From Chryseobacterium oryctis (GTDB lineage Bacteria > Bacteroidota > Bacteroidia > Flavobacteriales > Weeksellaceae), in the NCBI RefSeq assembly GCF_025971925.1, contig NZ_JAPDHV010000003.1, forward strand, positions 321,558-385,557: a stretch of DNA of 64,000 bases. Direction: 5' to 3'. The notes below the pieces were generated by a model, which was not told the DNA's origin, did not search any database, and saw only the letters and a program-made list of their open reading frames with translations. The translations under genes and the position numbers were made by a program. Below are positions 1 through 64,000 of the stretch, piece by piece (position 1 is the first letter of the stretch; every line of letters begins with the position of its first letter).

Positions 1-19
1 TATTCTGATTTATCAGTTG

Positions 20-93
20 CGATCCGGACGGGACTCGAACCCGCGACCTCCGCCGTGACAGGGCGGCATTCTAACCAGCTGAACTACCGGATC
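20..93 (-). tRNA. tRNA-Asp (GTC)
   Basis: The reverse strand folds as a 74-base tRNA. It has a GATCCGG/CCGGATC acceptor stem, a G discriminator, a CCGCC/GGCGG anticodon stem with loop CTGTCAC (anticodon GTC, aspartate), and a T-loop GTTCGAGTC. CCA is not encoded. It is the last copy of a tandem array with a 104-base period. Confidence 0.97.
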
Positions 94-123
94 AATTTTT
101 TAAAGAAATTGAGAAAACTTCCG

Positions 124-197
124 CGATCCGGACGGGACTCGAACCCGCGACCTCCGCCGTGACAGGGCGGCATTCTAACCAGCTGAACTACCGGATC
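124..197 (-). tRNA. tRNA-Asp (GTC), second copy
   Basis: It is identical to the copy at 20-93 and is separated from it by a 30-base AT-rich spacer. The next spacer (198-227) is nearly identical and leads to the truncated third copy. The array was probably transcribed as one unit from the right, where the third copy is now 37.4 kb away. Confidence 0.97.
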
Positions 198-226
198 AAT
201 TTTTTAAAGAAATTGAGAAAACTTCT

Positions 227-243
227 GCGATCCGGACGGGACT
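227..243 (-). repeat. Left attachment repeat: 3' end of a split tRNA-Asp
   Basis: These 17 bases repeat exactly at 37671-37687 and correspond to the discriminator, 3' acceptor strand and start of the T stem of tRNA-Asp. The sequence leaves the tRNA after base 243. The 30-base spacer before it matches the array spacer, so this is the 3' remnant of the array's third gene. It is taken as the left junction of the integrated element. Confidence 0.85.
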
Positions 244-251
244 TGTACTAT

Positions 252-300
252 CTTAATTTTTTGTTTATTCATCGTACTTATAAAAAGTACAAAAATTAAG
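252..300. repeat. Nested inverted repeat near the left junction
   Basis: A 10-base inverted repeat (CTTAATTTTT at 252-261, AAAAATTAAG at 291-300) encloses a smaller hairpin, GTACTT/AAGTAC (274-290). There is no T-run typical of a terminator. Its place just inside the junction suggests a recombination or protein-binding site, but this is inference. Confidence 0.45.
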
Positions 301-318
301 GTAACCGAATTTGCCCCC
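300..318 (+). repeat. Candidate recombinase arm site, left end
   Basis: GGTAACCGAATTT occurs here, 57 bases inside the left junction. The same 13 bases occur inverted at the right end (within 37517-37533), and a one-mismatch copy lies at 37551-37567. Repeats at both ends of an integrase-borne element fit arm-type sites for integrase or excisionase. Confidence 0.5.
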
Positions 319-356
319 TCCTATATTGTAATAATTAATTGCAAATCGTATGGGTG

Positions 357-387
357 CAAAGATAGATATTTTTCCCTTTTCTCCAAA
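357..387 (-). promoter_or_regulatory. Outward promoter toward the stranded tRNA-Asp genes
   Basis: The reverse strand shows TTTG (387-384), a 19-base spacer and TATCTTTG (364-357), which matches the Bacteroidetes consensus TTTG-N19-21-TAnnTTTG. It points left, and transcription would start near 350 and run through the remnant into both downstream tRNA-Asp genes. The native promoter at 37803-37833 has the same layout. Confidence 0.65.
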
Positions 388-473
388 CAAACTTATCTAT
401 TTTTTGAACAGGTTTTGATAACTTACAGAATATCATCAGGTATTTTTTCTAAACCTTATGTGATTTATGCATT

Positions 474-677
474 TCATCCAATAATAAGGTGAGCTAATTG
501 CTCATATTTTATTCCTGAATACATACAAAACTCATCGATTGTCAGAAATTCGTTGGGTTGTTTTCTAAGATATTGTCTAATCTTATGCATCAATCTTGTG
601 CTTTGACGATAACTTTTTCCTGTTATACGTTGTATATCCTTCGGATAGATGCAAACCCTGATAATATTCTTTTCCAT
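474..677 (-). CDS. Small conserved hypothetical protein, possible HTH
   Basis: A 67-residue protein. The middle, YPKDIQRITGKSYRQSTRL, followed by an EFLTIDEFCMYSGI segment resembles short proteins common in Bacteroidetes that lack an assigned function. The two segments could form a small helix-turn-helix DNA-binding fold (inference). It is alone on the minus strand between the island's outward promoter and the 916-2525 cluster, and transcription would run toward the left junction. No signal peptide or membrane segment is present. It could be a regulator or directionality factor, but nothing proves this. Confidence 0.6.
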   Translation of the reverse strand: MEKNIIRVCIYPKDIQRITGKSYRQSTRLMHKIRQYLRKQPNEFLTIDEFCMYSGIKYEQLAHLIIG

Positions 678-915
678 ACTTTAAATATACCTTTGATTCG
701 CGTTATACGTTAACTAACATGCAATGTACAAAATTTCATGCATGTCTTTTATGTTCCAATAAGACACTTATGCTCAATTGTGACATCTGGTCGCTACTCT
801 CTTTTCACAGTACATTTTAATATCCAAATTTTGTATTCAAATCAGTCAAAAGTGTTGCAACAATTCAAGATTGATAAGTCAATAAATTAATTATTAATCC
901 TAAATTTTTATAATC

Positions 916-1671
916 ATGGCAAGACAGAAAAGTATAATTAAGCTAGCCGGGACTATAGGAGGTATCACTTTCTATAAGTCCAAAGAAGGTTATTTAGCTA
1001 GAGAGAAAGGCGGAATACCAGCAGATAGAATCAAGAATGATCCCGCTTTTCAGAGAACCAGAGAAAACGGTGCCGAGTTTGGGCGCGCAGGTAAAGCAGG
1101 AAAGGTTTTGAGAAATTCTATCAGACAGCTATTGCAAAACGTAAATGATAGCAGGATGGTCAGCAGACTAACCAAAGAAATGGTGAAAGTCATTCAAATG
1201 GATGCTACCAATCCAAGAGGTCAAAGAAATGTAATTGATGGTGAAGCGGAGCTTTTAATTGGCTTTGATTTTAATGCAAATGGGAAATTAGGAAATACCA
1301 TTTATGCTCCGTGGGTAAAAACATTAGACAGGGCTACAGGCGAAGCGGGTGTAAGTTTTGATCCATTTGTGCCATCCAACATGGTTGCTGCTCCAGGGGG
1401 AACTACTCATTTTAAACTTACAGCTGCAGCAATGGAAATTGATTTTGAAAATGAAAGTTACATTGCTCCAACTGGTGAAACCATTATTTATCCATGGGAT
1501 AATACCCTGACTGCAGCCATTGATATTCCATTGCAATTAACGGCGGATTCAACAAAGCCATTATTTTTGGCATTAGGTGTAGAATTCTTCCAGGAAGTTA
1601 ATGGTGAAAAGTATTCCCTTAAAAACGGAGCTTTTAATGCGCTAAAGCTTATTGATGTTGTTGGATTGTAA
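916..1671 (+). CDS. Hypothetical protein, phage-like cluster
   Basis: A 251-residue protein I cannot assign to a named family. The first 75 residues are very basic (MARQKSIIKL, then repeated K/R), which suggests binding to nucleic acid. The remainder is beta-rich and acidic, with no signal peptide and no membrane segment. It starts a four-gene rightward cluster with a DUF5675 protein 11 bases downstream and two small membrane proteins after it, ending at a terminator (2552-2580). The order (possible structural protein, cell-wall-like protein, holin-like proteins) resembles a phage lysis or tail remnant. It could be a structural protein of a domesticated particle, which is inference. Confidence 0.75.
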   Translation: MARQKSIIKLAGTIGGITFYKSKEGYLAREKGGIPADRIKNDPAFQRTRENGAEFGRAGKAGKVLRNSIRQLLQNVNDSRMVSRLTKEMVKVIQMDATNPRGQRNVIDGEAELLIGFDFNANGKLGNTIYAPWVKTLDRATGEAGVSFDPFVPSNMVAAPGGTTHFKLTAAAMEIDFENESYIAPTGETIIYPWDNTLTAAIDIPLQLTADSTKPLFLALGVEFFQEVNGEKYSLKNGAFNALKLIDVVGL

Positions 1672-1682
1672 TCTACTTCATC

Positions 1683-2099
1683 ATGAAATTAGTATTGCAA
1701 AGACAGTACTTTCCTTCTGGAACTAATGGAATTTTATCTTTTAACGGCAAGGAAATTTGTAAAACAATTGAATTGCCTTGGAAAAACAACCAAAGAAGAA
1801 TTTCCTGCATTCCTGAAGGAATTTACCGCATCAGAAAACGGTTCAGTTCTAAATTCAGATGGCATTTGGAAGTGATGAATGTAAAAAACAGAGATTTGAT
1901 TTTGTTTCATCCTGCCAATGATGCATTGAAAGAACTGAATGGGTGTATTGCCCCAATTTCCGAACTATCAGGGGAAGGAAAAGGAATCCGTTCGCAGATT
2001 GCCTTTGAACGATTGAAAGAAAGCGTTTTTCCGTATTTAGAAAAAGGCTTTGTAATTGAATTAATCATTAAAAACAAGTTTAATGAAAAAAGTAATTGA
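1683..2099 (+). CDS. DUF5675 family protein
   Basis: A 138-residue protein with the layout of DUF5675: an N-terminal beta-hairpin, an IPEGIYRI segment, then LILFHPAND and NGCIAPI. The His-x-x-Asn ... Gly-Cys-Ile spacing recalls the catalytic motif of L,D-transpeptidases (YkuD), so a role at peptidoglycan is possible, but the likeness is weak and mine. DUF5675 is known from phages and Bacteroidetes elements and its function is not established. There is no signal peptide, so export would need a partner such as the small membrane proteins encoded next. Its last 17 bases overlap the start of the following gene, which implies translational coupling. Confidence 0.75.
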   Translation: MKLVLQRQYFPSGTNGILSFNGKEICKTIELPWKNNQRRISCIPEGIYRIRKRFSSKFRWHLEVMNVKNRDLILFHPANDALKELNGCIAPISELSGEGKGIRSQIAFERLKESVFPYLEKGFVIELIIKNKFNEKSN

Positions 2100-2295
2100 A
2101 AGAATGCAGGAACCTACTCCAAAATTCTTTAAAACGATAAGAAATATAGGTTTGTTGCTGACTGCAGTCAGTGGTGTGATTGCTACGGCACCAATTTCAC
2201 TCCCTGCATTAGTAGTGACAATTTCGGGATATCTTGCAGTTGCAGGCGGAATTGCCTCAGCAATTAGTCAAACTGCAATTTATCGAGAGGATTAA
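2083..2295 (+). CDS. Small membrane protein, holin-like
   Basis: A 70-residue protein with a short basic N terminus (MKKVIERMQEPTPKFFKTIR) and two hydrophobic stretches, about 22-40 and 44-63, giving a likely two-pass hairpin. Size and topology fit small holins, but no family is certain. The start codon lies inside the DUF5675 gene. With the next gene it makes a pair of small membrane proteins, as often found next to phage lysis enzymes. Confidence 0.65.
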   Translation: MKKVIERMQEPTPKFFKTIRNIGLLLTAVSGVIATAPISLPALVVTISGYLAVAGGIASAISQTAIYRED

Positions 2296-2333
2296 TATTT
2301 ATCTCAATAGATTAAATTTTAAACTGATTTGCT

Positions 2334-2525
2334 ATGAATTACGTGGATAACTCAACAAAAGTCAGCACTGCATTCGGCACTATTCTGACTATCTTTGTCA
2401 ATATACAGACCGAAGATCTGATTAAAACAATTCTGTTGGCTGCAGTTGGAGGAATATCCAGCTTTATAGCAACATTGTTAGTCAAATTTCTTATCAATAG
2501 TATTAAAAATAAGTTCCGAAAATAA
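2334..2525 (+). CDS. Small membrane protein, second holin-like
   Basis: A 63-residue protein with hydrophobic stretches at about 13-26 and 32-55 and a basic C terminus (NSIKNKFRK). It lies 38 bases after the previous small membrane gene and just before a strong terminator, so it ends the cluster. Two holin-like proteins in a row could act as holin and antiholin, but sequence alone cannot show this. Confidence 0.6.
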   Translation: MNYVDNSTKVSTAFGTILTIFVNIQTEDLIKTILLAAVGGISSFIATLLVKFLINSIKNKFRK

Positions 2526-2551
2526 AGTTGTGGTGACTGCGGAACAAAATG

Positions 2552-2580
2552 AGCCTCTCAAATTTTTGAGAGGCTTTTTT
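2552..2580 (+). terminator. Rho-independent terminator of the 916-2525 cluster
   Basis: GCCTCTCAAA pairs with TTTGAGAGGC and is followed by TTTTTT. It lies 27 bases after the last gene of the cluster. Confidence 0.85.
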
Positions 2581-2596
2581 AGATGTTGGTTTTAAA

Positions 2597-2731
2597 TTAT
2601 TTTTTACCTTCCTGCTTTTTAGGTGGTTTTAGTAAAGCTGTATTGCCAGGAGTTTCTTTATTATCCCTTTGTCTTCTGTCTGGTTTTCCAGTTGACTCAG
2701 CAATTCTTTTAGGTCCAGGTTTAAGCGCCAT
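2597..2731 (-). CDS. Small basic hypothetical protein, 44 residues
   Basis: Translation gives MALKPGPKRIAEST followed by GKPDRRQRDNKETPG and a Lys/Pro-rich tail ending QEGKK. It is strongly basic and has no hydrophobic segment. The composition (a basic peptide with G-K-P-x-x-R and K-x-T-G-like turns) resembles the 59-residue protein at 6191-6370, and both occur as short genes in Bacteroidetes elements. No function is known to me. It converges on the terminator of the cluster to its left. It is short, so the call is moderate. Confidence 0.5.
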   Translation of the reverse strand: MALKPGPKRIAESTGKPDRRQRDNKETPGNTALLKPPKKQEGKK

Positions 2732-2851
2732 AATGTCAAATTTTTAATGGTTATTCATTATATAAATTTACAAAATTAATCTAGCATGAATAATATATTG
2801 TACCAACAAAAATTACAATATCTGAAAAAAAACTCAATTGGTATATGTTTT

Positions 2852-3277
2852 TCAAATTTTGTAATAGTACTTCTGTACAAGGGCATTACGAAGATCGTTC
2901 AGCTGCTTAAGTTGCTGAGTAAACTTCTGCTCCAACTGACAAACGGCTTTGATGTCGGAAAGTATTTTTCCGTTTTCTTGCATCTTGGAAAGGCTTGGGA
3001 TGATGAAATTTTGCAGAATTTTCTTGAATTCAAACAAGCGAAGCATCTCGATAACGCTGCCACACAAATACGGATGAAAAAAGCCGTTTTTCCAAAGTGT
3101 GAAAAATATCCAGTACAGATTTTCGCGTTCTTCTTGGTCGTTGCAATACAGGATAAAACAGTTCGGGCAAGGTTCGAAAAGTGGCTTTCCTGCGTTGTGT
3201 CCTCTTGAAAGGATAAATAGTGCATTTTCGGGCGTTTCTTTTTCAGAATTGTACGTACGTACTTTAAAATTTGTCAT
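2852..3277 (-). CDS. DUF6943 family protein
   Basis: A 141-residue protein. The N-terminal half carries FILSRGHNAGKPL and EPCPNCFILYC, followed by YWIFFTLW and FHPYLCGSVI, which matches my recollection of DUF6943, a family met mainly in mobile elements of Bacteroidetes. Its role is unknown. The CPNC pair might bind zinc. The C-terminal third is helical with many Gln and Lys residues. An ORF on the plus strand over the same bases (2786-3208) is of poor composition and is taken as a shadow. Confidence 0.75.
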   Translation of the reverse strand: MTNFKVRTYNSEKETPENALFILSRGHNAGKPLFEPCPNCFILYCNDQEERENLYWIFFTLWKNGFFHPYLCGSVIEMLRLFEFKKILQNFIIPSLSKMQENGKILSDIKAVCQLEQKFTQQLKQLNDLRNALVQKYYYKI

Positions 3278-4394
3278 GGCGTGGGATTTAAAAATTGATG
3301 CTGCGCCGAAAATTTTTCAAAAGAAAACGAAGAAAAAAACCGAAAAAAAAAGAAAAAAGAAAGCCCTCTTTTTAGGGGGCGAGGAATTGTGTCAAGGTTT
3401 TTTGGGAAAAGTTTTTGCATATATTTTAGATGCAAAAATCTTTTTGCAAAAACCCGTAGGGCTTGACCTTTACACAATATAGCGGCTGGCTTAGGAAGCC
3501 CCCTACCTTTGCTTTCTTTTTTTATTTTTTGGCCGAATTTCGGCTTCCATTTCTTCTTATGTTTATGCTAAAAAATGACTAATATTCTAGTGTAAACGCT
3601 AATTAATAGGTGTGGGAAGTTGCTTGGCAAAGGATGGTGAGGGGTGGAAAAGGCAGGTGTATATGGCAGTTGGCATTCAGTGTGGCAATATACTCCTGCG
3701 TGCGGTGACGAAACAGTAGGAATATGCTTGCATATACCTATTGTGAAGGAACTGGAGAAGCTTGGATTTAGCTATGGGAAGATTCGGCAAAAATGGGTAG
3801 ATAAGTTCGCACAAAAAAGATGCTTGCCTTTCCCGTTCAATTATGGAAATATTTTATTTGGAAACTAAGCGTTCTGCGCGTTGGGAAAGATAGCTGTATG
3901 ACTGATTGACGTAAGGAGCTTTGTTGGATGTTTTAAAGACCGATGAAGAAATACACTGAAACTATTTGCCTATAAAACTATTGTATTTTGAATTGGGATT
4001 TAAACAAAGCGTTGGCATAAGCTCCTGGAGGATTGAAGGAATACTGCTATGCGCGTGAGTGAAAGTGGCTGATTGCGTGAACTATTTTTTTTATTTTCTA
4101 TAAAATAGTTCACGCAAGAAGCTACTGTAACGATTGGCAAAGGTCTACTCCATCTGCATCTTTTTTGTGCATCCTATAAAATGGGTGGGTTGGGAGAAAA
4201 GCGTTGGCAAAGCGTAGGCGCAAAAGGGCTATGCCCGTTGCTAGGGAAGCATTTAACATAATCTCAAATTATAGGCATACCTTGTTGGCAGTTGCAGTAA
4301 CGAAGTGGAAGCAACCCCCGTAGCGGCTGTGTATGAGTATAATTTCGATTATGTTATTTGCTGGGGGAAGGCTAAGATAGTAGATACAACTAAA
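3278..4394. other. 1.1 kb non-coding G-rich stretch, possible transfer origin or remnant
   Basis: No convincing gene is found here, and base use is richer in G than in the flanking AT-rich genes. TTGGCAAAG occurs three times (3624-3632, 4134-4142, 4204-4212), with the variant TTGGCATAAG at about 4012. A large palindrome lies at 4073-4117. Repeats plus a hairpin without genes would fit an oriT or a replication origin, but a decayed gene remnant is equally possible. Confidence 0.4.
4073..4117. repeat. Perfect 16-base inverted repeat
   Basis: TTGCGTGAACTATTTT (4073-4088) pairs perfectly with AAAATAGTTCACGCAA (4102-4117) across a 13-base AT loop. The arms are too long and the flanks too T-poor for an ordinary terminator. 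No gene ends nearby. It is the most prominent structure of the non-coding stretch. Confidence 0.7.
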
Positions 4395-4417
4395 CAAAAA
4401 AGCACCTCAACGGTGCT
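4395..4417 (-). terminator. Terminator overlapping the DUF6527 stop codon
   Basis: On the reverse strand AGCACC-GTTGA-GGTGCT is followed by TTTTTT. The stop codon of the DUF6527 gene (4407-4409) sits in the hairpin loop, so the operon ends with no spare 3' sequence. Confidence 0.8.
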
Positions 4418-4757
4418 TCTTCTTAAAAAACAAATATTTTTTACGTTTGTCTTTTTTACGATTTTCTTTAATTTCCTTTTCTGACCACCTACGGCATTGT
4501 ATAATTTTATTTCTATAAATCCAATAATGCGATTTACAGTCAAAACTCCAATTACCTATAGATGGTGAAAGCGAAACATAATCTCCTTCAAAAATTAATT
4601 TCCAATCCAAAGGTGAAAATGGTGTAACAACTTCAGACTTACAGCCGCAAATACATAAATGTATAGCCGTTCCAAATTCCAGCGAAATATAAAGTACTCC
4701 TTGTTCCAATTTTTTTGGAATAGACTCAACAAATTTATGTGTTAAAATCGCATTCAT
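4407..4757 (-). CDS. DUF6527 family protein, ubiquitin-like operon
   Basis: A 116-residue protein with CICGC, LSPSIGNW and CKSHYWIY motifs typical of DUF6527. The cysteines plus the SHY histidine suggest a bound metal. Known: DUF6527 genes commonly sit beside multi-ubiquitin and ThiF-type E1 genes in bacteria. Its exact job (processing the ubiquitin-like protein, or conjugation) is not settled here. The C terminus is a run of basic residues. It overlaps the E1 gene by 23 bases, so the two are probably translated together, and it is the last gene of the operon. Confidence 0.8.
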   Translation of the reverse strand: MNAILTHKFVESIPKKLEQGVLYISLEFGTAIHLCICGCKSEVVTPFSPLDWKLIFEGDYVSLSPSIGNWSFDCKSHYWIYRNKIIQCRRWSEKEIKENRKKDKRKKYLFFKKKHR

Positions 4758-5913
4758 CTGTTAATTGATTAGAGTTTAAACAATAAATCGAATGATTTTC
4801 ATTAATCAAATCCTGATAAAAACCATACATTTTTTTCCATTTAATAACCGCTAAACCTGCATTTAAAGCATTAAGCTCAGCTATTTGGATATTGGAATTA
4901 TAAGCATTATCTGTAGTTTCATCAAAAGGAAGAAACTTATTAAGATTACCTTTAAAATCTACTGGAAATGAACTTACTCGAATCATGGCAGTAATTTTAT
5001 CCAGAACAAGATCTGCTCCCAAGCCTACATCAATAAAAGCAATACCATTTGCACAAAGATATTCAGCAATATTTTTTCTAGCAGAATTTCGATCAATACA
5101 TAAAAAGACAAAATCTAAAGTTGATAAAATTTCAAGATTTTCTTCATTTAGAAAGGTTTTGGATGACCTTATATTTCTATGCATGTTAGAGTACTTTTCT
5201 TTATAGTATTCCACTTTTGAAATTTCTGAGCATAGTTCCTCAAAAGATGCCGCTCCTGGTGAACGAAATGCATTATGAGTTGAGAAAACATCATTATCAA
5301 TTAAATGAATTTCCGAAACACCTGTTTTAGCCACAAAATCCAGGATATATGCGCCAGTTCCTCCTAATCCAACAATTCCTACTTTTAAATGAGATAGCTT
5401 TTCATTTACAAAGCCAATATTTGCACGGCTGGAATTCGTATCCACATACTGAAACACATTATTTTCCGACAGATTTCTGTGTGGAAAACAAGGTACTTCC
5501 GTAACACTATCATTTAAAGATTTCGCTGGTGCAGAAATAATTTCCGCATAACGTTTAAATTTTTCGTAATAATTTTCGTACCCTTCAGGAGGTTTATTTG
5601 AAAATGCACGATTTATTACAATACCATTTCCTAGATCTTGTGAAGTATCCGTATGGAAAATTGCATTAATTCTTATCCCTTTAATATCACATGGCTGATC
5701 ACCAATAAATTGAATAACATGATTGTCAGGTCTTACCGTGGTAAATCCATTTAATGTTAAGGAACTCACCAACGTACCATATTTAACTTCTCGAAGCGTA
5801 TTTACATAAGGAATGTGGTGGATAAGCAAATATCCACCTTTAAATTCCAAACTAAAACCTTCATTCATCAACTGATGAATATCTGGACTATGATTTATCA
5901 GTTCTTGTAGCAT
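4735..5913 (-). CDS. ThiF-type E1 adenylyltransferase with DUF6791-like N terminus
   Basis: A 392-residue protein. Residues 1-140 look like the DUF6791 domain found before many bacterial E1 enzymes. Residues 175-330 form the adenylating Rossmann core: GLGGTG (182-187), IDND (205-208, binds ATP) and FVFLCIDR (about 269-276). Known role: E1 enzymes activate the C terminus of a ubiquitin-like protein by adenylation. I see no unambiguous catalytic cysteine loop. Cys residues near 286 and in the C-terminal SIYCLNSNQ segment are candidates. It overlaps the multi-ubiquitin gene by 26 bases and the DUF6527 gene by 23. Such operons are related to the bacterial ubiquitin-like (Bil/Bub) anti-phage families. 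Confidence 0.85.
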   Translation of the reverse strand: MLQELINHSPDIHQLMNEGFSLEFKGGYLLIHHIPYVNTLREVKYGTLVSSLTLNGFTTVRPDNHVIQFIGDQPCDIKGIRINAIFHTDTSQDLGNGIVINRAFSNKPPEGYENYYEKFKRYAEIISAPAKSLNDSVTEVPCFPHRNLSENNVFQYVDTNSSRANIGFVNEKLSHLKVGIVGLGGTGAYILDFVAKTGVSEIHLIDNDVFSTHNAFRSPGAASFEELCSEISKVEYYKEKYSNMHRNIRSSKTFLNEENLEILSTLDFVFLCIDRNSARKNIAEYLCANGIAFIDVGLGADLVLDKITAMIRVSSFPVDFKGNLNKFLPFDETTDNAYNSNIQIAELNALNAGLAVIKWKKMYGFYQDLINENHSIYCLNSNQLTDECDFNT

Positions 5914-6178
5914 TAAAAATCATTTTATCTTTAACTTTAACTGATTCCCCAAGGTTTAATACACCTTCCGGTTTATTACCTTGACCTCTTTTAAAAGCAA
6001 CTGTATATGCAGCACTTTCAGAATTTTCAAAATTCCCAAAAGCTATCTTTATAATCTGCACAAAGTTAATTTCCTTTTCATTCCAAACGTTTTCACGCCC
6101 ATTAACATATATAACTACGTCAGGCTTTTTTCCATTGCCATTATTTTGGCTATTTACTGAATTTATATCTAATTCCAT
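5888..6178 (-). CDS. Multi-ubiquitin domain protein (single ubiquitin-like unit)
   Basis: A 96-residue protein. After about 20 flexible residues it shows the multi-ubiquitin pattern: VVIYVNGRE, then W-N-E-K-E-INFVQIIKIAFG, AYTVAFKRG, and a C-terminal LGESVKVKDKMIFNATRTDKS. Only one unit is visible, although family members often carry two or more in tandem. The C terminus is TDKS and lacks the di-glycine of eukaryotic ubiquitin, as is usual in this family. It probably serves as the conjugated modifier activated by the E1 encoded next. It lies 12 bases after the 59-residue protein gene. Confidence 0.85.
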   Translation of the reverse strand: MELDINSVNSQNNGNGKKPDVVIYVNGRENVWNEKEINFVQIIKIAFGNFENSESAAYTVAFKRGQGNKPEGVLNLGESVKVKDKMIFNATRTDKS

Positions 6179-6190
6179 TACTTTAAATTT

Positions 6191-6370
6191 TTAATTGTTT
6201 TTTTCTTTTCTCACTCCTTTGTGAGGTTTTCCATTTTGATTTACATCCAAAAACTTTCCTGTCAGCGTATCTCTTTTTATCCATAAATTATTTTTTGGAT
6301 TAAGAACCTGACTTCTTTGGCGAACAGCTCCTTTTCTGCTATTATCACCAATAGGCTTGTTTACTGCCAT
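6191..6370 (-). CDS. Small basic protein, first gene of the ubiquitin-like operon
   Basis: Translation from the ATG at 6370 gives 59 residues: MAVNKPIGDNSRKGAVRQRS, then a WIKRDTLTGKFLDV block and a PHKGVRKEK tail. I have seen similar short proteins (GDN-RKGAV-K-R-Q...W-KRD-TGKF) in many bacteria, often as orphan genes in variable regions, without a known function. It is basic and has no membrane segment. It lies 12 bases upstream of the multi-ubiquitin gene on the same strand, so it is probably co-transcribed. It could be a nucleic-acid binding partner or a substrate, and that is a guess. Confidence 0.65.
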   Translation of the reverse strand: MAVNKPIGDNSRKGAVRQRSQVLNPKNNLWIKRDTLTGKFLDVNQNGKPHKGVRKEKNN

Positions 6371-6433
6371 TGCTTAAATATTATTTAACTGAAGTACAAT
6401 TAGAACAGGATGTACTCCTTTCCCTGGGCAGGG

Positions 6434-6463
6434 TTGTGATTTATGTAAAAATTATTACATTTG
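6434..6463 (+). promoter_or_regulatory. Promoter of the candidate small RNA
   Basis: TTG (6434-6436), a 19-base spacer and TACATTTG (6456-6463) match the Bacteroidetes promoter consensus. It faces right, opposite to the genes on both sides, and would start RNA near 6469. Confidence 0.7.
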
Positions 6464-6468
6464 TACAA

Positions 6469-6580
6469 CAATAAGAGAGGTAGCTCGGGTGACAAGCCCT
6501 GCTAAAATATTCACGCAATGAAAAAAAAACCTCTAAACATAGACCGATAAGCGCCAACTTATCGGTTTTGCTATTTTTAT
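6469..6580 (+). ncRNA. Candidate structured small RNA
   Basis: Between a good promoter and a hairpin terminator lie about 112 bases on the plus strand, against the direction of both neighbouring operons. The RNA can form an AGAGGT/ACCTCT stem (6476-6481 with 6529-6534) enclosing an AGC..GGG/CCC..GCT hairpin with loop TGACAAG. A start codon at 6518 opens an 11-codon reading frame, MKKKPLNIDR, whose stop falls in the terminator stem. It could be a regulatory RNA, a leader-peptide transcript, or an RNA component of the neighbouring systems. I do not recognise it as a known family. Confidence 0.5.
6543..6580 (+). terminator. Terminator of the small RNA
   Basis: ACCGATAAG pairs with CTTATCGGT around loop CGCCAA and is followed by TTTTGCTATTTTTATTT. 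It may also stop transcripts of the protease gene from the other side. Confidence 0.75.
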
Positions 6581-6606
6581 TTCTACTGTCTGATTAATTT
6601 ATTTAT

Positions 6607-9096
6607 TTAAACTCTTGACACAATTCTAGTTGCATTTTGAATATCTACTACATTGACACCAATAGCGCCTAAATTTTGTTTAACTTCGTTAAAAATAGGT
6701 TTTTCCCTATTTAAATCTGAAATAGTCAGTATGGCTGTAAATGGAATACCTTCTTCTGGAAATTCTTCACCATCTCTCAACAAATATTCAACTTCTAACA
6801 CCCAATCGGTAGTATTGCCTACACCCTTTTTGAAACTTTTTTCATAAATTTTAATTGGGCTCCATTTATAAGAATCTTCAATGAGCTTTTTTTCTTTTAA
6901 TGAGGCATCTGAAGTATCAATTGAATACAAAGGCTCTAAACGTCCCTTTTTACTGCCATTTTGTTGATATTGTCTAAGATGAGCAGTAATGTTTGCTCTA
7001 ACATATTCTGCTCCGAAGCTGTAATTGAGGTGTGGCGTAGAAACTAATGTAAGCTTAGCCTTTCCTTGACATTTATTCTCAGCTACAAGACTTGAGGGCC
7101 AAGAAAAATCGAACTTCATTTTTTTTCTTTCTAAAATTCTTGAAGAAAAAACTAAAGTAATAGAACTGGAATCACCTTGTAGAACTTGGTCAGAACCTAT
7201 AGGTATGCCAAAACCAATAAGGTGCTTCGCGATCTTTTCATACTCTTTCGATTTATATAATTCTGGAATTTCAGAATTGTGATAGCAAAGTGCAAGCAAA
7301 GTTTCTTTTGACATATCTCCTTCAATAGAATTATCTATAGCCGCTAAGGTTTTAGCAACCAAAGGTGCTGAGTAACTAGTTCCACATCCTGTTTCAATTT
7401 CCCCATCTTTATTTATTGATTTTAAACCGGTACCATGTGTAGAATTTGCGGTCCCACTACCTCCAAAGTGACAAAAATCTGGTTTTACACCAACTCTTGA
7501 AACAGGGCCTCTACAGCTATAATTTGATAACGCGTATGGAACAACATTGTCAAGCCCTAACGGATTAATTGCAGTTACACTTATATTTCTACAACTCTCT
7601 GCGGGAACTTTTAGTCTATCATTTCGAGAGGAAATTAAATTACTAAGTGTATCATTAGCATCTAGCGACCATTCTTTTCTAATATCTAAATTATTAGTAA
7701 TATTTCCCGCAGAAATAACAAAAACAATATCGTTTTCTTCCGCAATCGCATCTAATTTCCTAGCTGCAAAACTATATCCTGAAGAAGAAACATGCTCATC
7801 AATATTTAAACTAAAATTAAATATTCGTACTCCAGTTTCTGCTTTTAAAATTTGTATTGCCTCTTCTAATTCGTTGTAAAAGTCTATTGGATTTAAAAAG
7901 TAATCATCAAAACTTGTATTCAACGGTAAAATATCTAAATCAATTATCTCACAACCATCATCTTCTCTACAAATTACATCACCGTTTAAAGATCTTCCAG
8001 AAATGAGCAAACCTGCAATAAATGTCCCATGGTCAACATCGGCATCATCAGCATGCAAAAAATCATGTTTAGCACTGATCCAGTCATTAAAAACTGTAGA
8101 AACTCCGCCGTCAACAATGCCAACCTTCGGATATTTTGAAGCACTTCGTTTTTTAATGCTCGGTGTTTTACCTGTCCCTCCTTTTTTTAAAGCTGACCCC
8201 TTATTAATCTTGGAAGGTAATCCAATAGATTTAACCAAAGGATGTTGATCAATAAAATTGAGAAATTCTTCATGATTGTCTACAGAAAGATTTGTTTCTT
8301 TTTTGAATACTTTTGAATTAGGCGGTAACTCATTATCTGTTAAAATATATGATCTCTCATCCTTATTTAATATCTTAACGCCAATAATATCTTCGAAATT
8401 AGTTCTGTCTGAAATTTTAAACACCAGAGTACCGAAAGGTAAACTCTCTAATCCTTTTAGAAAACTCTCAAATAATTGCACCTTATCGACCTCAAAAACG
8501 TTCCAATCCTTTTTTGCGGGAATGGATTCAAATAACGTTATCAGGTATAATCCGCCAGTTCTCTTATCTGCCAGCCATTCTACGGCATCTTTAGATGAAA
8601 ATTTTCGTCTTTCTTCCCTTCCATAAACAGAAATAGAATCTATGGAGCCTACTTCACTTCTAATCGCAGAAGGGTTGGGCACTTCATTACCATCTTTATC
8701 AAATTTTGTTCTTATATTTTCTTCAGCTTTTTCAACAGTATTTTTTAATTCTGTAATTGCTGTTGAATTTAGCCCCACATAAATCTCTCCTAATTCACCA
8801 CCTCCCACAACTGGCGCCACAGAATTTTTGAACATTCGGGCTGTTGGACGATGACTTTTAGCCAATGCAGACGGTCTTAGCGTTACTTTAGCAAACACAA
8901 ACCTTGAAAATTTATTTTTCTCTTGAAAATTTTCAATACTATCTAATTGAGAAAGTATGTTGTTTTTATGAGCTTTAAACATTGCATTATTTTCAGCAAA
9001 GAAATCTTTATTCGTCCCACCTGGTGGTCGATCATGATTTTGAATAAAATTATCTGCATTTAAAACAACTTGAACTGGAGATTTACCTGATTCCAT
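6607..9096 (-). CDS. S8 family subtilisin-like peptidase paired with an AAA ATPase
   Basis: An 829-residue protein with no signal peptide, so it is probably cytoplasmic. An N-terminal region of about 310 residues precedes the catalytic domain. The triad and oxyanion residues are in their family contexts: Asp329 (GIVDGG), His356 (DHGTF), Asn465 (SAGN) and Ser574 (GTSYSAP). About 230 residues follow as a C-terminal beta-rich domain. It starts 2 bases after the stop of the AAA ATPase gene (TAA-A-ATG), so the two are translated together. Known: AAA plus subtilase pairs recur in bacterial variable regions. Inferred: a protease whose activity is controlled by the ATPase, perhaps in anti-phage defence. 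Confidence 0.9.
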   Translation of the reverse strand: MESGKSPVQVVLNADNFIQNHDRPPGGTNKDFFAENNAMFKAHKNNILSQLDSIENFQEKNKFSRFVFAKVTLRPSALAKSHRPTARMFKNSVAPVVGGGELGEIYVGLNSTAITELKNTVEKAEENIRTKFDKDGNEVPNPSAIRSEVGSIDSISVYGREERRKFSSKDAVEWLADKRTGGLYLITLFESIPAKKDWNVFEVDKVQLFESFLKGLESLPFGTLVFKISDRTNFEDIIGVKILNKDERSYILTDNELPPNSKVFKKETNLSVDNHEEFLNFIDQHPLVKSIGLPSKINKGSALKKGGTGKTPSIKKRSASKYPKVGIVDGGVSTVFNDWISAKHDFLHADDADVDHGTFIAGLLISGRSLNGDVICREDDGCEIIDLDILPLNTSFDDYFLNPIDFYNELEEAIQILKAETGVRIFNFSLNIDEHVSSSGYSFAARKLDAIAEENDIVFVISAGNITNNLDIRKEWSLDANDTLSNLISSRNDRLKVPAESCRNISVTAINPLGLDNVVPYALSNYSCRGPVSRVGVKPDFCHFGGSGTANSTHGTGLKSINKDGEIETGCGTSYSAPLVAKTLAAIDNSIEGDMSKETLLALCYHNSEIPELYKSKEYEKIAKHLIGFGIPIGSDQVLQGDSSSITLVFSSRILERKKMKFDFSWPSSLVAENKCQGKAKLTLVSTPHLNYSFGAEYVRANITAHLRQYQQNGSKKGRLEPLYSIDTSDASLKEKKLIEDSYKWSPIKIYEKSFKKGVGNTTDWVLEVEYLLRDGEEFPEEGIPFTAILTISDLNREKPIFNEVKQNLGAIGVNVVDIQNATRIVSRV

Positions 9097-9097
9097 T

Positions 9098-10261
9098 TTA
9101 ACCTAATTTTGATAAATGTTTACTCACTGAAGATGGCGCAATATTAAATATTTCGGCTACATCTTTTTGCTTGAAATTTAGACTTCGGTCCTCCAACAAT
9201 GAAGAAAGTAATTCATTTCTATTATTTAATAATTCTTTTTTCTCTTTAGACATCCTACCAGAATTGAGAACTGAAAACTCTTTCAACGTATCTAAAATTG
9301 GTTTATTTTTTTCAAGTATATAAACCCTCTTCAACCAATTTGAGAGACTTTTAATATCCGCACCAGAAGCACCGTCCATACACCATGCTAAAAAATTCAT
9401 TTCATTTTCCGAGTACGTAAGTGGTTTTAAAAATGACTCAATAAGCTTTTTCAAAACCACAAGAGATGGTAATGGAATTTCAATTTGAATATCAAATCTT
9501 CTCCATATTGCCGGATCTAGTAAACCTTCATGATTTGTAACCCCTATTGTAAAGCCAGTATCCTTTCGCGTATCTAAGCATTGAAGCAATGTATTCACTA
9601 CCCTTTTAACTTCGCCCACTTCTTGAGAATCATTCCTTAATTTAGCAATCGCATCAAACTCATCCAATAATAAAATGCATTGATACTTATTAGCAAAAGC
9701 AAAAAGATTACCTATATTCCTTGAACTTGTTCCTAAAAACGACGACACCAAGCCGTCCAATCTAGCCAAAACCACAGGCAAACCCGTTTGTTTGGCAAGC
9801 CATTTTGCAAGATGAGTTTTACCTGTCCCTGGCTTTCCAAAAATCAAGCATGACTTTGAAGGTTGTGCGTTAATCTCAGACAACTTGTCGAATTTTTTCC
9901 ACTCATTCACAACAGAAAATACCGCTCTTTTAATATCATCATCAAACAAAGGCATAGCATCAGGCAAATCTTCACTAAAAAACACTTCTGCTAAAGGGGT
10001 CGATGTCTCTTTATCAACAGGAATTTGTGTGTGTTTTGTCAAAATTTCCCCCGCAGGTAAAAAAGATTTTTTAAAATTACTAGGAGACATTTCAACCGAT
10101 TTTTTTCCATTCTCAAGAATATCTCTAATTTTTTCAGCTTCACTCACCATACCTTCTTTTTCATAATAAGACGCAAGACGATCTATTTGTTTTTCTATTG
10201 CTGGAGTTGCAACAGAAATTGATGCTCTACACAGAGATTGAATTATATTAAAGTTTTTCAT
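9098..10261 (-). CDS. AAA ATPase partner of the subtilase
   Basis: A 387-residue protein starting at MKNFNIIQ. A longer frame begins at 10327, but a TATATTTG promoter element just 17 bases upstream of 10261 favours the shorter start. An N-terminal helical region (about 1-100) is followed by an AAA core: Walker A GKPGTGKT (142-149), Walker B LLLDEFD (197-203), sensor GVTNHE (about 240-245) and an arginine finger in WRRFD. The last 25 residues (KQKDVAEIFNIAPSSVSKHL) look like a helix-turn-helix. It probably unfolds or gates substrates for the protease encoded downstream, or senses a trigger. Cytoplasmic. Confidence 0.88.
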   Translation of the reverse strand: MKNFNIIQSLCRASISVATPAIEKQIDRLASYYEKEGMVSEAEKIRDILENGKKSVEMSPSNFKKSFLPAGEILTKHTQIPVDKETSTPLAEVFFSEDLPDAMPLFDDDIKRAVFSVVNEWKKFDKLSEINAQPSKSCLIFGKPGTGKTHLAKWLAKQTGLPVVLARLDGLVSSFLGTSSRNIGNLFAFANKYQCILLLDEFDAIAKLRNDSQEVGEVKRVVNTLLQCLDTRKDTGFTIGVTNHEGLLDPAIWRRFDIQIEIPLPSLVVLKKLIESFLKPLTYSENEMNFLAWCMDGASGADIKSLSNWLKRVYILEKNKPILDTLKEFSVLNSGRMSKEKKELLNNRNELLSSLLEDRSLNFKQKDVAEIFNIAPSSVSKHLSKLG

Positions 10262-10719
10262 TGTAGAATTATTTCCACAAATATACAATAAATTTCCAAT
10301 AATTAAAATTAATTTCCATTTTAGCAACTAATATTTCTAAAAAATAAAATTCAAGCACAACCATTCTTAATGTCAAACAAATAAAAAATTCCTCATAGTA
10401 GGACTAAAACAATTTCGCTTTTAGATTTTAATTTGGTGAGGAAAAAATTACTGCAGTATGTTTAGTAATATCTTTTCCATGGATTTAAGATCAATCGTAG
10501 CACCATCTCATATAATCACACATGTTATCACTTAATTTTTTTAAAAATCCAAATAAGTATTTCTTTTAATTACTACTTTCTTTCTCATATTATAATAGTA
10601 TTCAATTAAATATCCCAATATATTCGCTTTCTAAATACGTTTTTGTTGAGATATGGAAATAAAGAAAGCAAATTAATTTACTTATATTTAGATCAATAAA
10701 AATATACTTTTTTCATACC
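10262..10719. promoter_or_regulatory. Divergent intergenic region with a minus-strand promoter
   Basis: 458 bases separate the divergent AAA and KAP genes. On the minus strand TATATTTG (10285-10278) matches the -7 consensus and would start RNA about 10 bases before the AAA start codon, although no clear TTTG lies at the right distance. On the plus strand only a near match (TATATTTA, about 10684) is seen for the KAP gene. The remainder is AT-rich with no gene or strong structure. Confidence 0.45.
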
Positions 10720-13272
10720 ATGAAAAACGAAATTAAATTAGATAAATTCATTAAATTTTTTGTTCTTACTTTTTTGGCATTATTATCTTTTGGTATAGTC
10801 GATTACCTCATTGAAACAAAATTTATTCTGTATCTATCGAAAATAAGATCAAGCTATCTTCTTGATTTTATATTCTTAATTATACTTTTGGTTTATTCCG
10901 CTTTACAGATAAACAACTGTAAAACGACTTATCCAGATGAGAAGAAAACATTCTACTTATTTTTAATCGTACTATATTATAGTCATATAAGGTTTTTTTC
11001 AGATTTTCAACCGCTGCAGTTAGAAACGGCAAAACACTTTAACAGTCGCCTATTTTATGCCGACATAATCTACGTTGTGCTATTTTTAAATCTTGGAAAC
11101 TATATAAAGTTTTTTTCGTCTAATAACTCTAACGCAAAAAGTAAAATTTTACTCGAAGATGATGCAATTGAGGATTTTGATCAGGATCTTTTAGGTAATT
11201 CTCTAAAACCTTTAGTAGAAAAATTAAACAATATTGTAGACCAGAATAATTTTCAAAAAGCTTTCACCATAGGGATAAATAGTGAATGGGGAACAGGCAA
11301 GACATCTACACTCAATTTATTAAAAAAAGAGCTTGAAAAAACGGAGCATATTATCATCGAATATAATCCGTGGATGGGATTTGACAAAAAAGTTCTTATT
11401 GAAGATTTTTTTAACACTTTATCTGAACACATTGAACAGGACAGTTTAAATAAGGATTTAGACGAATACTCTAATCGATTGCTTACCACGCCGAGTCCAC
11501 TTTTAAAAGATATTACCTCCTATATTCCTTTCCTTAATAACAAAACACCTTCTTTAGAAAAACTATTTAAACTAATAAATAAAAAATTAAAATTATTAAA
11601 TCAAAAAATCATTATCATTATTGACGATGTTGACAGATTAGATAATAAAGAAATATTCGAAATACTGAAATTGATCAGAAATTCTGCCAATTTTACAAAT
11701 ATATTTTTCATTGTTGCTTATGACAGATCTTATGTTAATAACAGCATCGATAATATTAATCATTTTCACGAAAGAAATTATCTCGACAAAATCATAAACA
11801 TAGAACTTTCACTTCCCTATTTCGATCCGACTTTACTTAAAAATACGTTTAAAAATTTATTACTTGAGAAAATTGGATCAGAATATAACGATAAAGTATC
11901 TTATGCGTTAAATAATGGATTTATAGATATTGAAGATCTTTTTAAATTTAGGAAATCGCAAAGTAACTTTACACAGGCTATAAGTAATATGAGAGAAGTG
12001 AAAAAACTGGTTAATTCAATTATCACTAACTATAAAAATATTTTATCTGATATTAATTTCAGTGACATGATCTATCTTGAAATTCTAAAATTAAAATATC
12101 CCTCAATATACCGACTACTCTATACACAAAAAGAAAAAATTCTAATCGAAAGTAAAGGATATTTATTTTTAAAAGCCCGAAATGAAAAAGATAAAGATGG
12201 AAATGATAAAGAAATAAAAATCGTTGAAGAAGTAATTGCAAATATATGTCTTAAAGAAAAAATCGGATATGAGGACAAACAAATGGCAATTGCAATTATA
12301 AATTACTTATTTGATTACTCTGAGACAACAAGGAGTGTTTTTGATTCTGGGTATTCAAGTGATCCGGATAAATTGCTTTCTGTAGATCAGGCTAATAAAT
12401 TTGAAAGATATTTTGCTAATGTTATTTTCGAAAACAATATTTCTGAAAATGATTTCAAATCGTTTCTCCAAACTTCAGAAAATATGATAAGAGAGGCTAC
12501 TATAAACAAATGGATTGCGGAAGGAAAAGAAGATGATCTTAAATATCGATTAGAGAATTTGAAAAATTTTAGTAACAAAGAAGAATTTGAAAATACACTG
12601 AAGTCAATTTTAGCACTTGCTCAATCAAAATCTAATAAAGGGGATTTTCTTATCGGTTTTGATATAAGGAGCTTAAGGGATAAAATAGAAATTAACGGAC
12701 AGCCTGAAGATACACAGCTAAGATTTTACAGTACTCCTAATGAGTATAGGGATTTTATAAATTACCTTCTAAATTCTTCATTCCCGCCACACAGATTGGA
12801 AAGAGAGCTATTGATTTCTGCTTTAAAAGGTCCTTACGATCCCAAATATGGAATGGAATTTCCTCTTACTAAACAAGAAATGCAAAGTAGATTAGAACAA
12901 CGGTTTTATGAACATATTGAAAGCAAACGACCAATGGACTGGGATTTTTGGGGTTTTTATCACAGCACAAAACATCTTAATTCAACTGAAAAATATCAGA
13001 CTACTTTACGTGACTATATTACAAATGATTCTAATCGTAAGGAATTTGCATTAGCTTTGATAGAGCAAATTCCTTTTGAAAAGCTTATTATAATAAGAAA
13101 AGAGTTTATTGAGCAATTATTTGGATCAATCGAAAATTTTGAACTTTATCTTGATAAGATGGGCTTGCCAGGATTGACACAAGAATTTAAGGATATTTAT
13201 TACAAAATCAAAGGAAATAATTGGTTAGGTATTAATTATAAATTCCAAAATATACCCTTTGTTTATCAATAA
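10720..13272 (+). CDS. Membrane-anchored KAP family P-loop NTPase
   Basis: An 850-residue protein. Four hydrophobic segments at about 11-30, 45-64, 77-94 and 110-131 anchor the N terminus in the inner membrane. The KAP NTPase domain follows, with Walker A GTGKTS (191-196) after the family's typical GxW-G start, and Walker B IIIIDDVDRL (about 298-307). The C-terminal 450 residues are helical and unassigned. Known: KAP NTPases occur in plasmid and phage-exclusion systems. Inferred: a single-gene defence or membrane-stress factor. It sits between the AAA-subtilase operon and the island's replication module and is very AT-rich. Confidence 0.88.
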   Translation: MKNEIKLDKFIKFFVLTFLALLSFGIVDYLIETKFILYLSKIRSSYLLDFIFLIILLVYSALQINNCKTTYPDEKKTFYLFLIVLYYSHIRFFSDFQPLQLETAKHFNSRLFYADIIYVVLFLNLGNYIKFFSSNNSNAKSKILLEDDAIEDFDQDLLGNSLKPLVEKLNNIVDQNNFQKAFTIGINSEWGTGKTSTLNLLKKELEKTEHIIIEYNPWMGFDKKVLIEDFFNTLSEHIEQDSLNKDLDEYSNRLLTTPSPLLKDITSYIPFLNNKTPSLEKLFKLINKKLKLLNQKIIIIIDDVDRLDNKEIFEILKLIRNSANFTNIFFIVAYDRSYVNNSIDNINHFHERNYLDKIINIELSLPYFDPTLLKNTFKNLLLEKIGSEYNDKVSYALNNGFIDIEDLFKFRKSQSNFTQAISNMREVKKLVNSIITNYKNILSDINFSDMIYLEILKLKYPSIYRLLYTQKEKILIESKGYLFLKARNEKDKDGNDKEIKIVEEVIANICLKEKIGYEDKQMAIAIINYLFDYSETTRSVFDSGYSSDPDKLLSVDQANKFERYFANVIFENNISENDFKSFLQTSENMIREATINKWIAEGKEDDLKYRLENLKNFSNKEEFENTLKSILALAQSKSNKGDFLIGFDIRSLRDKIEINGQPEDTQLRFYSTPNEYRDFINYLLNSSFPPHRLERELLISALKGPYDPKYGMEFPLTKQEMQSRLEQRFYEHIESKRPMDWDFWGFYHSTKHLNSTEKYQTTLRDYITNDSNRKEFALALIEQIPFEKLIIIRKEFIEQLFGSIENFELYLDKMGLPGLTQEFKDIYYKIKGNNWLGINYKFQNIPFVYQ

Positions 13273-13418
13273 TTTCAAGCGTAAAACTGGTGAAATAGAG
13301 ACATTAAAATTAATAAAAAAATTATTAACGCAAGTAAAAGCTATTGTTTTAATAATATTTCATTTGCATAATACTACAACATATTTCATCGCATATTTTA
13401 TTTCGAGCAAAATATTCT

Positions 13419-14060
13419 TTAGATTCTTTTATCCCCCGAACTTTGCTCATATCCAAACAAATTGAACATTTCTCTCATCCTGGAACGTAAACGATTTCCG
13501 TATTGAGATTCAATTTCGGCGGCGGAAAGGTTGGTTGTGATGTGGGTAATGATGCCTTTTTCCTTGAAGAGGTCGTAGCGGGTTAAAAGGATTTCTGCCA
13601 TAACATTGCAATCGTTGCCGAAATATTTAGAGGTGGTTTCTGTACCAAGGTCGTCGAAGCAATAGGTTTTCGGAGTTCTTATGTCGTGGCTGAAATTGCC
13701 GCGGGAATATTTCTCCAAAACTTCGTAGCCGGACTGCATAAATTCTGAAACGATCTGCCTTGTGGAAATGATGCCAAAGCCTTTTCTTTTTGTCGGAAAA
13801 TTTTGCATCAGTTTGAAAAGTGTGGTTTTTCCGCAACCAATAGGACCGCTTAAAAGGATTCCTTTGCTGAGATCAATATTCATTTTTTCTGCAACAAGCT
13901 CGTCTTCCAAAAACCAAGCGAGGATTCCGAAGATAATTCCGCGCTCACTCATTGGAATATAAAATCTTTTACCTAAAAGGATTTCGCCTTTTTGAATAAG
14001 CTGGGAAACTACTTTTTGGTAATCGTAAGACATTTCTATTGCTTCAGTTGGGAGTTTCAT
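13419..14060 (-). CDS. DnaC/IstB-like ATP-binding protein
   Basis: A 213-residue protein with Walker A GPIGCGKTTL (about 72-81), Walker B CFDDLGTE (about 133-140) and a sensor region HITTNLSA. The family includes helicase loaders (DnaC) and IS21 helper ATPases (IstB). With no IS21 transposase nearby, a loader role in element replication is more likely. The gene lies 15 bases after the 271-residue protein gene, which supplies a DnaT/primosome-like partner, so the pair may act in replication of the excised island. Confidence 0.82.
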   Translation of the reverse strand: MKLPTEAIEMSYDYQKVVSQLIQKGEILLGKRFYIPMSERGIIFGILAWFLEDELVAEKMNIDLSKGILLSGPIGCGKTTLFKLMQNFPTKRKGFGIISTRQIVSEFMQSGYEVLEKYSRGNFSHDIRTPKTYCFDDLGTETTSKYFGNDCNVMAEILLTRYDLFKEKGIITHITTNLSAAEIESQYGNRLRSRMREMFNLFGYEQSSGDKRI

Positions 14061-14075
14061 TGGTTGTGGTAATTT

Positions 14076-14891
14076 TTATAATTTTTCCTGATAAGATTTG
14101 TTGGTAGATGCGCTGAGGTGGTTGCTTTTAGTTGTTAGTTGATGGTTGCTAGTTGATGGTAAATTTTGGCTACTATTGAATTTTTTGGCATTTAAAAGCC
14201 AGTTTCTTGCGGCTGCCTGCCAGTTTTTCATTTTGGATTTTCCGCCGACCAGCCAGCCGTTGCTTTCGTAGTGGTTGAAGAATTTTTCTGCTTCTTCAGC
14301 TGGTACATCTTTTTCTTCGAAATACATTTGAATCTCGGAAAGGTGTGGTGGGTGAAATTTATTCGACAGAGATTCCTCATTACGCTTCGCTTCATTCGGA
14401 ATGACAGAGGGTTGTTCAAAAAGTGAATGACTTTTGGGTGTGTTTACATTCTGTTTATTGTTTATAATGTTTGTATTGTTTATAGAAGGTATCAGCGCCT
14501 GTCTACTACCTGTATCGATTTTGATACGAGGCTTGTTCAATTCTTGTTCAATAGTTGTACGTTTTTTAGTATGCTTCCTGTTTAAATTCTGAACTTCTGA
14601 GTTGTCGAAATTGTAAAGATTTACCAAACTACCTTTGTATGGGTTGAAAGATGGAATATATTCGATATAGCCGAATGTCTGCAATTCCTTGATACATTTG
14701 TGGTATGTCCCCAAAGCTGAGATTTTGCTTAACCTCATCATTTCGTTTCTGGAAATACTGATTGGGTTTTGAAAATGATTAATATTCCAGAATTGAAATA
14801 ACGCCAGATATAAGCTGATATGTGTTGGATTCAGGCGCTCGTCTTGCTGGATTTTGTTGTAGAAGCCTGTTAAATGCCGAATGTAATTCAT
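14076..14891 (-). CDS. Replication-type winged-helix protein with inserted repeats
   Basis: A 271-residue protein. Residues 1-95 resemble a winged helix (NPTHISLYLALFQFWN ... SISRNEMMRLSKIS ... GTYHKCIKELQTFGYI). Residues about 190-235 (FFNHYESNGWLVGG ... MKNWQAAARNWL) match the C-terminal motif of DnaT/phage replication proteins that meet helicase loaders. The stretch between is low complexity, and SVIPNEAKRNEES is encoded by a repeat of the REP type (14370-14406). The tail NHQLTTKSNHL is also encoded by a direct repeat. These look like later insertions that kept the frame. It is translated just before the DnaC-like ATPase. Confidence 0.75.
   Translation of the reverse strand: MNYIRHLTGFYNKIQQDERLNPTHISLYLALFQFWNINHFQNPISISRNEMMRLSKISALGTYHKCIKELQTFGYIEYIPSFNPYKGSLVNLYNFDNSEVQNLNRKHTKKRTTIEQELNKPRIKIDTGSRQALIPSINNTNIINNKQNVNTPKSHSLFEQPSVIPNEAKRNEESLSNKFHPPHLSEIQMYFEEKDVPAEEAEKFFNHYESNGWLVGGKSKMKNWQAAARNWLLNAKKFNSSQNLPSTSNHQLTTKSNHLSASTNKSYQEKL
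14370..14406. repeat. REP-like palindromic repeat inside a gene
   Basis: The stretch AGATTCCTCATTACGCTTCG followed by CTTCATTCGGAATGACA resembles short dispersed repeats of Bacteroidetes. Its ends ATTCC/GGAAT pair. It lies in frame in the 271-residue gene, and a related repeat stands between genes at 60339-60438. Confidence 0.6.
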
Positions 14892-14897
14892 GACAAA

Positions 14898-15155
14898 TTA
14901 TTTTTGATTCAACATTTTCTCGATATCCTGATAGTTGTAGTAGAGTGTTCCGCCGACGCGTGAATATCGGAGTGTTCCGTTTACACGTAGGTTTTGCAAT
15001 GTTCCAGAGGAGATTTTTAATAGTTCTTTAACCTCAGCGGAACGGAGCCACAATTTTTGCTCTGTACTTTTAAATGAAAACAATTTTTTGATTTCTTCTA
15101 GTAATTCTTCCTTAAATTCCTGAAGGTCTTCTTTGGTAATAATGTTGACTGCCAT
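14898..15155 (-). CDS. Helix-turn-helix excisionase-like protein
   Basis: An 85-residue protein with an N-terminal acidic helix (EDLQEFKEELLEEIKKL) and a C-terminal winged helix of the MerR/excisionase type: RSAEVKELLKISSGTLQNLR ... YSRVGGTLYYNYQDIEKML. Such proteins are regular members of Bacteroidetes integrative elements, where some act as excision factors and others as regulators. It lies 7 bases upstream of the replication protein gene and probably shares its transcript. It could bind the repeats near the island ends, but this is inference. Confidence 0.8.
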   Translation of the reverse strand: MAVNIITKEDLQEFKEELLEEIKKLFSFKSTEQKLWLRSAEVKELLKISSGTLQNLRVNGTLRYSRVGGTLYYNYQDIEKMLNQK

Positions 15156-15268
15156 AATTTTAGTTTTAAGATTATGGTTTCAAAATTGTGGGTTTTTATC
15201 GGGAACTTTTCAGAAGGTTTACCGAAGTTCTGAAAGATTTTTGTTGAAAAAAGTATAAAATCTATTAC

Positions 15269-16114
15269 TCATAGCAGTTCATCCGCATCATCCATTTTTC
15301 TTGTAAGGACTTCTTTTAGAAAATCCAGAAATTTTGTTCTTGCATTTTTCCTTTCACGCAATTCGAGGAAGCTGCGATGGTATTGCCCGAGGTCTATATT
15401 GAATACTTTTTCGAAAAAGTCTGCAGTTGCGTTTAGTTCCAGCTGTCCATGATTGAGCACTCCTGCGGCATTAATTGCATATATCAATTCAATTAGGGAT
15501 ACTTTTGTGCTTGTCCAATAAACTGCGGACTTTGGCAGAACTTCTGACGAACTTCTGTTTTCTTTCCTATCCAAATTGGACAACTGATCTTCTAAGTATA
15601 CCTGAATAAGGTCATTTGCCATAATTTTCGCGACTTTGAAATCGTGCGAGGTTGTAAACTTGAGGTCTGCTTCGTAGTAAAAATTATCAAGATTTTGCTT
15701 CACGTCAAATGTACCTCTTACAAAATACTTGTAATCTAGGTAGGTACTTTTTGTACGGTAGTATTTGTAAAAATCAAGGTTATCATCGAAATATCTTTTG
15801 AGTTTTTCGAGCTCGTTATTATAATATTTCTTTAATACACGGATACTCCCCGAAGGTTTTTTAGTTTCTATACGATAAACGGAGTTGTAATAAATTCTTT
15901 TTGATGTAAACTGAGGTTTTATTTCTTTAAAGAAGTTAATTTCTTCAGCATCCGATTTGAAGGTCGTCCTTAAAATTTCTCTTTTTGCAACCTGTATAGC
16001 TTTTACAGTTATTTCAACTGACTTCTCACATTTCAGAAGGATATCATCGACTTCTATGTCAATGAAATTGAGTTGCTCTGCAAGGTTTAATAAAAGTATT
16101 TCGATTTTATACAT
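15269..16114 (-). CDS. RteC family protein
   Basis: A 281-residue protein starting at MYKIEILL; a start 10 codons upstream is possible. The order FFKEIKPQFTSKRIYYNSVYRIE, then FDDNLDFYKYYR, DYKYFVRG and a C-terminal KVSLIELIYAINAAGVLN is typical of RteC. Known: RteC of the Bacteroides element CTnDOT controls excision genes. Here it is probably a regulator or assembly factor of the island. Its presence without conjugation genes suggests descent from a CTnDOT-like element that lost transfer functions. Confidence 0.85.
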   Translation of the reverse strand: MYKIEILLLNLAEQLNFIDIEVDDILLKCEKSVEITVKAIQVAKREILRTTFKSDAEEINFFKEIKPQFTSKRIYYNSVYRIETKKPSGSIRVLKKYYNNELEKLKRYFDDNLDFYKYYRTKSTYLDYKYFVRGTFDVKQNLDNFYYEADLKFTTSHDFKVAKIMANDLIQVYLEDQLSNLDRKENRSSSEVLPKSAVYWTSTKVSLIELIYAINAAGVLNHGQLELNATADFFEKVFNIDLGQYHRSFLELRERKNARTKFLDFLKEVLTRKMDDADELL

Positions 16115-16156
16115 AGCTGATTTCTTAAATAAAAAAAGAGGCAAAAGCCTCCTTCA

Positions 16157-16465
16157 TTACACTAAAAATATTTTTTTCCATTTCGCCACCGTATTCCTGC
16201 TTAGTTTGAAATGATTTGCCAACTGAGTATCATTTAGCCTGTTTTTCTTCTGGTACTCCAAGATTTTCAGTATGTCGGATTTTTGATAGGAACGGTATTT
16301 CTGATTTTCATTATTGGATTTACCAAAGATTCTATCGTTAAGGAAAAGAATGTCAATTACGGACAAAGATCTTTTTTGGAGAAGGTACAGGTTTTCTTCT
16401 ACTTTGTGTGGGAATTTTTTGTGTAATATATCTGTATAAATGGTGTGGTAATCTGGCTTTATCAT
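16157..16465 (-). CDS. Small HTH protein
   Basis: A 102-residue protein whose C-terminal third, KILEYQKKNRLNDTQLANHF followed by KLSRNTVAKWKKIF, is a helix-turn-helix of the transposase/regulator type. The N-terminal half has no assigned domain. It lies 16 bases after the next upstream gene, which also ends in such a helix-turn-helix, so the two form an operon that may regulate the element. There is no DDE catalytic domain, so it is not a transposase. Confidence 0.7.
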   Translation of the reverse strand: MIKPDYHTIYTDILHKKFPHKVEENLYLLQKRSLSVIDILFLNDRIFGKSNNENQKYRSYQKSDILKILEYQKKNRLNDTQLANHFKLSRNTVAKWKKIFLV

Positions 16466-16481
16466 CTGTTTTTTATCTTAT

Positions 16482-16907
16482 TTAATTATTTCCGTATTTT
16501 TCTATCCATTTGTATAGGGTTGTTTTGGGAATTTTGTAACGTTCCATCACCTCGCTTTTAGTCATTTCCCCTGTTTTCATTTGTTCGAGGATAAAATCAA
16601 TGACCTCTTTGGTATAGATGTTTTTACGGAACTGTGGGAGTGTAGTCTTTTTGATTCTTTGTTCCTTTTCCTTTGCGGCAACTGGTGCATACAATATCAG
16701 ATGTTGGGAATACAGCCTGAAAAAATCGTACTCCAGCAGCTTACTCCATTTTAGGAGAATATCTGTAGGAAAATTTTTTTGTTGGTACATTTTCAAAATT
16801 TCTACTTCACTACATTTCATAAAGTTACAGATACGCAATATTTCGATTTTTTTTTCTATCACTGCATTTTCAATCATCTGTCCGATATGGATATTTTTGA
16901 AGTTCAT
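16482..16907 (-). CDS. HTH protein with two DNA-binding regions
   Basis: A 141-residue protein. Residues 15-60 resemble an XRE-like domain (IENAVIEKKIEILRICNFMK ... SEVEILKMYQQKNFPTDILLKW). Residues 95-138 are a transposase-type helix-turn-helix (KEVIDFILEQMKTGEMTKSE ... YKIPKTTLYKWIEKYG). Annotation pipelines may call it a transposase, but there is no catalytic part and it is a complete short gene, so a regulator is more likely. A 20-base motif shared with the promoter region at 32303 lies 59 bases upstream of its start. Confidence 0.7.
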   Translation of the reverse strand: MNFKNIHIGQMIENAVIEKKIEILRICNFMKCSEVEILKMYQQKNFPTDILLKWSKLLEYDFFRLYSQHLILYAPVAAKEKEQRIKKTTLPQFRKNIYTKEVIDFILEQMKTGEMTKSEVMERYKIPKTTLYKWIEKYGNN

Positions 16908-16965
16908 CTCTTTTGTATTTCAATACTCCAAAGAAAAGAAATATCGGAGTAGATTAAGAATAAAA

Positions 16966-16985
16966 GGGGTATTATTAAGGTATTA
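16966..16985 (-). promoter_or_regulatory. Shared 20-base motif upstream of an HTH gene
   Basis: GGGGTATTATTAAGGTATTA here and GGGGTATTATTGAGGTATTA at 32303-32322 differ at one base. Both lie 59-73 bases upstream of minus-strand start codons. The internal repeat TAATACC suggests a regulator site. Confidence 0.45.
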
Positions 16986-17066
16986 TTCCTCATAAAGTGG
17001 TATGAAAAAGAGAGATCGAAATAGAATCTTGAAGCAAAAAACAAATATCGATGTTTTATCAGATAT

Positions 17067-18557
17067 TTAAACGGTCAAATTTTTAAACCACATATCCGTA
17101 CTTATTTCCTCCGGAATATTCAGTTTTTTCCTCAAATGATATTTTCTGGATTTCACAGTATTGATGGAGGTAAAAGTAAAGTTCACAATGTCTTTTGTGT
17201 TGAGTCCGAGAAAAATATAAGCACAAAGCGTAAGTTCCGAGATACGGAGCTCAGGATTTATTGCCCGAATTTTTGAAACAACTTCAGGATAGACTTCACA
17301 AAAGCGGGTAAAAAATTCTGGACTGTTGGTTTTTGCGAGATTGGCTACTTCTTCGAAAGATTCGTTTACTTTTTGATGCAGTTCAACGATTTCTTTTTCC
17401 CTATTTTCCAGCTCTTTTTCCTTTGTTTCAATCAATTGTTTTCGATAATTTTTTACTTTTCTGGCTCTGTAATATTTTATAAAAAGAACGGAAAGAAGCA
17501 TCACCATCATAGAAATAATTCCTAAAAGAATAAGGTTATGCTTAGAAGATTTTTTGTTTTCTTTTGCAATTTTGGAGTTCAGAATTTCATCTAAAGCTGA
17601 AGAGGAGGCTTGTATTTTTTCTTTATTCAGCTCATCCTGAAGTTTCAATGCTTTAAATTTGAAGTCTTTTGCACTCTCGTGGTTTCCTAAATCTTCATAC
17701 GCCAATGCAATTTTATTATAAACATCAGGAATTTCGTTTCGGAAATCGGTTTTATTCAGTATGTCCAAAGATTTTTCAAAATAGTGGAGTGCCGATTTTG
17801 GATTTTTCCTTGCCAATTCCATATCTCCCCATACCTGATAAGTAAATGAAATATAAGGATAGTTGTGTTTTTCAGATATATTTTTTGACTTTACGAAATA
17901 AGACTCCGCCTTATCAAACTGATTTTCATCTGTATAATAAGCACCAAACATCGTGTATAGTGTAATTAGATTCAGATATACAGCAGATGAATCCTGCTTA
18001 CTGAGAAGCTCTTCATTTTTACGGAGGTAATAGTAAAAAGAATCCTGGTTTTTTGTTTTGCTGTAGCTGACTGCAAGGTTTTCATACGCTAAACCGGTCA
18101 GGAAATCTTTATCACTTTGCGGTCTCGGAATTTGAGGAATGATGTCAAGACCTTTCTTTTGCTCATCAATAGCTTCATCCAAAAGTTCCATTGACCCAAA
18201 TATTCGGCTTCTTACTCTATAAATTTCAAATGTGAGATAATTATCTTTTAAGGTTTTGTTAATGCTTTCGCCTTTTTGTAAATAATGCAACGCTTCCTTA
18301 TAAGTTCCTAATTCAAAGAGAGCTTGTCCTATATAAAAATTACTCCACGCTTCGCCTTTTGTATAATTCGTTTCTTTGCTGAGTTGCAGTGCTTTTTGGG
18401 CAAATAAAGCACTATTTTTCATATCCACAACAGTGGTTTTCTGATATGCGGAATCAATAAGAGATTCTACTTTTTGAATATCAGATTTCGTAGGTTTTTG
18501 TGCATCTACTGCAAAAAATAAAAATATGGATAATATGAAAAACAGTTTGTTACGCAT
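17067..18557 (-). CDS. Secreted/membrane TPR regulator with LuxR-like HTH
   Basis: A 496-residue protein starting at MRNKLFFIL; a longer frame from 18584 adds 9 residues before the signal peptide. The order is signal peptide (cut after VDAQ), TPR repeats through about residue 320, one membrane segment (HNLILLGIISMMVMLLSVLF), a coiled coil (about 355-405) and a LuxR-type helix-turn-helix at the C terminus (ELTLCAYIFLGLNTKDIVNF ... SINTVKSRKYHLRKKL). This one-component layout, with periplasmic TPRs and a cytoplasmic DNA-binding domain, is typical of flavobacteria. It probably controls the surface protein block, and a paralogue lies at 21431-22876. Confidence 0.85.
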   Translation of the reverse strand: MRNKLFFILSIFLFFAVDAQKPTKSDIQKVESLIDSAYQKTTVVDMKNSALFAQKALQLSKETNYTKGEAWSNFYIGQALFELGTYKEALHYLQKGESINKTLKDNYLTFEIYRVRSRIFGSMELLDEAIDEQKKGLDIIPQIPRPQSDKDFLTGLAYENLAVSYSKTKNQDSFYYYLRKNEELLSKQDSSAVYLNLITLYTMFGAYYTDENQFDKAESYFVKSKNISEKHNYPYISFTYQVWGDMELARKNPKSALHYFEKSLDILNKTDFRNEIPDVYNKIALAYEDLGNHESAKDFKFKALKLQDELNKEKIQASSSALDEILNSKIAKENKKSSKHNLILLGIISMMVMLLSVLFIKYYRARKVKNYRKQLIETKEKELENREKEIVELHQKVNESFEEVANLAKTNSPEFFTRFCEVYPEVVSKIRAINPELRISELTLCAYIFLGLNTKDIVNFTFTSINTVKSRKYHLRKKLNIPEEISTDMWFKNLTV

Positions 18558-18692
18558 AGCTTCAATCCCAATTTGGGAAAACAAGAATATAAAATTACGA
18601 TTTATATGTTTATGCTGAAAATAATTATTTTTATGATTTTTATCCTATTCATTTTAGTTTATATTAATAATCAAAAATAAATATATAGGAAG

Positions 18693-18728
18693 CATCAACC
18701 CTTTTCTACAAAGAGAAAAGGGTTGATG
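18693..18728. terminator. Hairpin after the 483-residue surface protein gene
   Basis: CATCAACCCTTTTCT (18693-18707) pairs with AGAAAAGGGTTGATG (18714-18728), a perfect 15-base stem. It lies 18 bases past the stop of the leftward gene. The T-run is weak, so it may stabilise or end the transcript. Confidence 0.6.
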
Positions 18729-18745
18729 AAAAATTTTGATAAAAG

Positions 18746-20194
18746 TTATTTGCCTGTCACAAGGAAAGTGAAAGATCGGTTGGACAAACCACCATTACTA
18801 TCGCCAGTTTTTATTCTGATTATGGAATCGGAAATGAACGAAACTTGCGAATTGTCATTCGTGAATAATCTGGAACCAGGTTCCGAAGGATTTACCGTAG
18901 TATTGTTACCTGCTCCTCCCTGATTGCCACTATTATACCCATAAGAATCTACGATATTTACAGAGATTCCGTAAATTTCTGACATTGGAGTATCAAATTG
19001 AATATCGAAAATTCCATTTTTGGGATTAGAAATAGTATATCCATTGCCTTTCAGGCTGTTTATTCCTCCTTTGGTAGAAGTATGGCTAATTCCACCCACC
19101 GAATACGATACACTTTCTCCGCCTCCGATTATCTTGCTGTCATCCAGCGTTCCGTTGTTTTTATTACCAAATCGTGAATAAACAGTGCCTCCCAGGAATC
19201 TTGTTGCATCGGAAGAAGTGCTGCTTTGAGCCTGAAAAGCAACCCATACGGAACCATTAAAATAATAATATCCTTCTTTGGTTACATTGGCAGTTTTAGT
19301 AGTTGTAGGATTTGCTGCTGCCGTTGCGTAAATAATAGCACCTTGCTGATTTGTCCCATACAGAGCATCTTTAGCTTTCAGTTGGTTACCAGTTAAGCGT
19401 GGAGCTGTAATTCCGTCAGCTTTGGTAGCATCAGAGGCATAAGCTGTCACATCCATTGTCGTAACAGGATTATAAGTATTTATCCCAAAATATCCTGTAT
19501 TTTTTGCAAAGCGAGCCCATTCTGTAAAATCTGAAGCACTTGTATATTTTCCAAATGCGATATGCCCTGGAACACTCGTTCTACCTGAAGTATAAATTCT
19601 AGTTCCTGGAGAACGTCCATCTCCGGTTGAAGGGAAATAGGTTATTTGGGTAAGACCGTATTTTTCACCATTATCATTATCAAATATTTTACCGACACCA
19701 TAATCGGAATTACCTGCGAACTGTATAAATCCTTTTACATTTAGTTTTGCCAAATCATCTATACCTCCGATTCCGACATTTCCATTTCCTGAAAAATTCA
19801 GATTATAGCCATTGAGGTTAGCTTCTCTGTTTCCCGTTAGTGCTCCGTTTGAATTATAAATATTTACACCAGAGGATGAGTTTCCTGTTTTCATCCATTT
19901 GTTTCCGTCAAAATAATAGAATCCTGCGGCATCTACATTAATTACCTGACCTGCAAGAGACGAAGCAGCATTTCTTACATATAAAATAGTTCCTGTCTGT
20001 TCTGTTGTATATGTTTTTGCTGACAGCTGATTCCCTGTAATTCTTGGTATAATGATGCCGTCCAATACATCGGGTTGCGTTGGTTTCCCTACTACATCGA
20101 GTGTTGCTTTCGGGCTTTCGGTATTAATGCCTACTTGGCTGTAAATGTGCAGAGAATTAAGAATAAGACTGAAAAATAATATTTTCTTCATCAT
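18746..20194 (-). CDS. Secreted surface protein with repeated trailer-like modules
   Basis: A 482-residue protein starting at MMKKILFFS, with a signal peptide (cut after IYSQ). It has two modules of the flavobacterial pattern GINTxxPxxTLDV ... PRLTGNQL ... GxYYFxGxxW (about 25-110 and 225-320), and a beta-rich C terminus without an evident T9SS sorting domain. Proteins with this module occur widely in Chryseobacterium, and the role (surface coat, adhesin) is not proven. It lies between the TPR regulator and the AraC gene, which are likely to control it. Confidence 0.75.
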   Translation of the reverse strand: MMKKILFFSLILNSLHIYSQVGINTESPKATLDVVGKPTQPDVLDGIIIPRITGNQLSAKTYTTEQTGTILYVRNAASSLAGQVINVDAAGFYYFDGNKWMKTGNSSSGVNIYNSNGALTGNREANLNGYNLNFSGNGNVGIGGIDDLAKLNVKGFIQFAGNSDYGVGKIFDNDNGEKYGLTQITYFPSTGDGRSPGTRIYTSGRTSVPGHIAFGKYTSASDFTEWARFAKNTGYFGINTYNPVTTMDVTAYASDATKADGITAPRLTGNQLKAKDALYGTNQQGAIIYATAAANPTTTKTANVTKEGYYYFNGSVWVAFQAQSSTSSDATRFLGGTVYSRFGNKNNGTLDDSKIIGGGESVSYSVGGISHTSTKGGINSLKGNGYTISNPKNGIFDIQFDTPMSEIYGISVNIVDSYGYNSGNQGGAGNNTTVNPSEPGSRLFTNDNSQVSFISDSIIRIKTGDSNGGLSNRSFTFLVTGK

Positions 20195-20465
20195 AGTATT
20201 TAATTGATATTTTTGTAGTGACAAAACTATATACTATGTTCCAGAGCGAACTTGTAAAAAATAAATGAAAACTTGCAAAAATTACATTTCAAAATTTTCT
20301 GATAACAATTTATTAGTATCAACCTTAAAAATGTTTTTGAATAAAGTGCTTAAATTTGACCATACAATGTAAATAACTAATGTTAAACATAGAATATTTA
20401 TTTTTTCATTAAAATTAGAAACAGAAATTCAGATATAATTAACAAACTCACCAAATAAAAAAGCA

Positions 20466-21389
20466 ATGAATGATGTCGTAGTAATTAATAATTTCAATGA
20501 TTTTACAGATTATTTCAATCTTCCACGCCCTGATGATAAGGATATTTACTATAAAAAGTATGAAACCGCCGATGAGTTTCAGTTGGAATTAGCACCTCAG
20601 TTTCGTCATAAGTTCTATGGCATTACACTGATAATGGATGGTAGTGGCGATTTGAAATCCGGATTTTGGAATCCTCATATTATTACTCCTGCAATTTATT
20701 TTAAATCTCCAAATCAAGTGGTAAGCTGGAATATAAATCCTAATATCACCAAAAAATATTTAGTGGTTTTTACAGAAGAGTTTGCCCATAAAAATCCTGC
20801 ATTATTCAATATTATTTATGATTTTCCGTTTTTTCAGCTGGATAAGGCTGTACCTTTCAGGGTAGAAGAAAAACAAATTAATGAACTGATAGAAATTTAT
20901 AATAACATCGAAAAGGTATATCACGGAAACAGTAAGGAACGTTTGAAAATGCTTTCCTTATACCTGAAAATTCTGCTTTTGCATATAAAGGATTACTATG
21001 AGGAAAATATTGCTAAGCTTCCGAAACTGAATGAAGTGATTATACAAAACAACGACCGGATTATTGCAGAATTTTATTCTCTAATCAATAACGAAATCTC
21101 TGATTTGGAAAAACCGAAAACTGACCATTCCGTGCAATATTTTGCGGATAAAATTCACGTTCACCCTAATTATCTAAGTAATCTACTTAAAAATAAAACG
21201 GCAAAAACTGCCAAGGAATATATTAATGAACAACTCCTTTTAACTTCAAAGAAATTGTTAACACAAACCAATATGTCAGTTAAGGAAATTAGTTACTTTT
21301 TAGCCTTCAAAGAGCCAGCACATTTTACGAATTTCTTTAAAAAATACAATGGTGTTACGCCATCTCAGTTTATAAAAGATGAATTGTGA
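20466..21389 (+). CDS. AraC family transcriptional regulator
   Basis: A 307-residue protein. Residues 200-305 hold the two helix-turn-helix segments (SVQYFADKIHVHPNYLSNLL and SVKEISYFLAFKEPAHFTNF, then FKKYNGVTPSQF). Residues 1-190 form a cupin-like sensor half of the type found in Bacteroidetes AraC proteins. It is the only plus-strand gene of the surface block and is divergent from the 482-residue surface protein gene, so it may control that promoter. Confidence 0.88.
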   Translation: MNDVVVINNFNDFTDYFNLPRPDDKDIYYKKYETADEFQLELAPQFRHKFYGITLIMDGSGDLKSGFWNPHIITPAIYFKSPNQVVSWNINPNITKKYLVVFTEEFAHKNPALFNIIYDFPFFQLDKAVPFRVEEKQINELIEIYNNIEKVYHGNSKERLKMLSLYLKILLLHIKDYYEENIAKLPKLNEVIIQNNDRIIAEFYSLINNEISDLEKPKTDHSVQYFADKIHVHPNYLSNLLKNKTAKTAKEYINEQLLLTSKKLLTQTNMSVKEISYFLAFKEPAHFTNFFKKYNGVTPSQFIKDEL

Positions 21390-21430
21390 ATCCGCCTTGT
21401 CAAAATTCAGAACCTTAACAAAGCGGATTT

Positions 21431-22876
21431 CTATTTATTTCCTATATTTTTAAACCACATTTCAGTACTTTCTTCTGCCGAAATATAGAGTTTTTTTCGC
21501 AGATGATATTTTCTGGATTTCACAGTATTAATGGAAGTAAAAGTGATGCTCATAATATCTTTTGTGGTAAATCCGAGGAAAATATAGGCACTAAGGGTAA
21601 GTTCTGAAATACTGAGTTTAGGATTAATTTCCAAAAGTTTTGCAACCACTTCAGGATAAACTTCACGGAAACGGGTGAAAAATTGCGGACTATTAGATTT
21701 GGCAAGTATTATTACTTCTTCGAAAGCTTCATTTACAATAGTTTTCAGTTTATTAATTTCCTGTTCTTTATTTTCTAATATTTCTTTCTTCTTCTGGGAA
21801 AGTATTCTGTTTTTCTTTCTGAGATTGTAGAAAACCAGTAATCCCGAGATTGTGGTTACACATCCTAAAACAATAAGCGTAATGATAATTGTATTATTCT
21901 TGGTTTTTTCCTTTTTTAATTGCTCTTCTTTGGAGTTTACCGTATAGCTCACGATTTCTTTTGTACTTTCCTGAGAAGCATTTTTCAGACTATCTGATAT
22001 TTGTATGTATTGCCGGCTGTATCTTATTTCTTCCTGTTTGTCTCCTGACTGGTGATAGATGTCTTTCAGTGCTTGCAGAGCATCTAATATTCCCTGTACA
22101 TCTTGTGAGTTTTTGCTGACTTCAAGGGATTCTCTGTATTTTTTTGAAGCGTTGTCATAATCTTTCAACATTCGGAAGTAGTTGCCGTACTCCAGCAAAT
22201 AAATCGAACGGTTGAATGCCGTCATTTGATGTTGTTCGGATTTTTTAAGGTAATACAGAGCGGAATCCGAATTTTTGGTGTGCTCTATATGATAATGGGC
22301 AAGCTCATTATACAGATACGGAAAATGATCTCCATCATAATGGAGGCTTTTCCTTATATAGTACAAAGCAGAATCGTTTTTTTTGCTGTTAAAATAAGTA
22401 GGAATCAGTTGATCGTACGCATAAACACTATATGCATCCCTCTCTTTTTTGTTATTTATTTTGGCAGCGAATACTTCGCCTTGACGGAATTTTTTTATGG
22501 CAAGATCCTGTGAAATATATTGCTCGTTATAGTTTCGCCCAATAGCAATTGCAATAAGTGCTTTTAGTCTATAATTATTACTTTTTGCAGATAATTTTTC
22601 CGCAATTTTAAGATTTGCAAGACTTTCTTTAAATTTTCCGAGTCCAATATAATAATCTCCTTTTTTGGCATATCCTTCAATTTCACCATCCAGATAGCCT
22701 ATCTTTTGGGAAGAAATAATTAAGCGGTCACAATGCTTAATTATTTCTTCATATTTGCCTTCATTCCTCAATTTTTGAATAACAATCCGGTATTCATCAT
22801 CAATTTCTTTTCTGCTTGTTTGCGACAGCAAAAAAGAACTCACCCATATTATTATAAATGTTAGTATTTTTTTCAT
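21431..22876 (-). CDS. Second secreted/membrane TPR regulator with LuxR-like HTH
   Basis: A 481-residue paralogue of the protein at 17067-18557. It has a signal peptide (cut after FLLSQ), TPR repeats to about residue 300, one membrane helix (TIIITLIVLGCVTTISGLLV), a coiled coil and a LuxR-type helix-turn-helix (SELTLSAYIFLGFTTKDIMS ... SINTVKSRKYHLRKKL). The last 60 residues are almost identical to the paralogue, so both may bind the same DNA sites while sensing different cues. Its stop converges on the AraC gene. Confidence 0.85.
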   Translation of the reverse strand: MKKILTFIIIWVSSFLLSQTSRKEIDDEYRIVIQKLRNEGKYEEIIKHCDRLIISSQKIGYLDGEIEGYAKKGDYYIGLGKFKESLANLKIAEKLSAKSNNYRLKALIAIAIGRNYNEQYISQDLAIKKFRQGEVFAAKINNKKERDAYSVYAYDQLIPTYFNSKKNDSALYYIRKSLHYDGDHFPYLYNELAHYHIEHTKNSDSALYYLKKSEQHQMTAFNRSIYLLEYGNYFRMLKDYDNASKKYRESLEVSKNSQDVQGILDALQALKDIYHQSGDKQEEIRYSRQYIQISDSLKNASQESTKEIVSYTVNSKEEQLKKEKTKNNTIIITLIVLGCVTTISGLLVFYNLRKKNRILSQKKKEILENKEQEINKLKTIVNEAFEEVIILAKSNSPQFFTRFREVYPEVVAKLLEINPKLSISELTLSAYIFLGFTTKDIMSITFTSINTVKSRKYHLRKKLYISAEESTEMWFKNIGNK

Positions 22877-22912
22877 AAATTTTCCCTATCTCTACTTTAC
22901 CTTATAGTGGTC

Positions 22913-22980
22913 AAAAAATATCGGAATCGGCATTCCGGTATTTTTTTTAAACCAAACGGGTTTCCGAAACCCGTTTGGTT
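22913..22980 (-). terminator. Two hairpins after the 180-residue protein gene
   Basis: On the reverse strand a 14-base stem (AACCAAACGGGTTT with AAACCCGTTTGGTT, 22950-22980) is followed by a second hairpin CGGAAT-GCCG-ATTCCG (22922-22937) and a T-run (22918-22913). The second has a classic terminator form, and the first resembles the hairpin at 23802-23832. Confidence 0.65.
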
Positions 22981-23004
22981 AGAATTTTATTAAGGTTAAA
23001 TTGG

Positions 23005-23547
23005 TCAAGGCTTCCAGTAAGACCATTTGGCTCCGTTGAAAACCGCTAATCTTTTTGCACCGGGCTTGTTGATGTACACCATCATTCCCGGAGCAGGATT
23101 GATGACATCATCTGTATTGTTTACCTGTGGCAGAACCATTGCCTTGTCGGTTGATTCAAGAATCAGAACTCCGTCGGCTGTTGAAGTGTTCGCTCCAATA
23201 ATGGCTCCTTTGGCAGTGTCTTCCGTTATATTTGGCTGGTTAGCCATAATGGTTGAGATGTTCGCTTCATTTCCATTGCTCAGGTCTTTCCAGCTGCCGT
23301 TGTAATATTTTACTTTGGCTTTGGTTTCATCGGAAGCATCCAGAATAATAGTACCTTCCACCAATCCTGTTCCTGTGGGAATGGTGCGTACGGCAGGTAA
23401 TATAATTCCTTTGTTTTCGCCTGCTGCAAAATCCAGTAACACGGAAGTTTTGTCGGTTGCAGTTCCTGTATCGTTCCCGATGATAACCTGTGCGTTCGCC
23501 GTATAAGCGACAACTATTACAAGTAATGTTGTGATGTATTTTGTCAT
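23005..23547 (-). CDS. Small secreted surface-module protein
   Basis: A 180-residue protein with a signal peptide (MTKYITTLLVIVV, cut after ANAQ). The first part carries the SVLLDF and GIILPAVRT motifs, and the last 60 residues carry the module VLILESTDKAMVLPQV ... PGMMVYINKPGAKRLAVFNG ... W. The same C-terminal module ends the proteins at 27115, 23947 and 27865, so it may be a display or assembly element of one surface structure. Nearly the same signal peptide is used by the paralogue at 27115. Confidence 0.75.
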   Translation of the reverse strand: MTKYITTLLVIVVAYTANAQVIIGNDTGTATDKTSVLLDFAAGENKGIILPAVRTIPTGTGLVEGTIILDASDETKAKVKYYNGSWKDLSNGNEANISTIMANQPNITEDTAKGAIIGANTSTADGVLILESTDKAMVLPQVNNTDDVINPAPGMMVYINKPGAKRLAVFNGAKWSYWKP

Positions 23548-23946
23548 TTTATTATTTATTAAAGGTTAAGAACCTGTTTAAAATTTTACCGTTTTTTTTA
23601 TGTAGCCTCAGCAATCATCTTTGCTCAATTTTAATGCTCTTTTGAGCGTATTTTCTACTTCCCATTTTTGATTTAGCCCGCTAAATCTGCAAACATGAAG
23701 CAAAAAATCCATCTCAAAATACCTATAAAAATTTATAGCAATAAAATTTAAACAGGCTCTAAGGCTGAGGTTGAAGCTCAGCGTTTTGCTTGTTTTTTTT
23801 TAACCTAACAGGTTTCCAAAACCTGTTAGGTTTGTTATTGTTTTGTGGGTGTTATTGTACACACCCCTTCATTTTTGCCACCTCTCTTTTTAGAAGGGAA
23901 TTTACACACCCCGCCCTACGGGCACCCCTCTTATTAGAGGGGAATT
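23548..23946. other. Intergenic region with flavobacterial hairpin repeats
   Basis: Three hairpins lie here: CTGAG/CTCAG within GGCTGAGGTTGAAGCTCAGC (about 23763), a perfect 14-base stem AACCTAACAGGTTT/AAACCTGTTAGGTT (23802-23832) and CCCCTC/GAGGGG (23925-23942). The first recurs at 27761. Any of them could end the large surface gene transcript. No gene is seen. Confidence 0.6.
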
Positions 23947-26916
23947 TTACGGACACGTAGGTTCATTAAAACATCTCCAAGCTCCATCGGAATAAATTTT
24001 CAGGCATTTATCCGTTGTATCATACACCATCATTCCTTCTTGTGGCTTGGTAATATTTCCGAGATTGGCTTTGGCAATTCTGGTGACTACAAACCCTTTG
24101 GTGTTGGATTCCAGTGCAATATGTCCGGATTTTCTTACCATTGGCCAGTTGTCTGCATCGTCGGCTCCGGCTCTTTTCAGTAAAGTGATACCAACTTTGG
24201 TATCGGTGCCGCCGATTCCCGGTGATGCAGGGTCGTTCAGGCAATAGCCTTCCAGCTTTATGGTTACGGTTGCTTCGGCACTGTTGGTACAAGTTCCGTC
24301 TACAATATATTTGAACTCATAAGTTCCTCCGTTGGCAAATTGTCCGTACCAGTTGTTACCCATTAATAATCCTGTATTATTTTCATCAGTCCAATAGCCG
24401 TGTGCATCGTAAGGCGGAGTAAGATAATCGAAAAGATTGATTGGTCCCGTCAATGTATTCTGCTGAATGGTTACGGATTGTCCGGTTCCGGCGTTCGGTG
24501 TGTTTTCCATTCCTGCCGTAAGGTTGAAAGACAGCACATTATTAATACAAGAATTAGGATTTGGATTATAGGTCAGATGTGCTTCATAAAGACCAATATC
24601 CGTTGCGGAAGTGTAGGGTGTGAAAGGGAAACTATGCCCGAAAACACCTGTGCTTACTCCGTTTTTATACCATTCTACGGTAAGATAAGACGCTCCGCTT
24701 ACGTATAGCTTACCGTTTTCGCCTTCACAAAGGTTGCTGGCTCGGATAATCGGCATTTTGGTGGTAATTACTCTTAAGGTTACTGTGATTACATCCAGAC
24801 ATTGGGAGTCGGTAATCTCTACTTTGTAGCTTCCTTCTGCCAAGTTTGTAAATACAGGATCGGTTCCGTTATCTATTATAAATGACTGACCGTCTTTTTC
24901 TATAATTTTATAGGTAAGCGTTCCAATACCTGTGGCATCTAACAGTAGATTAAAAGTACCATTAGGACAGGAAGTGGTGTAGTAGTCATTTAGTTTGATA
25001 GCACCATCCGGAATATTAAATTCCTCCACTACAAGATATCGGGCAGGACAAGCCATTGCTGTACCTCCAAATTTGGACAATCTCGGAATCGCAATTACAC
25101 GAAGATCACCGTGTGCATAGTATTGGGTGCTACTATTATATTCTTGACGTGTATTTGCATTTGCAACATCACCCGTTACACCCGTAGTAGGGTGTCCCCA
25201 AGTATTCTGAGCCGGATACCATTTTTGAAGATAGTAATTTACGTTATTACTGGCTCCAATGCCCGAAACGGTAGCAGATACATTCAACGTAAAATAGCCA
25301 CCACAAAAACGGGTATAGGTTACGTTGTGAGAAAGAACTTCTACTTTTTTAGTAGCGTCAATATTCCGTGTAAATTCCTGTCCGCAGGTGTTGGTTACTT
25401 GAAATGTGTATATTCCTGTTGGTACTCGCATCCTCAATTCCTTTTTTCCTGTAGAGGGATTTGTTACAATATAAGCCGATGCGTCAAAGGGTAGCGGTCC
25501 ATAGGTATCGATAAATTCTTGTGGAGCTTGGGTAATGATTGCTTGGGCAATTCCAATAGTATTACCATTGTCATAATAGAATCCTATATTGTGCCATCCT
25601 TCTTCACAGTCTGGATCATTATAGGCAGAAGGAGACTGTGGAGCTGGTTGAGTAAACGTATAGATTTTTGTTACAGAAGCACCACATTCATTAGTAACTT
25701 TTATGGTATAGCTTCCTGCTGGAACGGGCTGGTACTGACCGCCAAATGCTATCTCGGAACCGCCTGTGTATGCTTCTGGCAGTGTATTATAGGTATGGCT
25801 GTATGCTCCGTTTACAAAATCCGGATTGTATTCCCAAGGTTTAAACCCTGCAGGATAGCTGATAAATTCCACGGTGGTTTCTGCATCGATGAAATAATCA
25901 GAGAAATTTAATATTCTAAGGTATCTGGCGTTGCATTCTCCAAAAGAAGAACTAAAATTGAAATTCGGATTGTAGTTAATGGTTCTTGTATAGGTTGCAG
26001 TTACTCCGCAAGCATCCGTTGTTGTTGCAGTATGAGTTAGCTGATCACCCGGATTGAAATTGGTAATCGTTATCGGAATACCAGCAGAGGCTTCTGCTGA
26101 ATTAGTTATCATCATATTCGACTGTAAGACTACTACTCCCGTAACGGCATTTTTTACTTCTACATTCAGTTGTACAGGATACTGAAAAACTTTAATATAA
26201 CTTGGACTTGAAGCATTATTTTGGGTTGCGGTTACTCCTTGTTTGTATGAAATGGTATTACAAGAAGTTAAACTTAATTGTATGCTAGTATTAGGTCTTA
26301 CAATACTGGTACTTACGACTACATTTACATCTTTCACGGTTGTATTCCCACAAATATCCTCTACTGCTAAGCGGTAAGTTCCTGCCGCAATCGGAGAGGT
26401 AAAATTGGGAGAGGTCTGGAACGGAAAAATAACCGAATTACTGAGATTCCGAAGCTCGTAGCGTGCCGGCTGACCACTCCCTGCTACATTTACAACAAAC
26501 GTTGCTTTGTCGCCACAAACGGTAGTAGGCGTAATGCTTATGTTTTGAGCAGTAATCGCAGTAAAATTGTTTCCAATACTAAAATTGTACGGAGTAAGAT
26601 TGGTAGGAACACCTCCTAAACTATGTACCACCTGTAGTCGGTAATTTCCTTGCGGAAGGTTACTTTCGGTATGTGATGTTGTTGTGGCTGTTGCATCTTC
26701 TGATGCGGTTCGGTAAGGAGTAGTTGTATCTGGAAGTTTATAGAGTAAAAAATCTACGGTAGCTCCGGGTACTGTATTATTAACAGTAAAAGCTGCTGCT
26801 CCCGTCCCAGCACAAAACTCGGGTGTGGTGGTGGCTGTGATTGTAAACTGGGCATTCAGTCCTACGGCTAACAGCAGGAGCAGGGTAGTGAATACCCATC
26901 TCATTTTTTGTTTCAT
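23947..26916 (-). CDS. Large secreted Ig-like surface protein
   Basis: A 989-residue protein starting at MKQKMRWVF; the frame opens 12 codons earlier, but the signal peptide follows this Met directly. After the signal peptide it shows many beta-sandwich units of the gliding-motility/SprB-like repeat kind (TCGDKATFVVNVAGSG, NTCGQEFTR, ECGASVTKIYTFTQP), where each unit holds a Cys-Gly pair. The C terminus carries the shared module VGITLLKRAGADDADNWP ... GHIALES ... EGMMVYDTTDKCLKIYSDGA. It is probably exported and surface exposed as an adhesin-like filament. I see no certain T9SS sorting domain. Confidence 0.8.
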   Translation of the reverse strand: MKQKMRWVFTTLLLLLAVGLNAQFTITATTTPEFCAGTGAAAFTVNNTVPGATVDFLLYKLPDTTTPYRTASEDATATTTSHTESNLPQGNYRLQVVHSLGGVPTNLTPYNFSIGNNFTAITAQNISITPTTVCGDKATFVVNVAGSGQPARYELRNLSNSVIFPFQTSPNFTSPIAAGTYRLAVEDICGNTTVKDVNVVVSTSIVRPNTSIQLSLTSCNTISYKQGVTATQNNASSPSYIKVFQYPVQLNVEVKNAVTGVVVLQSNMMITNSAEASAGIPITITNFNPGDQLTHTATTTDACGVTATYTRTINYNPNFNFSSSFGECNARYLRILNFSDYFIDAETTVEFISYPAGFKPWEYNPDFVNGAYSHTYNTLPEAYTGGSEIAFGGQYQPVPAGSYTIKVTNECGASVTKIYTFTQPAPQSPSAYNDPDCEEGWHNIGFYYDNGNTIGIAQAIITQAPQEFIDTYGPLPFDASAYIVTNPSTGKKELRMRVPTGIYTFQVTNTCGQEFTRNIDATKKVEVLSHNVTYTRFCGGYFTLNVSATVSGIGASNNVNYYLQKWYPAQNTWGHPTTGVTGDVANANTRQEYNSSTQYYAHGDLRVIAIPRLSKFGGTAMACPARYLVVEEFNIPDGAIKLNDYYTTSCPNGTFNLLLDATGIGTLTYKIIEKDGQSFIIDNGTDPVFTNLAEGSYKVEITDSQCLDVITVTLRVITTKMPIIRASNLCEGENGKLYVSGASYLTVEWYKNGVSTGVFGHSFPFTPYTSATDIGLYEAHLTYNPNPNSCINNVLSFNLTAGMENTPNAGTGQSVTIQQNTLTGPINLFDYLTPPYDAHGYWTDENNTGLLMGNNWYGQFANGGTYEFKYIVDGTCTNSAEATVTIKLEGYCLNDPASPGIGGTDTKVGITLLKRAGADDADNWPMVRKSGHIALESNTKGFVVTRIAKANLGNITKPQEGMMVYDTTDKCLKIYSDGAWRCFNEPTCP

Positions 26917-27114
26917 TGTGTTTAATAACTTAAGCGTTAATGTTAATCTCAATTTGTTTTAATTGTTTATCAAATTTTTTTAATAAAGTTTTCTTTGAAA
27001 ACTTTATTAATGATTAATCATTAACGATTTTTTTTATCCCCTTTCCGAAAGAGGGAAAACAGCGTTTCCTGTTTTTGAATTCAGCAAAGCTGTCCCTCTT
27101 TGGAAAAGATTTGT

Positions 27115-27675
27115 TTACTTCCAGTAATTCCACACCTCTCCGTTGAATACCGCAAGGGATTTACTTACTGTATCATAACACATCATTCCCGGATACGGGG
27201 ATTTTACTGTTGTGTGCGGATTGGCGATTCTCGGCAGAATTACTGCTTTGTCTGCTGATTCCAATACCAGAACGCCTTTAGCGTCGCTTGTGGGAGAGCC
27301 AATAATTACACCCTGATTCTGTGTACTTTCAGCAGATGTATTATCTGTTATCTGTGTGGTAATGCCTGCATCAGAAAGTTCCACCCATTTATCGTTTTCG
27401 TACATTTTAACTTTACTATCCGATTTATCGAAAAGGAAAGTTCCGTTGTTGTGGGTTGCTGTTGCGGCTAATGCTTTTGTATTATCGGTAACAGCCGGTA
27501 AAATAATGCCCTGGCTGTTTGCTCCTGTTCCTTCTACTTTATTTCCATTGGTATCACTGTTGAAATCCAAAATTGTTGATGTTCCTTCTACGCTTTGTTT
27601 TCCGCCGATGGAAACTTGTGCGTTCGCTGTAATAGCAGCGAATACTACAAATAATGTTGTAATATATTTTGTCAT
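27115..27675 (-). CDS. Small secreted surface-module protein, paralogue
   Basis: A 186-residue protein, paralogous to 23005-23547. The signal peptide (MTKYITTLFVVFAA, cut after ANAQ) is followed by QSVEGTSTILDF, GIILPAVTD and the C-terminal module VLVLESADKAVILPRI ... GMMCYDTVSKSLAVFNG. It lies 186 bases after the 664-residue gene. The two paralogues flank the large Ig-like gene, as if one unit had been duplicated. Confidence 0.75.
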   Translation of the reverse strand: MTKYITTLFVVFAAITANAQVSIGGKQSVEGTSTILDFNSDTNGNKVEGTGANSQGIILPAVTDNTKALAATATHNNGTFLFDKSDSKVKMYENDKWVELSDAGITTQITDNTSAESTQNQGVIIGSPTSDAKGVLVLESADKAVILPRIANPHTTVKSPYPGMMCYDTVSKSLAVFNGEVWNYWK

Positions 27676-27703
27676 TTTTTTTATTAATTAGCCTCCCCCC
27701 TAA

Positions 27704-27785
27704 CCCCCTCCAAAGGAGGGGGAATTGAGGAGTGTGGTTAGATTATGTTTTAATTTTTTAGGCTGAGGTTGAGGCTCAGCGTTTT
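27704..27785. repeat. Hairpin repeats between surface genes
   Basis: CCCCCTCC/GGAGGGGG (27704-27722) and GGCTGAGGTTGAGGCTCAGC (27761-27780). The second matches 23763 with one change (A to G). They lie between the 664-residue and 186-residue genes. Confidence 0.55.
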
Positions 27786-27864
27786 GTCATTATTTCATTG
27801 TAGAAAACTAAATTTCGTTTCATTAAAATTTTAGTAATGTCAAAAAATTTAAGTTTTATTTAAA

Positions 27865-29859
27865 TTATACTCCTTGAGCATCCATTGTTATCTGAGATAC
27901 AATTAAGCACGAATGTCCATTTAATTCAAATTGAAAATACGCAGCACCACCGTTGTCGACAGTACCTGAAACGGTTATTATGAATTCTCCGCTTCCATTA
28001 GCAAGAGTTCCTGCTGATAAAGAAGCTGTAAGTCCTGATAATCCAAGTGAATCTATTGAATTCATAATCTGTTGTGCATAAGTAGCTCCGTCTCCGTTGG
28101 AATAAGGAAGGGTAATCGTAAAGTTTATGTCTGGACCCTGTGTATCACCCGATATTACTAAATCGGAGCAATTAAGCGTGAATTCAGCGGTATTACAGCT
28201 TTTCTCAATACATTTCCACTTTTCTCCGTTGAAGAGCTTTACACATTTATCCTGAATATCATAGACCAGCATCCCTTCTCTAGGCTCTTCTATCGCATCA
28301 TCAAAATCAGGAGACCCGGTTGTACCACCCACGTGAGGTACTCTTGTGATAACGAATCCTTTTTCTTTAGATTCTAATGCGATAAAGCCATTGGGAATAT
28401 TGGCTGGCCAGTTATCTTGTTTTTGCTGAACCGTGATTCCAACTTTGGTAGGGATACCATTTGCTGTAAAATCTCCAGGCTGGGTACAAGTGGTATCGCA
28501 AGGAGGTAAAATAGTAACATTCACAAATGCTGTAGAATTATCGGTATTATAACAATTGTTCACCGTATCGTGGAAGAAAGCGTAGTATGTTCCTGAAACC
28601 GTTACATTGGTTGGATCTGCTACCTGTGTTCCGGCTTGTCTGTCTGGTGTTGTCCACCATTGTAGTTCTACACCTGTTGGAAATGTTCCTGTGTACATAC
28701 TGTTTAGGTTTACGGAAGTTTCTCCTGAGTTGGTGCAATCTGGGCAATCATCAATCGTTACCGTTACAGCCACAGAAGCTGGACTATATACACCATTTGA
28801 ATCATAATAGAACGCATAATAAGTTCCTGCACCTGCCGTTGCAATCTGAGCCGCAGTAAGTGCTGTTCCTGTATGAGTGTTGTTGGTAAACCATCTTAAT
28901 TCTGATCCTGAAGGAGTTGTACCCGTATGAGCATCTTCCAGATTAACAGTTGTTAAAGGGCAGTCATTTGCTAAATTTTGTACAGGCGGTGCTCCAACGG
29001 TATGAGGAGGATTATATACCTGACAAGATGCCAAATCCATATCACCTCCTGTTGGATACACATAGGTTGTTTTTAAAGAACCAGCTCCCGTATCAGGGTT
29101 TATTTCATAAAGCCTCGCGTTAGTCGAGGTTGAGCTCTGATATAACAAGTATATTTTATCATTATAAAAAGCAAGACCTTGAATAGCATTCACAGAGCTC
29201 GGAATACCGGTAATAGCTCTGACAAAAGTAGCTTTTCTCGTATTCAGATCAATAGAATACAGTCTTTTTGTAGTTGAAATATATGTGTTAGTGGAGGTAT
29301 CCAAAACTGCGGAATAAGCAATCAGATAGTATTTTCCGTTGGTATCAAAGAAGCTATCGGTAGAAATATAAGTGCTTGAACTATGGAAAAAAGTATCTCC
29401 TGTAATAGTTCCCAAATCTTGATAAGACGGATAAACCTGATATAACTTCCTTGCGTTAGTAGCTCCTCCTTTTACCGAATATACTTTTCCGTCCACAGGA
29501 TTAGCGGTTAAACCTCCATAACCCGGTGAGGTTACAGAAGTAGCAGTATTATTGACATAAACATAGCCGGAGCTTGAGTTTTTAGTAGTAACCCAAATAT
29601 TTTGTCCGGAACCATTAGGGTCTATCCCTACAGCAAGAGAAGCATTGGCTCCAGTTGAAACATTCATCACTTTGTTAGTAGAAGTACTCGTCAAACTACC
29701 TCCGGATAAAGATGATATGTCATAGATTGCATTTCTTGATTCGCTTATCAGATAAAGATTATCGCAAGATGGAGTCTGTGCAAAACCCATATATCCTACA
29801 AACAAGAGTGTCAGTAGAATACACCTTTTAAACTGAGTGAAAATATTTTTATTTTTCAT
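27865..29859 (-). CDS. Secreted surface protein with Ig-like and trailer modules
   Basis: A 664-residue protein with a signal peptide (MKNKNIFTQFKRCIL, cut after GFAQ). Residues 30-300 resemble a beta-propeller-like array (LYLISESRNAIYDIS, then NGKYYLIAYSAV and NDKIYLLYQSS), followed by two units with the SGTYYAFYYDSNGVYSP / SGTYYAFFHD pattern. The region 455-560 is the shared module VGITVQQKQDNWP ... GFIALESKEKGFVITRVP ... EGMLVYDIQDKCVKLFNG, and about 110 residues follow it. Likely an exported adhesin-like protein; the exact role is unknown. It begins 15 bases after the 537-residue gene. Confidence 0.75.
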   Translation of the reverse strand: MKNKNIFTQFKRCILLTLLFVGYMGFAQTPSCDNLYLISESRNAIYDISSLSGGSLTSTSTNKVMNVSTGANASLAVGIDPNGSGQNIWVTTKNSSSGYVYVNNTATSVTSPGYGGLTANPVDGKVYSVKGGATNARKLYQVYPSYQDLGTITGDTFFHSSSTYISTDSFFDTNGKYYLIAYSAVLDTSTNTYISTTKRLYSIDLNTRKATFVRAITGIPSSVNAIQGLAFYNDKIYLLYQSSTSTNARLYEINPDTGAGSLKTTYVYPTGGDMDLASCQVYNPPHTVGAPPVQNLANDCPLTTVNLEDAHTGTTPSGSELRWFTNNTHTGTALTAAQIATAGAGTYYAFYYDSNGVYSPASVAVTVTIDDCPDCTNSGETSVNLNSMYTGTFPTGVELQWWTTPDRQAGTQVADPTNVTVSGTYYAFFHDTVNNCYNTDNSTAFVNVTILPPCDTTCTQPGDFTANGIPTKVGITVQQKQDNWPANIPNGFIALESKEKGFVITRVPHVGGTTGSPDFDDAIEEPREGMLVYDIQDKCVKLFNGEKWKCIEKSCNTAEFTLNCSDLVISGDTQGPDINFTITLPYSNGDGATYAQQIMNSIDSLGLSGLTASLSAGTLANGSGEFIITVSGTVDNGGAAYFQFELNGHSCLIVSQITMDAQGV

Positions 29860-29874
29860 TTTCCTGTATTAAAA

Positions 29875-31488
29875 TTAGTTAGACAGAGTATTACCGGTTA
29901 AAGGAACTTGTGCCGTACCCGCCTGACAACAAGTGCCAATTGTTACCGTTACTGCAGATGCGGGGCTGTAGCAGAGTCCCACACTATCATAATAAAACAC
30001 ATAATATGTACCAGCACCAGCCTGCGTTACCGCTGTGCCTGATAAAGCCGTACCAGTATGTGTATTGTTGGTAAACCATACTAGTGATGTACTCCCTGAA
30101 GGTAATGTCCCTGTAAAGGCTGTGGTAAGGTTAACTGTAGTTGATGGACATGCATTACTGATGCTGCTTTTAACAGGCGGCGCAATAATACCTGCAGCAC
30201 AAGATTTGATAGCAAAGCGCAGAGTATTAACGTTTGTAGCACCAGCAGTGTAATTAAAAACACCATTAGGAGTACCATCAGAGGTAGTACTATTTAAACC
30301 CTCGGCAACAATGCCCCACCCCGTATTGAGCTCTATTATTATTGGATTGGTAATCGTCGTTGTTCCTACGAAACCAGCATTTTTACTTAGGATAAAATTA
30401 TAGTTATTACCTTCCAGCAATTTTCCTGCAAGTATGGTAAAATTACCACTTGCATCTACTGCGACTACATCTACTACCATATTGTTGGAGGTATCCACCA
30501 CGTTCATCCACAAACCTCCGCCTTGTGTACCCGTAGTACTGTTAAGTGCAGGAGTTACTACTTTTCCTGAAATTGCAGGCGAAGCAAAAGGCAAAAGAGC
30601 ATAAAAATTCATATCACCACCAGAAAACTTTGTAGAATTGCTACGGGTATAAGTAATAGAGGGATTAGACCCCGTACCGTATCTGTTTCCAATAATGTGT
30701 GTTATACCATCTGGTTCATTTGACGGATACGTTGATCCATTTGGCAGTGTAACATTTGTGTTATTTGTAATGCGAGCATTCTGAACGGCAATCCATCCTG
30801 ATGATAATGTGTAATCTGTATCTTGGCTAACAATATTTGCAGTAAGATAAAGTATGTCTGCATCTGTTCTACCCAACGGAGAGGCAGATTTAGTCCCTGT
30901 AAAAGTATAGGACGTATTGGAAGTTCCTGAATACATATTCTCACCAGAATCATTTTTGACCGATTTCACATTTTCATATACAGAAACAATTACCGACATT
31001 TCGTCACCATCCGTTTTAGGATTATTAAGGTCTGTAAAGCTTATTTCTAAATTACCCGTTGCGGTATCAGGAATCATATAATACCAATCTTGATGATCAT
31101 TCATTAAATAATTTCTTCTTGGATTTGACTCAAATTCACTATACCAATATCCTCCTAAAAAAGATGATTCGGCTATTGCAATTCCATTTACTTTTACATG
31201 GGTATAATTAAGATTATTACCAATACTGTTGTTCGCAACATAGCCGTCAATATTACTTGGCCAATTGGTATTATAGGGATTTTGCACTCTTTCAATTGCT
31301 TCGGAAATTACCAATACTCGATTCTTGTTGGTAGTTCCTGCTGGGATTGCATAAGTAATAGTACCTACTGTATTTTTACCCACAGCAGAATATTTTGCCG
31401 AACCAATCAATGTAGGCTTAGGCAGCTGCGCAAAGATGCAGGCAGAAAATAATGCCAGCATTATGCTCAAAAAGGTTTTAAAATTCAT
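29875..31488 (-). CDS. Secreted surface protein, first of the pair
   Basis: A 537-residue protein starting at MNFKTFLSI; the frame opens 17 codons earlier. A signal peptide (cut after IFAQ) precedes beta-rich units (TYAIPAGTTNKNRVLVISEA, a region ending SGKVVTPALNS) and one SGTYYVFYYDSVGLCYSP unit like those of the next gene, then ends in CCQAGTAQVPLTGNTLSN. It may export with the 664-residue protein, because only 15 bases separate them. The abrupt end without the shared module suggests that an ancestral longer gene may have been split. Confidence 0.7.
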   Translation of the reverse strand: MNFKTFLSIMLALFSACIFAQLPKPTLIGSAKYSAVGKNTVGTITYAIPAGTTNKNRVLVISEAIERVQNPYNTNWPSNIDGYVANNSIGNNLNYTHVKVNGIAIAESSFLGGYWYSEFESNPRRNYLMNDHQDWYYMIPDTATGNLEISFTDLNNPKTDGDEMSVIVSVYENVKSVKNDSGENMYSGTSNTSYTFTGTKSASPLGRTDADILYLTANIVSQDTDYTLSSGWIAVQNARITNNTNVTLPNGSTYPSNEPDGITHIIGNRYGTGSNPSITYTRSNSTKFSGGDMNFYALLPFASPAISGKVVTPALNSTTGTQGGGLWMNVVDTSNNMVVDVVAVDASGNFTILAGKLLEGNNYNFILSKNAGFVGTTTITNPIIIELNTGWGIVAEGLNSTTSDGTPNGVFNYTAGATNVNTLRFAIKSCAAGIIAPPVKSSISNACPSTTVNLTTAFTGTLPSGSTSLVWFTNNTHTGTALSGTAVTQAGAGTYYVFYYDSVGLCYSPASAVTVTIGTCCQAGTAQVPLTGNTLSN

Positions 31489-31612
31489 TATTAAAAGTTT
31501 ATAATTAAAAGAGAATGGATTTAAATGTTCATTAAACATTGATCACCAGAAACCGAGAAAAGCCTTACCATAATTAAAAATCGTGATAAGAGATATAAAA
31601 GAAAAAAAAGGT

Positions 31613-32230
31613 TTACCCCACAGGAGGTGGTCTTACAGAAAAAAAAGACAAATTTCGGGAAGAAATAGCTACCGCATTGTCATAAAGAGAATAATCGTAA
31701 TATAAAACGATTGGATGAGGTTTTGTAAAATAAGAACTACTTTCAATAAAAGCTTTAATCTGGAATTGGGAATAAGAAATAGGCAAAGCAATTGCGATAT
31801 TTCTACTTATTTGGCTAAAAAACAAGCCTTCTGAATTAGCCGATTTTATACTAATTTTCTGTACAACATTTGCCGCCTGTTGTGGTATTACTTTTCTTGC
31901 AGCTACTTTAGATTTTAATCCAGATTTTGAAGCTGCATAATTGCTTGTTTTTTTATTAGATTTTTGTTTAGTTTCAATAATTTGAATGCTTTCCGAATTG
32001 AAGTTGGAGACCAAAGTGCCGGAACTTACGTAAATTTTGGTTTTCTCAGAAGATTCCGGCGGAAGCTGTTCTGCATTTACAATTTTTTCTCCGTTTATAT
32101 GGAGGTTTGCTTCTTTTTCAATATGGATTTGAGAAGCACCGGTTATGGTTTGAGAGTATAAGGGAAGGGAAAACAAAAATGAGAGCAATATACCGAAAAC
32201 TCTTTCCTTCGTAATAAGGAAAGAGTGCAT
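31613..32230 (-). CDS. Secreted protein of the surface block, unknown function
   Basis: A 205-residue protein starting at MHSFLITKERVF; the frame opens 22 codons earlier, but this Met is followed by the signal peptide (cut after YSQ). The middle is Lys/Ser-rich (QKSNKKTSNYAASKSGLKSK, then VAARK), then beta-rich ending SVRPPPVG, a tail common in small Flavobacteria proteins. It is the first gene of the leftward block and follows the regulatory motif at 32303-32322, so its promoter may lead the transcription of the block. Confidence 0.65.
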   Translation of the reverse strand: MHSFLITKERVFGILLSFLFSLPLYSQTITGASQIHIEKEANLHINGEKIVNAEQLPPESSEKTKIYVSSGTLVSNFNSESIQIIETKQKSNKKTSNYAASKSGLKSKVAARKVIPQQAANVVQKISIKSANSEGLFFSQISRNIAIALPISYSQFQIKAFIESSSYFTKPHPIVLYYDYSLYDNAVAISSRNLSFFSVRPPPVG

Positions 32231-32535
32231 AATATATGGACATTTGTGCCTCTTTTTCATCGACACAAAGAGATATAAAATATGCGTTCCCAACAAAAAA
32301 AGGGGGTATTATTGAGGTATTACCGTCCTTTATAAGGTTGAAAATCAATCAAATAAAAAAACAACACAGACTTATAATTGATATAATATCTTATGTTTTA
32401 CTATGTAAGATTCCAAGAGGTATTATTAAAAAAGTATAATTACATACAATAATTATTAATCTTATTTGCTATAAATTATTGAACTCTTCTATATACATCC
32501 TGCTAAAAATTGTCATTAAAAATATTGCAATTTGT
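32231..32535. promoter_or_regulatory. Intergenic region with the shared 20-base motif
   Basis: GGGGTATTATTGAGGTATTA (32303-32322) lies 73 bases upstream of the surface-block gene start, matching 16966-16985 with one difference. The rest of the 305 bases is AT-rich, with no gene seen. Confidence 0.45.
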
Positions 32536-33483
32536 TTATTTGATTAAACCTAAGTCCAATCCAATATCTACGTAAAGTTTGGAAAAAGGTCTTTTATGAA
32601 TTTCGTCTACATTGGTATAATTACCTAGTATCATACGGTCTATTTCATTTTCGGAAAATACAAGTCCATGTTCTTTATATTTCTCTAAGTAATCTCTATA
32701 TGTAGTTGAATACTTAATTTTACTTTTAATTACAAGCTCCACAACATGATCTGTATGAAGATTATACAGTTCTTGGAGTTTAAACACATCAATATTGCCC
32801 TGAGGCGCTTTAAGATGAACCTCAACTGAATGCTTGTCTAATAATGATCCTAAAATACCACTAGACGTTGGTTTATAAGAAAATAGGAATTGGTCATTTT
32901 CTATTAAATAGGGGTTTATTAACCCTTTGCGTACTGGATCTAGCTCACCTTTTACCTCAAGGCCATTGCATGTCTGACAACTTGGAATTAAGTTATAAAA
33001 AGTCATTGCCAAAAACGGATACTTGGCTTTCGGGTAGAAATGATCAATCTGAGGCTTGACGTTATTCTTTTTAGATAGGTAGTAAATATAGTTTCTGTTA
33101 CAATATGGACATGTATCTATATTAATGCCCGAGATAAAATCATATTTACTAAACACATCTGTTTTATCATAACAACTGGCCACAAAAATATTATACAAAA
33201 TCTTTGAAGAATCGCTATCTGAATTAAAAAAGTCCGGAAAATATTTCTTCATACTAGCAATTGTACTGTGAATACTCTCAGGTTTCAGTAATATCAATTG
33301 TTTAAGATTATCCCCTGTTAAAAGATGCTTCAGGTAGCCTCGCAATATCGTATCTGGAGCAATAGGATTACCATCCTTTTTTATTCCATTTTTTAATACG
33401 TTTTTAATACGTTGTTTAAGAGGTTTTTCTATTTTGATAAAATGTGCCTCAGCAGCGGCTGAATTTTCTTTTAATTTAATCAT
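32536..33483 (-). CDS. HNH endonuclease, Septu PtuB-like
   Basis: A 315-residue protein with an HNH/zinc-finger core: Cys125-x2-Cys128 (CPYCNRN), IDHFYPKAKYPF (Asp147-His148), Asn164 and Cys169-x2-Cys172-Asn (CQTCNG). This arrangement is typical of PtuB of the Septu defence system and of retron Ec78-like effectors. Its start overlaps the end of the ATPase gene by 8 bases. Known: Septu combines an ATPase (PtuA) with an HNH nuclease (PtuB) and blocks phages. No retron reverse transcriptase is nearby. Confidence 0.85.
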   Translation of the reverse strand: MIKLKENSAAAEAHFIKIEKPLKQRIKNVLKNGIKKDGNPIAPDTILRGYLKHLLTGDNLKQLILLKPESIHSTIASMKKYFPDFFNSDSDSSKILYNIFVASCYDKTDVFSKYDFISGINIDTCPYCNRNYIYYLSKKNNVKPQIDHFYPKAKYPFLAMTFYNLIPSCQTCNGLEVKGELDPVRKGLINPYLIENDQFLFSYKPTSSGILGSLLDKHSVEVHLKAPQGNIDVFKLQELYNLHTDHVVELVIKSKIKYSTTYRDYLEKYKEHGLVFSENEIDRMILGNYTNVDEIHKRPFSKLYVDIGLDLGLIK

Positions 33484-35971
33484 TTTCCTTCAGTTTTTTC
33501 AGTTCTGCTTCTAGTTCTTCAATTCGCTTTTCTTTATCAAACATGGAATAATACATATCTAATAATTTATTCCTTAAAAATGGTTCCCCTATAAGATTAA
33601 TATTCTGAAGTAAATCTGTTTTATTTTCTCTGTGATCTATTGCTTGTTTAGACTTATTAAGTTGCTTAATCAAATCATTGATTTTTTCTAGAGCGAATTC
33701 TCCAATTACACCTTTCCTAAGAAAAAAATTGTGCGCTAACAAGTCATGAATATTGGCACCAAATGTATTATATGAATTATTGAGTATTTCAGGTCTAGCG
33801 CTATCATTTAGAAACAGAATATTTTGTTGAGGAATATCTGAAAGGATGAACGGCGAATGTGTAACAAATAAAAAATTTACACTTTTAATCATTTTAAACT
33901 TGATCGTAGATAATACTTTGATTAAATCATTGATAAATAAGCGTTGGTATTCTGGATGAAAATACAATTCTATTTCATCCAAAATCACATTTATATTCTT
34001 AAAATTGTAAGTTGGCTTTATATTAATCGCCTTAATAGCTCGCATCTTACTTGTTGCCTCAGATGTTACAGAATCAATATTTTTGAGGTGGTATACTATG
34101 GAACTGATAATTGAATTCTTTTGATACTCACCAGAGCTTAGTTTATTAATATTGATATCAGCATCCCCAGAAGAAACAGATTTTAAAAATATATCTGTTT
34201 CGAAAACTCTTGGGGGTAGATACAATATTCTTTCTCTCAGCTTTTGTTTCTGAATCACTTCATTAATACTGTCATTTAACTCTTTAATATCTACCATGCC
34301 TCCCTGATCTACAAATTTGCGATATAAGTTGACAAGCTTTGCTTTGGGATCTTTTAATGCTAGCTCAAGCATTCTTTTTGACTGGCGCAGCTTAAGTGAT
34401 ATATGCGAGTTATCTCCTTTTGATATCTTGTCTAAAAACTCCTTATGCGCAATGGTTGTAATTTTAGGATTTAAATGTAGGTTTGCTGAGAAATATACAA
34501 TTGTATCATATCTATTATAATCCCTATATTTTGGGTAACTAATAGATTTATAACTTTTTATTACACAATAATAAAAAAGTGAATTCTCAAAACTAAACTT
34601 TTTACTACTGAACATTTCGTTACTAGTGATACCAAAATAAGTCTTCCAAAAATTGAAGTAGATTGTTAATGTTTGAAATAAATTGTAGGCGTAAAAATTA
34701 AAATTACCTATTTCTGAAATAATATATTTGATCTTCTCTTTGATCCCCAGATCTTCTACCTGATTTATTAATTTTTCATAAGCCATTGCAAAAGTGACAC
34801 TTCCAGGGTTAAAATCTTTTATTAAATTTTTTGCAAAATACAATACTACTGCGCTTGCCACATCAGAATATGTTTCATTCTTTTTAGGCGCAAACAACTT
34901 TATTTTTTTTCTTTTAATAACTTGCTTAAAGCGGTCGAGTAGTATTACATTTTCTTGTAAAAAATCGTAGTATTGGGTAATAACATCAACCGACCATTTG
35001 TTATCACTTCTACGTGAAGTTGTTGCGAATTGATTTTCAATAGTATGGTAATCATTTCTCTCAAGATTATGTAAGTCTATTACCTTATCTAAATACTCTT
35101 CCAAAGGGTCTTTATCTTTAAACGTCAATTGAACCTTGTCTGCTATTAAATCATCAGTGATGTGAAATTCATTATTAATCTCATCTAGAATTAAACTAAG
35201 TAATCTCTGCGAAACTAAATATTTTTCGTTTCGAATGTACACTTGCCCTGCTTCCCGAAAGGGATGTAAGACTATTGGTGTTTGATATCCATCATTTTTA
35301 TGAAAAATCTGAGTTAACCATGATTCCTTTTTAGTGGGCGATTCAGCAATATCTATTTTTTCAATATATTTACTCTCGTCGCAGTAGTCCCCATCATCCA
35401 GTCCATATATAGAATAGTTAATATACATCGTAAAAAATAGATCTTCTAAATCTATAAGCTCATCCCTATAAGTATCTGTAGTTTTACCTATTGAATTAAA
35501 TAGTAGTTTGTCTTCCTGATAAAACTTTGCAATAATTGAAGGTTTGTCTTTTCTAATTTTTACATTGCGTGAATCAATATAGATCTGACTAATTTTTCCA
35601 TTGATTTCGAAATACAAACGAGCATGTACATTCTCCGCAAAATACAAACTATCCGTAACCTCTCCAATTTTGTATTGTTTGTAAAAATTATTTAATATCC
35701 TAATAATCAACTCGACTATTGAACTTTTTCCTTTTCCGTTTTTCCCTACGACAGCTTGAATATTAATACTTTCCAAGGTGGATTGCCTTCTGCTACGATC
35801 TAAAAAGAAATTAGGAGGAACTGCTTCGACTTCATTTTTTATTACTCTATTTGCTTTACTATTAAATGAATAATTGTTGTCAAAAGAGTAAAACAAATCT
35901 TTTGACAAGTTTTTTAGCACTGTATCCCCACATCCACTTAAAGGCTGAACACCAATAATTTTAAAACTCAT
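33476..35971 (-). CDS. AAA/ABC-type ATPase, Septu PtuA-like
   Basis: An 831-residue protein with an ABC/SMC-like ATPase split by a long insertion. Walker A GKNGKGKS (76-83), a signature region LSSGEYQKN (about 620), Walker B VILDEIELYF (about 665) and the H-loop THSPFIL (about 710). A coiled coil ends the protein (EKRIEELEAELKKLK). This is the layout of PtuA of Septu, but longer than a typical PtuA of about 500-700 residues, so it may be a long variant. It is co-translated with the HNH gene. Both lie just inside the right end of the island, where defence cargo is common. Confidence 0.82.
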   Translation of the reverse strand: MSFKIIGVQPLSGCGDTVLKNLSKDLFYSFDNNYSFNSKANRVIKNEVEAVPPNFFLDRSRRQSTLESINIQAVVGKNGKGKSSIVELIIRILNNFYKQYKIGEVTDSLYFAENVHARLYFEINGKISQIYIDSRNVKIRKDKPSIIAKFYQEDKLLFNSIGKTTDTYRDELIDLEDLFFTMYINYSIYGLDDGDYCDESKYIEKIDIAESPTKKESWLTQIFHKNDGYQTPIVLHPFREAGQVYIRNEKYLVSQRLLSLILDEINNEFHITDDLIADKVQLTFKDKDPLEEYLDKVIDLHNLERNDYHTIENQFATTSRRSDNKWSVDVITQYYDFLQENVILLDRFKQVIKRKKIKLFAPKKNETYSDVASAVVLYFAKNLIKDFNPGSVTFAMAYEKLINQVEDLGIKEKIKYIISEIGNFNFYAYNLFQTLTIYFNFWKTYFGITSNEMFSSKKFSFENSLFYYCVIKSYKSISYPKYRDYNRYDTIVYFSANLHLNPKITTIAHKEFLDKISKGDNSHISLKLRQSKRMLELALKDPKAKLVNLYRKFVDQGGMVDIKELNDSINEVIQKQKLRERILYLPPRVFETDIFLKSVSSGDADININKLSSGEYQKNSIISSIVYHLKNIDSVTSEATSKMRAIKAINIKPTYNFKNINVILDEIELYFHPEYQRLFINDLIKVLSTIKFKMIKSVNFLFVTHSPFILSDIPQQNILFLNDSARPEILNNSYNTFGANIHDLLAHNFFLRKGVIGEFALEKINDLIKQLNKSKQAIDHRENKTDLLQNINLIGEPFLRNKLLDMYYSMFDKEKRIEELEAELKKLKEND

Positions 35972-36199
35972 ATTTCTTAAATATATAACAGAATATTAAA
36001 GCAGATAGCATCGGATTTGATTAATTCATTTATTGCAAACCGATTTGCTAATTTCAAATTTTCCTATAAACAGTAATTGTTGCAGATCAATAACCGTGTT
36101 ATTTGCTTCATTAAAACAAATATAAGCCTACAGATTGTTAATTGCATAAAAAGATATTCATTTTTACTGCTACTTTCTATGTTTTATTTTCCTGATTAT

Positions 36200-37426
36200 T
36201 TATTGCACCTTTCTGTACTCTAATTTTTCTCTTAGTATAACCATATCTTCACTTACTTTCTTATCTAGAATTTTTGCGTAATGTTGGGTTGTCTTAATGC
36301 TTTTATGACCAAGCATTTTACTGACAGATTCAATAGAAACACCATTGGATAAAGTAACGGTCGTTGCAAAAGTATGTCGCGCAATGTGATACGTAAGCTC
36401 CTTATCGATTCCGCATAAATCTGCTATTTCTTTGAGATAGGCATTCATCTTTTGATTGCTAAGAACGGGAAGTAACTTACCAGAATTAATACAAATAGGA
36501 TGAGTTTGGTATTGTTCAATAATTTTTTCTGCTTGTGGTAATAGTGGGATGTTTGAAGTGGTTTTGGTCTTTTGACGTGTTGTGAAAATCCATTTGTTAC
36601 CATCTAATCCTAAATTGATATTCTGTTGTGTCAATTTTTGCGTATCGATATAAGCCAATCCAGTAAAACAACTGAACAGGAAAACATCCCGAACCTGAGA
36701 TAATCTTTCATTTCGTAAATCCTTGGTAAAGAGCTTTTCTATTTCCTGCTCGTTAAGAAACTGACGCGTAACCTCATTAAATTTAGAATGATAATTGACG
36801 AAAGGATCTCTTTCTATCCACCCATTTGCAAGACAGATGCGAATGATCTTTCCAAAGTTCTTGATGTACTTTACTGCAGAATTATTGTTGCAGGATTTTT
36901 CGGTTCTCAGATAAAACTCAAAGTCATTAAGAAAAGCATAATCTATCTTACGGACATCAATATCGCTGAGGTTAAACTTCCACTTCAGAAACTCTTTGGT
37001 GTGACTGATACAGGTCTTATATCTCGTCAAAGTTCCCTGTGCGAATTCTTTATCTATCAAAGCTTCCATTCGGTTATTATGATCCTGGAAAATCGGGATG
37101 AGCATTCTGCTTTTTTGTAGGGTTCCGAGTAGCTTGTTCTTGAGAGTATCTACTGACACTAAATCGCCTTCCTGCACTATTTCTTTTTGTGCATCGTGTA
37201 CTTTTGCTTTCAAAATATCCAAATAGGCATTTAGCGACCTTGCTTCCTCGGAACTTCCTTTCATACGACTTTGCTCTTGACTCCATTTTTCAGGCGTTAC
37301 AAAACGTTTGGAGCTAATCTCCAAGCGTACTCCGTCAATTGTGATTCGTAAATAAATGGGAACTAAACCTGCGACACTGGTTTTGGCTCTTTTAGCATAA
37401 AAGAGAATGGAAATTTTGGCATTCAT
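36200..37426 (-). CDS. Tyrosine recombinase (site-specific integrase) of the island
   Basis: A 408-residue protein with an N-terminal arm-binding domain (1-90), a core-binding SAM-like domain (about 105-205) and a catalytic domain (215-405). Catalytic residues: Lys286, His347-x-x-Arg350 (HIAR), His374 (GHKS) and nucleophile Tyr383 (HYAKI). At the first Arg position (FTGLAYID) there is Ala258 instead of Arg. Known: the CTnDOT integrase also lacks this Arg (it has Ser), so activity is not excluded. It lies 245 bases from the right junction in tRNA-Asp and presumably integrates and excises the island. Confidence 0.9.
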   Translation of the reverse strand: MNAKISILFYAKRAKTSVAGLVPIYLRITIDGVRLEISSKRFVTPEKWSQEQSRMKGSSEEARSLNAYLDILKAKVHDAQKEIVQEGDLVSVDTLKNKLLGTLQKSRMLIPIFQDHNNRMEALIDKEFAQGTLTRYKTCISHTKEFLKWKFNLSDIDVRKIDYAFLNDFEFYLRTEKSCNNNSAVKYIKNFGKIIRICLANGWIERDPFVNYHSKFNEVTRQFLNEQEIEKLFTKDLRNERLSQVRDVFLFSCFTGLAYIDTQKLTQQNINLGLDGNKWIFTTRQKTKTTSNIPLLPQAEKIIEQYQTHPICINSGKLLPVLSNQKMNAYLKEIADLCGIDKELTYHIARHTFATTVTLSNGVSIESVSKMLGHKSIKTTQHYAKILDKKVSEDMVILREKLEYRKVQ

Positions 37427-37516
37427 AGTGGTGACTTCATAGGGTTAAATTTATTTTTAAAGACTCCTATTCACAAGACATTCATTTACTGAACAGCCTA
37501 TAAACAGGTGGTTTTT

Positions 37517-37567
37517 GATAAATTCGGTTACCCAAATCGGACACCAAGCCGGGTACCCGAATTTATC
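37517..37567. repeat. Inverted arm-type repeats at the right end
   Basis: GATAAATTCGGTTACCC (37517-37533) and GGGTACCCGAATTTATC (37551-37567) pair with one mismatch. The first, read on the reverse strand, contains GGTAACCGAATTT, also found at 300-312 at the other end. They lie between the integrase gene and the junction, as integrase or excisionase sites do. Confidence 0.6.
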
Positions 37568-37610
37568 CCCTACGTTTTGTAAAAAACTATATTTTTTGAG
37601 ATGCCATAAA

Positions 37611-37646
37611 AACAAAAAGCCTTTAAATCATACGATTTAAAGGCTT
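37611..37646 (-). terminator. Terminator after the right-end tRNA-Asp
   Basis: On the reverse strand AAGCCTTTAAATC-GTAT-GATTTAAAGGCTT is followed by TTTTTG. It lies inside the island 26 bases from the tRNA 3' end. It would stop tRNA transcripts and thus isolate the two other array copies from their original promoter. Confidence 0.75.
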
Positions 37647-37670
37647 TTGTGAGGTTTTACCTCTTTTGTG

Positions 37671-37687
37671 GCGATCCGGACGGGACT
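37671..37687. repeat. Right attachment repeat in tRNA-Asp
   Basis: The same 17 bases as 227-243, at the 3' end of the restored tRNA-Asp. The junction between island and host is within this repeat. Confidence 0.85.
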
Positions 37688-37745
37688 CGAACCCGCGACC
37701 TCCGCCGTGACAGGGCGGCATTCTAACCAGCTGAACTACCGGATC
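37672..37745 (-). tRNA. tRNA-Asp (GTC), restored copy at the right junction
   Basis: It is identical in sequence to the copies at 20-93 and 124-197, with anticodon GTC. Its 5' part is host sequence and its 3' end comes with the island repeat. Upstream sequence differs from the array spacer, so this was the first gene of the array and its promoter (37803-37833) is the native one. Confidence 0.97.
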
Positions 37746-37802
37746 AAATTTTTATTTATTATTTCTTTAGTTTTAAAGAACTTCGTTTCTTTTTTGTGAT
37801 TG

Positions 37803-37833
37803 CAAAACTACAACTTTTTTCCTTTCCTGCAAA
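37803..37833 (-). promoter_or_regulatory. Native promoter of the tRNA-Asp array
   Basis: On the reverse strand TTTG (37833-37830), 19 bases, TAGTTTTG (37810-37803), with the tRNA beginning 58 bases downstream of the -7 box. It has the same layout as the outward promoter at 357-387. Confidence 0.65.
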
Positions 37834-37841
37834 TTATTTAC

Positions 37842-37869
37842 AAAAAAAATATCTTCCAAAAATGGAAGA
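37842..37869 (-). terminator. Terminator of trxA
   Basis: On the reverse strand TCTTCCA-TTTT-TGGAAGA is followed by TATTTTTTTT. It lies 23 bases after the trxA stop codon. Confidence 0.8.
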
Positions 37870-37892
37870 CATTCATTATCAAAGTTATTTTT

Positions 37893-38210
37893 TTACAAGT
37901 GAGCGCTTAATTTTTCAGCGATTACCTCTTTTGGAGCTACACCTACCAACTTATCAACAACCTCTCCGTTCTTAAAAATTAGAACTGTAGGAATATTTCT
38001 GATACCATATTGCATTGAAATTTCCTGATTATTGTCAACATCTACTTTTCCAACAACAGCCTTTCCTTCAAAATCTGTCGCTACTTCTTCGATGATTGGT
38101 CCCAATGTTCTACAAGGTCCGCACCATACTGCCCAAAAGTCTACTAATACCGGTTTATCTGATTTTAAAACCGTGTCCTGAAATGAGCTATCTGTAATTT
38201 CTAAAGCCAT
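37893..38210 (-). CDS. trxA: Thioredoxin
   Basis: A 105-residue protein with the active site WCGPC (about 29-33) and a conserved cis-proline region (RNIPTVLIF). It reduces disulfides in cytoplasmic proteins, fed by thioredoxin reductase. The length is normal. It has its own promoter (TAATTTTG at 38276-38269) separate from the cysteine desulfurase gene upstream, and a terminator follows. It is the first host gene right of the tRNA-Asp. Confidence 0.97.
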   Translation of the reverse strand: MALEITDSSFQDTVLKSDKPVLVDFWAVWCGPCRTLGPIIEEVATDFEGKAVVGKVDVDNNQEISMQYGIRNIPTVLIFKNGEVVDKLVGVAPKEVIAEKLSAHL

Positions 38211-38268
38211 TTTATTTCTTTTATTTAAATTAATATTATTTTTTATCCTTAATTCTTAATTGAACATT

Positions 38269-38276
38269 CAAAATTA
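38269..38276 (-). promoter_or_regulatory. trxA -7 promoter element
   Basis: TAATTTTG on the reverse strand matches TAnnTTTG. RNA would start near 38262, about 50 bases before the trxA start. No clear TTTG at -33. Confidence 0.5.
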
Positions 38277-38295
38277 CGATTTTAAAGTAATAGAA

Positions 38296-39468
38296 TTATC
38301 TATGCTCAACATTTGTATTTTCTATAACGAAATCTTTCGAAATTTCTTTCAATGCGCTTACTAAAGCATCAATATCTTCTTTGCTTGTTAAATGGCTGAA
38401 TGAGATACGTAAAGGCGTACAAGTATCCATTTCATCTTCAGATAAAACCATCATCATAACCATAGAAGGTTTTGCAGCCCCTGAAGAGCATGCACTTCCT
38501 TGAGAAATTGCAATTCCTTTCATATCTAACTGAAGACCAATTAAAGGGTTTTTATATGGTAATAAAGCGTTTAAAACAGTATAAAGACTTTCCTTTTCTG
38601 AACTTCTTCCATTGAATTTAATCCCAGGAATTTCCGCTGATAATTTTTCTATAGCATAGTCTTTAATTCCCTGCATGTGATTGGTATAAGCTTCCATATT
38701 TTTCAGAGAAATTTCTAAAGCTTTACCCAAACCTACTATACCTGCAACATTCTCAGTTCCGGCTCTCAAACTTCTTTCTTGTGGTCCTCCGGTGATAATA
38801 CCTTTCAAACCAGTGGATTTTCTGATAAAAGCAAAACCTACACCTTTGGGGCCATGAAATTTATGGGCACTGCAAGACGCAAAATCAACCTGAATATCAG
38901 AAAAATCTAAATTCATATGAGCCATTGTCTGAACAGTATCAGAATGAAAGAGAGCATTATTTGCTTTACACAACTCCGCTATTTTCTTAATATCAGAAAT
39001 ATTTCCTATTTCATTATTAGCATGCATTAAACTTACCAAAGTCTTTTTATCTGAAGCTTTTAAAAGCTCTTCTAACTTATTCAGATCGATATCTCCTTTT
39101 TCATTCGGACGAATATAGCTTACCTCTACTCCTTTTCTGTTTTTCATATCCAAGATACTCTCAGAAACACATTTGTGCTCTAAAGGAGAACTGATAATTC
39201 TTTCTACACCAAGATGCTCAACACTTGATTTAATAATCATATTGTTTGATTCTGTTCCGCAAGATGTAAAAATAATTTCAGCAGGAGTTACATGAAGATA
39301 ATCCGCAACCTGCCTTCTTACATTTTCAATAAGAATCTTCGCTTCCTGTCCAAAACTATGGGTGGAAGAAGGATTTCCAAAGTTTATTTTCATGGTTGCA
39401 ACCATTGCATCAATAACTTCTTCGGAAAGAGGTGTAGTTGCAGCGTTATCTAAATATATTTTATTCAT
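38296..39468 (-). CDS. Cysteine desulfurase family protein (NifS/IscS-like)
   Basis: A 390-residue PLP enzyme of class V. It shows YLDNAATTP at the start, the HKFHGPKGVGF motif with the PLP lysine (about residue 202) and an active-site cysteine in SACSSGA (about residue 327). The reaction takes sulfur from cysteine to give alanine and an enzyme persulfide for Fe-S or thio-modified cofactors. It is the last gene of a run starting at UbiA (43501), 2 bases after the lipoprotein gene. Which of the paralogues (iscS, sufS, csd) it equals cannot be told here. Confidence 0.92.
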   Translation of the reverse strand: MNKIYLDNAATTPLSEEVIDAMVATMKINFGNPSSTHSFGQEAKILIENVRRQVADYLHVTPAEIIFTSCGTESNNMIIKSSVEHLGVERIISSPLEHKCVSESILDMKNRKGVEVSYIRPNEKGDIDLNKLEELLKASDKKTLVSLMHANNEIGNISDIKKIAELCKANNALFHSDTVQTMAHMNLDFSDIQVDFASCSAHKFHGPKGVGFAFIRKSTGLKGIITGGPQERSLRAGTENVAGIVGLGKALEISLKNMEAYTNHMQGIKDYAIEKLSAEIPGIKFNGRSSEKESLYTVLNALLPYKNPLIGLQLDMKGIAISQGSACSSGAAKPSMVMMMVLSEDEMDTCTPLRISFSHLTSKEDIDALVSALKEISKDFVIENTNVEHR

Positions 39469-39470
39469 TT

Positions 39471-39947
39471 TTATTTTAAAGATTTAAATTCTATTGAAGT
39501 AAAGTTGTAGGTTGAAGGAACTGTAAAAATTACATACGGATTGGAAATTACTTGTATTTCCATCTCACTACGCTCCACATAAGGGATTTCAACATACAAA
39601 ATGTTGTCTTTTACATAAGTATTTTTAATTTCTCTAATTGTATGATCTCCAGATCTAAATGTTCCTAAATTATACAAAACAACTTTTTTGTCTTTTGGAA
39701 ACTTTAAAGCTGGTTTAGAATCTGCCCTTGCACCAACTTCAACAATAAGATTATTAAGACCGTTACCTTTCAAAGCTTTTTGAAAATCCTGTTCATTACT
39801 GAGTATAGTAAAGCCAACCTTTCCTGTTCCTCCTTGTGATTCAGAAGCCAATATTTCTGTTTTTTGTTGCATCTCAGATGATTTTTGGGATGGTGCAGTA
39901 GTACAACTCATCATGATTGCAAAACATAGAATAAACAAACTTTTCAT
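39471..39947 (-). CDS. Putative lipoprotein, PrcB-like
   Basis: A 158-residue protein starting at MKSLFILCF (the upstream ATG at 39968 is also possible). A lipoprotein signal peptide ends at MMSC. The second half (YNLGTFRSGDHTI, then LYVEIPY and NPYVIFTVP) resembles the PrcB C-terminal domain found in protease complexes. The function is unknown. It lies between a HAD phosphatase and a cysteine desulfurase gene, but with no clear functional link to either. Confidence 0.7.
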   Translation of the reverse strand: MKSLFILCFAIMMSCTTAPSQKSSEMQQKTEILASESQGGTGKVGFTILSNEQDFQKALKGNGLNNLIVEVGARADSKPALKFPKDKKVVLYNLGTFRSGDHTIREIKNTYVKDNILYVEIPYVERSEMEIQVISNPYVIFTVPSTYNFTSIEFKSLK

Positions 39948-39970
39948 TTTTTCATTTTTACCATTCAAAA

Positions 39971-40558
39971 TTAATGAAAAAATTGGTAATGACCTTCATT
40001 TGCCCATTGAAGCATCACTTTATCTCCGGAAGTATCTCCAAAAGCAATCGTTTTATCAAATTTATAGTCTGTGATAACTTTTTTTATGCGTATAAGCTTT
40101 TCTTTCCCATTGCAGTTTTTACCTACAAAATTCCCCGTAAAAATTCCGTTTTTAAATTCAGCTTCCGTTGCAACCAATTGCATTTTCAATGCTTCTGCAA
40201 AAGGTTTTGTCCAAATATCCAATGAAGCGGTTACCAATAAGCTCTGTGTATTATTTCTATCAATATTATTAATAAAATCCAGCGCGTTTTCTCTTATGAT
40301 TTTAGGATAGTAACGCTCAAAAAACTGTTGAGATTTTTTCTCTATTTTCTCCTGAGTTTGTCCTTTTAAAATAGAACCGACAAAACTTTTCTTTACTTTT
40401 TCGGCATCCGCCAATTTCAATTTCAGCAATATAAAAAGAGGAATATGTTTTAAAAATTGTACACGAAATTTGGTAGAATTATAAAACTTCAAATACATAA
40501 ACATTGTATCTTTATAAGTTAATGTACCATCAAAATCGAAGCAATACAATTTTTTCAT
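39971..40558 (-). CDS. HAD-IB family phosphatase
   Basis: A 195-residue protein with the HAD motif FDFDGTLT (about 8-15) and motif IV region FGDTSGDKVM. The type is close to phosphoserine-phosphatase-like HAD-IB enzymes. In the operon with UbiA, DprE1-like and DprE2-like genes it could remove the 5-phosphate of polyprenyl-phosphoryl ribose phosphate, the step done in mycobacteria by an unrelated phosphatase (inference). It starts 11 bases after the DprE2-like gene's stop. Confidence 0.85.
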   Translation of the reverse strand: MKKLYCFDFDGTLTYKDTMFMYLKFYNSTKFRVQFLKHIPLFILLKLKLADAEKVKKSFVGSILKGQTQEKIEKKSQQFFERYYPKIIRENALDFINNIDRNNTQSLLVTASLDIWTKPFAEALKMQLVATEAEFKNGIFTGNFVGKNCNGKEKLIRIKKVITDYKFDKTIAFGDTSGDKVMLQWANEGHYQFFH

Positions 40559-40569
40559 TTCCTTTTTTG

Positions 40570-41295
40570 TTATAATTTTAATTTTTTAAATATAAATTCC
40601 GGAATATTCCTTATAATCATCATTATAATTCCCCAAATCGGCAAAACATAAGCCACATTTTTTTGTTTTTTATATGCTTTAAAAATGCAATCTGCAGCCT
40701 GTTTTGGAGAAGCTGTCAACTTAGGATTCAATGGTAAACCTTCCGTCATTTTAGTTGCCATAAATCCTGGTTTTATGGTAAGAACATGAACTTTTTTATC
40801 AAAAAGATAATTTCTCAACCCACTCAAATACGCTGTAAAGGCAGCTTTTGCACTTCCATAAATGAAATTGCTTTGTCTACCTCTCTCTCCTGCTACAGAT
40901 GACAGCCCAATAATAGTTCCTGACCTTCTGTTTTCAAATTTTTGAGCAAAATAATTGATCACAGGAACCAGTTTTGAATAATTAATATCAATTATTCTTT
41001 CAGTATTTTTATTATCATACAATCCTTCTTCCGTTCCTTCACCCAAATATCCGGTTGCACAAAATAAAAGATTTGAATTGATATTTTCAAATTGATTATA
41101 ATCAATGTCTTTCATCAAATCTAGTTCAATAACTTCAGATTGCTGAAGAAACTTCACATCAATATGTCTTGCAAATCTTTCAGTCGTCTCTTTGTTTGAT
41201 GTAAAAAGATAAATCTTTTCAAATTTTTCTCCTTCCTGCAAAGCCTTTTCTACAAAAGCTTGTGCTACTTCAGATGTACTTCCTAAAACGATCAT
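40570..41295 (-). CDS. DprE2-like SDR oxidoreductase
   Basis: A 241-residue short-chain dehydrogenase: N-terminal MIVLGSTSEVAQAF (nucleotide binding), LLFCATGYLGE, active site Ser (GLSSVAGERGRQ) and Tyr-x3-Lys (YGSAKAAF), and KPGFMATKM. The C-terminal hydrophobic tail may touch the membrane. The length and motifs are like DprE2, which reduces the 2-keto sugar intermediate made by DprE1 to polyprenyl-phosphoryl arabinose. It overlaps the DprE1-like gene by 4 bases. Confidence 0.85.
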   Translation of the reverse strand: MIVLGSTSEVAQAFVEKALQEGEKFEKIYLFTSNKETTERFARHIDVKFLQQSEVIELDLMKDIDYNQFENINSNLLFCATGYLGEGTEEGLYDNKNTERIIDINYSKLVPVINYFAQKFENRRSGTIIGLSSVAGERGRQSNFIYGSAKAAFTAYLSGLRNYLFDKKVHVLTIKPGFMATKMTEGLPLNPKLTASPKQAADCIFKAYKKQKNVAYVLPIWGIIMMIIRNIPEFIFKKLKL

Positions 41296-42617
41296 TTGCT
41301 TTGATTATTATTTATAATTCTTTTGTGCTGTAAAGACACAAACTTAGGGTTTTGGGTATTTTTAAGATAGTTCGTCAAAGAAGATCTACTCATACTATCT
41401 TTTGTAAGATAGATTCTTCCTCCAAAATTCTCCACAATGGTATCTAATTGCTCTACCAATTTTTTAAGTTTTGAATTTACTTTAAAATCAAGAGCCAATG
41501 TATAACCTTCCTGAGGAAAAGAATTATAAGCTTGAGGATTATTCTTTCCAAACAGCTTTAAAACAGCTAAGAATGAACCATTTCCACTATTTGCAATAGT
41601 TTCAAGAATCTTTTTCATTCCTTCTTTTCCATTTTCTTTAGGAATTACCATCTGATATTGGATAAAACCAGACTTTCCATAGATTTTATTCCATTCGTTG
41701 ATAACATCCAAAGGATAGAAAAATGTTTCATAATCTATAAAACCTTTAACTTCTTTTTTTGACTGTTTTTTGTAATATAAAAAATTAAAAATTTTCACAG
41801 AAAGAGAATTCAAAACAAATCCAGGAAAATAAAACGGAATTGTTGGCTGTGGCTTTTTCTTTAGTCTTAACGGTTTTTGAGCTAGTTTTTGAGGCAATTC
41901 ATGTTGAAAAGCATGTTCTCCCCTCATCAAAATACTTCTTCCTATATTTTTACCTTTTTGAAGACAATCAATCCAGGCAACGGTATACGTCCAGCTTTCA
42001 CTTTCGTCAAAAAGTTTAAAAATTTCATCTAAGTTTTCAGCTTTAATGCTTTCCTGACGAATATAGGCTGATTCTATATTTTTAAGTTTAAATTTAGCAG
42101 AAAGAATGATTCCTGTAAGCCCCATTCCTCCAATTGTCGCCCAAAATTTCTCTGAATTTTCTTCTCTGGAACAAGTGATGATTTCACCGTTTTCAATCAT
42201 CAGCTTAAACTCAATTACATATTCCGAAAAACAACCTTCAGCATGATGATTTTTACCATGAACATCAGAAGCAATTGCACCGCCAATTGAGACAAATTTC
42301 GTACCCGGAGTTACATATAAAAAGTAACCTTGCGGTACACAAACTTCCAAAACATCCGAAAGTAAAACACCTGACTCACATTCTATGATTCCGTTTAAAC
42401 GGTCAAAGCTGATAAATTTATTTAATCTTTTCGTCGAAAATATATGTTCACCCAATGAAGCATCTCCATAGCATCTTCCGTTTCCACGAGCAATAACCTC
42501 GTTATGATTTAAAACAAATTCTTTTATTTTTTTGAAGCTGTCCTCAGACTTCATTTCTTTTTCCACTACGGGAAAATTACCCCAGTTTGTAACTTTCTGT
42601 ATAAAATTCGGCTTCAT
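41292..42617 (-). CDS. DprE1-like FAD oxidoreductase
   Basis: A 441-residue protein of the FAD-linked oxidase family. It shows ARGNGRCYGDASLGEH (FAD-binding) and GGAIASDVHGKNHHAEG, the layout of DprE1 (decaprenyl-phosphoryl ribose 2-oxidase). The expected reaction oxidises the C2 hydroxyl of the sugar phosphate lipid. The C-terminal region ends KTNYL-like repeats of the family (MSRSSLTNYLK). It overlaps UbiA and DprE2-like genes by 4 bases each. Such a cluster in a bacteroidete points to arabinose or a related sugar donor for glycosylation. Confidence 0.88.
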   Translation of the reverse strand: MKPNFIQKVTNWGNFPVVEKEMKSEDSFKKIKEFVLNHNEVIARGNGRCYGDASLGEHIFSTKRLNKFISFDRLNGIIECESGVLLSDVLEVCVPQGYFLYVTPGTKFVSIGGAIASDVHGKNHHAEGCFSEYVIEFKLMIENGEIITCSREENSEKFWATIGGMGLTGIILSAKFKLKNIESAYIRQESIKAENLDEIFKLFDESESWTYTVAWIDCLQKGKNIGRSILMRGEHAFQHELPQKLAQKPLRLKKKPQPTIPFYFPGFVLNSLSVKIFNFLYYKKQSKKEVKGFIDYETFFYPLDVINEWNKIYGKSGFIQYQMVIPKENGKEGMKKILETIANSGNGSFLAVLKLFGKNNPQAYNSFPQEGYTLALDFKVNSKLKKLVEQLDTIVENFGGRIYLTKDSMSRSSLTNYLKNTQNPKFVSLQHKRIINNNQSK

Positions 42618-43501
42618 TTCTTAAAATAAATTTGGATTAAAAATGCAGCAACCCATAAGATTAAGGTAACCTGAATATATCTGTCTCTGTAAACTATTTT
42701 CGTAGGTGATTCTGTTCTGTTGTACACCAAAGTCTGTTGCAGGTACCTTAAAAATGCAAAAACAACAAAAAATACTGTATAGAAAACTCTCTCATGAAAT
42801 CTTGCCTGAACTTCCGGAGATAACGTAAACATCAAGTAACAGACAATTGCCAAAGTTACTGAAATTGACAAAGCAATATCCGCAAACTGAACATTATATC
42901 CATCTAAAGCCTTTCTTGTCTTTCCCGAAACCTGTGCATTAATAAGCTCTCCCCTTCTTTTACCAATTGCCAAAACCAAAGCTAAAACGAAAGTTAATAA
43001 AATTGCCCATTGAGAAATATTAATTCCTGTAATATAACCTCCTGCTAAAACCCTTAAAACAAAACCTGTCGCAATGATACATATATCAATAATCGGAACG
43101 TGTTTTAGCCTGAAAGTGTAAGCTAAATTCATTATAAAATAACTAGAAATGATGGCTGTAAACTTCCAAAGATTTTCATTAAAATATACCTGAGCAAAAC
43201 AGATAAGAGCTATATCTAAAACTATAATACCCGCAAGAATACCTATCGCTTTAGATTTGGAAATAGCTCCACTTGCCAAAGGTCTCCTTCTTTTTTCGGG
43301 ATGTTTTCTGTCTGCTTCAATATCATTGTAGTCATTTAAAATATAAACGACACTTGCAGCCAAAGAAAAAATGATAAAAGCAAAAATACTTTTATTGAGT
43401 AAATCTAAATTTTTGATACTGCCTGAAAAAAATAGAGGGACAAATACAAACAGGTTTTTCACCCATTGCTCTACACGTAGCAGTTTGAGATATTTCTTCA
43501 T
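42614..43501 (-). CDS. UbiA family prenyltransferase, DPPR synthase-like
   Basis: A 295-residue polytopic membrane protein with about eight hydrophobic segments. The first aspartate motif NDYNDIEADRKHPEKRRRPL is very close to decaprenyl-phosphate phosphoribosyltransferase, which joins phosphoribose from PRPP to a polyprenyl phosphate. A second aspartate-rich loop is less clear. It is the first gene of the operon with DprE1-like and DprE2-like genes. The related ubiquinone/menaquinone UbiA enzymes use different motifs, so the assignment is favoured by both sequence and neighbours. Confidence 0.88.
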   Translation of the reverse strand: MKKYLKLLRVEQWVKNLFVFVPLFFSGSIKNLDLLNKSIFAFIIFSLAASVVYILNDYNDIEADRKHPEKRRRPLASGAISKSKAIGILAGIIVLDIALICFAQVYFNENLWKFTAIISSYFIMNLAYTFRLKHVPIIDICIIATGFVLRVLAGGYITGINISQWAILLTFVLALVLAIGKRRGELINAQVSGKTRKALDGYNVQFADIALSISVTLAIVCYLMFTLSPEVQARFHERVFYTVFFVVFAFLRYLQQTLVYNRTESPTKIVYRDRYIQVTLILWVAAFLIQIYFKK

Positions 43502-43552
43502 TTATGCGAATTCAAATGCAAAAATAATAAATTTAAATGACTATATAAAAAT

Positions 43553-43574
43553 ACAAAAAAACCGCCGAAGCGGT
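43553..43574 (-). terminator. Terminator of the OmpA-like gene
   Basis: On the reverse strand ACCGC-TTCG-GCGGT, with the stable UUCG tetraloop, is followed by TTTTTT. Confidence 0.9.
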
Positions 43575-43605
43575 TCTTTACGAAAATATTTACACATTAA
43601 ATTAA

Positions 43606-44295
43606 TTACTGCCCCTGTTGAGCATCATTAATCATTTTTTCATTTGCTGTAATTGCAAATTCTACTCTTCTGTTTTTAGCTCTTCCTTCATCTGTATCGT
43701 TAGTTGCAACAGGCTTACTTTCTCCTTCACCTAAAGCAAATAATCTACTTGAAGCAATTCCTTTACTTGCTAAGTATGCTTTTACAGCATTTGCTCTTCT
43801 TTCAGAAAGGCTCTGGTTATAAGAGTCTGAACCTTTACTATCTGTATGACCGTAGATATTAATATTTGTATCAGGGTTATTAATAAGAACCTGAGCCAAT
43901 TTATCTAAGTTTGCTGTAGCAACAGATGTAAGATTAGAAGAATCAAAAGCGAAGTTTACAATACTCTCATTCATAGTAATTTTAATACCGTCTCCTACTC
44001 TTTCTACTTCAGCTCCAGGCAAAGTTTCTTTAATCTCTCTTGCCTGCTTATCCATCTTATTACCAATAACATTACCAGCAACACCACCAATAATTCCTCC
44101 AAGAACAGCCCCTAAAGCCGCATTCTTTCCTTTACCCACATTATTCCCTAAGATACCACCAAGAACGGCTCCTGATGCAGCACCTACTGCTGTACCTCTC
44201 TGTTGGTGATTTGAATTTTGAACAGCTTCACAACTTGTCAATAATAATGCTGATGATAAGAAAAGAGCTCCAATATATGTTTTAGTAAATTTCAT
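43606..44295 (-). CDS. OmpA family lipoprotein with glycine zipper
   Basis: A 229-residue protein: lipoprotein signal (LLLTSC), a glycine-zipper segment about 36-78 (GAASGAVLGGILGNNVGKGK, then GGIIGGVAGNVIG), and an OmpA-like peptidoglycan-binding domain about 110-215 (IVNFAFDSS, NINIYGHTDSKG, LSERRANAVK, GAN-like GEGESKPV, KNRRVEF). It anchors the outer membrane to peptidoglycan. It ends with a strong terminator and is 21 bases from the lipocalin gene. Confidence 0.92.
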   Translation of the reverse strand: MKFTKTYIGALFLSSALLLTSCEAVQNSNHQQRGTAVGAASGAVLGGILGNNVGKGKNAALGAVLGGIIGGVAGNVIGNKMDKQAREIKETLPGAEVERVGDGIKITMNESIVNFAFDSSNLTSVATANLDKLAQVLINNPDTNINIYGHTDSKGSDSYNQSLSERRANAVKAYLASKGIASSRLFALGEGESKPVATNDTDEGRAKNRRVEFAITANEKMINDAQQGQ

Positions 44296-44316
44296 TTTTT
44301 TATTTTTTTCAGTTAA

Positions 44317-44805
44317 TTATTTCATTCCAGTTCTTTCAAAGTTGTAAACAACTCTTACAGTACTTCCATCAAAAGGAACATTTTGTTCAAGTGAAAACTG
44401 GTCTGTAGTTTGATTTATCACATTCAAAGAATATCCCATTGTATTCTGTTTTGCTTTTGTACCATCAACAATTTTCTTAAATGTGAATGTATTATTTTTA
44501 ATTTCGAACTTGATAGGTTGTGTAACTGCCGTACAATTTCCCCCTCCGTTTATAGTATAAGCTCCCGTCCAGTTATTTGGAATTAATCTCCAATGACTTC
44601 CTACGAAACATTGTGCATTCATACCTTCATCAAAAGGTTTGATTTTGTATTGCTTATCATAATCAATACTTACAATCTGCCAATCTCCTTTTAATTTAAG
44701 GAATTCTGATCTCTCATTTTGAGAATTCTGTGCATTCTTTACTGTAGAACAAGACACTGCAAAAAGTGAAGTTCCCAATACTCCTGCAAGTAGTAACTTT
44801 TTCAT
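44317..44805 (-). CDS. Lipocalin-like lipoprotein
   Basis: A 162-residue protein with a lipoprotein signal (LFAVSC) and the lipocalin-like pattern LKGDWQIVSIDYD ... CFVGSHWRLIPNNWTGAYTI, GGNCTAVTQPIKFEIK. The GxW start of lipocalins appears as KGDW. It lies in the outer or inner membrane face and may bind a small lipid. It is 21 bases from the OmpA family gene and shares a possible operon with it. Confidence 0.82.
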   Translation of the reverse strand: MKKLLLAGVLGTSLFAVSCSTVKNAQNSQNERSEFLKLKGDWQIVSIDYDKQYKIKPFDEGMNAQCFVGSHWRLIPNNWTGAYTINGGGNCTAVTQPIKFEIKNNTFTFKKIVDGTKAKQNTMGYSLNVINQTTDQFSLEQNVPFDGSTVRVVYNFERTGMK

Positions 44806-44872
44806 ATTGTTGTTTATTATTTATCTATATCCTTAAAGTTACAAAAAATTGTGCCAAAATTGAAAAATAGCA

Positions 44873-44901
44873 ATAAAAAAAGTCCGATTTTTTCGGACTT
44901 T
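44873..44901 (-). terminator. Terminator of the secreted subtilase gene
   Basis: AAAGTCCGA pairs with TCGGACTTT and is followed on the reverse strand by TTTTTTATT. It lies 33 bases after the stop of the gene at 44934. Confidence 0.85.
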
Positions 44902-44933
44902 TTACGTTTCAACCTTAATTACAGGCAGATATC

Positions 44934-46616
44934 TTATTTTTTAACAGTCTTTTTTACAGATTTACTAGGCTTTACAGAGGAATTTGATTTTCCATTATAA
45001 AAATTTTGATAAGCATATTCTGCAGCTTTTTTAACATCAATAACTCCTCCAGCTTGTGAAAAATCACTAAACTGATTTTCTGTATTAGAGTTACTTGATT
45101 TTACCAACGCTTCAATAATCTGATGAGGCTTCAAATTTGGCATATAAGATAGTAATATCGCAGCAGCTCCGGCTGCAACAGGTGACGCCATTGAAGTTCC
45201 CTGTAAGTATTCATATTTATTATGGGGAACTGTAGAATAAATTTCCTGCCCTGGCGCAAATACATTTACCATTTTTTTATTAAAGTTTGAAAAGCTTGCT
45301 CTCAACTCATTATTTTGATTGGTACTTGCTCCCACAACTAAAACATTATTTACAAATGGCTTTTCATCGGTAACATTCTTAAAGTTTGTAGGGTAAGCTA
45401 GGTGCTCTGCAACATCTTCATTTTCATTTCCTGCAGCTTTCACTAAAAGAACGCCTTTATCTTCAGCATATTTGAATGCATCCCAAACAACATTTTTACC
45501 TGGTGATACAGGCTTACCAAAGCTCATATTCAAAATTTTAGCCCCATTATCAACCGCATATCTTATGGCATTTGCAACATCTTTATCTCTTTCATCTCCA
45601 TTTGGAACTGTTCTTACAGCCATAATCTTTGCTACTTTAGAAGCTACTCCATATTGAACTTCCTTCCCTTGAGGAAGCCCTGCAATAATACCCGCAACGT
45701 GTGTCCCGTGTTTTGCATCCGGACCTTCATAATGATTATTCCCATAGTTTCTTTGAGAGTAATCTTCATAATTATCACCAACAATTTCCGCTCTTGGATC
45801 AAAATTTAAATCATATTGTTTAGCTTTTGGAATGTAATCTTCCAAAGCATCTTTCATATCTTTTGATATTTTTTTCTCGAAGTCTGCACTTGACATTCCT
45901 TGATAATCAGGACTCTGACTAATTTGCTGCAAAACAGTTAAAGCAAAAGCATCTTTTTGCTCTTTCCCATTCTTAATAGCTGAAACATTTTCTGGTGTTA
46001 ATGATTTACCGGCTAACAGTTTTACCATATTAGGAATAACTTCTTTAATCATTGTAAATGTTTTTAATCCCTGCCTCCCTTCAACACTTTTTTTAGAAAA
46101 CATTTCTTTAGACTTCATATACATAGCAAATTCTTCAGGCATACTTGCTTGATTTGCTTTGTTTTTAGTAGAATCGTCTCCTTCGAAAATTGGCTTATAT
46201 TTGGCAACAACTCTTGTTACTTCCATATTATCAACATCGATGTCTCCATTTTTTCCACCTATAAAATTCCAACCATGAACGTCATCAATGTATCCGTTTC
46301 CATCATCATCTTTCCCATTATTAGGCACTTCATTAGGATTTGACCAAATATTTTTAATTAAACCCGGATGATCAACCTGAACACCACTATCTAGTACCCC
46401 AACCACAACTGTAGTTGGCTTAAGTCCTTTAGATTCTAAATATTTGTATGCGTTTTCAGTATTTACACCATATACTTTAGAAGTGGCAAAATCTTTATGA
46501 TACCAAGTCATTAAATCCTTATCCTCCTTCGGATCAACACTCTTCCCCATGGCTTCTTGTGCAAACGCCAAGTTGAAACCTGTCAAAAAAACAGCAGCTA
46601 ATAATACCTTTTTCAT
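44934..46616 (-). CDS. Secreted S8 family serine peptidase
   Basis: A 560-residue protein with a signal peptide (cut after AFAQ) and the subtilase triad: Asp in VGVLDSGV (about 77), His in KHGTHVAG (about 304) and Ser in GTSMASP (about 497). An insertion of about 180 residues lies between Asp and His and binds no known motif. The C terminus is a basic tail (KPSKSVKKTVKK). It is a chromosomal, exported enzyme, unrelated in context to the island's cytoplasmic subtilase at 6607-9096. Confidence 0.93.
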   Translation of the reverse strand: MKKVLLAAVFLTGFNLAFAQEAMGKSVDPKEDKDLMTWYHKDFATSKVYGVNTENAYKYLESKGLKPTTVVVGVLDSGVQVDHPGLIKNIWSNPNEVPNNGKDDDGNGYIDDVHGWNFIGGKNGDIDVDNMEVTRVVAKYKPIFEGDDSTKNKANQASMPEEFAMYMKSKEMFSKKSVEGRQGLKTFTMIKEVIPNMVKLLAGKSLTPENVSAIKNGKEQKDAFALTVLQQISQSPDYQGMSSADFEKKISKDMKDALEDYIPKAKQYDLNFDPRAEIVGDNYEDYSQRNYGNNHYEGPDAKHGTHVAGIIAGLPQGKEVQYGVASKVAKIMAVRTVPNGDERDKDVANAIRYAVDNGAKILNMSFGKPVSPGKNVVWDAFKYAEDKGVLLVKAAGNENEDVAEHLAYPTNFKNVTDEKPFVNNVLVVGASTNQNNELRASFSNFNKKMVNVFAPGQEIYSTVPHNKYEYLQGTSMASPVAAGAAAILLSYMPNLKPHQIIEALVKSSNSNTENQFSDFSQAGGVIDVKKAAEYAYQNFYNGKSNSSVKPSKSVKKTVKK

Positions 46617-46626
46617 TGTAGTATAA

Positions 46627-47235
46627 TTATTTAATATTTTTAATATATGTCAAAGATTCTGGCCCTTTGTTACAAATTAAATCCAAAATCGACAAATCTT
46701 TCAAAAATCCTAATTTGTCTGTAAACGTCTGATAATATTCCTCCATTTGAAATTCTGACGGTTGCTTGGCAGAAAACTTCTCACGAAAGTTTATTTCATT
46801 AGGTTCTTTGATATATTCTCCATTCAAAGAGTGTGCCTTTTCTGTTTTTAAAATCTGTTGAATAATTTCCAATCCTTTAAGATTAAAATCCAGAAGATAT
46901 TTTTCATTCAAATCAAATAATTTCCTGAATTTATCTTCATAATATTCAAAATAAGGAGAACTTTGATATGCTGTTTTGATTGATTTCCAATGGAGAGTTC
47001 TCCAATCTTCACGATAAGAGATTTCGATATCTTTCATCTCTCTTTTTCCGTTATGATTGATTGGAATAATTAATGAAAGTTTTCCGTTTGCACCATAAAT
47101 ATTAGCTCTGTTTCTGTATGTCTGCTTAGGAAAATTTTCAAATTGTTCAAAAACTATCTCATTTTCAGGATCTAAAAATACTGAAAACCATGAAATCGGT
47201 GGTAGATAAAATACCGGTAATAATATATTTTGCAT
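46627..47235 (-). CDS. WbqC family protein
   Basis: A 202-residue protein with the WbqC pattern: LPVFYLPPISWFSVFL, FPKQTYRNRANIYGANG-LSLIIPI, and WRTLHWKSIKTAYQSSPYFEYYEDKF. The family is linked to surface polysaccharide genes in other bacteria but its reaction is not known. It lies 7 bases after the signal peptidase-like gene's stop, so it is likely co-transcribed with the lepB pair. Confidence 0.9.
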   Translation of the reverse strand: MQNILLPVFYLPPISWFSVFLDPENEIVFEQFENFPKQTYRNRANIYGANGKLSLIIPINHNGKREMKDIEISYREDWRTLHWKSIKTAYQSSPYFEYYEDKFRKLFDLNEKYLLDFNLKGLEIIQQILKTEKAHSLNGEYIKEPNEINFREKFSAKQPSEFQMEEYYQTFTDKLGFLKDLSILDLICNKGPESLTYIKNIK

Positions 47236-47242
47236 ATTCTTT

Positions 47243-47920
47243 TTAGTTTTTAGGATAAATGACTCTTCCTGTAATTTCTTCTACATCAACAAATCCAGTA
47301 TATCTTGAATCCAAACTTGCGTTACGATTATCACCAAGAAAAAAAACTTTTCCAGGTGGAACCGTTATTGGACCAAAATTATCAGCATTCCAGTTTTTAT
47401 GATAAATTTTCACTATTTCAGGATCAGGATTTGAATTAATAAACTTTTCATAGAAAAAATTATCATTAAGTTTATCTTTACTTAATTGAGCAATGAAGTA
47501 GTCTTCTTCTATCTGATAACATTCATTTTCTGAAACACCATTTAGCATTAATTCATTAACAAAAGCTCTGTCTATTTTATAAGAACGACTGAGTTTGAAT
47601 TTTGAATCCACAAATTCACCATTGACAATCAAATCTCCATTTTTAATTTGAATTTTATCACCTTCAACCCCAACAAGTCTTTGTACATAAACGCCTTTCC
47701 CAAACTCTTTGGTATTTTGATTATATGTGAGTAACTTATACTTTTCGTAGGGAAGAATATTTGTAATAAAAACAAAAGATTTTCTTTTAATATTTGGTTC
47801 TCCTCCTCCCTGAGGTACATAAGCATATTGCAAAACCCCAAAGAGTTTTGCAATAATTAAAAGTGTTATAATAAAGCTTCCCGTAAGAAGAACTCTATTG
47901 AATATCTTATTTTTAAACAT
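47243..47920 (-). CDS. Signal peptidase I paralogue lacking catalytic residues
   Basis: A 225-residue protein with an N-terminal membrane anchor (about 10-30) and the S26 family fold. The C-terminal box GDNRNASLDSRYTGFV is intact, but the catalytic serine motif (P-S-x-S-M) reads PQGGGEP, with Gly39 in the Ser place, and the catalytic Lys position reads VQRLVG, Gln80 instead of Lys. So peptidase activity is improbable. It is next to the active lepB (7 bases) and might act as a partner or regulator of it, which is inference. Confidence 0.85.
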   Translation of the reverse strand: MFKNKIFNRVLLTGSFIITLLIIAKLFGVLQYAYVPQGGGEPNIKRKSFVFITNILPYEKYKLLTYNQNTKEFGKGVYVQRLVGVEGDKIQIKNGDLIVNGEFVDSKFKLSRSYKIDRAFVNELMLNGVSENECYQIEEDYFIAQLSKDKLNDNFFYEKFINSNPDPEIVKIYHKNWNADNFGPITVPPGKVFFLGDNRNASLDSRYTGFVDVEEITGRVIYPKN

Positions 47921-47927
47921 TTAATAT

Positions 47928-49652
47928 TTAATCGTCTTCTGTTTTTTTCTTTTTGAAAAATTTCGCAAAATAATCCCATCCAAAGAATAATACAAGAATA
48001 ATTGCTGCAACCCACCAATAAGATGTTTTATTAGCTTCTCCTGTATTAGTTACTTTAAACATTCTTTCCCAACGGATTTTTTTCGGAGCCTGATACGTTG
48101 AACTCGCATCCGGGAAAACACCTTGCACACTCATCCAAGTAAACATTGGTTTTCCTACAATATTTTCTTCCGGAACAAAACCAAAGAACCTAGCATCTAA
48201 AGAAGCATCTCGGTTATCACCAACCATCATATAATAATCTTGTTTGATGGTATACTGATTAGTTTCTATTCCATTAATGAATATCTTCCCGTTTTTGTTT
48301 TCTAAACTATTATGTTCGTATTCAGAAATAATCCACTGATACATTGGAAGAGACTCCTGATTAAGTGTAACAACATCTCCTTTTTTAGGAATTCTTAATG
48401 GCCCGTACCAATCTTGATTCCAAGGTTTATTAATAGGAAATATACAATTAGATGTATCTATTTTATTTGTTTGTATTGCACTCCCATCTTCATTTCTAAT
48501 ATAATCACCATTTTTATCCTTTTTAAAATAGTGCATTATATCTGATTCATTAGGTTTTAAAATATCCTCTTCAAGTTTTACGACTTGAGGTAATGCTTTA
48601 ATTTCAGATGCTGTTTTATCAGTAAGTCCTTGAAAATAGTAATTAAATCCTTTTAATACTTTTTCTTTTGTAATGGGATTCTCTTCATAAATTGGTGCCT
48701 CTTGAACAGGTAAGAAACCATAAATTTTATAAAGAGCTATAATATCAAGTTGACTTCCTGTAGTGGCAATATATTTATGCTGAACTTCCTGATCACCTAA
48801 AACCGTTTCAGGTTTACCATTTACGAAAAGTCTTCCTGCTCTCATTTCAAACGTATCACCAGCTACAGCAACACATCTTTTTACATAAGGGTCTCTTCTA
48901 TCAATTGCTGTATGAACAGAATCTTGAGGATAATTGAAAACAACTATATCATTCTTTTGAGGTTTATTGAATTGGAAAATTCTTTCATAAGGAAGCTTTA
49001 TTCCCTCAACATAAGATTTTGGATCATCTTTCGGGTTACCTTTTTCTCCTATATCCATGATGGTTCCTTGTAGGAAAGGAATAGCAACAGGACGCATCGG
49101 TAATCTGTACCCATAGCTCCATTTATTTACAAAAAGGAAATCTCCTACCAATAAAGTTCTCTCCATTGAACCCGTAGGAATCCCGAATGGCTGCGTAACA
49201 AAAACATGTATGATTGTTGCAAAAACCACGGCAAAAGTAATAGAACCTACAAAAGTGTCTTTCTTTTTTTCTTTCTTCTCTTCATCTGTTATGAAAAGCT
49301 CGTTGGCATTTTCATCCTCTATTTCAACATTTTTAGAATAATTCACTGTTGCCATGTAGACAAATGGAAGAAGTGCAGTAAGAAGCTGATGCTGGAAAAG
49401 ACTTTTTCCAAACTTTTTCATTAAATAAATATGAAAAACAGACATCATTATTGGCCCAACGATTGGCAAATAAGATAAAATCGCCCACCATTTCGGATGT
49501 TTGGTTTCTTTTAAAATAATGAAATAATTGTAAAAAGGTATAAAGGCAAATAGCGGACTATACCCCATTTTCTTGAACAACTTCCAAGTCGAAATCCCCA
49601 TTAATACAGATAAAATGAGAACGTATATTGTATAAGTTAAAAAGTAATTCAT
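47928..49652 (-). CDS. lepB: Signal peptidase I
   Basis: A 574-residue protein of the Bacteroidetes long type with an N-terminal region of two to three membrane segments and a 250-residue insert between boxes. The catalytic serine is in PTGSMERTL (about 162) and the lysine in PYVKRCVAVAGD (about 262). The end box is GDNRDASLDARFFGFV. It removes signal peptides from exported proteins at the outer face of the inner membrane. A further membrane helix ends the protein (SYWWVAAIILVLFFGW). Confidence 0.95.
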   Translation of the reverse strand: MNYFLTYTIYVLILSVLMGISTWKLFKKMGYSPLFAFIPFYNYFIILKETKHPKWWAILSYLPIVGPIMMSVFHIYLMKKFGKSLFQHQLLTALLPFVYMATVNYSKNVEIEDENANELFITDEEKKEKKKDTFVGSITFAVVFATIIHVFVTQPFGIPTGSMERTLLVGDFLFVNKWSYGYRLPMRPVAIPFLQGTIMDIGEKGNPKDDPKSYVEGIKLPYERIFQFNKPQKNDIVVFNYPQDSVHTAIDRRDPYVKRCVAVAGDTFEMRAGRLFVNGKPETVLGDQEVQHKYIATTGSQLDIIALYKIYGFLPVQEAPIYEENPITKEKVLKGFNYYFQGLTDKTASEIKALPQVVKLEEDILKPNESDIMHYFKKDKNGDYIRNEDGSAIQTNKIDTSNCIFPINKPWNQDWYGPLRIPKKGDVVTLNQESLPMYQWIISEYEHNSLENKNGKIFINGIETNQYTIKQDYYMMVGDNRDASLDARFFGFVPEENIVGKPMFTWMSVQGVFPDASSTYQAPKKIRWERMFKVTNTGEANKTSYWWVAAIILVLFFGWDYFAKFFKKKKTEDD

Positions 49653-49730
49653 AAATTTTTGTACTTACTTTATTTAATTTGTGTTTCGCAACGATTTATT
49701 AGTTCTTAATATAAGGAATTTGTTACAAAA

Positions 49731-50432
49731 TTAAAGACCTAAAACGTCTTTCATCCCGAAATTACCTTTTTTGTCTTTAATCCATTCTGCTGCAACAACT
49801 GCTCCTAAAGCAAACCCATTTCTGTTAAATGCAGTATGCTTTATTTCAATCTCATCGACCTCACTTCTATAAAAAACGCTATGAGTTCCCGGAACTTCAT
49901 CTTCTCGGACAGCAAAAATCCCCAACTGATTACCTTGAGTCTCCTCCAATTTCCAAGCTTCAAATTTAGGATTATGTTTAAAAATCCCTTCAGCAATAGA
50001 AATAGCCGTTCCACTTGGGGCATCTTTTTTATGAATATGATGAATCTCTTCCAACTGGCAAGAATATTCATCAACATTTTTCATTAGATCAGCTAATTTT
50101 TCGTTTAAAGCAAAAAATAAATTTACTCCTAAACTAAAATTTGAACCATATAAAAATGCCGTTCCGTTTTCAACAGCAATTTTCTCAATTTCGGCTTTTT
50201 TATCAAGCCAACCTGTAGTTCCACAGATTACAGGAATTTTATTTTCCAAACATGTTTTGATATTTTCATAAGCCACTTCTGGCAATGAAAACTCAATAAC
50301 CACATCCGGATTATTAAGATTTTCAGCAGTAGGAGTTTCTTTTAATCGGGCAACCACTTCATGACCTCTTGTTGTGGCAATTTCATCAATAATTTTGCCC
50401 ATTTTCCCATATCCTACTAATGCTATTTTCAT
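49731..50432 (-). CDS. dapB: 4-hydroxy-tetrahydrodipicolinate reductase
   Basis: A 233-residue enzyme with the nucleotide motif VGYGKMGK near the start, the active region EEIHHIHKKDAPSGTA (about 136-152), and CGTTGW. It reduces the cyclic intermediate in lysine and diaminopimelate synthesis. The length is a little under that of E. coli, as usual for Bacteroidetes. It lies between lepB and the DUF5683 gene, in the same leftward run as parB and parA. Confidence 0.96.
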   Translation of the reverse strand: MKIALVGYGKMGKIIDEIATTRGHEVVARLKETPTAENLNNPDVVIEFSLPEVAYENIKTCLENKIPVICGTTGWLDKKAEIEKIAVENGTAFLYGSNFSLGVNLFFALNEKLADLMKNVDEYSCQLEEIHHIHKKDAPSGTAISIAEGIFKHNPKFEAWKLEETQGNQLGIFAVREDEVPGTHSVFYRSEVDEIEIKHTAFNRNGFALGAVVAAEWIKDKKGNFGMKDVLGL

Positions 50433-50447
50433 AAATTGTATTATTAT

Positions 50448-51095
50448 TTAAAATCTGTAACTTAAACTTAACCCCGATTTGGGAGGGACTATCCCGAAAT
50501 TATCCTGAATTACAGCAGGACTAAACGTAAGATCCGGATCCTTTCGCCCTTCGTAAAGATGGGCATCTACCACTGCATCTACAATATTAAGAATATAAAT
50601 CAGCCCTGTGATAGCTATGGCGTAATCTCTTTGCCTTTTTGCCCTGTCCTGAGCATTTCCTAAAGCAACTTTATCCAGCCAAGGATGAGTATCTACAAAC
50701 TCATCGGGAGTCCCGTTTAGCTTGGCAACGTAATAACCACGGTATTTCTTGTACTGTTTATCATTCCAAATGGCAATTCCTGCTCCTACACCTACAGCAC
50801 CCCATACGATAGGAATTTTCCAGTATTTTTTGTTATAATATTGCCCTAATCCGGGTAAAACAGCAGAATACAACCCTGCTTTCGTAGGATTAAGTTTTGT
50901 GATTTGGACCTTCTTCAAAGTCTTTGCATTTACCTTTTCAATATCCTGAACAATAGAAGCCTCAGATTTTACGGGTTTTTCCACAGAAATACTATCTTTC
51001 GGAAGGTGTTCTACCCGAATAGTATCATTAGGATTAACTTGTGAATAAGCAAGTGCGAAAAGACACAAGAAAAAAGTGAAAAGTAATTTCTTCAT
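50448..51095 (-). CDS. DUF5683 family membrane protein
   Basis: A 215-residue protein with a signal peptide (cut after AYSQ), PGLGQYYNKKYWKIP (a YtfE-like SPxxGQ motif of DUF5683), two membrane segments (about 94-111 and 160-178) and a C-terminal SLSYRF. DUF5683 is regularly beside parB in flavobacteria, and its job is not known. It is 14 bases from dapB and directly abuts parB. Confidence 0.9.
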   Translation of the reverse strand: MKKLLFTFFLCLFALAYSQVNPNDTIRVEHLPKDSISVEKPVKSEASIVQDIEKVNAKTLKKVQITKLNPTKAGLYSAVLPGLGQYYNKKYWKIPIVWGAVGVGAGIAIWNDKQYKKYRGYYVAKLNGTPDEFVDTHPWLDKVALGNAQDRAKRQRDYAIAITGLIYILNIVDAVVDAHLYEGRKDPDLTFSPAVIQDNFGIVPPKSGLSLSYRF

Positions 51096-51986
51096 TTATT
51101 TAATGTGAGATAAAATATATTCCAGCTCATCTTCATTTTTGAAGTCCAGAACTATTTTTCCTTTTTTACCGTTTGCAGATGTCTTAATTTCGACTTTTAC
51201 ATCTAAAATATCAGCAATAGTTTTCTGTGCTCTTTTATAATTATTAGAAAGCTCAGCTTTTGCTCTTTTTGCAGCCGTCGATTTTGGATTTTTTAATGCT
51301 GTTGCCGCTTGTTCAGACTGGCGAACATTCAGTTTCTCTTTGATAATTAAATCAAACAAAATCTGTTGATGTTCTTCATTTTCAAGACTGATAATAGCTC
51401 TACCATGTCCTGCTGAGATTTCTCCGCTACGAATAGCATTCTGAATATCAGGATTCAACCTTAATAATCTTATAGAGTTTGTAATCGTACTTCTATCCTT
51501 TCCTACTCTTTGACTAAGGTTTTCCTGTGTCAACCCAACCTCATCCATTAATCTTTGATAAGTCAATGCGATCTCAATTGCATCTAAATCTTCTCTTTGG
51601 ATATTTTCAACAAGAGCCATCTCAAGAAGCTCCTGATCATTTACCAAACGAATATAAGCAGGAATAGAAGTAAGACCTGCAATTTTACTTGCTCTGTAAC
51701 GTCTTTCTCCCGATATAATTTCGAATCTCTCGCCATCTTTTCTTAAAGTAATAGGTTGAATTACACCTAAACTTTCGATAGATTTAGCGAGTTCGTTTAA
51801 TGCTTTTTCGTCAAAATAAGTTCTTGGCTGAGTCGGGTTGGGATAAATATCTTCTATTGATACTTCAACGATATTTCCTACAAACTTATCCGCTCCTTCA
51901 TCAGTTGCAGAGTTGATCGTAGCTTTGGATTCAGCACTTAAAATTGCGCCTAAACCACGTCCCATTGCTCTTTTCTTATCCTTCAT
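51096..51986 (-). CDS. parB: ParB family chromosome partition protein
   Basis: A 296-residue protein. The ParB/Srx domain (IYPNPTQPRTYFDEKALNELA, then ISGERRYRASKIAG, the CTP-binding box) is followed by the helix-turn-helix (LSQRVGKDRSTITNSIRLLR) and a C-terminal dimer region. It loads at parS sites and spreads for chromosome segregation with ParA. I found no parS-like site in this window. Confidence 0.95.
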   Translation of the reverse strand: MKDKKRAMGRGLGAILSAESKATINSATDEGADKFVGNIVEVSIEDIYPNPTQPRTYFDEKALNELAKSIESLGVIQPITLRKDGERFEIISGERRYRASKIAGLTSIPAYIRLVNDQELLEMALVENIQREDLDAIEIALTYQRLMDEVGLTQENLSQRVGKDRSTITNSIRLLRLNPDIQNAIRSGEISAGHGRAIISLENEEHQQILFDLIIKEKLNVRQSEQAATALKNPKSTAAKRAKAELSNNYKRAQKTIADILDVKVEIKTSANGKKGKIVLDFKNEDELEYILSHIK

Positions 51987-52019
51987 ATGTATATTGTGAG
52001 CTTATAGCTGCAAGTTATT

Positions 52020-52793
52020 TTAATTTTTTACTAATTTTTCGTTTTTTAACAGAACTTCTTCCGCTAATTGAATATACTGAATTGCTCCTTTACTTTCAGC
52101 ATCATAATTCAGGATGCTTTCACCGAAACTCGGAGCTTCACTTAATCTTACATTTCTACTGATAATAGTCTCGAAAACCATTTCCGGGAAGTGAGCATTT
52201 ACCTCTTCTACCACCTGATTTGATAATCTTAATCTACTATCATACATTGTAAGAAGTAATCCTTCGATATCTAAATCTTTATTATGAATTTTCTGAACAT
52301 TTTTGATGGTGTTCAAAAGTTTTCCTAATCCTTCTAAGGCAAAATATTCGCACTGAATCGGAATAATCACAGAATCTGCTGCTGTAAGAGCATTTACAGT
52401 AATCAAACCTAAACTCGGAGCACAGTCGATAATAATATAATCATAATCATCTCTCACGCTTTTCAATGCTTTTTTCAGCATATATTCACGATCTTCTTTG
52501 TCTACCAACTCAATTTCGGCAGCAACTAGATCGATATGAGAAGGTACAATGTCTAAATTTGGTGTAGCGGTCTGCTTTATACAGCTTCTTGTATCTACAC
52601 TGTGTTCTAGCAAATTATAAGTAGAATACTGAACATCATCTACTCCTAAGCCTGATGTTGCATTTGCCTGAGGATCAGCATCTATGATTAGTATTTTCTT
52701 TTCCAATACTCCTAATGCTGCTGCAAGATTTACAGCTGTAGTAGTTTTACCTACTCCTCCTTTTTGATTAGCGATACCTATGATTTTTGCCAT
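52020..52793 (-). CDS. parA: ParA family ATPase
   Basis: A 257-residue protein starting at MAKIIGIANQ; the frame opens 7 codons earlier. It has the deviant Walker A KGGVGKTTT (about 10-18), and DYIIIDCAPSLGLITVNA (Walker B). It drives ParB-bound DNA apart on the nucleoid. It is 33 bases upstream of parB in one operon. TATTTTTG at 52819-52812 may be its promoter. Confidence 0.95.
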   Translation of the reverse strand: MAKIIGIANQKGGVGKTTTAVNLAAALGVLEKKILIIDADPQANATSGLGVDDVQYSTYNLLEHSVDTRSCIKQTATPNLDIVPSHIDLVAAEIELVDKEDREYMLKKALKSVRDDYDYIIIDCAPSLGLITVNALTAADSVIIPIQCEYFALEGLGKLLNTIKNVQKIHNKDLDIEGLLLTMYDSRLRLSNQVVEEVNAHFPEMVFETIISRNVRLSEAPSFGESILNYDAESKGAIQYIQLAEEVLLKNEKLVKN

Positions 52794-52903
52794 TATTAGA
52801 ACTTTAAGCCTCAAAAATACACATTTTTCCTTGCTCTAAATGAATCGATAAAACCTAAATAGAGTTAAAATATTGTTAATAAGCAATTTAACTATAAAAA
52901 AAA

Positions 52904-52934
52904 TTATCCACAAAAAATTACACTTTGTGGATAA
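52904..52934 (-). terminator. Terminator of the TonB gene, containing two DnaA-box sequences
   Basis: TTATCCACAAA pairs with TTTGTGGATAA, an 11-base perfect stem, and on the reverse strand a run TTTTTTTT follows, as in an intrinsic terminator for the gene at 52957. Each arm contains a perfect DnaA-box consensus TTATCCACA, in opposite orientation. Confidence 0.7.
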
Positions 52935-52956
52935 CTGTTCAGGATTAGTTTAATAA

Positions 52957-53796
52957 CTAATTATCAAACTTCATCGATATTGGAAATTTGAAATAACTTC
53001 TCACAGCCTGACCTTTCAATTTGGCAGGAACCCATTTCCCTCTAACTGTTTTAATTGTTCTTATGGCTTCATTATTAAAATCAGCATCTGCTCCATTCGC
53101 TTTAATTCCGGAAATTGTTCCGTCTTTTTCTACAACAAACGTTATTATTGTTTTTGCCATTTCACCAGTTCCGTCAAAAGATGAACTATCAAAATTATTA
53201 GTCACCTTATCTCTGAATGCATTTATCCCTCCGGGAAAACTTGCTTCTACATCTACAGATGTTACAATAGCATTAGGATCTGCAACTTTTTCAACAACAG
53301 GAGGCTGAACAGGCGGCGTAACAGTCGCAGGACCAACTGTAGGAGCCGTAGGCACATACACATTTGGTGGAGCTATTTCTCCATCAGAATTATTCTTAGT
53401 ACCAGCAACTGCACCCTCGATTTTTTCAACCACTTTTTCATGAATAACTTCAGCTTTTGGTTCAGGCAATCTTTCATCAACCGTTTTCACATTTGGAGCT
53501 GTGGTAGGTTTTACAATTTCAGGTTTTGGAGGAAGAACCTCTTCAGGAGGATCATTAGGGATAATATCAATTGGTCTATAAAATATATCATCTTTTATTA
53601 CTTTTTCACTAGATTTAAAAGAAGAAATAACAAATCCGCTAATAAAAACTGCCAATACTCCCATTCCTATAAAAAAGGATTTGGTTAAAATTCTATCCGA
53701 TTCTGTTCTTAAAACATAAGCTCCGTATTCTTTGTTTCGGTGCTCGAAAAGAACTTCATTAAAGCGAAATTCTTGATTTGATTGTAGGTGTTTCAT
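52957..53796 (-). CDS. Energy transducer TonB-like protein
   Basis: A 279-residue protein starting at MKHLQSNQEF; a GTG one codon upstream is the alternative. An N-terminal membrane helix (about 38-57) is followed by a Pro/Val/Lys-rich linker and a TonB C-terminal domain (about 190-279, SFPGGINAFRDKVTNN ... KTVRGKWVPAKLKGQAVRSY). TonB passes inner-membrane energy to outer-membrane transporters. The Bacteroidetes layout with EFR-type EHRNKEYGAYVLR before the helix is present. Confidence 0.92.
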   Translation of the reverse strand: MKHLQSNQEFRFNEVLFEHRNKEYGAYVLRTESDRILTKSFFIGMGVLAVFISGFVISSFKSSEKVIKDDIFYRPIDIIPNDPPEEVLPPKPEIVKPTTAPNVKTVDERLPEPKAEVIHEKVVEKIEGAVAGTKNNSDGEIAPPNVYVPTAPTVGPATVTPPVQPPVVEKVADPNAIVTSVDVEASFPGGINAFRDKVTNNFDSSSFDGTGEMAKTIITFVVEKDGTISGIKANGADADFNNEAIRTIKTVRGKWVPAKLKGQAVRSYFKFPISMKFDN

Positions 53797-54260
53797 CACT
53801 ATAAATATTTTAATCTGTTAAAAAAATACAATTATTAATTTTCACAATACTCATCGACAAGCACCATAACAAATTCAAAATATTTGCCAATTTTCAATCA
53901 AAAACTCAAAAATAAAGAAACAAATACATCAATTTATAAATCCAAAAATTCTATAAATTTTTAAATTATATATGAATTTATAAATCCATATGTTTTTCAG
54001 CAAATAAGTAAAAAGTATCCCCAAAAACAATAAACCACTGATTTACAATACAAAACAATTTCAACCAATCTATATATTTAAAAAAATTGATGAAAATTAA
54101 AAAATATCGTCAGATTTATAACAAAATTAAGGAATGACAATCGTGAGAGGATAGAAAATTCTATTGAAGTAGATTTTAACAACATAAAATTCTATTGTCA
54201 AATTTTATTTAATCTAATTTTTGGCATAAAAAAAAATCAACCTAAAAAAAATAATATGCC
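53797..54260. other. AT-rich intergenic region
   Basis: 464 bases without a gene. The sequence is above 75 percent A/T with several A-runs. I see no strong hairpin, no repeat and no confident promoter beyond what the two flanking genes need. Confidence 0.5.
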
Positions 54261-54297
54261 ATAAAAAAAAGCGACCATCTCAATAGATAATCGCTTT
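54261..54297 (-). terminator. Terminator of purA
   Basis: On the reverse strand AAAGCGA...TCGCTTT, extended by TATCT/AGAT pairs, is followed by TTTTTAT. It lies 22 bases after the purA stop. Confidence 0.8.
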
Positions 54298-54319
54298 GAA
54301 TTTTTATATTAATTAGTTA

Positions 54320-55606
54320 TTAAAATAACTCTTTTCTTATAATATTCTGACTTCTTTCAGGACCTACAGATACTAAGTAAACATTGATTCCTAAATAATT
54401 TTCAATGAACTCAATATATTTTTGCGCATTAGCAGGTAGTTCGTCATAACTTCTGGCTTTTGTAATATCTTCATTCCAACCCGGAAGTTCTTCGTAAATA
54501 GCTTCGTAATCGTACAATTTTGTCGTTGAAGAAGTGAAATAATCGATAATTTTTCCGTCTTCAGTTTTATATTTTGTAGCGATTTTCAATGTATCAATTC
54601 CTGTAAGAACGTCTAATTTTGTAATTACCAAATTATTGATACCGTTAATCATACAAGCGTGTTTCAAAGAAACAAGATCTAGCCAACCTGTTCTTCTTGG
54701 TCTACCTGTAGTTGCTCCGAATTCGTGGCCAACCTGTCTGATTTTCTCACCTAATTCGTTATCTAATTCTGAAGGAAAAGGTCCGTTTCCAACTCTTGTA
54801 CAATATGCTTTAGCAACACCAATAAGGTTTTGAAGCGCAGTCGGCGGAACACCAGCTCCTGTACAAACCCCTCCCGTAGACGGAGAAGATGAAGTAACGT
54901 AAGGATATGTTCCGAAATCGATATCCAACATCAAAGCCTGAGCTCCTTCAAATAAAACATTCTTTCCTTCGTGAATTGCCTCGTTTAGTTCTAATTCCGT
55001 ATCAACAATTCTGTCTTTCAATTGCTGACCGATTTCTAAAAATTCGTTGTAAATTTCTTCTACGTCTAACGTTGGTTTTCCGTAATATTTTTCAAAAAGA
55101 GAGTTTTTAACTTTTAAGTTTTTCTCAATTTTTTCTCTTAAAATTTCAGGATTCAGAAGATCTACCATTCTGATACCCACTCTTGCGATTTTATCTTCAT
55201 AGCAAGGTCCGATACCTTTTTTCGTTGTACCGATTTGAGTTCCTCCGTGTTCTTCTTCACGATAAGTATCCAAAAGAATGTGGTAAGGCATGATAACATG
55301 CGCTCTTCTGCTGATAAAAATGTGGTCTGTTCTTAGTCCTTTGCTTTCAATTTGGCTTACTTCTTTGATGAAAGATTTCGGGTTTACCACTACTCCGTTC
55401 GCAATGATACATTTCCCTTTGCACTGAAGAACTCCTGATGGAAGAAGGTGTAAAACGAATTTTTCTTCACCTACATAAACCGTGTGACCAGCGTTGTCCC
55501 CTCCTTGGAAACGTACAACGTAATCTGATTTTGCCGATAAAACATCCGTGATTTTTCCTTTACCTTCATCTCCATACTGAAGACCTACAACTACGTAAGT
55601 TGACAT
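54320..55606 (-). CDS. purA: Adenylosuccinate synthetase
   Basis: A 428-residue enzyme with QYGDEGKGKITDVLS near the start (GTP and IMP binding), GDNAGHTVY and the GPCYEDKIAR region. It joins aspartate to IMP with GTP in AMP synthesis. A clear promoter (TTTG-N20-TAATTTTG, 55664-55633) lies upstream. The length matches the family. Confidence 0.97.
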   Translation of the reverse strand: MSTYVVVGLQYGDEGKGKITDVLSAKSDYVVRFQGGDNAGHTVYVGEEKFVLHLLPSGVLQCKGKCIIANGVVVNPKSFIKEVSQIESKGLRTDHIFISRRAHVIMPYHILLDTYREEEHGGTQIGTTKKGIGPCYEDKIARVGIRMVDLLNPEILREKIEKNLKVKNSLFEKYYGKPTLDVEEIYNEFLEIGQQLKDRIVDTELELNEAIHEGKNVLFEGAQALMLDIDFGTYPYVTSSSPSTGGVCTGAGVPPTALQNLIGVAKAYCTRVGNGPFPSELDNELGEKIRQVGHEFGATTGRPRRTGWLDLVSLKHACMINGINNLVITKLDVLTGIDTLKIATKYKTEDGKIIDYFTSSTTKLYDYEAIYEELPGWNEDITKARSYDELPANAQKYIEFIENYLGINVYLVSVGPERSQNIIRKELF

Positions 55607-55632
55607 ATTTTACTTTTATTTTTAGATTCATG

Positions 55633-55664
55633 CAAAATTACTTTTAAAAAATTGGGTGAGCAAA
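55633..55664 (-). promoter_or_regulatory. purA promoter
   Basis: On the reverse strand TTTG (55664-55661), 20 bases, TAATTTTG (55640-55633). RNA would start near 55626, 20 bases before the start codon. Confidence 0.65.
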
Positions 55665-55780
55665 TTTGAGGGAGATTTTATTTTGGGTGGGATGGAAATT
55701 AACTTCGCTAAATTTTTTTCATTACAATTAATATGTATATTTGATATTGGAGACAGTTATTAAAATCAACTTCTAGTAAA

Positions 55781-57772
55781 ATGAACAATAGATTATTTAT
55801 ACATACAAATAATACAGAAAAAAGTGAAGACATTATAAATATGTTTGAGTCATATTTAAGTGAAGACAAAAAATCTCAGGTATACATGATAACTTCTCCT
55901 CTTGGAGAAAAATACAACTATGATTTCGAAGATAACGCTATAGTAGTTTTAATTCCTAAACATAAAATTGTCTTTTTAAATTTAACAGATAATAATACTG
56001 AATTTGATTATTACTGTGATGACTTCGTTGAAGATTTAAATTCAATTTCAGATAAATATAATTATAAAGAATATATTGGAAGGCCTCGTGATTGGAAAGA
56101 AAAAAATACAATTAGAGTAAACATAAATGAATTTAATACTATTGATGACTTTTTTAATTTATGTAGGATTGAAGATAAAAAACAACAAAGAGTAAGCGAT
56201 TTTTTAATATCACTTTTAATAGGAAGTATAAATGATATAAGTAAAATAGGCGCAGATGTTCCCCAAAGTTTACTAGAGAAAGTTAAAAAAAATATAATTC
56301 TTTTTGATGGAGATCAAACACGCTTCATTTATCAAGATTTTTCAAATAAAATAGTTACCATCCAAGGACTTTCTGGTACAGGAAAAACAGAATTACTTTT
56401 ACATAAACTAAAAGATCTGTATTCTAATGATGAAGACAGTAAAATTTTCTTTACCTGCCATAATATAGCATTAGCAAATACACTAAGAGAGCGCATTCCA
56501 GCATTCTTTAATTTTATGAAAGTTGAAAAGCAAATTGAATGGAATAAAAGACTATGGGTTAATAGAGCTTGGGGATCAAAAGGAGATATAAACTCTGGCT
56601 TATATAGCTATATTTGCAATTTTTACAATATCCCCTTTCTAAGGTATAGTCCTGTAACAAATTATACAAGAATTTTTTCCGAAGCATTAAAACATTTGGA
56701 GGTTATTGCAGATGATAATTTTGAATATGCATTTGATTATTTACTAATAGATGAACGTCAAGATTTTCCAGATGTCTTTTTTAAAGTTTGCGAAAAAATT
56801 ACAAAGAAAAAAGTTTTTGTTGCTGGTGATATCTTTCAAGATATTTTTGAATCTCTAAGTGGAAAAGTTTTAGATGTTGACGTAGTATTAAATAAATGCT
56901 ACCGTACAGATCCAAGAACTCTAATGTTTGCACATTCTGTAGGCTTAGGTCTTTTCGAATCAAAAAAATTAAATTGGTTTGATGATGAAGAATGGAAAGC
57001 ATTTGGATATATTTTAGAAAGAACCAATGAAAGAGAACTACATTTAACAAGAGAACCTTTAAGAAGGTTTGAAGATGTAGATTTGGGGGAATTTACAAGT
57101 GTTGACATTATTAGGTCTACCCATGTTGATACTGTTATTGATATTATCAAAGAATTAATCAAAAAAGACGAAAATATAGGACCAAATGACATATCAATAA
57201 TACTATTAGATGATGATAATTCAATTTACGCCTATATTGATACACTGGCAAGTAAAATAAATTCTGAATTTGGTTGGTTCATAAATAGAGGTCATGAAAA
57301 TAAAATTAAAATTGATAATGCATTATATATTTCCAATCCAAACAATGTAAAGGGGCTAGAGTTTCCTTTTGTAATATGTATCACAGCAGCCATAAAAAAA
57401 ACATACAAATATAGGAACATCCTTTATACAATGTTAACCAGATCCTTTATTAAATCTTATCTTTTATTAAACGACAAGCAAGATATAACAGTATTAGAGC
57501 AAGGTTTAAAAATAATAAACGAACAAAAATATATAAAAACAATTGAGCCTACAGAAACTGAAAAAAATGAAATTAAAAGTAAATTAATCGGTTTTTTGAA
57601 AAAACCTCAAATCTCTTATAGCGAATTTTTAAACGGAATTTTTGAAAAATTAAATATTTTTGAAGATGAAAAGAAGGATAAGATTAAAGATGCATTAGCA
57701 AATGCCTCAATTGAAAAATTCGACGAAGAAACAACTACTCAATTCATTAATACTATTAAAGATTTTTACTAG
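55781..57772 (+). CDS. UvrD-like superfamily I helicase with novel N terminus
   Basis: A 663-residue protein. The first 180 residues match nothing I recognise. The helicase motifs are Walker A GLSGTGKT (196-203), LLIDERQDFPD (Asp324-Glu325-x-x-Asp328), QDIF/VFVAGDIFQ, motif IV NKCYRTDPRTLMFAHS, motif V NNVKGLEFPFVICIT and motif VI RNILYTMLTRS. It has no PD-(D/E)XK motif. It is followed after 2 bases by an unknown protein gene on the same strand, an AT-rich pair inserted between purA and the ABC-F gene. A defence role like GajB of Gabija is possible, but no TOPRIM partner is present. Confidence 0.85.
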   Translation: MNNRLFIHTNNTEKSEDIINMFESYLSEDKKSQVYMITSPLGEKYNYDFEDNAIVVLIPKHKIVFLNLTDNNTEFDYYCDDFVEDLNSISDKYNYKEYIGRPRDWKEKNTIRVNINEFNTIDDFFNLCRIEDKKQQRVSDFLISLLIGSINDISKIGADVPQSLLEKVKKNIILFDGDQTRFIYQDFSNKIVTIQGLSGTGKTELLLHKLKDLYSNDEDSKIFFTCHNIALANTLRERIPAFFNFMKVEKQIEWNKRLWVNRAWGSKGDINSGLYSYICNFYNIPFLRYSPVTNYTRIFSEALKHLEVIADDNFEYAFDYLLIDERQDFPDVFFKVCEKITKKKVFVAGDIFQDIFESLSGKVLDVDVVLNKCYRTDPRTLMFAHSVGLGLFESKKLNWFDDEEWKAFGYILERTNERELHLTREPLRRFEDVDLGEFTSVDIIRSTHVDTVIDIIKELIKKDENIGPNDISIILLDDDNSIYAYIDTLASKINSEFGWFINRGHENKIKIDNALYISNPNNVKGLEFPFVICITAAIKKTYKYRNILYTMLTRSFIKSYLLLNDKQDITVLEQGLKIINEQKYIKTIEPTETEKNEIKSKLIGFLKKPQISYSEFLNGIFEKLNIFEDEKKDKIKDALANASIEKFDEETTTQFINTIKDFY

Positions 57773-57774
57773 CA

Positions 57775-58434
57775 ATGAAAAACTTCTGTTATAGTATTAA
57801 TACTGTTAATATTAATATATTTTTCCCTCATAATAGAATCAAAACAAAAAAACAAATCCTAAAAATTCTATTTGAAGCTACAAGAACAATGTTAATTAGT
57901 CAACCAATCGAAGATGTGAGTGATTGCTTTCATTTTAAAGTTATAATTGACAAAATGAGTCGTTTATTTTTTTTTAATGAAAAAAAATATTATAGTATAA
58001 ATTTTCCATTCACATACATTATAGATAATAATAAACCAAGTATAAGTTACAAAAACATTGTAGAAATTAATTCAAAAATAATTTCACAGTTGATCGAAAT
58101 ACTAAATGACACAAGATTTGATAGCGAATATAGTTTAGATTTCATTGAACCCATTTCTGAAATAGAATCAGAATATGAAAACAAACTATGGTTTCTTCTA
58201 AAAGAACTTCTAATGCTTGAAGATGGATATGTAAGATTTGACAATGATAAGGAATTATACATGAAAGCAAAAGAAGAAAATAAAGAACATACTCATCCAG
58301 AAAATCATTTAGATATATTTTATACTAATGGAAATACTTTCAAAATTGGTCTTGAAAGTATTTCCAGATATGATGAGTTTATAGATTTTTTTGATTTAAA
58401 AACCGATTGTAAGTATTTAAAAAATTTTCGCTAA
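57775..58434 (+). CDS. Unknown protein, partner of the helicase
   Basis: A 219-residue protein I do not recognise. The N-terminal half has a pattern of alternating hydrophobic strands (FCYSINTVNINIFFPHNRIK, then FHFKVIIDKMSRLFFFNEKK), the rest is helical with Glu/Lys-rich segments. No membrane helix or signal peptide is seen. It lies 2 bases after the helicase stop, so the pair is one transcription unit. The low GC of both genes relative to hpt and purA suggests transfer. It could be the effector or sensor of a two-gene defence system; this is a guess from context. Confidence 0.75.
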   Translation: MKNFCYSINTVNINIFFPHNRIKTKKQILKILFEATRTMLISQPIEDVSDCFHFKVIIDKMSRLFFFNEKKYYSINFPFTYIIDNNKPSISYKNIVEINSKIISQLIEILNDTRFDSEYSLDFIEPISEIESEYENKLWFLLKELLMLEDGYVRFDNDKELYMKAKEENKEHTHPENHLDIFYTNGNTFKIGLESISRYDEFIDFFDLKTDCKYLKNFR

Positions 58435-58445
58435 TTAATCATTTT

Positions 58446-60038
58446 TTAAATAAGTAAATTTATTTCACTACTCACCCCAATCTCCTCCAAAAACACCTCA
58501 TCATGCGAAATCACCACCAAAGTTCCATGGTAATCCTTAATAGAATTCGTAAGAATTTCCACATTTTGAAGGTCTAAATTATTGGTCGGTTCATCGAGTA
58601 TTATCATATCGGGAGCTTTATTACTGATGGAAAGTCCGCACAGTAGCAATCGCAGACGTTCTCCACCACTCAAAACATCACATTTCTTATCCCAGGTTTC
58701 CTTTCCGAATAAAAATCTTGACAATAAAGTTTTCACTTCAGATTCCTGCAACGCATTATCATTGAACTGTTGGACAAAATCATAAATTGTTGCATTTTTA
58801 TCAAGTAAAGAATATTCTTGATCAACGTAAATTGTTTGAAAATCAGCCCTCGAAATTTTTCCGACAGACGGCTGCAAGTCTCCTAACAAAAGTTTTATCA
58901 ATGTTGTTTTCCCCGAACCGTTCAAACCTTTAATCGAAATTCTGTCACCACTTCGGATTTCAAGATTTAGGTTTTCTTTCCAAAGATTTTCTTCAATGTA
59001 TTTGAAATTAATTTCCTCAGCCGAAATCAAAATTTTCCCAAAATGAAGGTCCGAATCATTAAAACTGACTTTCATCTGTTCATAATTTCTGACAGACGAA
59101 CGCAAATCTCTCAAATCACCAGAAATATCATGGATTTTCTCTGCATGGGCTGACTTTAATTTCGAAGCATTTTTCTCTGCATTATTCCGAAGCGTGTTCA
59201 TCATAATTTTTGCAACTCCGGATTTTTCCTGTTTTCCTTTTCCTCTTGCATCTAGCTTTTGTTTTCGTTCCAACGTTTCACGCTCCTTTTCCTTTGCTTT
59301 TTTCAGTGCTCGTTCTTTAGAATGAATATCATTTTGCAATGCTTCATTTTCAATTTCTTTTTGTTCGGCATAAAAATCATAATTTCCACCGTATGTTGAA
59401 ATTCCCTGATTACTCAATTCAAAAATTGTATCAACTAAATTCAGTAAAGTACGATCATGACTGACAACTACAACCGTTGAAGTTGTTTTCTTAATAAAAT
59501 CATACAATAAATTTTTCCCTTCCAAGTCAAGATGATTGGTTGGCTCGTCCAATAGAACAATCTCAGGTTGATTGATTTGAATTCCTGCGAGAAAAACCTT
59601 TGTTTTTTGTCCGCCGCTCAGGCTTTCCAATTTTTGATTTAATCCTAAATCATCCATTTTCCAGTATTGTAAAGCTGTTTGACAACGTTCTTTAATATCC
59701 CAATCATCATTCAGCATTTCAAAATAGGTTTCATCCACTTGCCCGTTCGTAATTTTTTGAAGCGCATCAAGTTTTTTATCTATTTTAAGGCATTCTGCTA
59801 CCGTCAAATTATTAAAATTCCCGAACATCTGCGGAACATAAAAAATATCACCCTGAATAGTAATATTTCCGGCCAAAGGTTCAATTTCATTGGTTATCAA
59901 TTTCAGTAAGGTAGATTTTCCCATACCATTACTTCCTACCAAAGCAGATTTGGTATGTGACGGTATCATTAAATTTATAGAATTAAAAAGCAGATTTCCC
60001 GCTGGAAATCCAAAAGATAAATTATGTAGAAAAAGCAT
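58446..60038 (-). CDS. ABC-F family ATP-binding protein
   Basis: A 530-residue protein with two ABC ATPase domains in tandem: Walker A GSNGMGKST and GLNGSGKTT, signatures LSGGQKTK and LSGGERLR, and Walker B ILLDEPTN and IILDEPTN. A charged linker of about 80 residues (ERALKKAKEKERETLERK, continued) joins them. There are no membrane parts, so it acts on ribosomes (translation or antibiotic protection) as ABC-F proteins do. It converges on the helicase pair. Confidence 0.93.
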   Translation of the reverse strand: MLFLHNLSFGFPAGNLLFNSINLMIPSHTKSALVGSNGMGKSTLLKLITNEIEPLAGNITIQGDIFYVPQMFGNFNNLTVAECLKIDKKLDALQKITNGQVDETYFEMLNDDWDIKERCQTALQYWKMDDLGLNQKLESLSGGQKTKVFLAGIQINQPEIVLLDEPTNHLDLEGKNLLYDFIKKTTSTVVVVSHDRTLLNLVDTIFELSNQGISTYGGNYDFYAEQKEIENEALQNDIHSKERALKKAKEKERETLERKQKLDARGKGKQEKSGVAKIMMNTLRNNAEKNASKLKSAHAEKIHDISGDLRDLRSSVRNYEQMKVSFNDSDLHFGKILISAEEINFKYIEENLWKENLNLEIRSGDRISIKGLNGSGKTTLIKLLLGDLQPSVGKISRADFQTIYVDQEYSLLDKNATIYDFVQQFNDNALQESEVKTLLSRFLFGKETWDKKCDVLSGGERLRLLLCGLSISNKAPDMIILDEPTNNLDLQNVEILTNSIKDYHGTLVVISHDEVFLEEIGVSSEINLLI

Positions 60039-60338
60039 GATTTCTTTCTTTAATTAAGGTTAAAACTGCAATAACTTTTCTGTTACTGTTATTTATATCT
60101 GAAAGAAACTATATTCTACATGTCTGTTATTTTGGGTTTTGTGAACAACAAAGATAGTGATTTCTAAATATTTCAAAATTAATAAGATTGTCATTCTACT
60201 CTTACTCTTTATTTCAGGTCAAGTCTTGGATTTAAACTAAGAAATAATTGTATATAAAACCACCCCATCAAAATTTCTTTGAATTTTTGCACCTCCAAAG
60301 AAGGAAAATTGTAACCTGAAATTTATTTAACTTATTAA

Positions 60339-60438
60339 AGATGCTTCGACTTCGCTCAGCATGACAATCTCTAATACTGACTGTTTTTACGGAACAATAT
60401 ATTTTAACTGTGTTATGCTGAGCGAAGTCGAAGCATCT
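60339..60438. repeat. REP-like palindrome
   Basis: AGATGCTTCGACTTCGCTCA continues with GCAT (60339-60362) and pairs perfectly with its reverse complement at 60415-60438. Further pairs follow with one mismatch, making arms of about 28 bases around a 48-base loop. It is a common type of dispersed repeat or MITE in flavobacteria. Confidence 0.75.
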
Positions 60439-60519
60439 GTTTCATTTTAATAAAACTTTCTCTGGCAATTGTTTTTATTAAACTGATAAGCCCCTCAAAA
60501 AACTTTCATCAAAAATCCG

Positions 60520-60527
60520 TAACTTTG
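60520..60527 (+). promoter_or_regulatory. hpt -7 promoter element
   Basis: TAACTTTG matches TAnnTTTG, 20 bases before the hpt start. No TTTG is seen at -33. Confidence 0.5.
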
Positions 60528-60546
60528 CCATCTACTAAAAATTTTT

Positions 60547-61101
60547 ATGGAAAGTATTAAAGTTCACGACAAAACTTTCGTTCCTTATTTGGAGGACGCC
60601 GAGATTCAGGAAATCGTAAAAGCTACCGCTTTAAAAATTTATGAAGATTATAAGGACGAAATTCCTGTTTTTATTGGAGTTTTGAACGGAGTTATCATGT
60701 TTTTCTCAGATCTTTTGAAGCATTATCCGGGAGAGTGTGAAATTGCTTTCATCCAAATGAGTTCTTATGTAGGAACTGAATCTACAGGAATCGTTTACCA
60801 AAAAATGGAATTAACGAAAGACGTAAAAGATCGTCATATCATCCTTGTAGAAGACATCGTAGATACAGGAAATACAGTTGAAAGTCTTTTCAAATATTTT
60901 AAAGAAACTCAGCGTCCAAAATCTGTAAAACTGGCTTCTTTCTTATTAAAACCAGAAGTTTATAAAAAAGATTTCAAGCTGGATTATATCGGAAAAGAAA
61001 TTCCAAATAAATTTGTTTTGGGGTATGGTTTAGACTATGATGAATTAGGTAGAAACTTACCCAATTTATATCAACTGGAAGACGGAAAAATAAACGAGTA
61101 A
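60547..61101 (+). CDS. hpt: Hypoxanthine phosphoribosyltransferase
   Basis: A 184-residue enzyme with the PRPP motif VEDIVDTGNTV (about 101-111). It makes IMP or GMP from free purine bases with PRPP. It is followed 132 bases later by adk, which gives a purine salvage and nucleotide balance pair with purA on the opposite strand nearby. Confidence 0.95.
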   Translation: MESIKVHDKTFVPYLEDAEIQEIVKATALKIYEDYKDEIPVFIGVLNGVIMFFSDLLKHYPGECEIAFIQMSSYVGTESTGIVYQKMELTKDVKDRHIILVEDIVDTGNTVESLFKYFKETQRPKSVKLASFLLKPEVYKKDFKLDYIGKEIPNKFVLGYGLDYDELGRNLPNLYQLEDGKINE

Positions 61102-61233
61102 ATTGTTATAAGCTATTAGCAATTTGCTTTTAGCTTTTAAATATTAAATCGAAATAAAAGTAAAATATTAACTAAAAAAGCTAAAAGTAAGAAGCCTAAA
61201 TATTGTGCTAATTGCAGGAAGCAACTCAACATT

Positions 61234-61812
61234 ATGATAAACATTGTTCTGTTCGGCCCTCCAGGAAGTGGAAAAGGAACTCAAGCTCAGAATTTAATTG
61301 AAAAATTTAACTTAAAACAAATCTCAACAGGTGATCTTTTCAGGTTTAACATGAAAAATGATACTGAACTTGGGAAATTAGCTAAATCTTATATCGATAA
61401 AGGAGAATTGGTTCCGGATCAGGTAACAACAGATATGCTGATTGACGAAATCAGAAAACCTACTGATGCAGCAGGATTTATTTTCGACGGATATCCAAGA
61501 ACTGCAGTTCAGACAGCAGCTTTAGAAAAAATCGTAAAAGAAGAGCTGAATGATGAAATCGACATTTGTCTTTCATTAGTGGTTGAAGATAAAATTTTGG
61601 TTGAAAGATTGCTAAAAAGAGGTGAAGTAAGCGGAAGATCAGACGATAGCAATGTAGAAATCATTGAAAACAGAATTAAAGAATACTACGCAAAAACAGC
61701 AGAAGTAGCCGAACTTTACAAGCAACAAGGGAAGTATGTAGAGATTAATGGCGTTGGTGAAATCAATGAAATTTCCGAAAAGCTTTTTGCTGAAGTAGAA
61801 AAAGTAAAATAG
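61234..61812 (+). CDS. adk: Adenylate kinase
   Basis: A 192-residue kinase with the P-loop GPPGSGKGTQA (about 7-17), the NMP-binding box STGDLFR and FDGYPRT. It interconverts ATP, ADP and AMP. It is short-lid type, since no Cys4 zinc lid is present. It lies 73 bases before obg. Confidence 0.96.
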   Translation: MINIVLFGPPGSGKGTQAQNLIEKFNLKQISTGDLFRFNMKNDTELGKLAKSYIDKGELVPDQVTTDMLIDEIRKPTDAAGFIFDGYPRTAVQTAALEKIVKEELNDEIDICLSLVVEDKILVERLLKRGEVSGRSDDSNVEIIENRIKEYYAKTAEVAELYKQQGKYVEINGVGEINEISEKLFAEVEKVK

Positions 61813-61843
61813 TTAAAAGTTGTGAGTGTGAGTTATAAGAATT

Positions 61844-61878
61844 CATAACTCATAATTCATAACTCATAACTCATAATT
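61844..61878. repeat. Short tandem repeats of ATAACTCAT
   Basis: Units CATAACTCATAATT and CATAACTCAT repeat three times before the obg start. Repeats of this sort are common between flavobacterial genes. The first unit can pair with GAGTTAT at 61828-61835. Confidence 0.6.
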
Positions 61879-61885
61879 ATAAAGA

Positions 61886-62869
61886 ATGTCAAATTTTGTA
61901 GATTACGTAAAGATTCATTGTAAAAGCGGACACGGAGGTGCAGGTTCTGCCCATCTTCGCCGTGAAAAATATATCCCGAAAGGAGGTCCTGATGGAGGAG
62001 ACGGAGGTCGTGGAGGTCACGTTATCATGAAGGGAAATGCTCACGAATGGACTTTACTCCCTCTTCGATACACCCGTCACGTAAAAGCAGAACGTGGAGA
62101 AAACGGAGGAAAAAATCAATTAACTGGTGCTTTTGGTGCCGATGTTTACATCAACGTACCTATCGGAACGATTGCAAAAAATGAAGATGGTGAGATTATA
62201 GGTGAAATTCTAGAAGACGGACAGGAAATCATCCTGATGGAAGGAGGAAAAGGAGGTCTCGGAAACGAACATTTTAAATCCTCAACCAACCAAACTCCTC
62301 GTTATGCACAACCCGGAATGGAAGGTCAGGAAGGTTACGTAATTTTCGAACTTAAAATTTTGGCAGATGTAGGACTCGTTGGTTTTCCAAATGCAGGAAA
62401 GTCTACTCTATTATCATCTGTTTCTGCTGCAAAACCGAAAATTGCAGACTACGCCTTTACAACACTTACTCCTAATTTAGGAATTGTTGACTACAGAAAT
62501 TACAAATCTTTTGTGATGGCCGACATTCCCGGAATTATTGAAGGTGCTGCAGAAGGGAAAGGATTAGGACACAGATTCTTAAGACATATTGAGAGAAATT
62601 CGATTTTATTATTCTTAATTCCTGCTGATTCTGAGGATCATTTCCAAGAGTTTAAAATTCTGGAAAATGAATTAAAAGAATATAATCCTGAGCTTTTAGA
62701 TAAAGATTTTATTATTTCTGTTTCTAAATCTGACCTATTGGATGATGAACTTAAAAAGGAAATATCAGCCGAATTCCCTGAAAACAGACAGCCTCTGTTT
62801 TTCTCAGGCGTTACAGGAGAAGGTCTTACAGAATTGAAAGATGCGATTTGGAAGAGATTGCATGGATAG
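61886..62869 (+). CDS. obgE: GTPase Obg
   Basis: A 327-residue protein with the glycine-rich Obg fold (about 1-158, [10 protein letters not shown] and [11 protein letters not shown]) and the GTPase domain with GFPNAGKST (about 167-175), DIPGIIEGA and a SKSD element. It lacks the C-terminal extension of some Obg proteins. It acts in ribosome assembly and stress control. A terminator follows at 62886-62914. Confidence 0.96.
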
Positions 62870-62885
62870 GAGATAAAAAACATAT

Positions 62886-62914
62886 AAAGTACACAAAAAA
62901 GTGTACTTTTTTAT
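62886..62914 (+). terminator. Terminator of obg
   Basis: AAAGTACAC pairs with GTGTACTTT and is followed by TTTATTATT. Confidence 0.85.
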
Positions 62915-62943
62915 TATTAGGAAATTAAAATCAATTAAAAACT

Positions 62944-63579
62944 ATGAAAAAATACTTTTTATTAACCCTTCTATTTGCAACTTCTACAGGCATAAGTGCA
63001 CAAAATACAAATCAACCAGACTCAAAAATGAGTTTTGGAGTAAAAGGAGGCTATTCTTTATCAAACATGAAGTTTTTTGATAACAAATTAAATTCAAAAT
63101 CTTACTTTTATATAGGAATTATTGGCGAGCAACCCATATCTTCAAAAGTGGGTTTACAGGCAGAGGTGCTGTATACACAAGTTGGAGGAAAAGACTCCTA
63201 CCCATTAGTTCAATTAGTGGGAAATGAAATAGTGGAAATGGGTGATATTAAATTTGATTATCAATTAACTCAAATTCAAATTCCTATTTCTGCAAAGTAT
63301 TATTTCATACCCAACCTTTCAGCTTCCGCAGGTATGAATTTCGGAATAAATGTTTCAAAAAAGGTAAAAACAGAGCAGATTGTAAACGGATCGACTTCTC
63401 ATGATTATGAAAATATAAAATCAATAAATTTATTTCCTTTCTTAGGCTTGGAATATAAAATTGATAATAATTTCTTTGTGGACGCAAGATATCATTTTAA
63501 TTTCATCGGAATAAATAAAGGCAGTTCTGACACCAAAATTGGTTTTTTACAAGCTGGTGTTGGTTATAAGTTTCAATAA
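62944..63579 (+). CDS. Outer membrane beta-barrel protein
   Basis: A 211-residue protein with a signal peptide (MKKYFLLTLLFATSTGISAQ) and a PorT-like barrel with alternating strands (MSFGVKGGYSLSNMKF, VGLQAEVLYTQVGGK, FLGLEYKIDNNFFVDARYHF) ending in aromatic GVGYKFQ. Its role is unknown; related barrels serve porin or T9SS assembly tasks. It is 74 bases from obg. Confidence 0.9.
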   Translation: MKKYFLLTLLFATSTGISAQNTNQPDSKMSFGVKGGYSLSNMKFFDNKLNSKSYFYIGIIGEQPISSKVGLQAEVLYTQVGGKDSYPLVQLVGNEIVEMGDIKFDYQLTQIQIPISAKYYFIPNLSASAGMNFGINVSKKVKTEQIVNGSTSHDYENIKSINLFPFLGLEYKIDNNFFVDARYHFNFIGINKGSSDTKIGFLQAGVGYKFQ

Positions 63580-63633
63580 TATATAAAACTTTAAACATCA
63601 TTTAAGGAAATAATCCATTAAAAATATTTAAAC

Positions 63634-63641
63634 TACCTTTG
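63634..63641 (+). promoter_or_regulatory. Promoter element of the DEAD-box helicase
   Basis: TACCTTTG matches TAnnTTTG. The expected start near 63647 puts the hairpin at 63651-63671 within the 5' leader. Confidence 0.5.
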
Positions 63642-63650
63642 CAAAATATA

Positions 63651-63677
63651 ATTCCTTCAAAATGAAGGAATTTTTTT
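63651..63677 (+). terminator. Hairpin with T-run before the DEAD-box gene
   Basis: ATTCCTTC-AAA-ATGAAGGAAT pairs and is followed by TTTTTTT. It can end the barrel gene's transcript or act as an attenuator for the following gene. Confidence 0.7.
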
Positions 63678-63699
63678 CTTTACATTAAAAACATTTTAT

Positions 63700-64000
63700 T
63701 TGAATTTTACAGAACTTAACTTAATAGAGCCTATTGCAAAAGCAATTCAGGAACAAGGATATACCAACCCGACCCCCATTCAGGAAAGATCAATTCCGGA
63801 AATTTTAAACGGAAAAGATTTTTTGGGTTGTGCACAAACAGGTACAGGAAAAACGGCCGCTTTTTCAATTCCTATTTTACAGAATCTTTCTAAAAATAAA
63901 ACGTCAAACAGACATATTAAAGCCTTAATACTAACTCCTACAAGAGAACTGGCAATACAGATTGAAGAAAACATCAATAATTATGGTAAATATTTACCTT
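63700..64000 (+). CDS. DEAD-box RNA helicase, 5' part (cut by the window end)
   Basis: A TTG at 63700 opens a frame with the family start MNFTELNLIEPIAKAIQEQG (TTG read as Met), a Q motif TPIQERSIPEIL and Walker A AQTGTGKTAAF, and motif Ia TPTRELAIQI. It is an RNA helicase of the RhlE/DeaD type for RNA unwinding. No ATG fits so well, so TTG is chosen. The frame stays open through the end of the window at 64000. Confidence 0.88.
   Translation, partial: MNFTELNLIEPIAKAIQEQGYTNPTPIQERSIPEILNGKDFLGCAQTGTGKTAAFSIPILQNLSKNKTSNRHIKALILTPTRELAIQIEENINNYGKYLP

Follow-up and report, generated by a model that had tools for sequence, protein, structure and literature searches.

A site at the left end of a genomic island in Chryseobacterium oryctis has the sequence form of a housekeeping (sigma-A type) promoter directed outward, and we infer that it is active. 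With middling confidence, it is read as the sigma-A promoter of the island's attachment module, whose main job would be transcription of attP in the excised circle, restart of the interrupted tRNA-Asp array being a probable by-product. The window referred to below is the whole 64,000-nt stretch of DNA that was analysed.

The outward promoter and the split tRNA-Asp array

Sigma-A promoters of Bacteroidota carry a TTTG or TTG box upstream of the -7 box. The outward site consists of a -33 box TTTG at 384-387 (1.92 bits per column over 18 distinct family sequences) and a -7 box TATCTTTG at 357-364, both on the minus strand and separated by a spacer of 19 nt; an alternative TTTG at 391 gives a spacer of 23. 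With the -7 box of the phylum given as TANNTTTG (PMC9723704), the site has the sigma-A sequence form, and its transcription start is predicted near 352 using the box-to-start distance for TANNTTTG from the same source. A consensus promoter at 357-387 directed toward stranded tRNA-Asp genes had been proposed earlier, and its motif, strand, and spacer were all found in the sequence. The layout had also been said to equal that of the native tRNA-Asp promoter, TTTG-N19-TAGTTTTG at 37803-37833 (minus strand, 57 nt from the tRNA), which is correct and of little weight, the form being the ordinary one for promoters of the phylum. Within 1-500, the minus strand has no other site of the form TTTG-N17-23-TANNTTTG. 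Over the whole window, the minus strand has three exact TTTG-N19-TANNTTTG sites, one of which (39381) is not at a known promoter, and the plus strand has none; of 5000 dinucleotide shuffles made from 244-500 (outward strand), 0.14% contained the exact form. A sigma-70 scan was set aside because the model does not suit promoters of Bacteroidota.

The island entered a tRNA-Asp gene, whose displaced 3' end forms the attL core (17 bp, repeat family D4) at 227-243. Between this core and the promoter lies a stretch of 113 nt (244-356, minus strand), delimited by aligning the 27 family ends. It contains, at about 300-322, an integrase-arm-like repeat, which would be an arm site to judge from the repeats at both island ends. 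At the other end of the island, the tyrosine recombinase (integrase) gene int (408 aa; Pfam Arm-DNA-bind_5, Phage_int_SAM_5, and Phage_integrase) is at 36200-37426, and the restored tRNA-Asp at attR, still driven by the native promoter, is at 37669-37745 (ARAGORN), both on the minus strand. Outside the left end, ARAGORN found two intact tRNA-Asp (GTC) genes at 123-197 and 19-93 (minus strand), the latter adjoining a scaffold gap. The gap, a run of 100 N, immediately precedes the window and is flanked on both sides by the same 121 bp (L005 1838-2058), as would be expected from an assembler at an unresolved repeat, and the size of the tRNA-Asp array is probably wrong in the assembly. The two orphan tRNA-Asp genes of the original prediction are real as genes, and their number is to be read as at least two because the window starts beside the scaffold join. 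All five exact genome matches to the 17-base tRNA-Asp 3' end were within the split array, in a search that would miss a tRNA-Asp copy with a different 3' end. A terminator-like hairpin lies behind the stranded genes (L005), so a transcript from the outward promoter would cover them. A 67-aa ORF at 474-677 (minus strand), without a Pfam match, reads toward the island end and stops 87 nt before the promoter.

Conservation of the site among related islands

Relatives were found by integrase and att-core searches. The integrase search over 173 genomes of the genus gave 65 with a match at E <= 1e-140; a following search for the tRNA 3'-end core placed it in 31 genomes, and the far ends were fetched and linked to integrases by contig and orientation alone, some being on other contigs. 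From 31 partial-core entries, L074 and L012 (one place with a broken tRNA, not attL), L085 (same place as L108), and L100 (cut by a contig end) were dropped, and the 27 usable far ends of the tRNA-Asp-I group included 18 distinct ones. Left-end DNA was also tried as a query over 59 genomes and matched in three, the window's own and two at 24-29 nt only.

The exact motif was present in 25 of the 27 tRNA-Asp-I far ends, 113-116 nt from the att core, and the spacer was N19 in all 27; the two inexact ends scored 8 (L104) and 9 (L138) of 10. A score of 10 was reached in 0 of 1080 mononucleotide shuffles, and reverse strands reached 8 at best. Identity among distinct ends was 0.97 in the -33 box and 0.92 in the -7 box vs 0.43 in the 80 nt upstream of the -33 box; in sequence, the well-conserved attachment module stops at the promoter. 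Family islands apparently lie in tandem in one tRNA-Asp array, with their integrases in a row, in G079 and G109 (L108, L113-L115).

A tRNA gene was counted as stranded when it was intact and within 130-nt steps of the core. By this definition, one to three intact tRNA-Asp genes stand behind the core in 16 of the 27 ends and none in 11, five of which have one common end sequence, while L109 runs off the contig shortly past the core. The exact motif was found in 15/16 ends with a stranded tRNA vs 10/11 without (Fisher p = 1), and in 12/13 vs 5/6 when distinct ends were counted. One identical end sequence occurs with no stranded gene (L107) and with one (L119).

In the tRNA-Phe relatives (12 regions, with L188 and L195 unused since they held intact tRNAs), an outward promoter-like site lies at 111-116 nt in 9 of 10 ends, with scores of 8-10 and three perfect matches; mononucleotide shuffles scored >=9 in 2.3% and 10 in 0.25% of cases, and one of ten reverse strands scored 9. 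These ends have a terminator-like hairpin 21-65 nt behind the core and no intact tRNA within 130 nt. The tRNA-Phe is not single-copy, an intact one lying 0.5-1.2 kb further on at two of the ten partial-core loci (L178 and L184). In a second tRNA-Asp group, TANNTTTG stands at a gap of 112-113 in five of six ends with a poor -33 box, and most scores are inside the null (8 was reached in 29% of shuffles). The closer tRNA-Ser group (20 regions, five with intact tRNAs unused) has a -7 box at a gap of 115-116 in 15/15 ends, with a final A, not G, and total scores of 8-9 that are inside the shuffle null (>=8 in 25%). Five more distant ends (from 11 regions, six with intact tRNAs unused) gave the full motif twice and the -7 box alone three times, at gaps of 110-159; a bare -7 box turns up in 10% of shuffles. 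The match to the consensus differs between groups, and the tRNA-Ser islands may be without an active promoter. A conserved palindrome, TTTTAC-TAC-GTAAAA or near, was seen at the position of the outward -7 box in tRNA-Ser islands (L141-L158).

Since the motif is kept where nothing is stranded and in tRNA-Phe islands, the promoter seems to go with the attachment module of the integrase family and not with the stranded genes. This bears on the original prediction that the promoter rescues the stranded tRNAs. Rescue of the tRNA-Asp genes here is plausible from the arrangement, the site being conserved, outward, and the sole one of its kind between the left end and the genes, with the hairpin behind them; that the promoter was made for rescue was not supported, as it is equally kept in tRNA-Asp islands without a tRNA behind the core and in the tRNA-Phe relatives. 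Rescue fails to explain the promoter in islands that strand nothing.

The terminator-like hairpin at the integrase end

An island-borne terminator-like hairpin with a T-run was predicted by folding at 37607-37650 (minus strand), right after the restored tRNA and between att and int; the fold of 37600-37672 had -29.3 kcal/mol and a z of -7.3. Such a hairpin was found at most 110 nt past the tRNA in all 29 tRNA-Asp int ends with a readable core (L090 and L094, which had no core, were excluded from the int-side count) and, among 29 int ends whose target was another gene or that of the second group, in all but L025 (28 of 29). By eye, both hairpin arms vary together in the tRNA-Asp alignment. Transcription from the native promoter is probably closed off at the integrase end of the island, as far as sequence and fold can indicate.

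Transcripts across the joined ends of the circle were modelled for 14 cases, in which the hairpin still folded with a mean pair probability of 0.85-0.97 and no sign of a competing fold was seen. With this hairpin still folded in its path, transcription from the promoter may need processive antitermination to get to int; on these models, either there would be an unseen antitermination step or the RNA would end before int. Folding cannot reveal a polymerase-modifying antiterminator RNA. Folding gave no support to an antiterminator formed by the leader pairing with the terminator arm, and a short leader/arm match seen by eye was lost where the terminator changes. In the int 5' regions, an inverted repeat GTTCAG..CTGAA before a ATCTTGTG box was seen in many tRNA-Asp relatives and less clearly in the window; it is possibly an operator over the int promoter.

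Role of the promoter and comparison with known systems

The promoter would be part of the end away from the integrase in a family of tyrosine-recombinase islands that insert into tRNA genes. Excision would join this far end to the integrase end, and the promoter would then face int across attP; its main job would be to transcribe attP in the circle, as with ICEclc Pcirc and Tn916 Porf7. In the integrated island it would fire outward, with a transcript that would pass the displaced core, reach the first stranded tRNA after about 155 nt, and continue to the host terminator (the L005 hairpin). Since the insertion hit a tRNA-Asp gene with at least two more such genes behind it, the array would probably be restarted as a by-product. 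The geometry argues for the circle role, int (on the minus strand, like the promoter) being ahead of the promoter once the ends join, as do the fixed motif in the tRNA-Asp-I ends, the tRNA-Phe sites, and the second-group -7 boxes. The terminator-like hairpin between att and int argues against it, together with the final A of the tRNA-Ser -7 boxes, the poor second-group -33 boxes, and the variable gaps in the distant ends.

If the promoter were instead kept in the first place to restart the cut-off host genes, with the terminator closing the first half, one tRNA operon would become two working ones. Most tRNA-Asp-I ends (16/27) do leave one to three intact tRNA-Asp genes behind the core, this group has the best consensus match, and the hairpin at one end and the promoter at the other are both conserved. 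However, the motif is no less intact where the core precedes no tRNA, one end sequence occurs both with no stranded gene (L107) and with one (L119), tRNA-Phe islands, where a terminator-like hairpin stands 21-65 nt past the core, have perfect or near-perfect sites, and the second tRNA-Asp group targets an array too, yet its -33 box is poor; we consider this account rather doubtful. A related proposal, that the island ends are a matched terminator/promoter cassette that splits a tRNA operon in two and was selected since the family often lands in tRNA-Asp arrays, is unlikely in our judgement.

It is also conceivable, at a clearly lower probability, that int is not the target and that the promoter either makes a short RNA (leader, att core, and terminator; about 180 nt in the circle) or controls recombination by sending polymerase through the arm and core sites. 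The terminator-like hairpin past att in the circle would suit this account, as would the one found in nearly every scored integrated far end behind the core or behind the last stranded gene, although arm-like DNA repeats can account for the conservation of the leader. A functionless chance match is highly improbable: the DNA is AT-rich and one of the three exact matches over both strands of the window (39381) is away from known promoters, but position and spacing are fixed in 25/27 family ends beside a diverged flank, and the shuffles gave the motif in 0.14% of cases.

Transcription in the circle, the reading preferred here, has counterparts in other elements. ICEclc has a tRNA target. In Pseudomonas knackmussii B13, its promoter Pcirc is outward, at the end opposite to int, and is placed before int by circularization (PMC2704930, PMC2892462). 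The island resembles it in having an outward promoter opposite int that faces int in the circle, here by geometry alone; it differs in phylum and promoter type and in the conserved terminator-like hairpin between att and int, which by our own criterion leaves no free run to int. In Tn916, Porf7 near one end reads across the joined circle ends to drive DNA-processing and conjugation genes, with the insulating terminator T1 near the other end, and the antiterminator RNA canT is active at 341 and 452 nt (PMC11658703). An insulating terminator near the far end is shared, here by sequence and fold, whereas the leader here is 113 nt, the next gene is int, and an antiterminator was not found by folding. 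SXT supplies a promoter for the prfC gene that it interrupts, which is similar as the idea of an element-borne promoter serving a host gene. Unlike SXT, whose site in prfC is the 5' end of a protein gene (PMC3715440), the island enters at the 3' end of a tRNA and has complete tRNA genes on the far side. ICEEaIII and ICECspPOL2 of Elizabethkingia and Chryseobacterium insert at tRNA genes, including tRNA-Asp-GTC, and are alike by target site; the main text of PMC8694125, which describes them, does not contain the word "promoter". A literature search on islands in tRNA operons gave nothing matching, as judged by titles and abstract openings.

A circle or outward promoter combined with an end terminator is a known kind of arrangement, and the variant here is new. 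It gives a family-wide handle on transcription at island ends, with a terminator on the side where host transcription comes in and a promoter on the side where it goes out. Two questions thereby become accessible to testing: whether a tRNA operon can be divided by an island at no cost, and whether these bacteria, too, have circle-specific transcription as in ICEclc and Tn916.

No relaxase or conjugation families were found among the 27 window proteins scanned with Pfam, which are part of the island's proteins. A protein of the RteC family, known from Bacteroides conjugative elements, is encoded at 15269-16144 (Pfam). Defence-like cargo lies at 4407-13272 and 32536-35971 and includes multiubiquitin and ThiF genes, an IetA-IetS pair, a KAP NTPase with a PifA match, and a PDC-M62A/B pair adjoining int.
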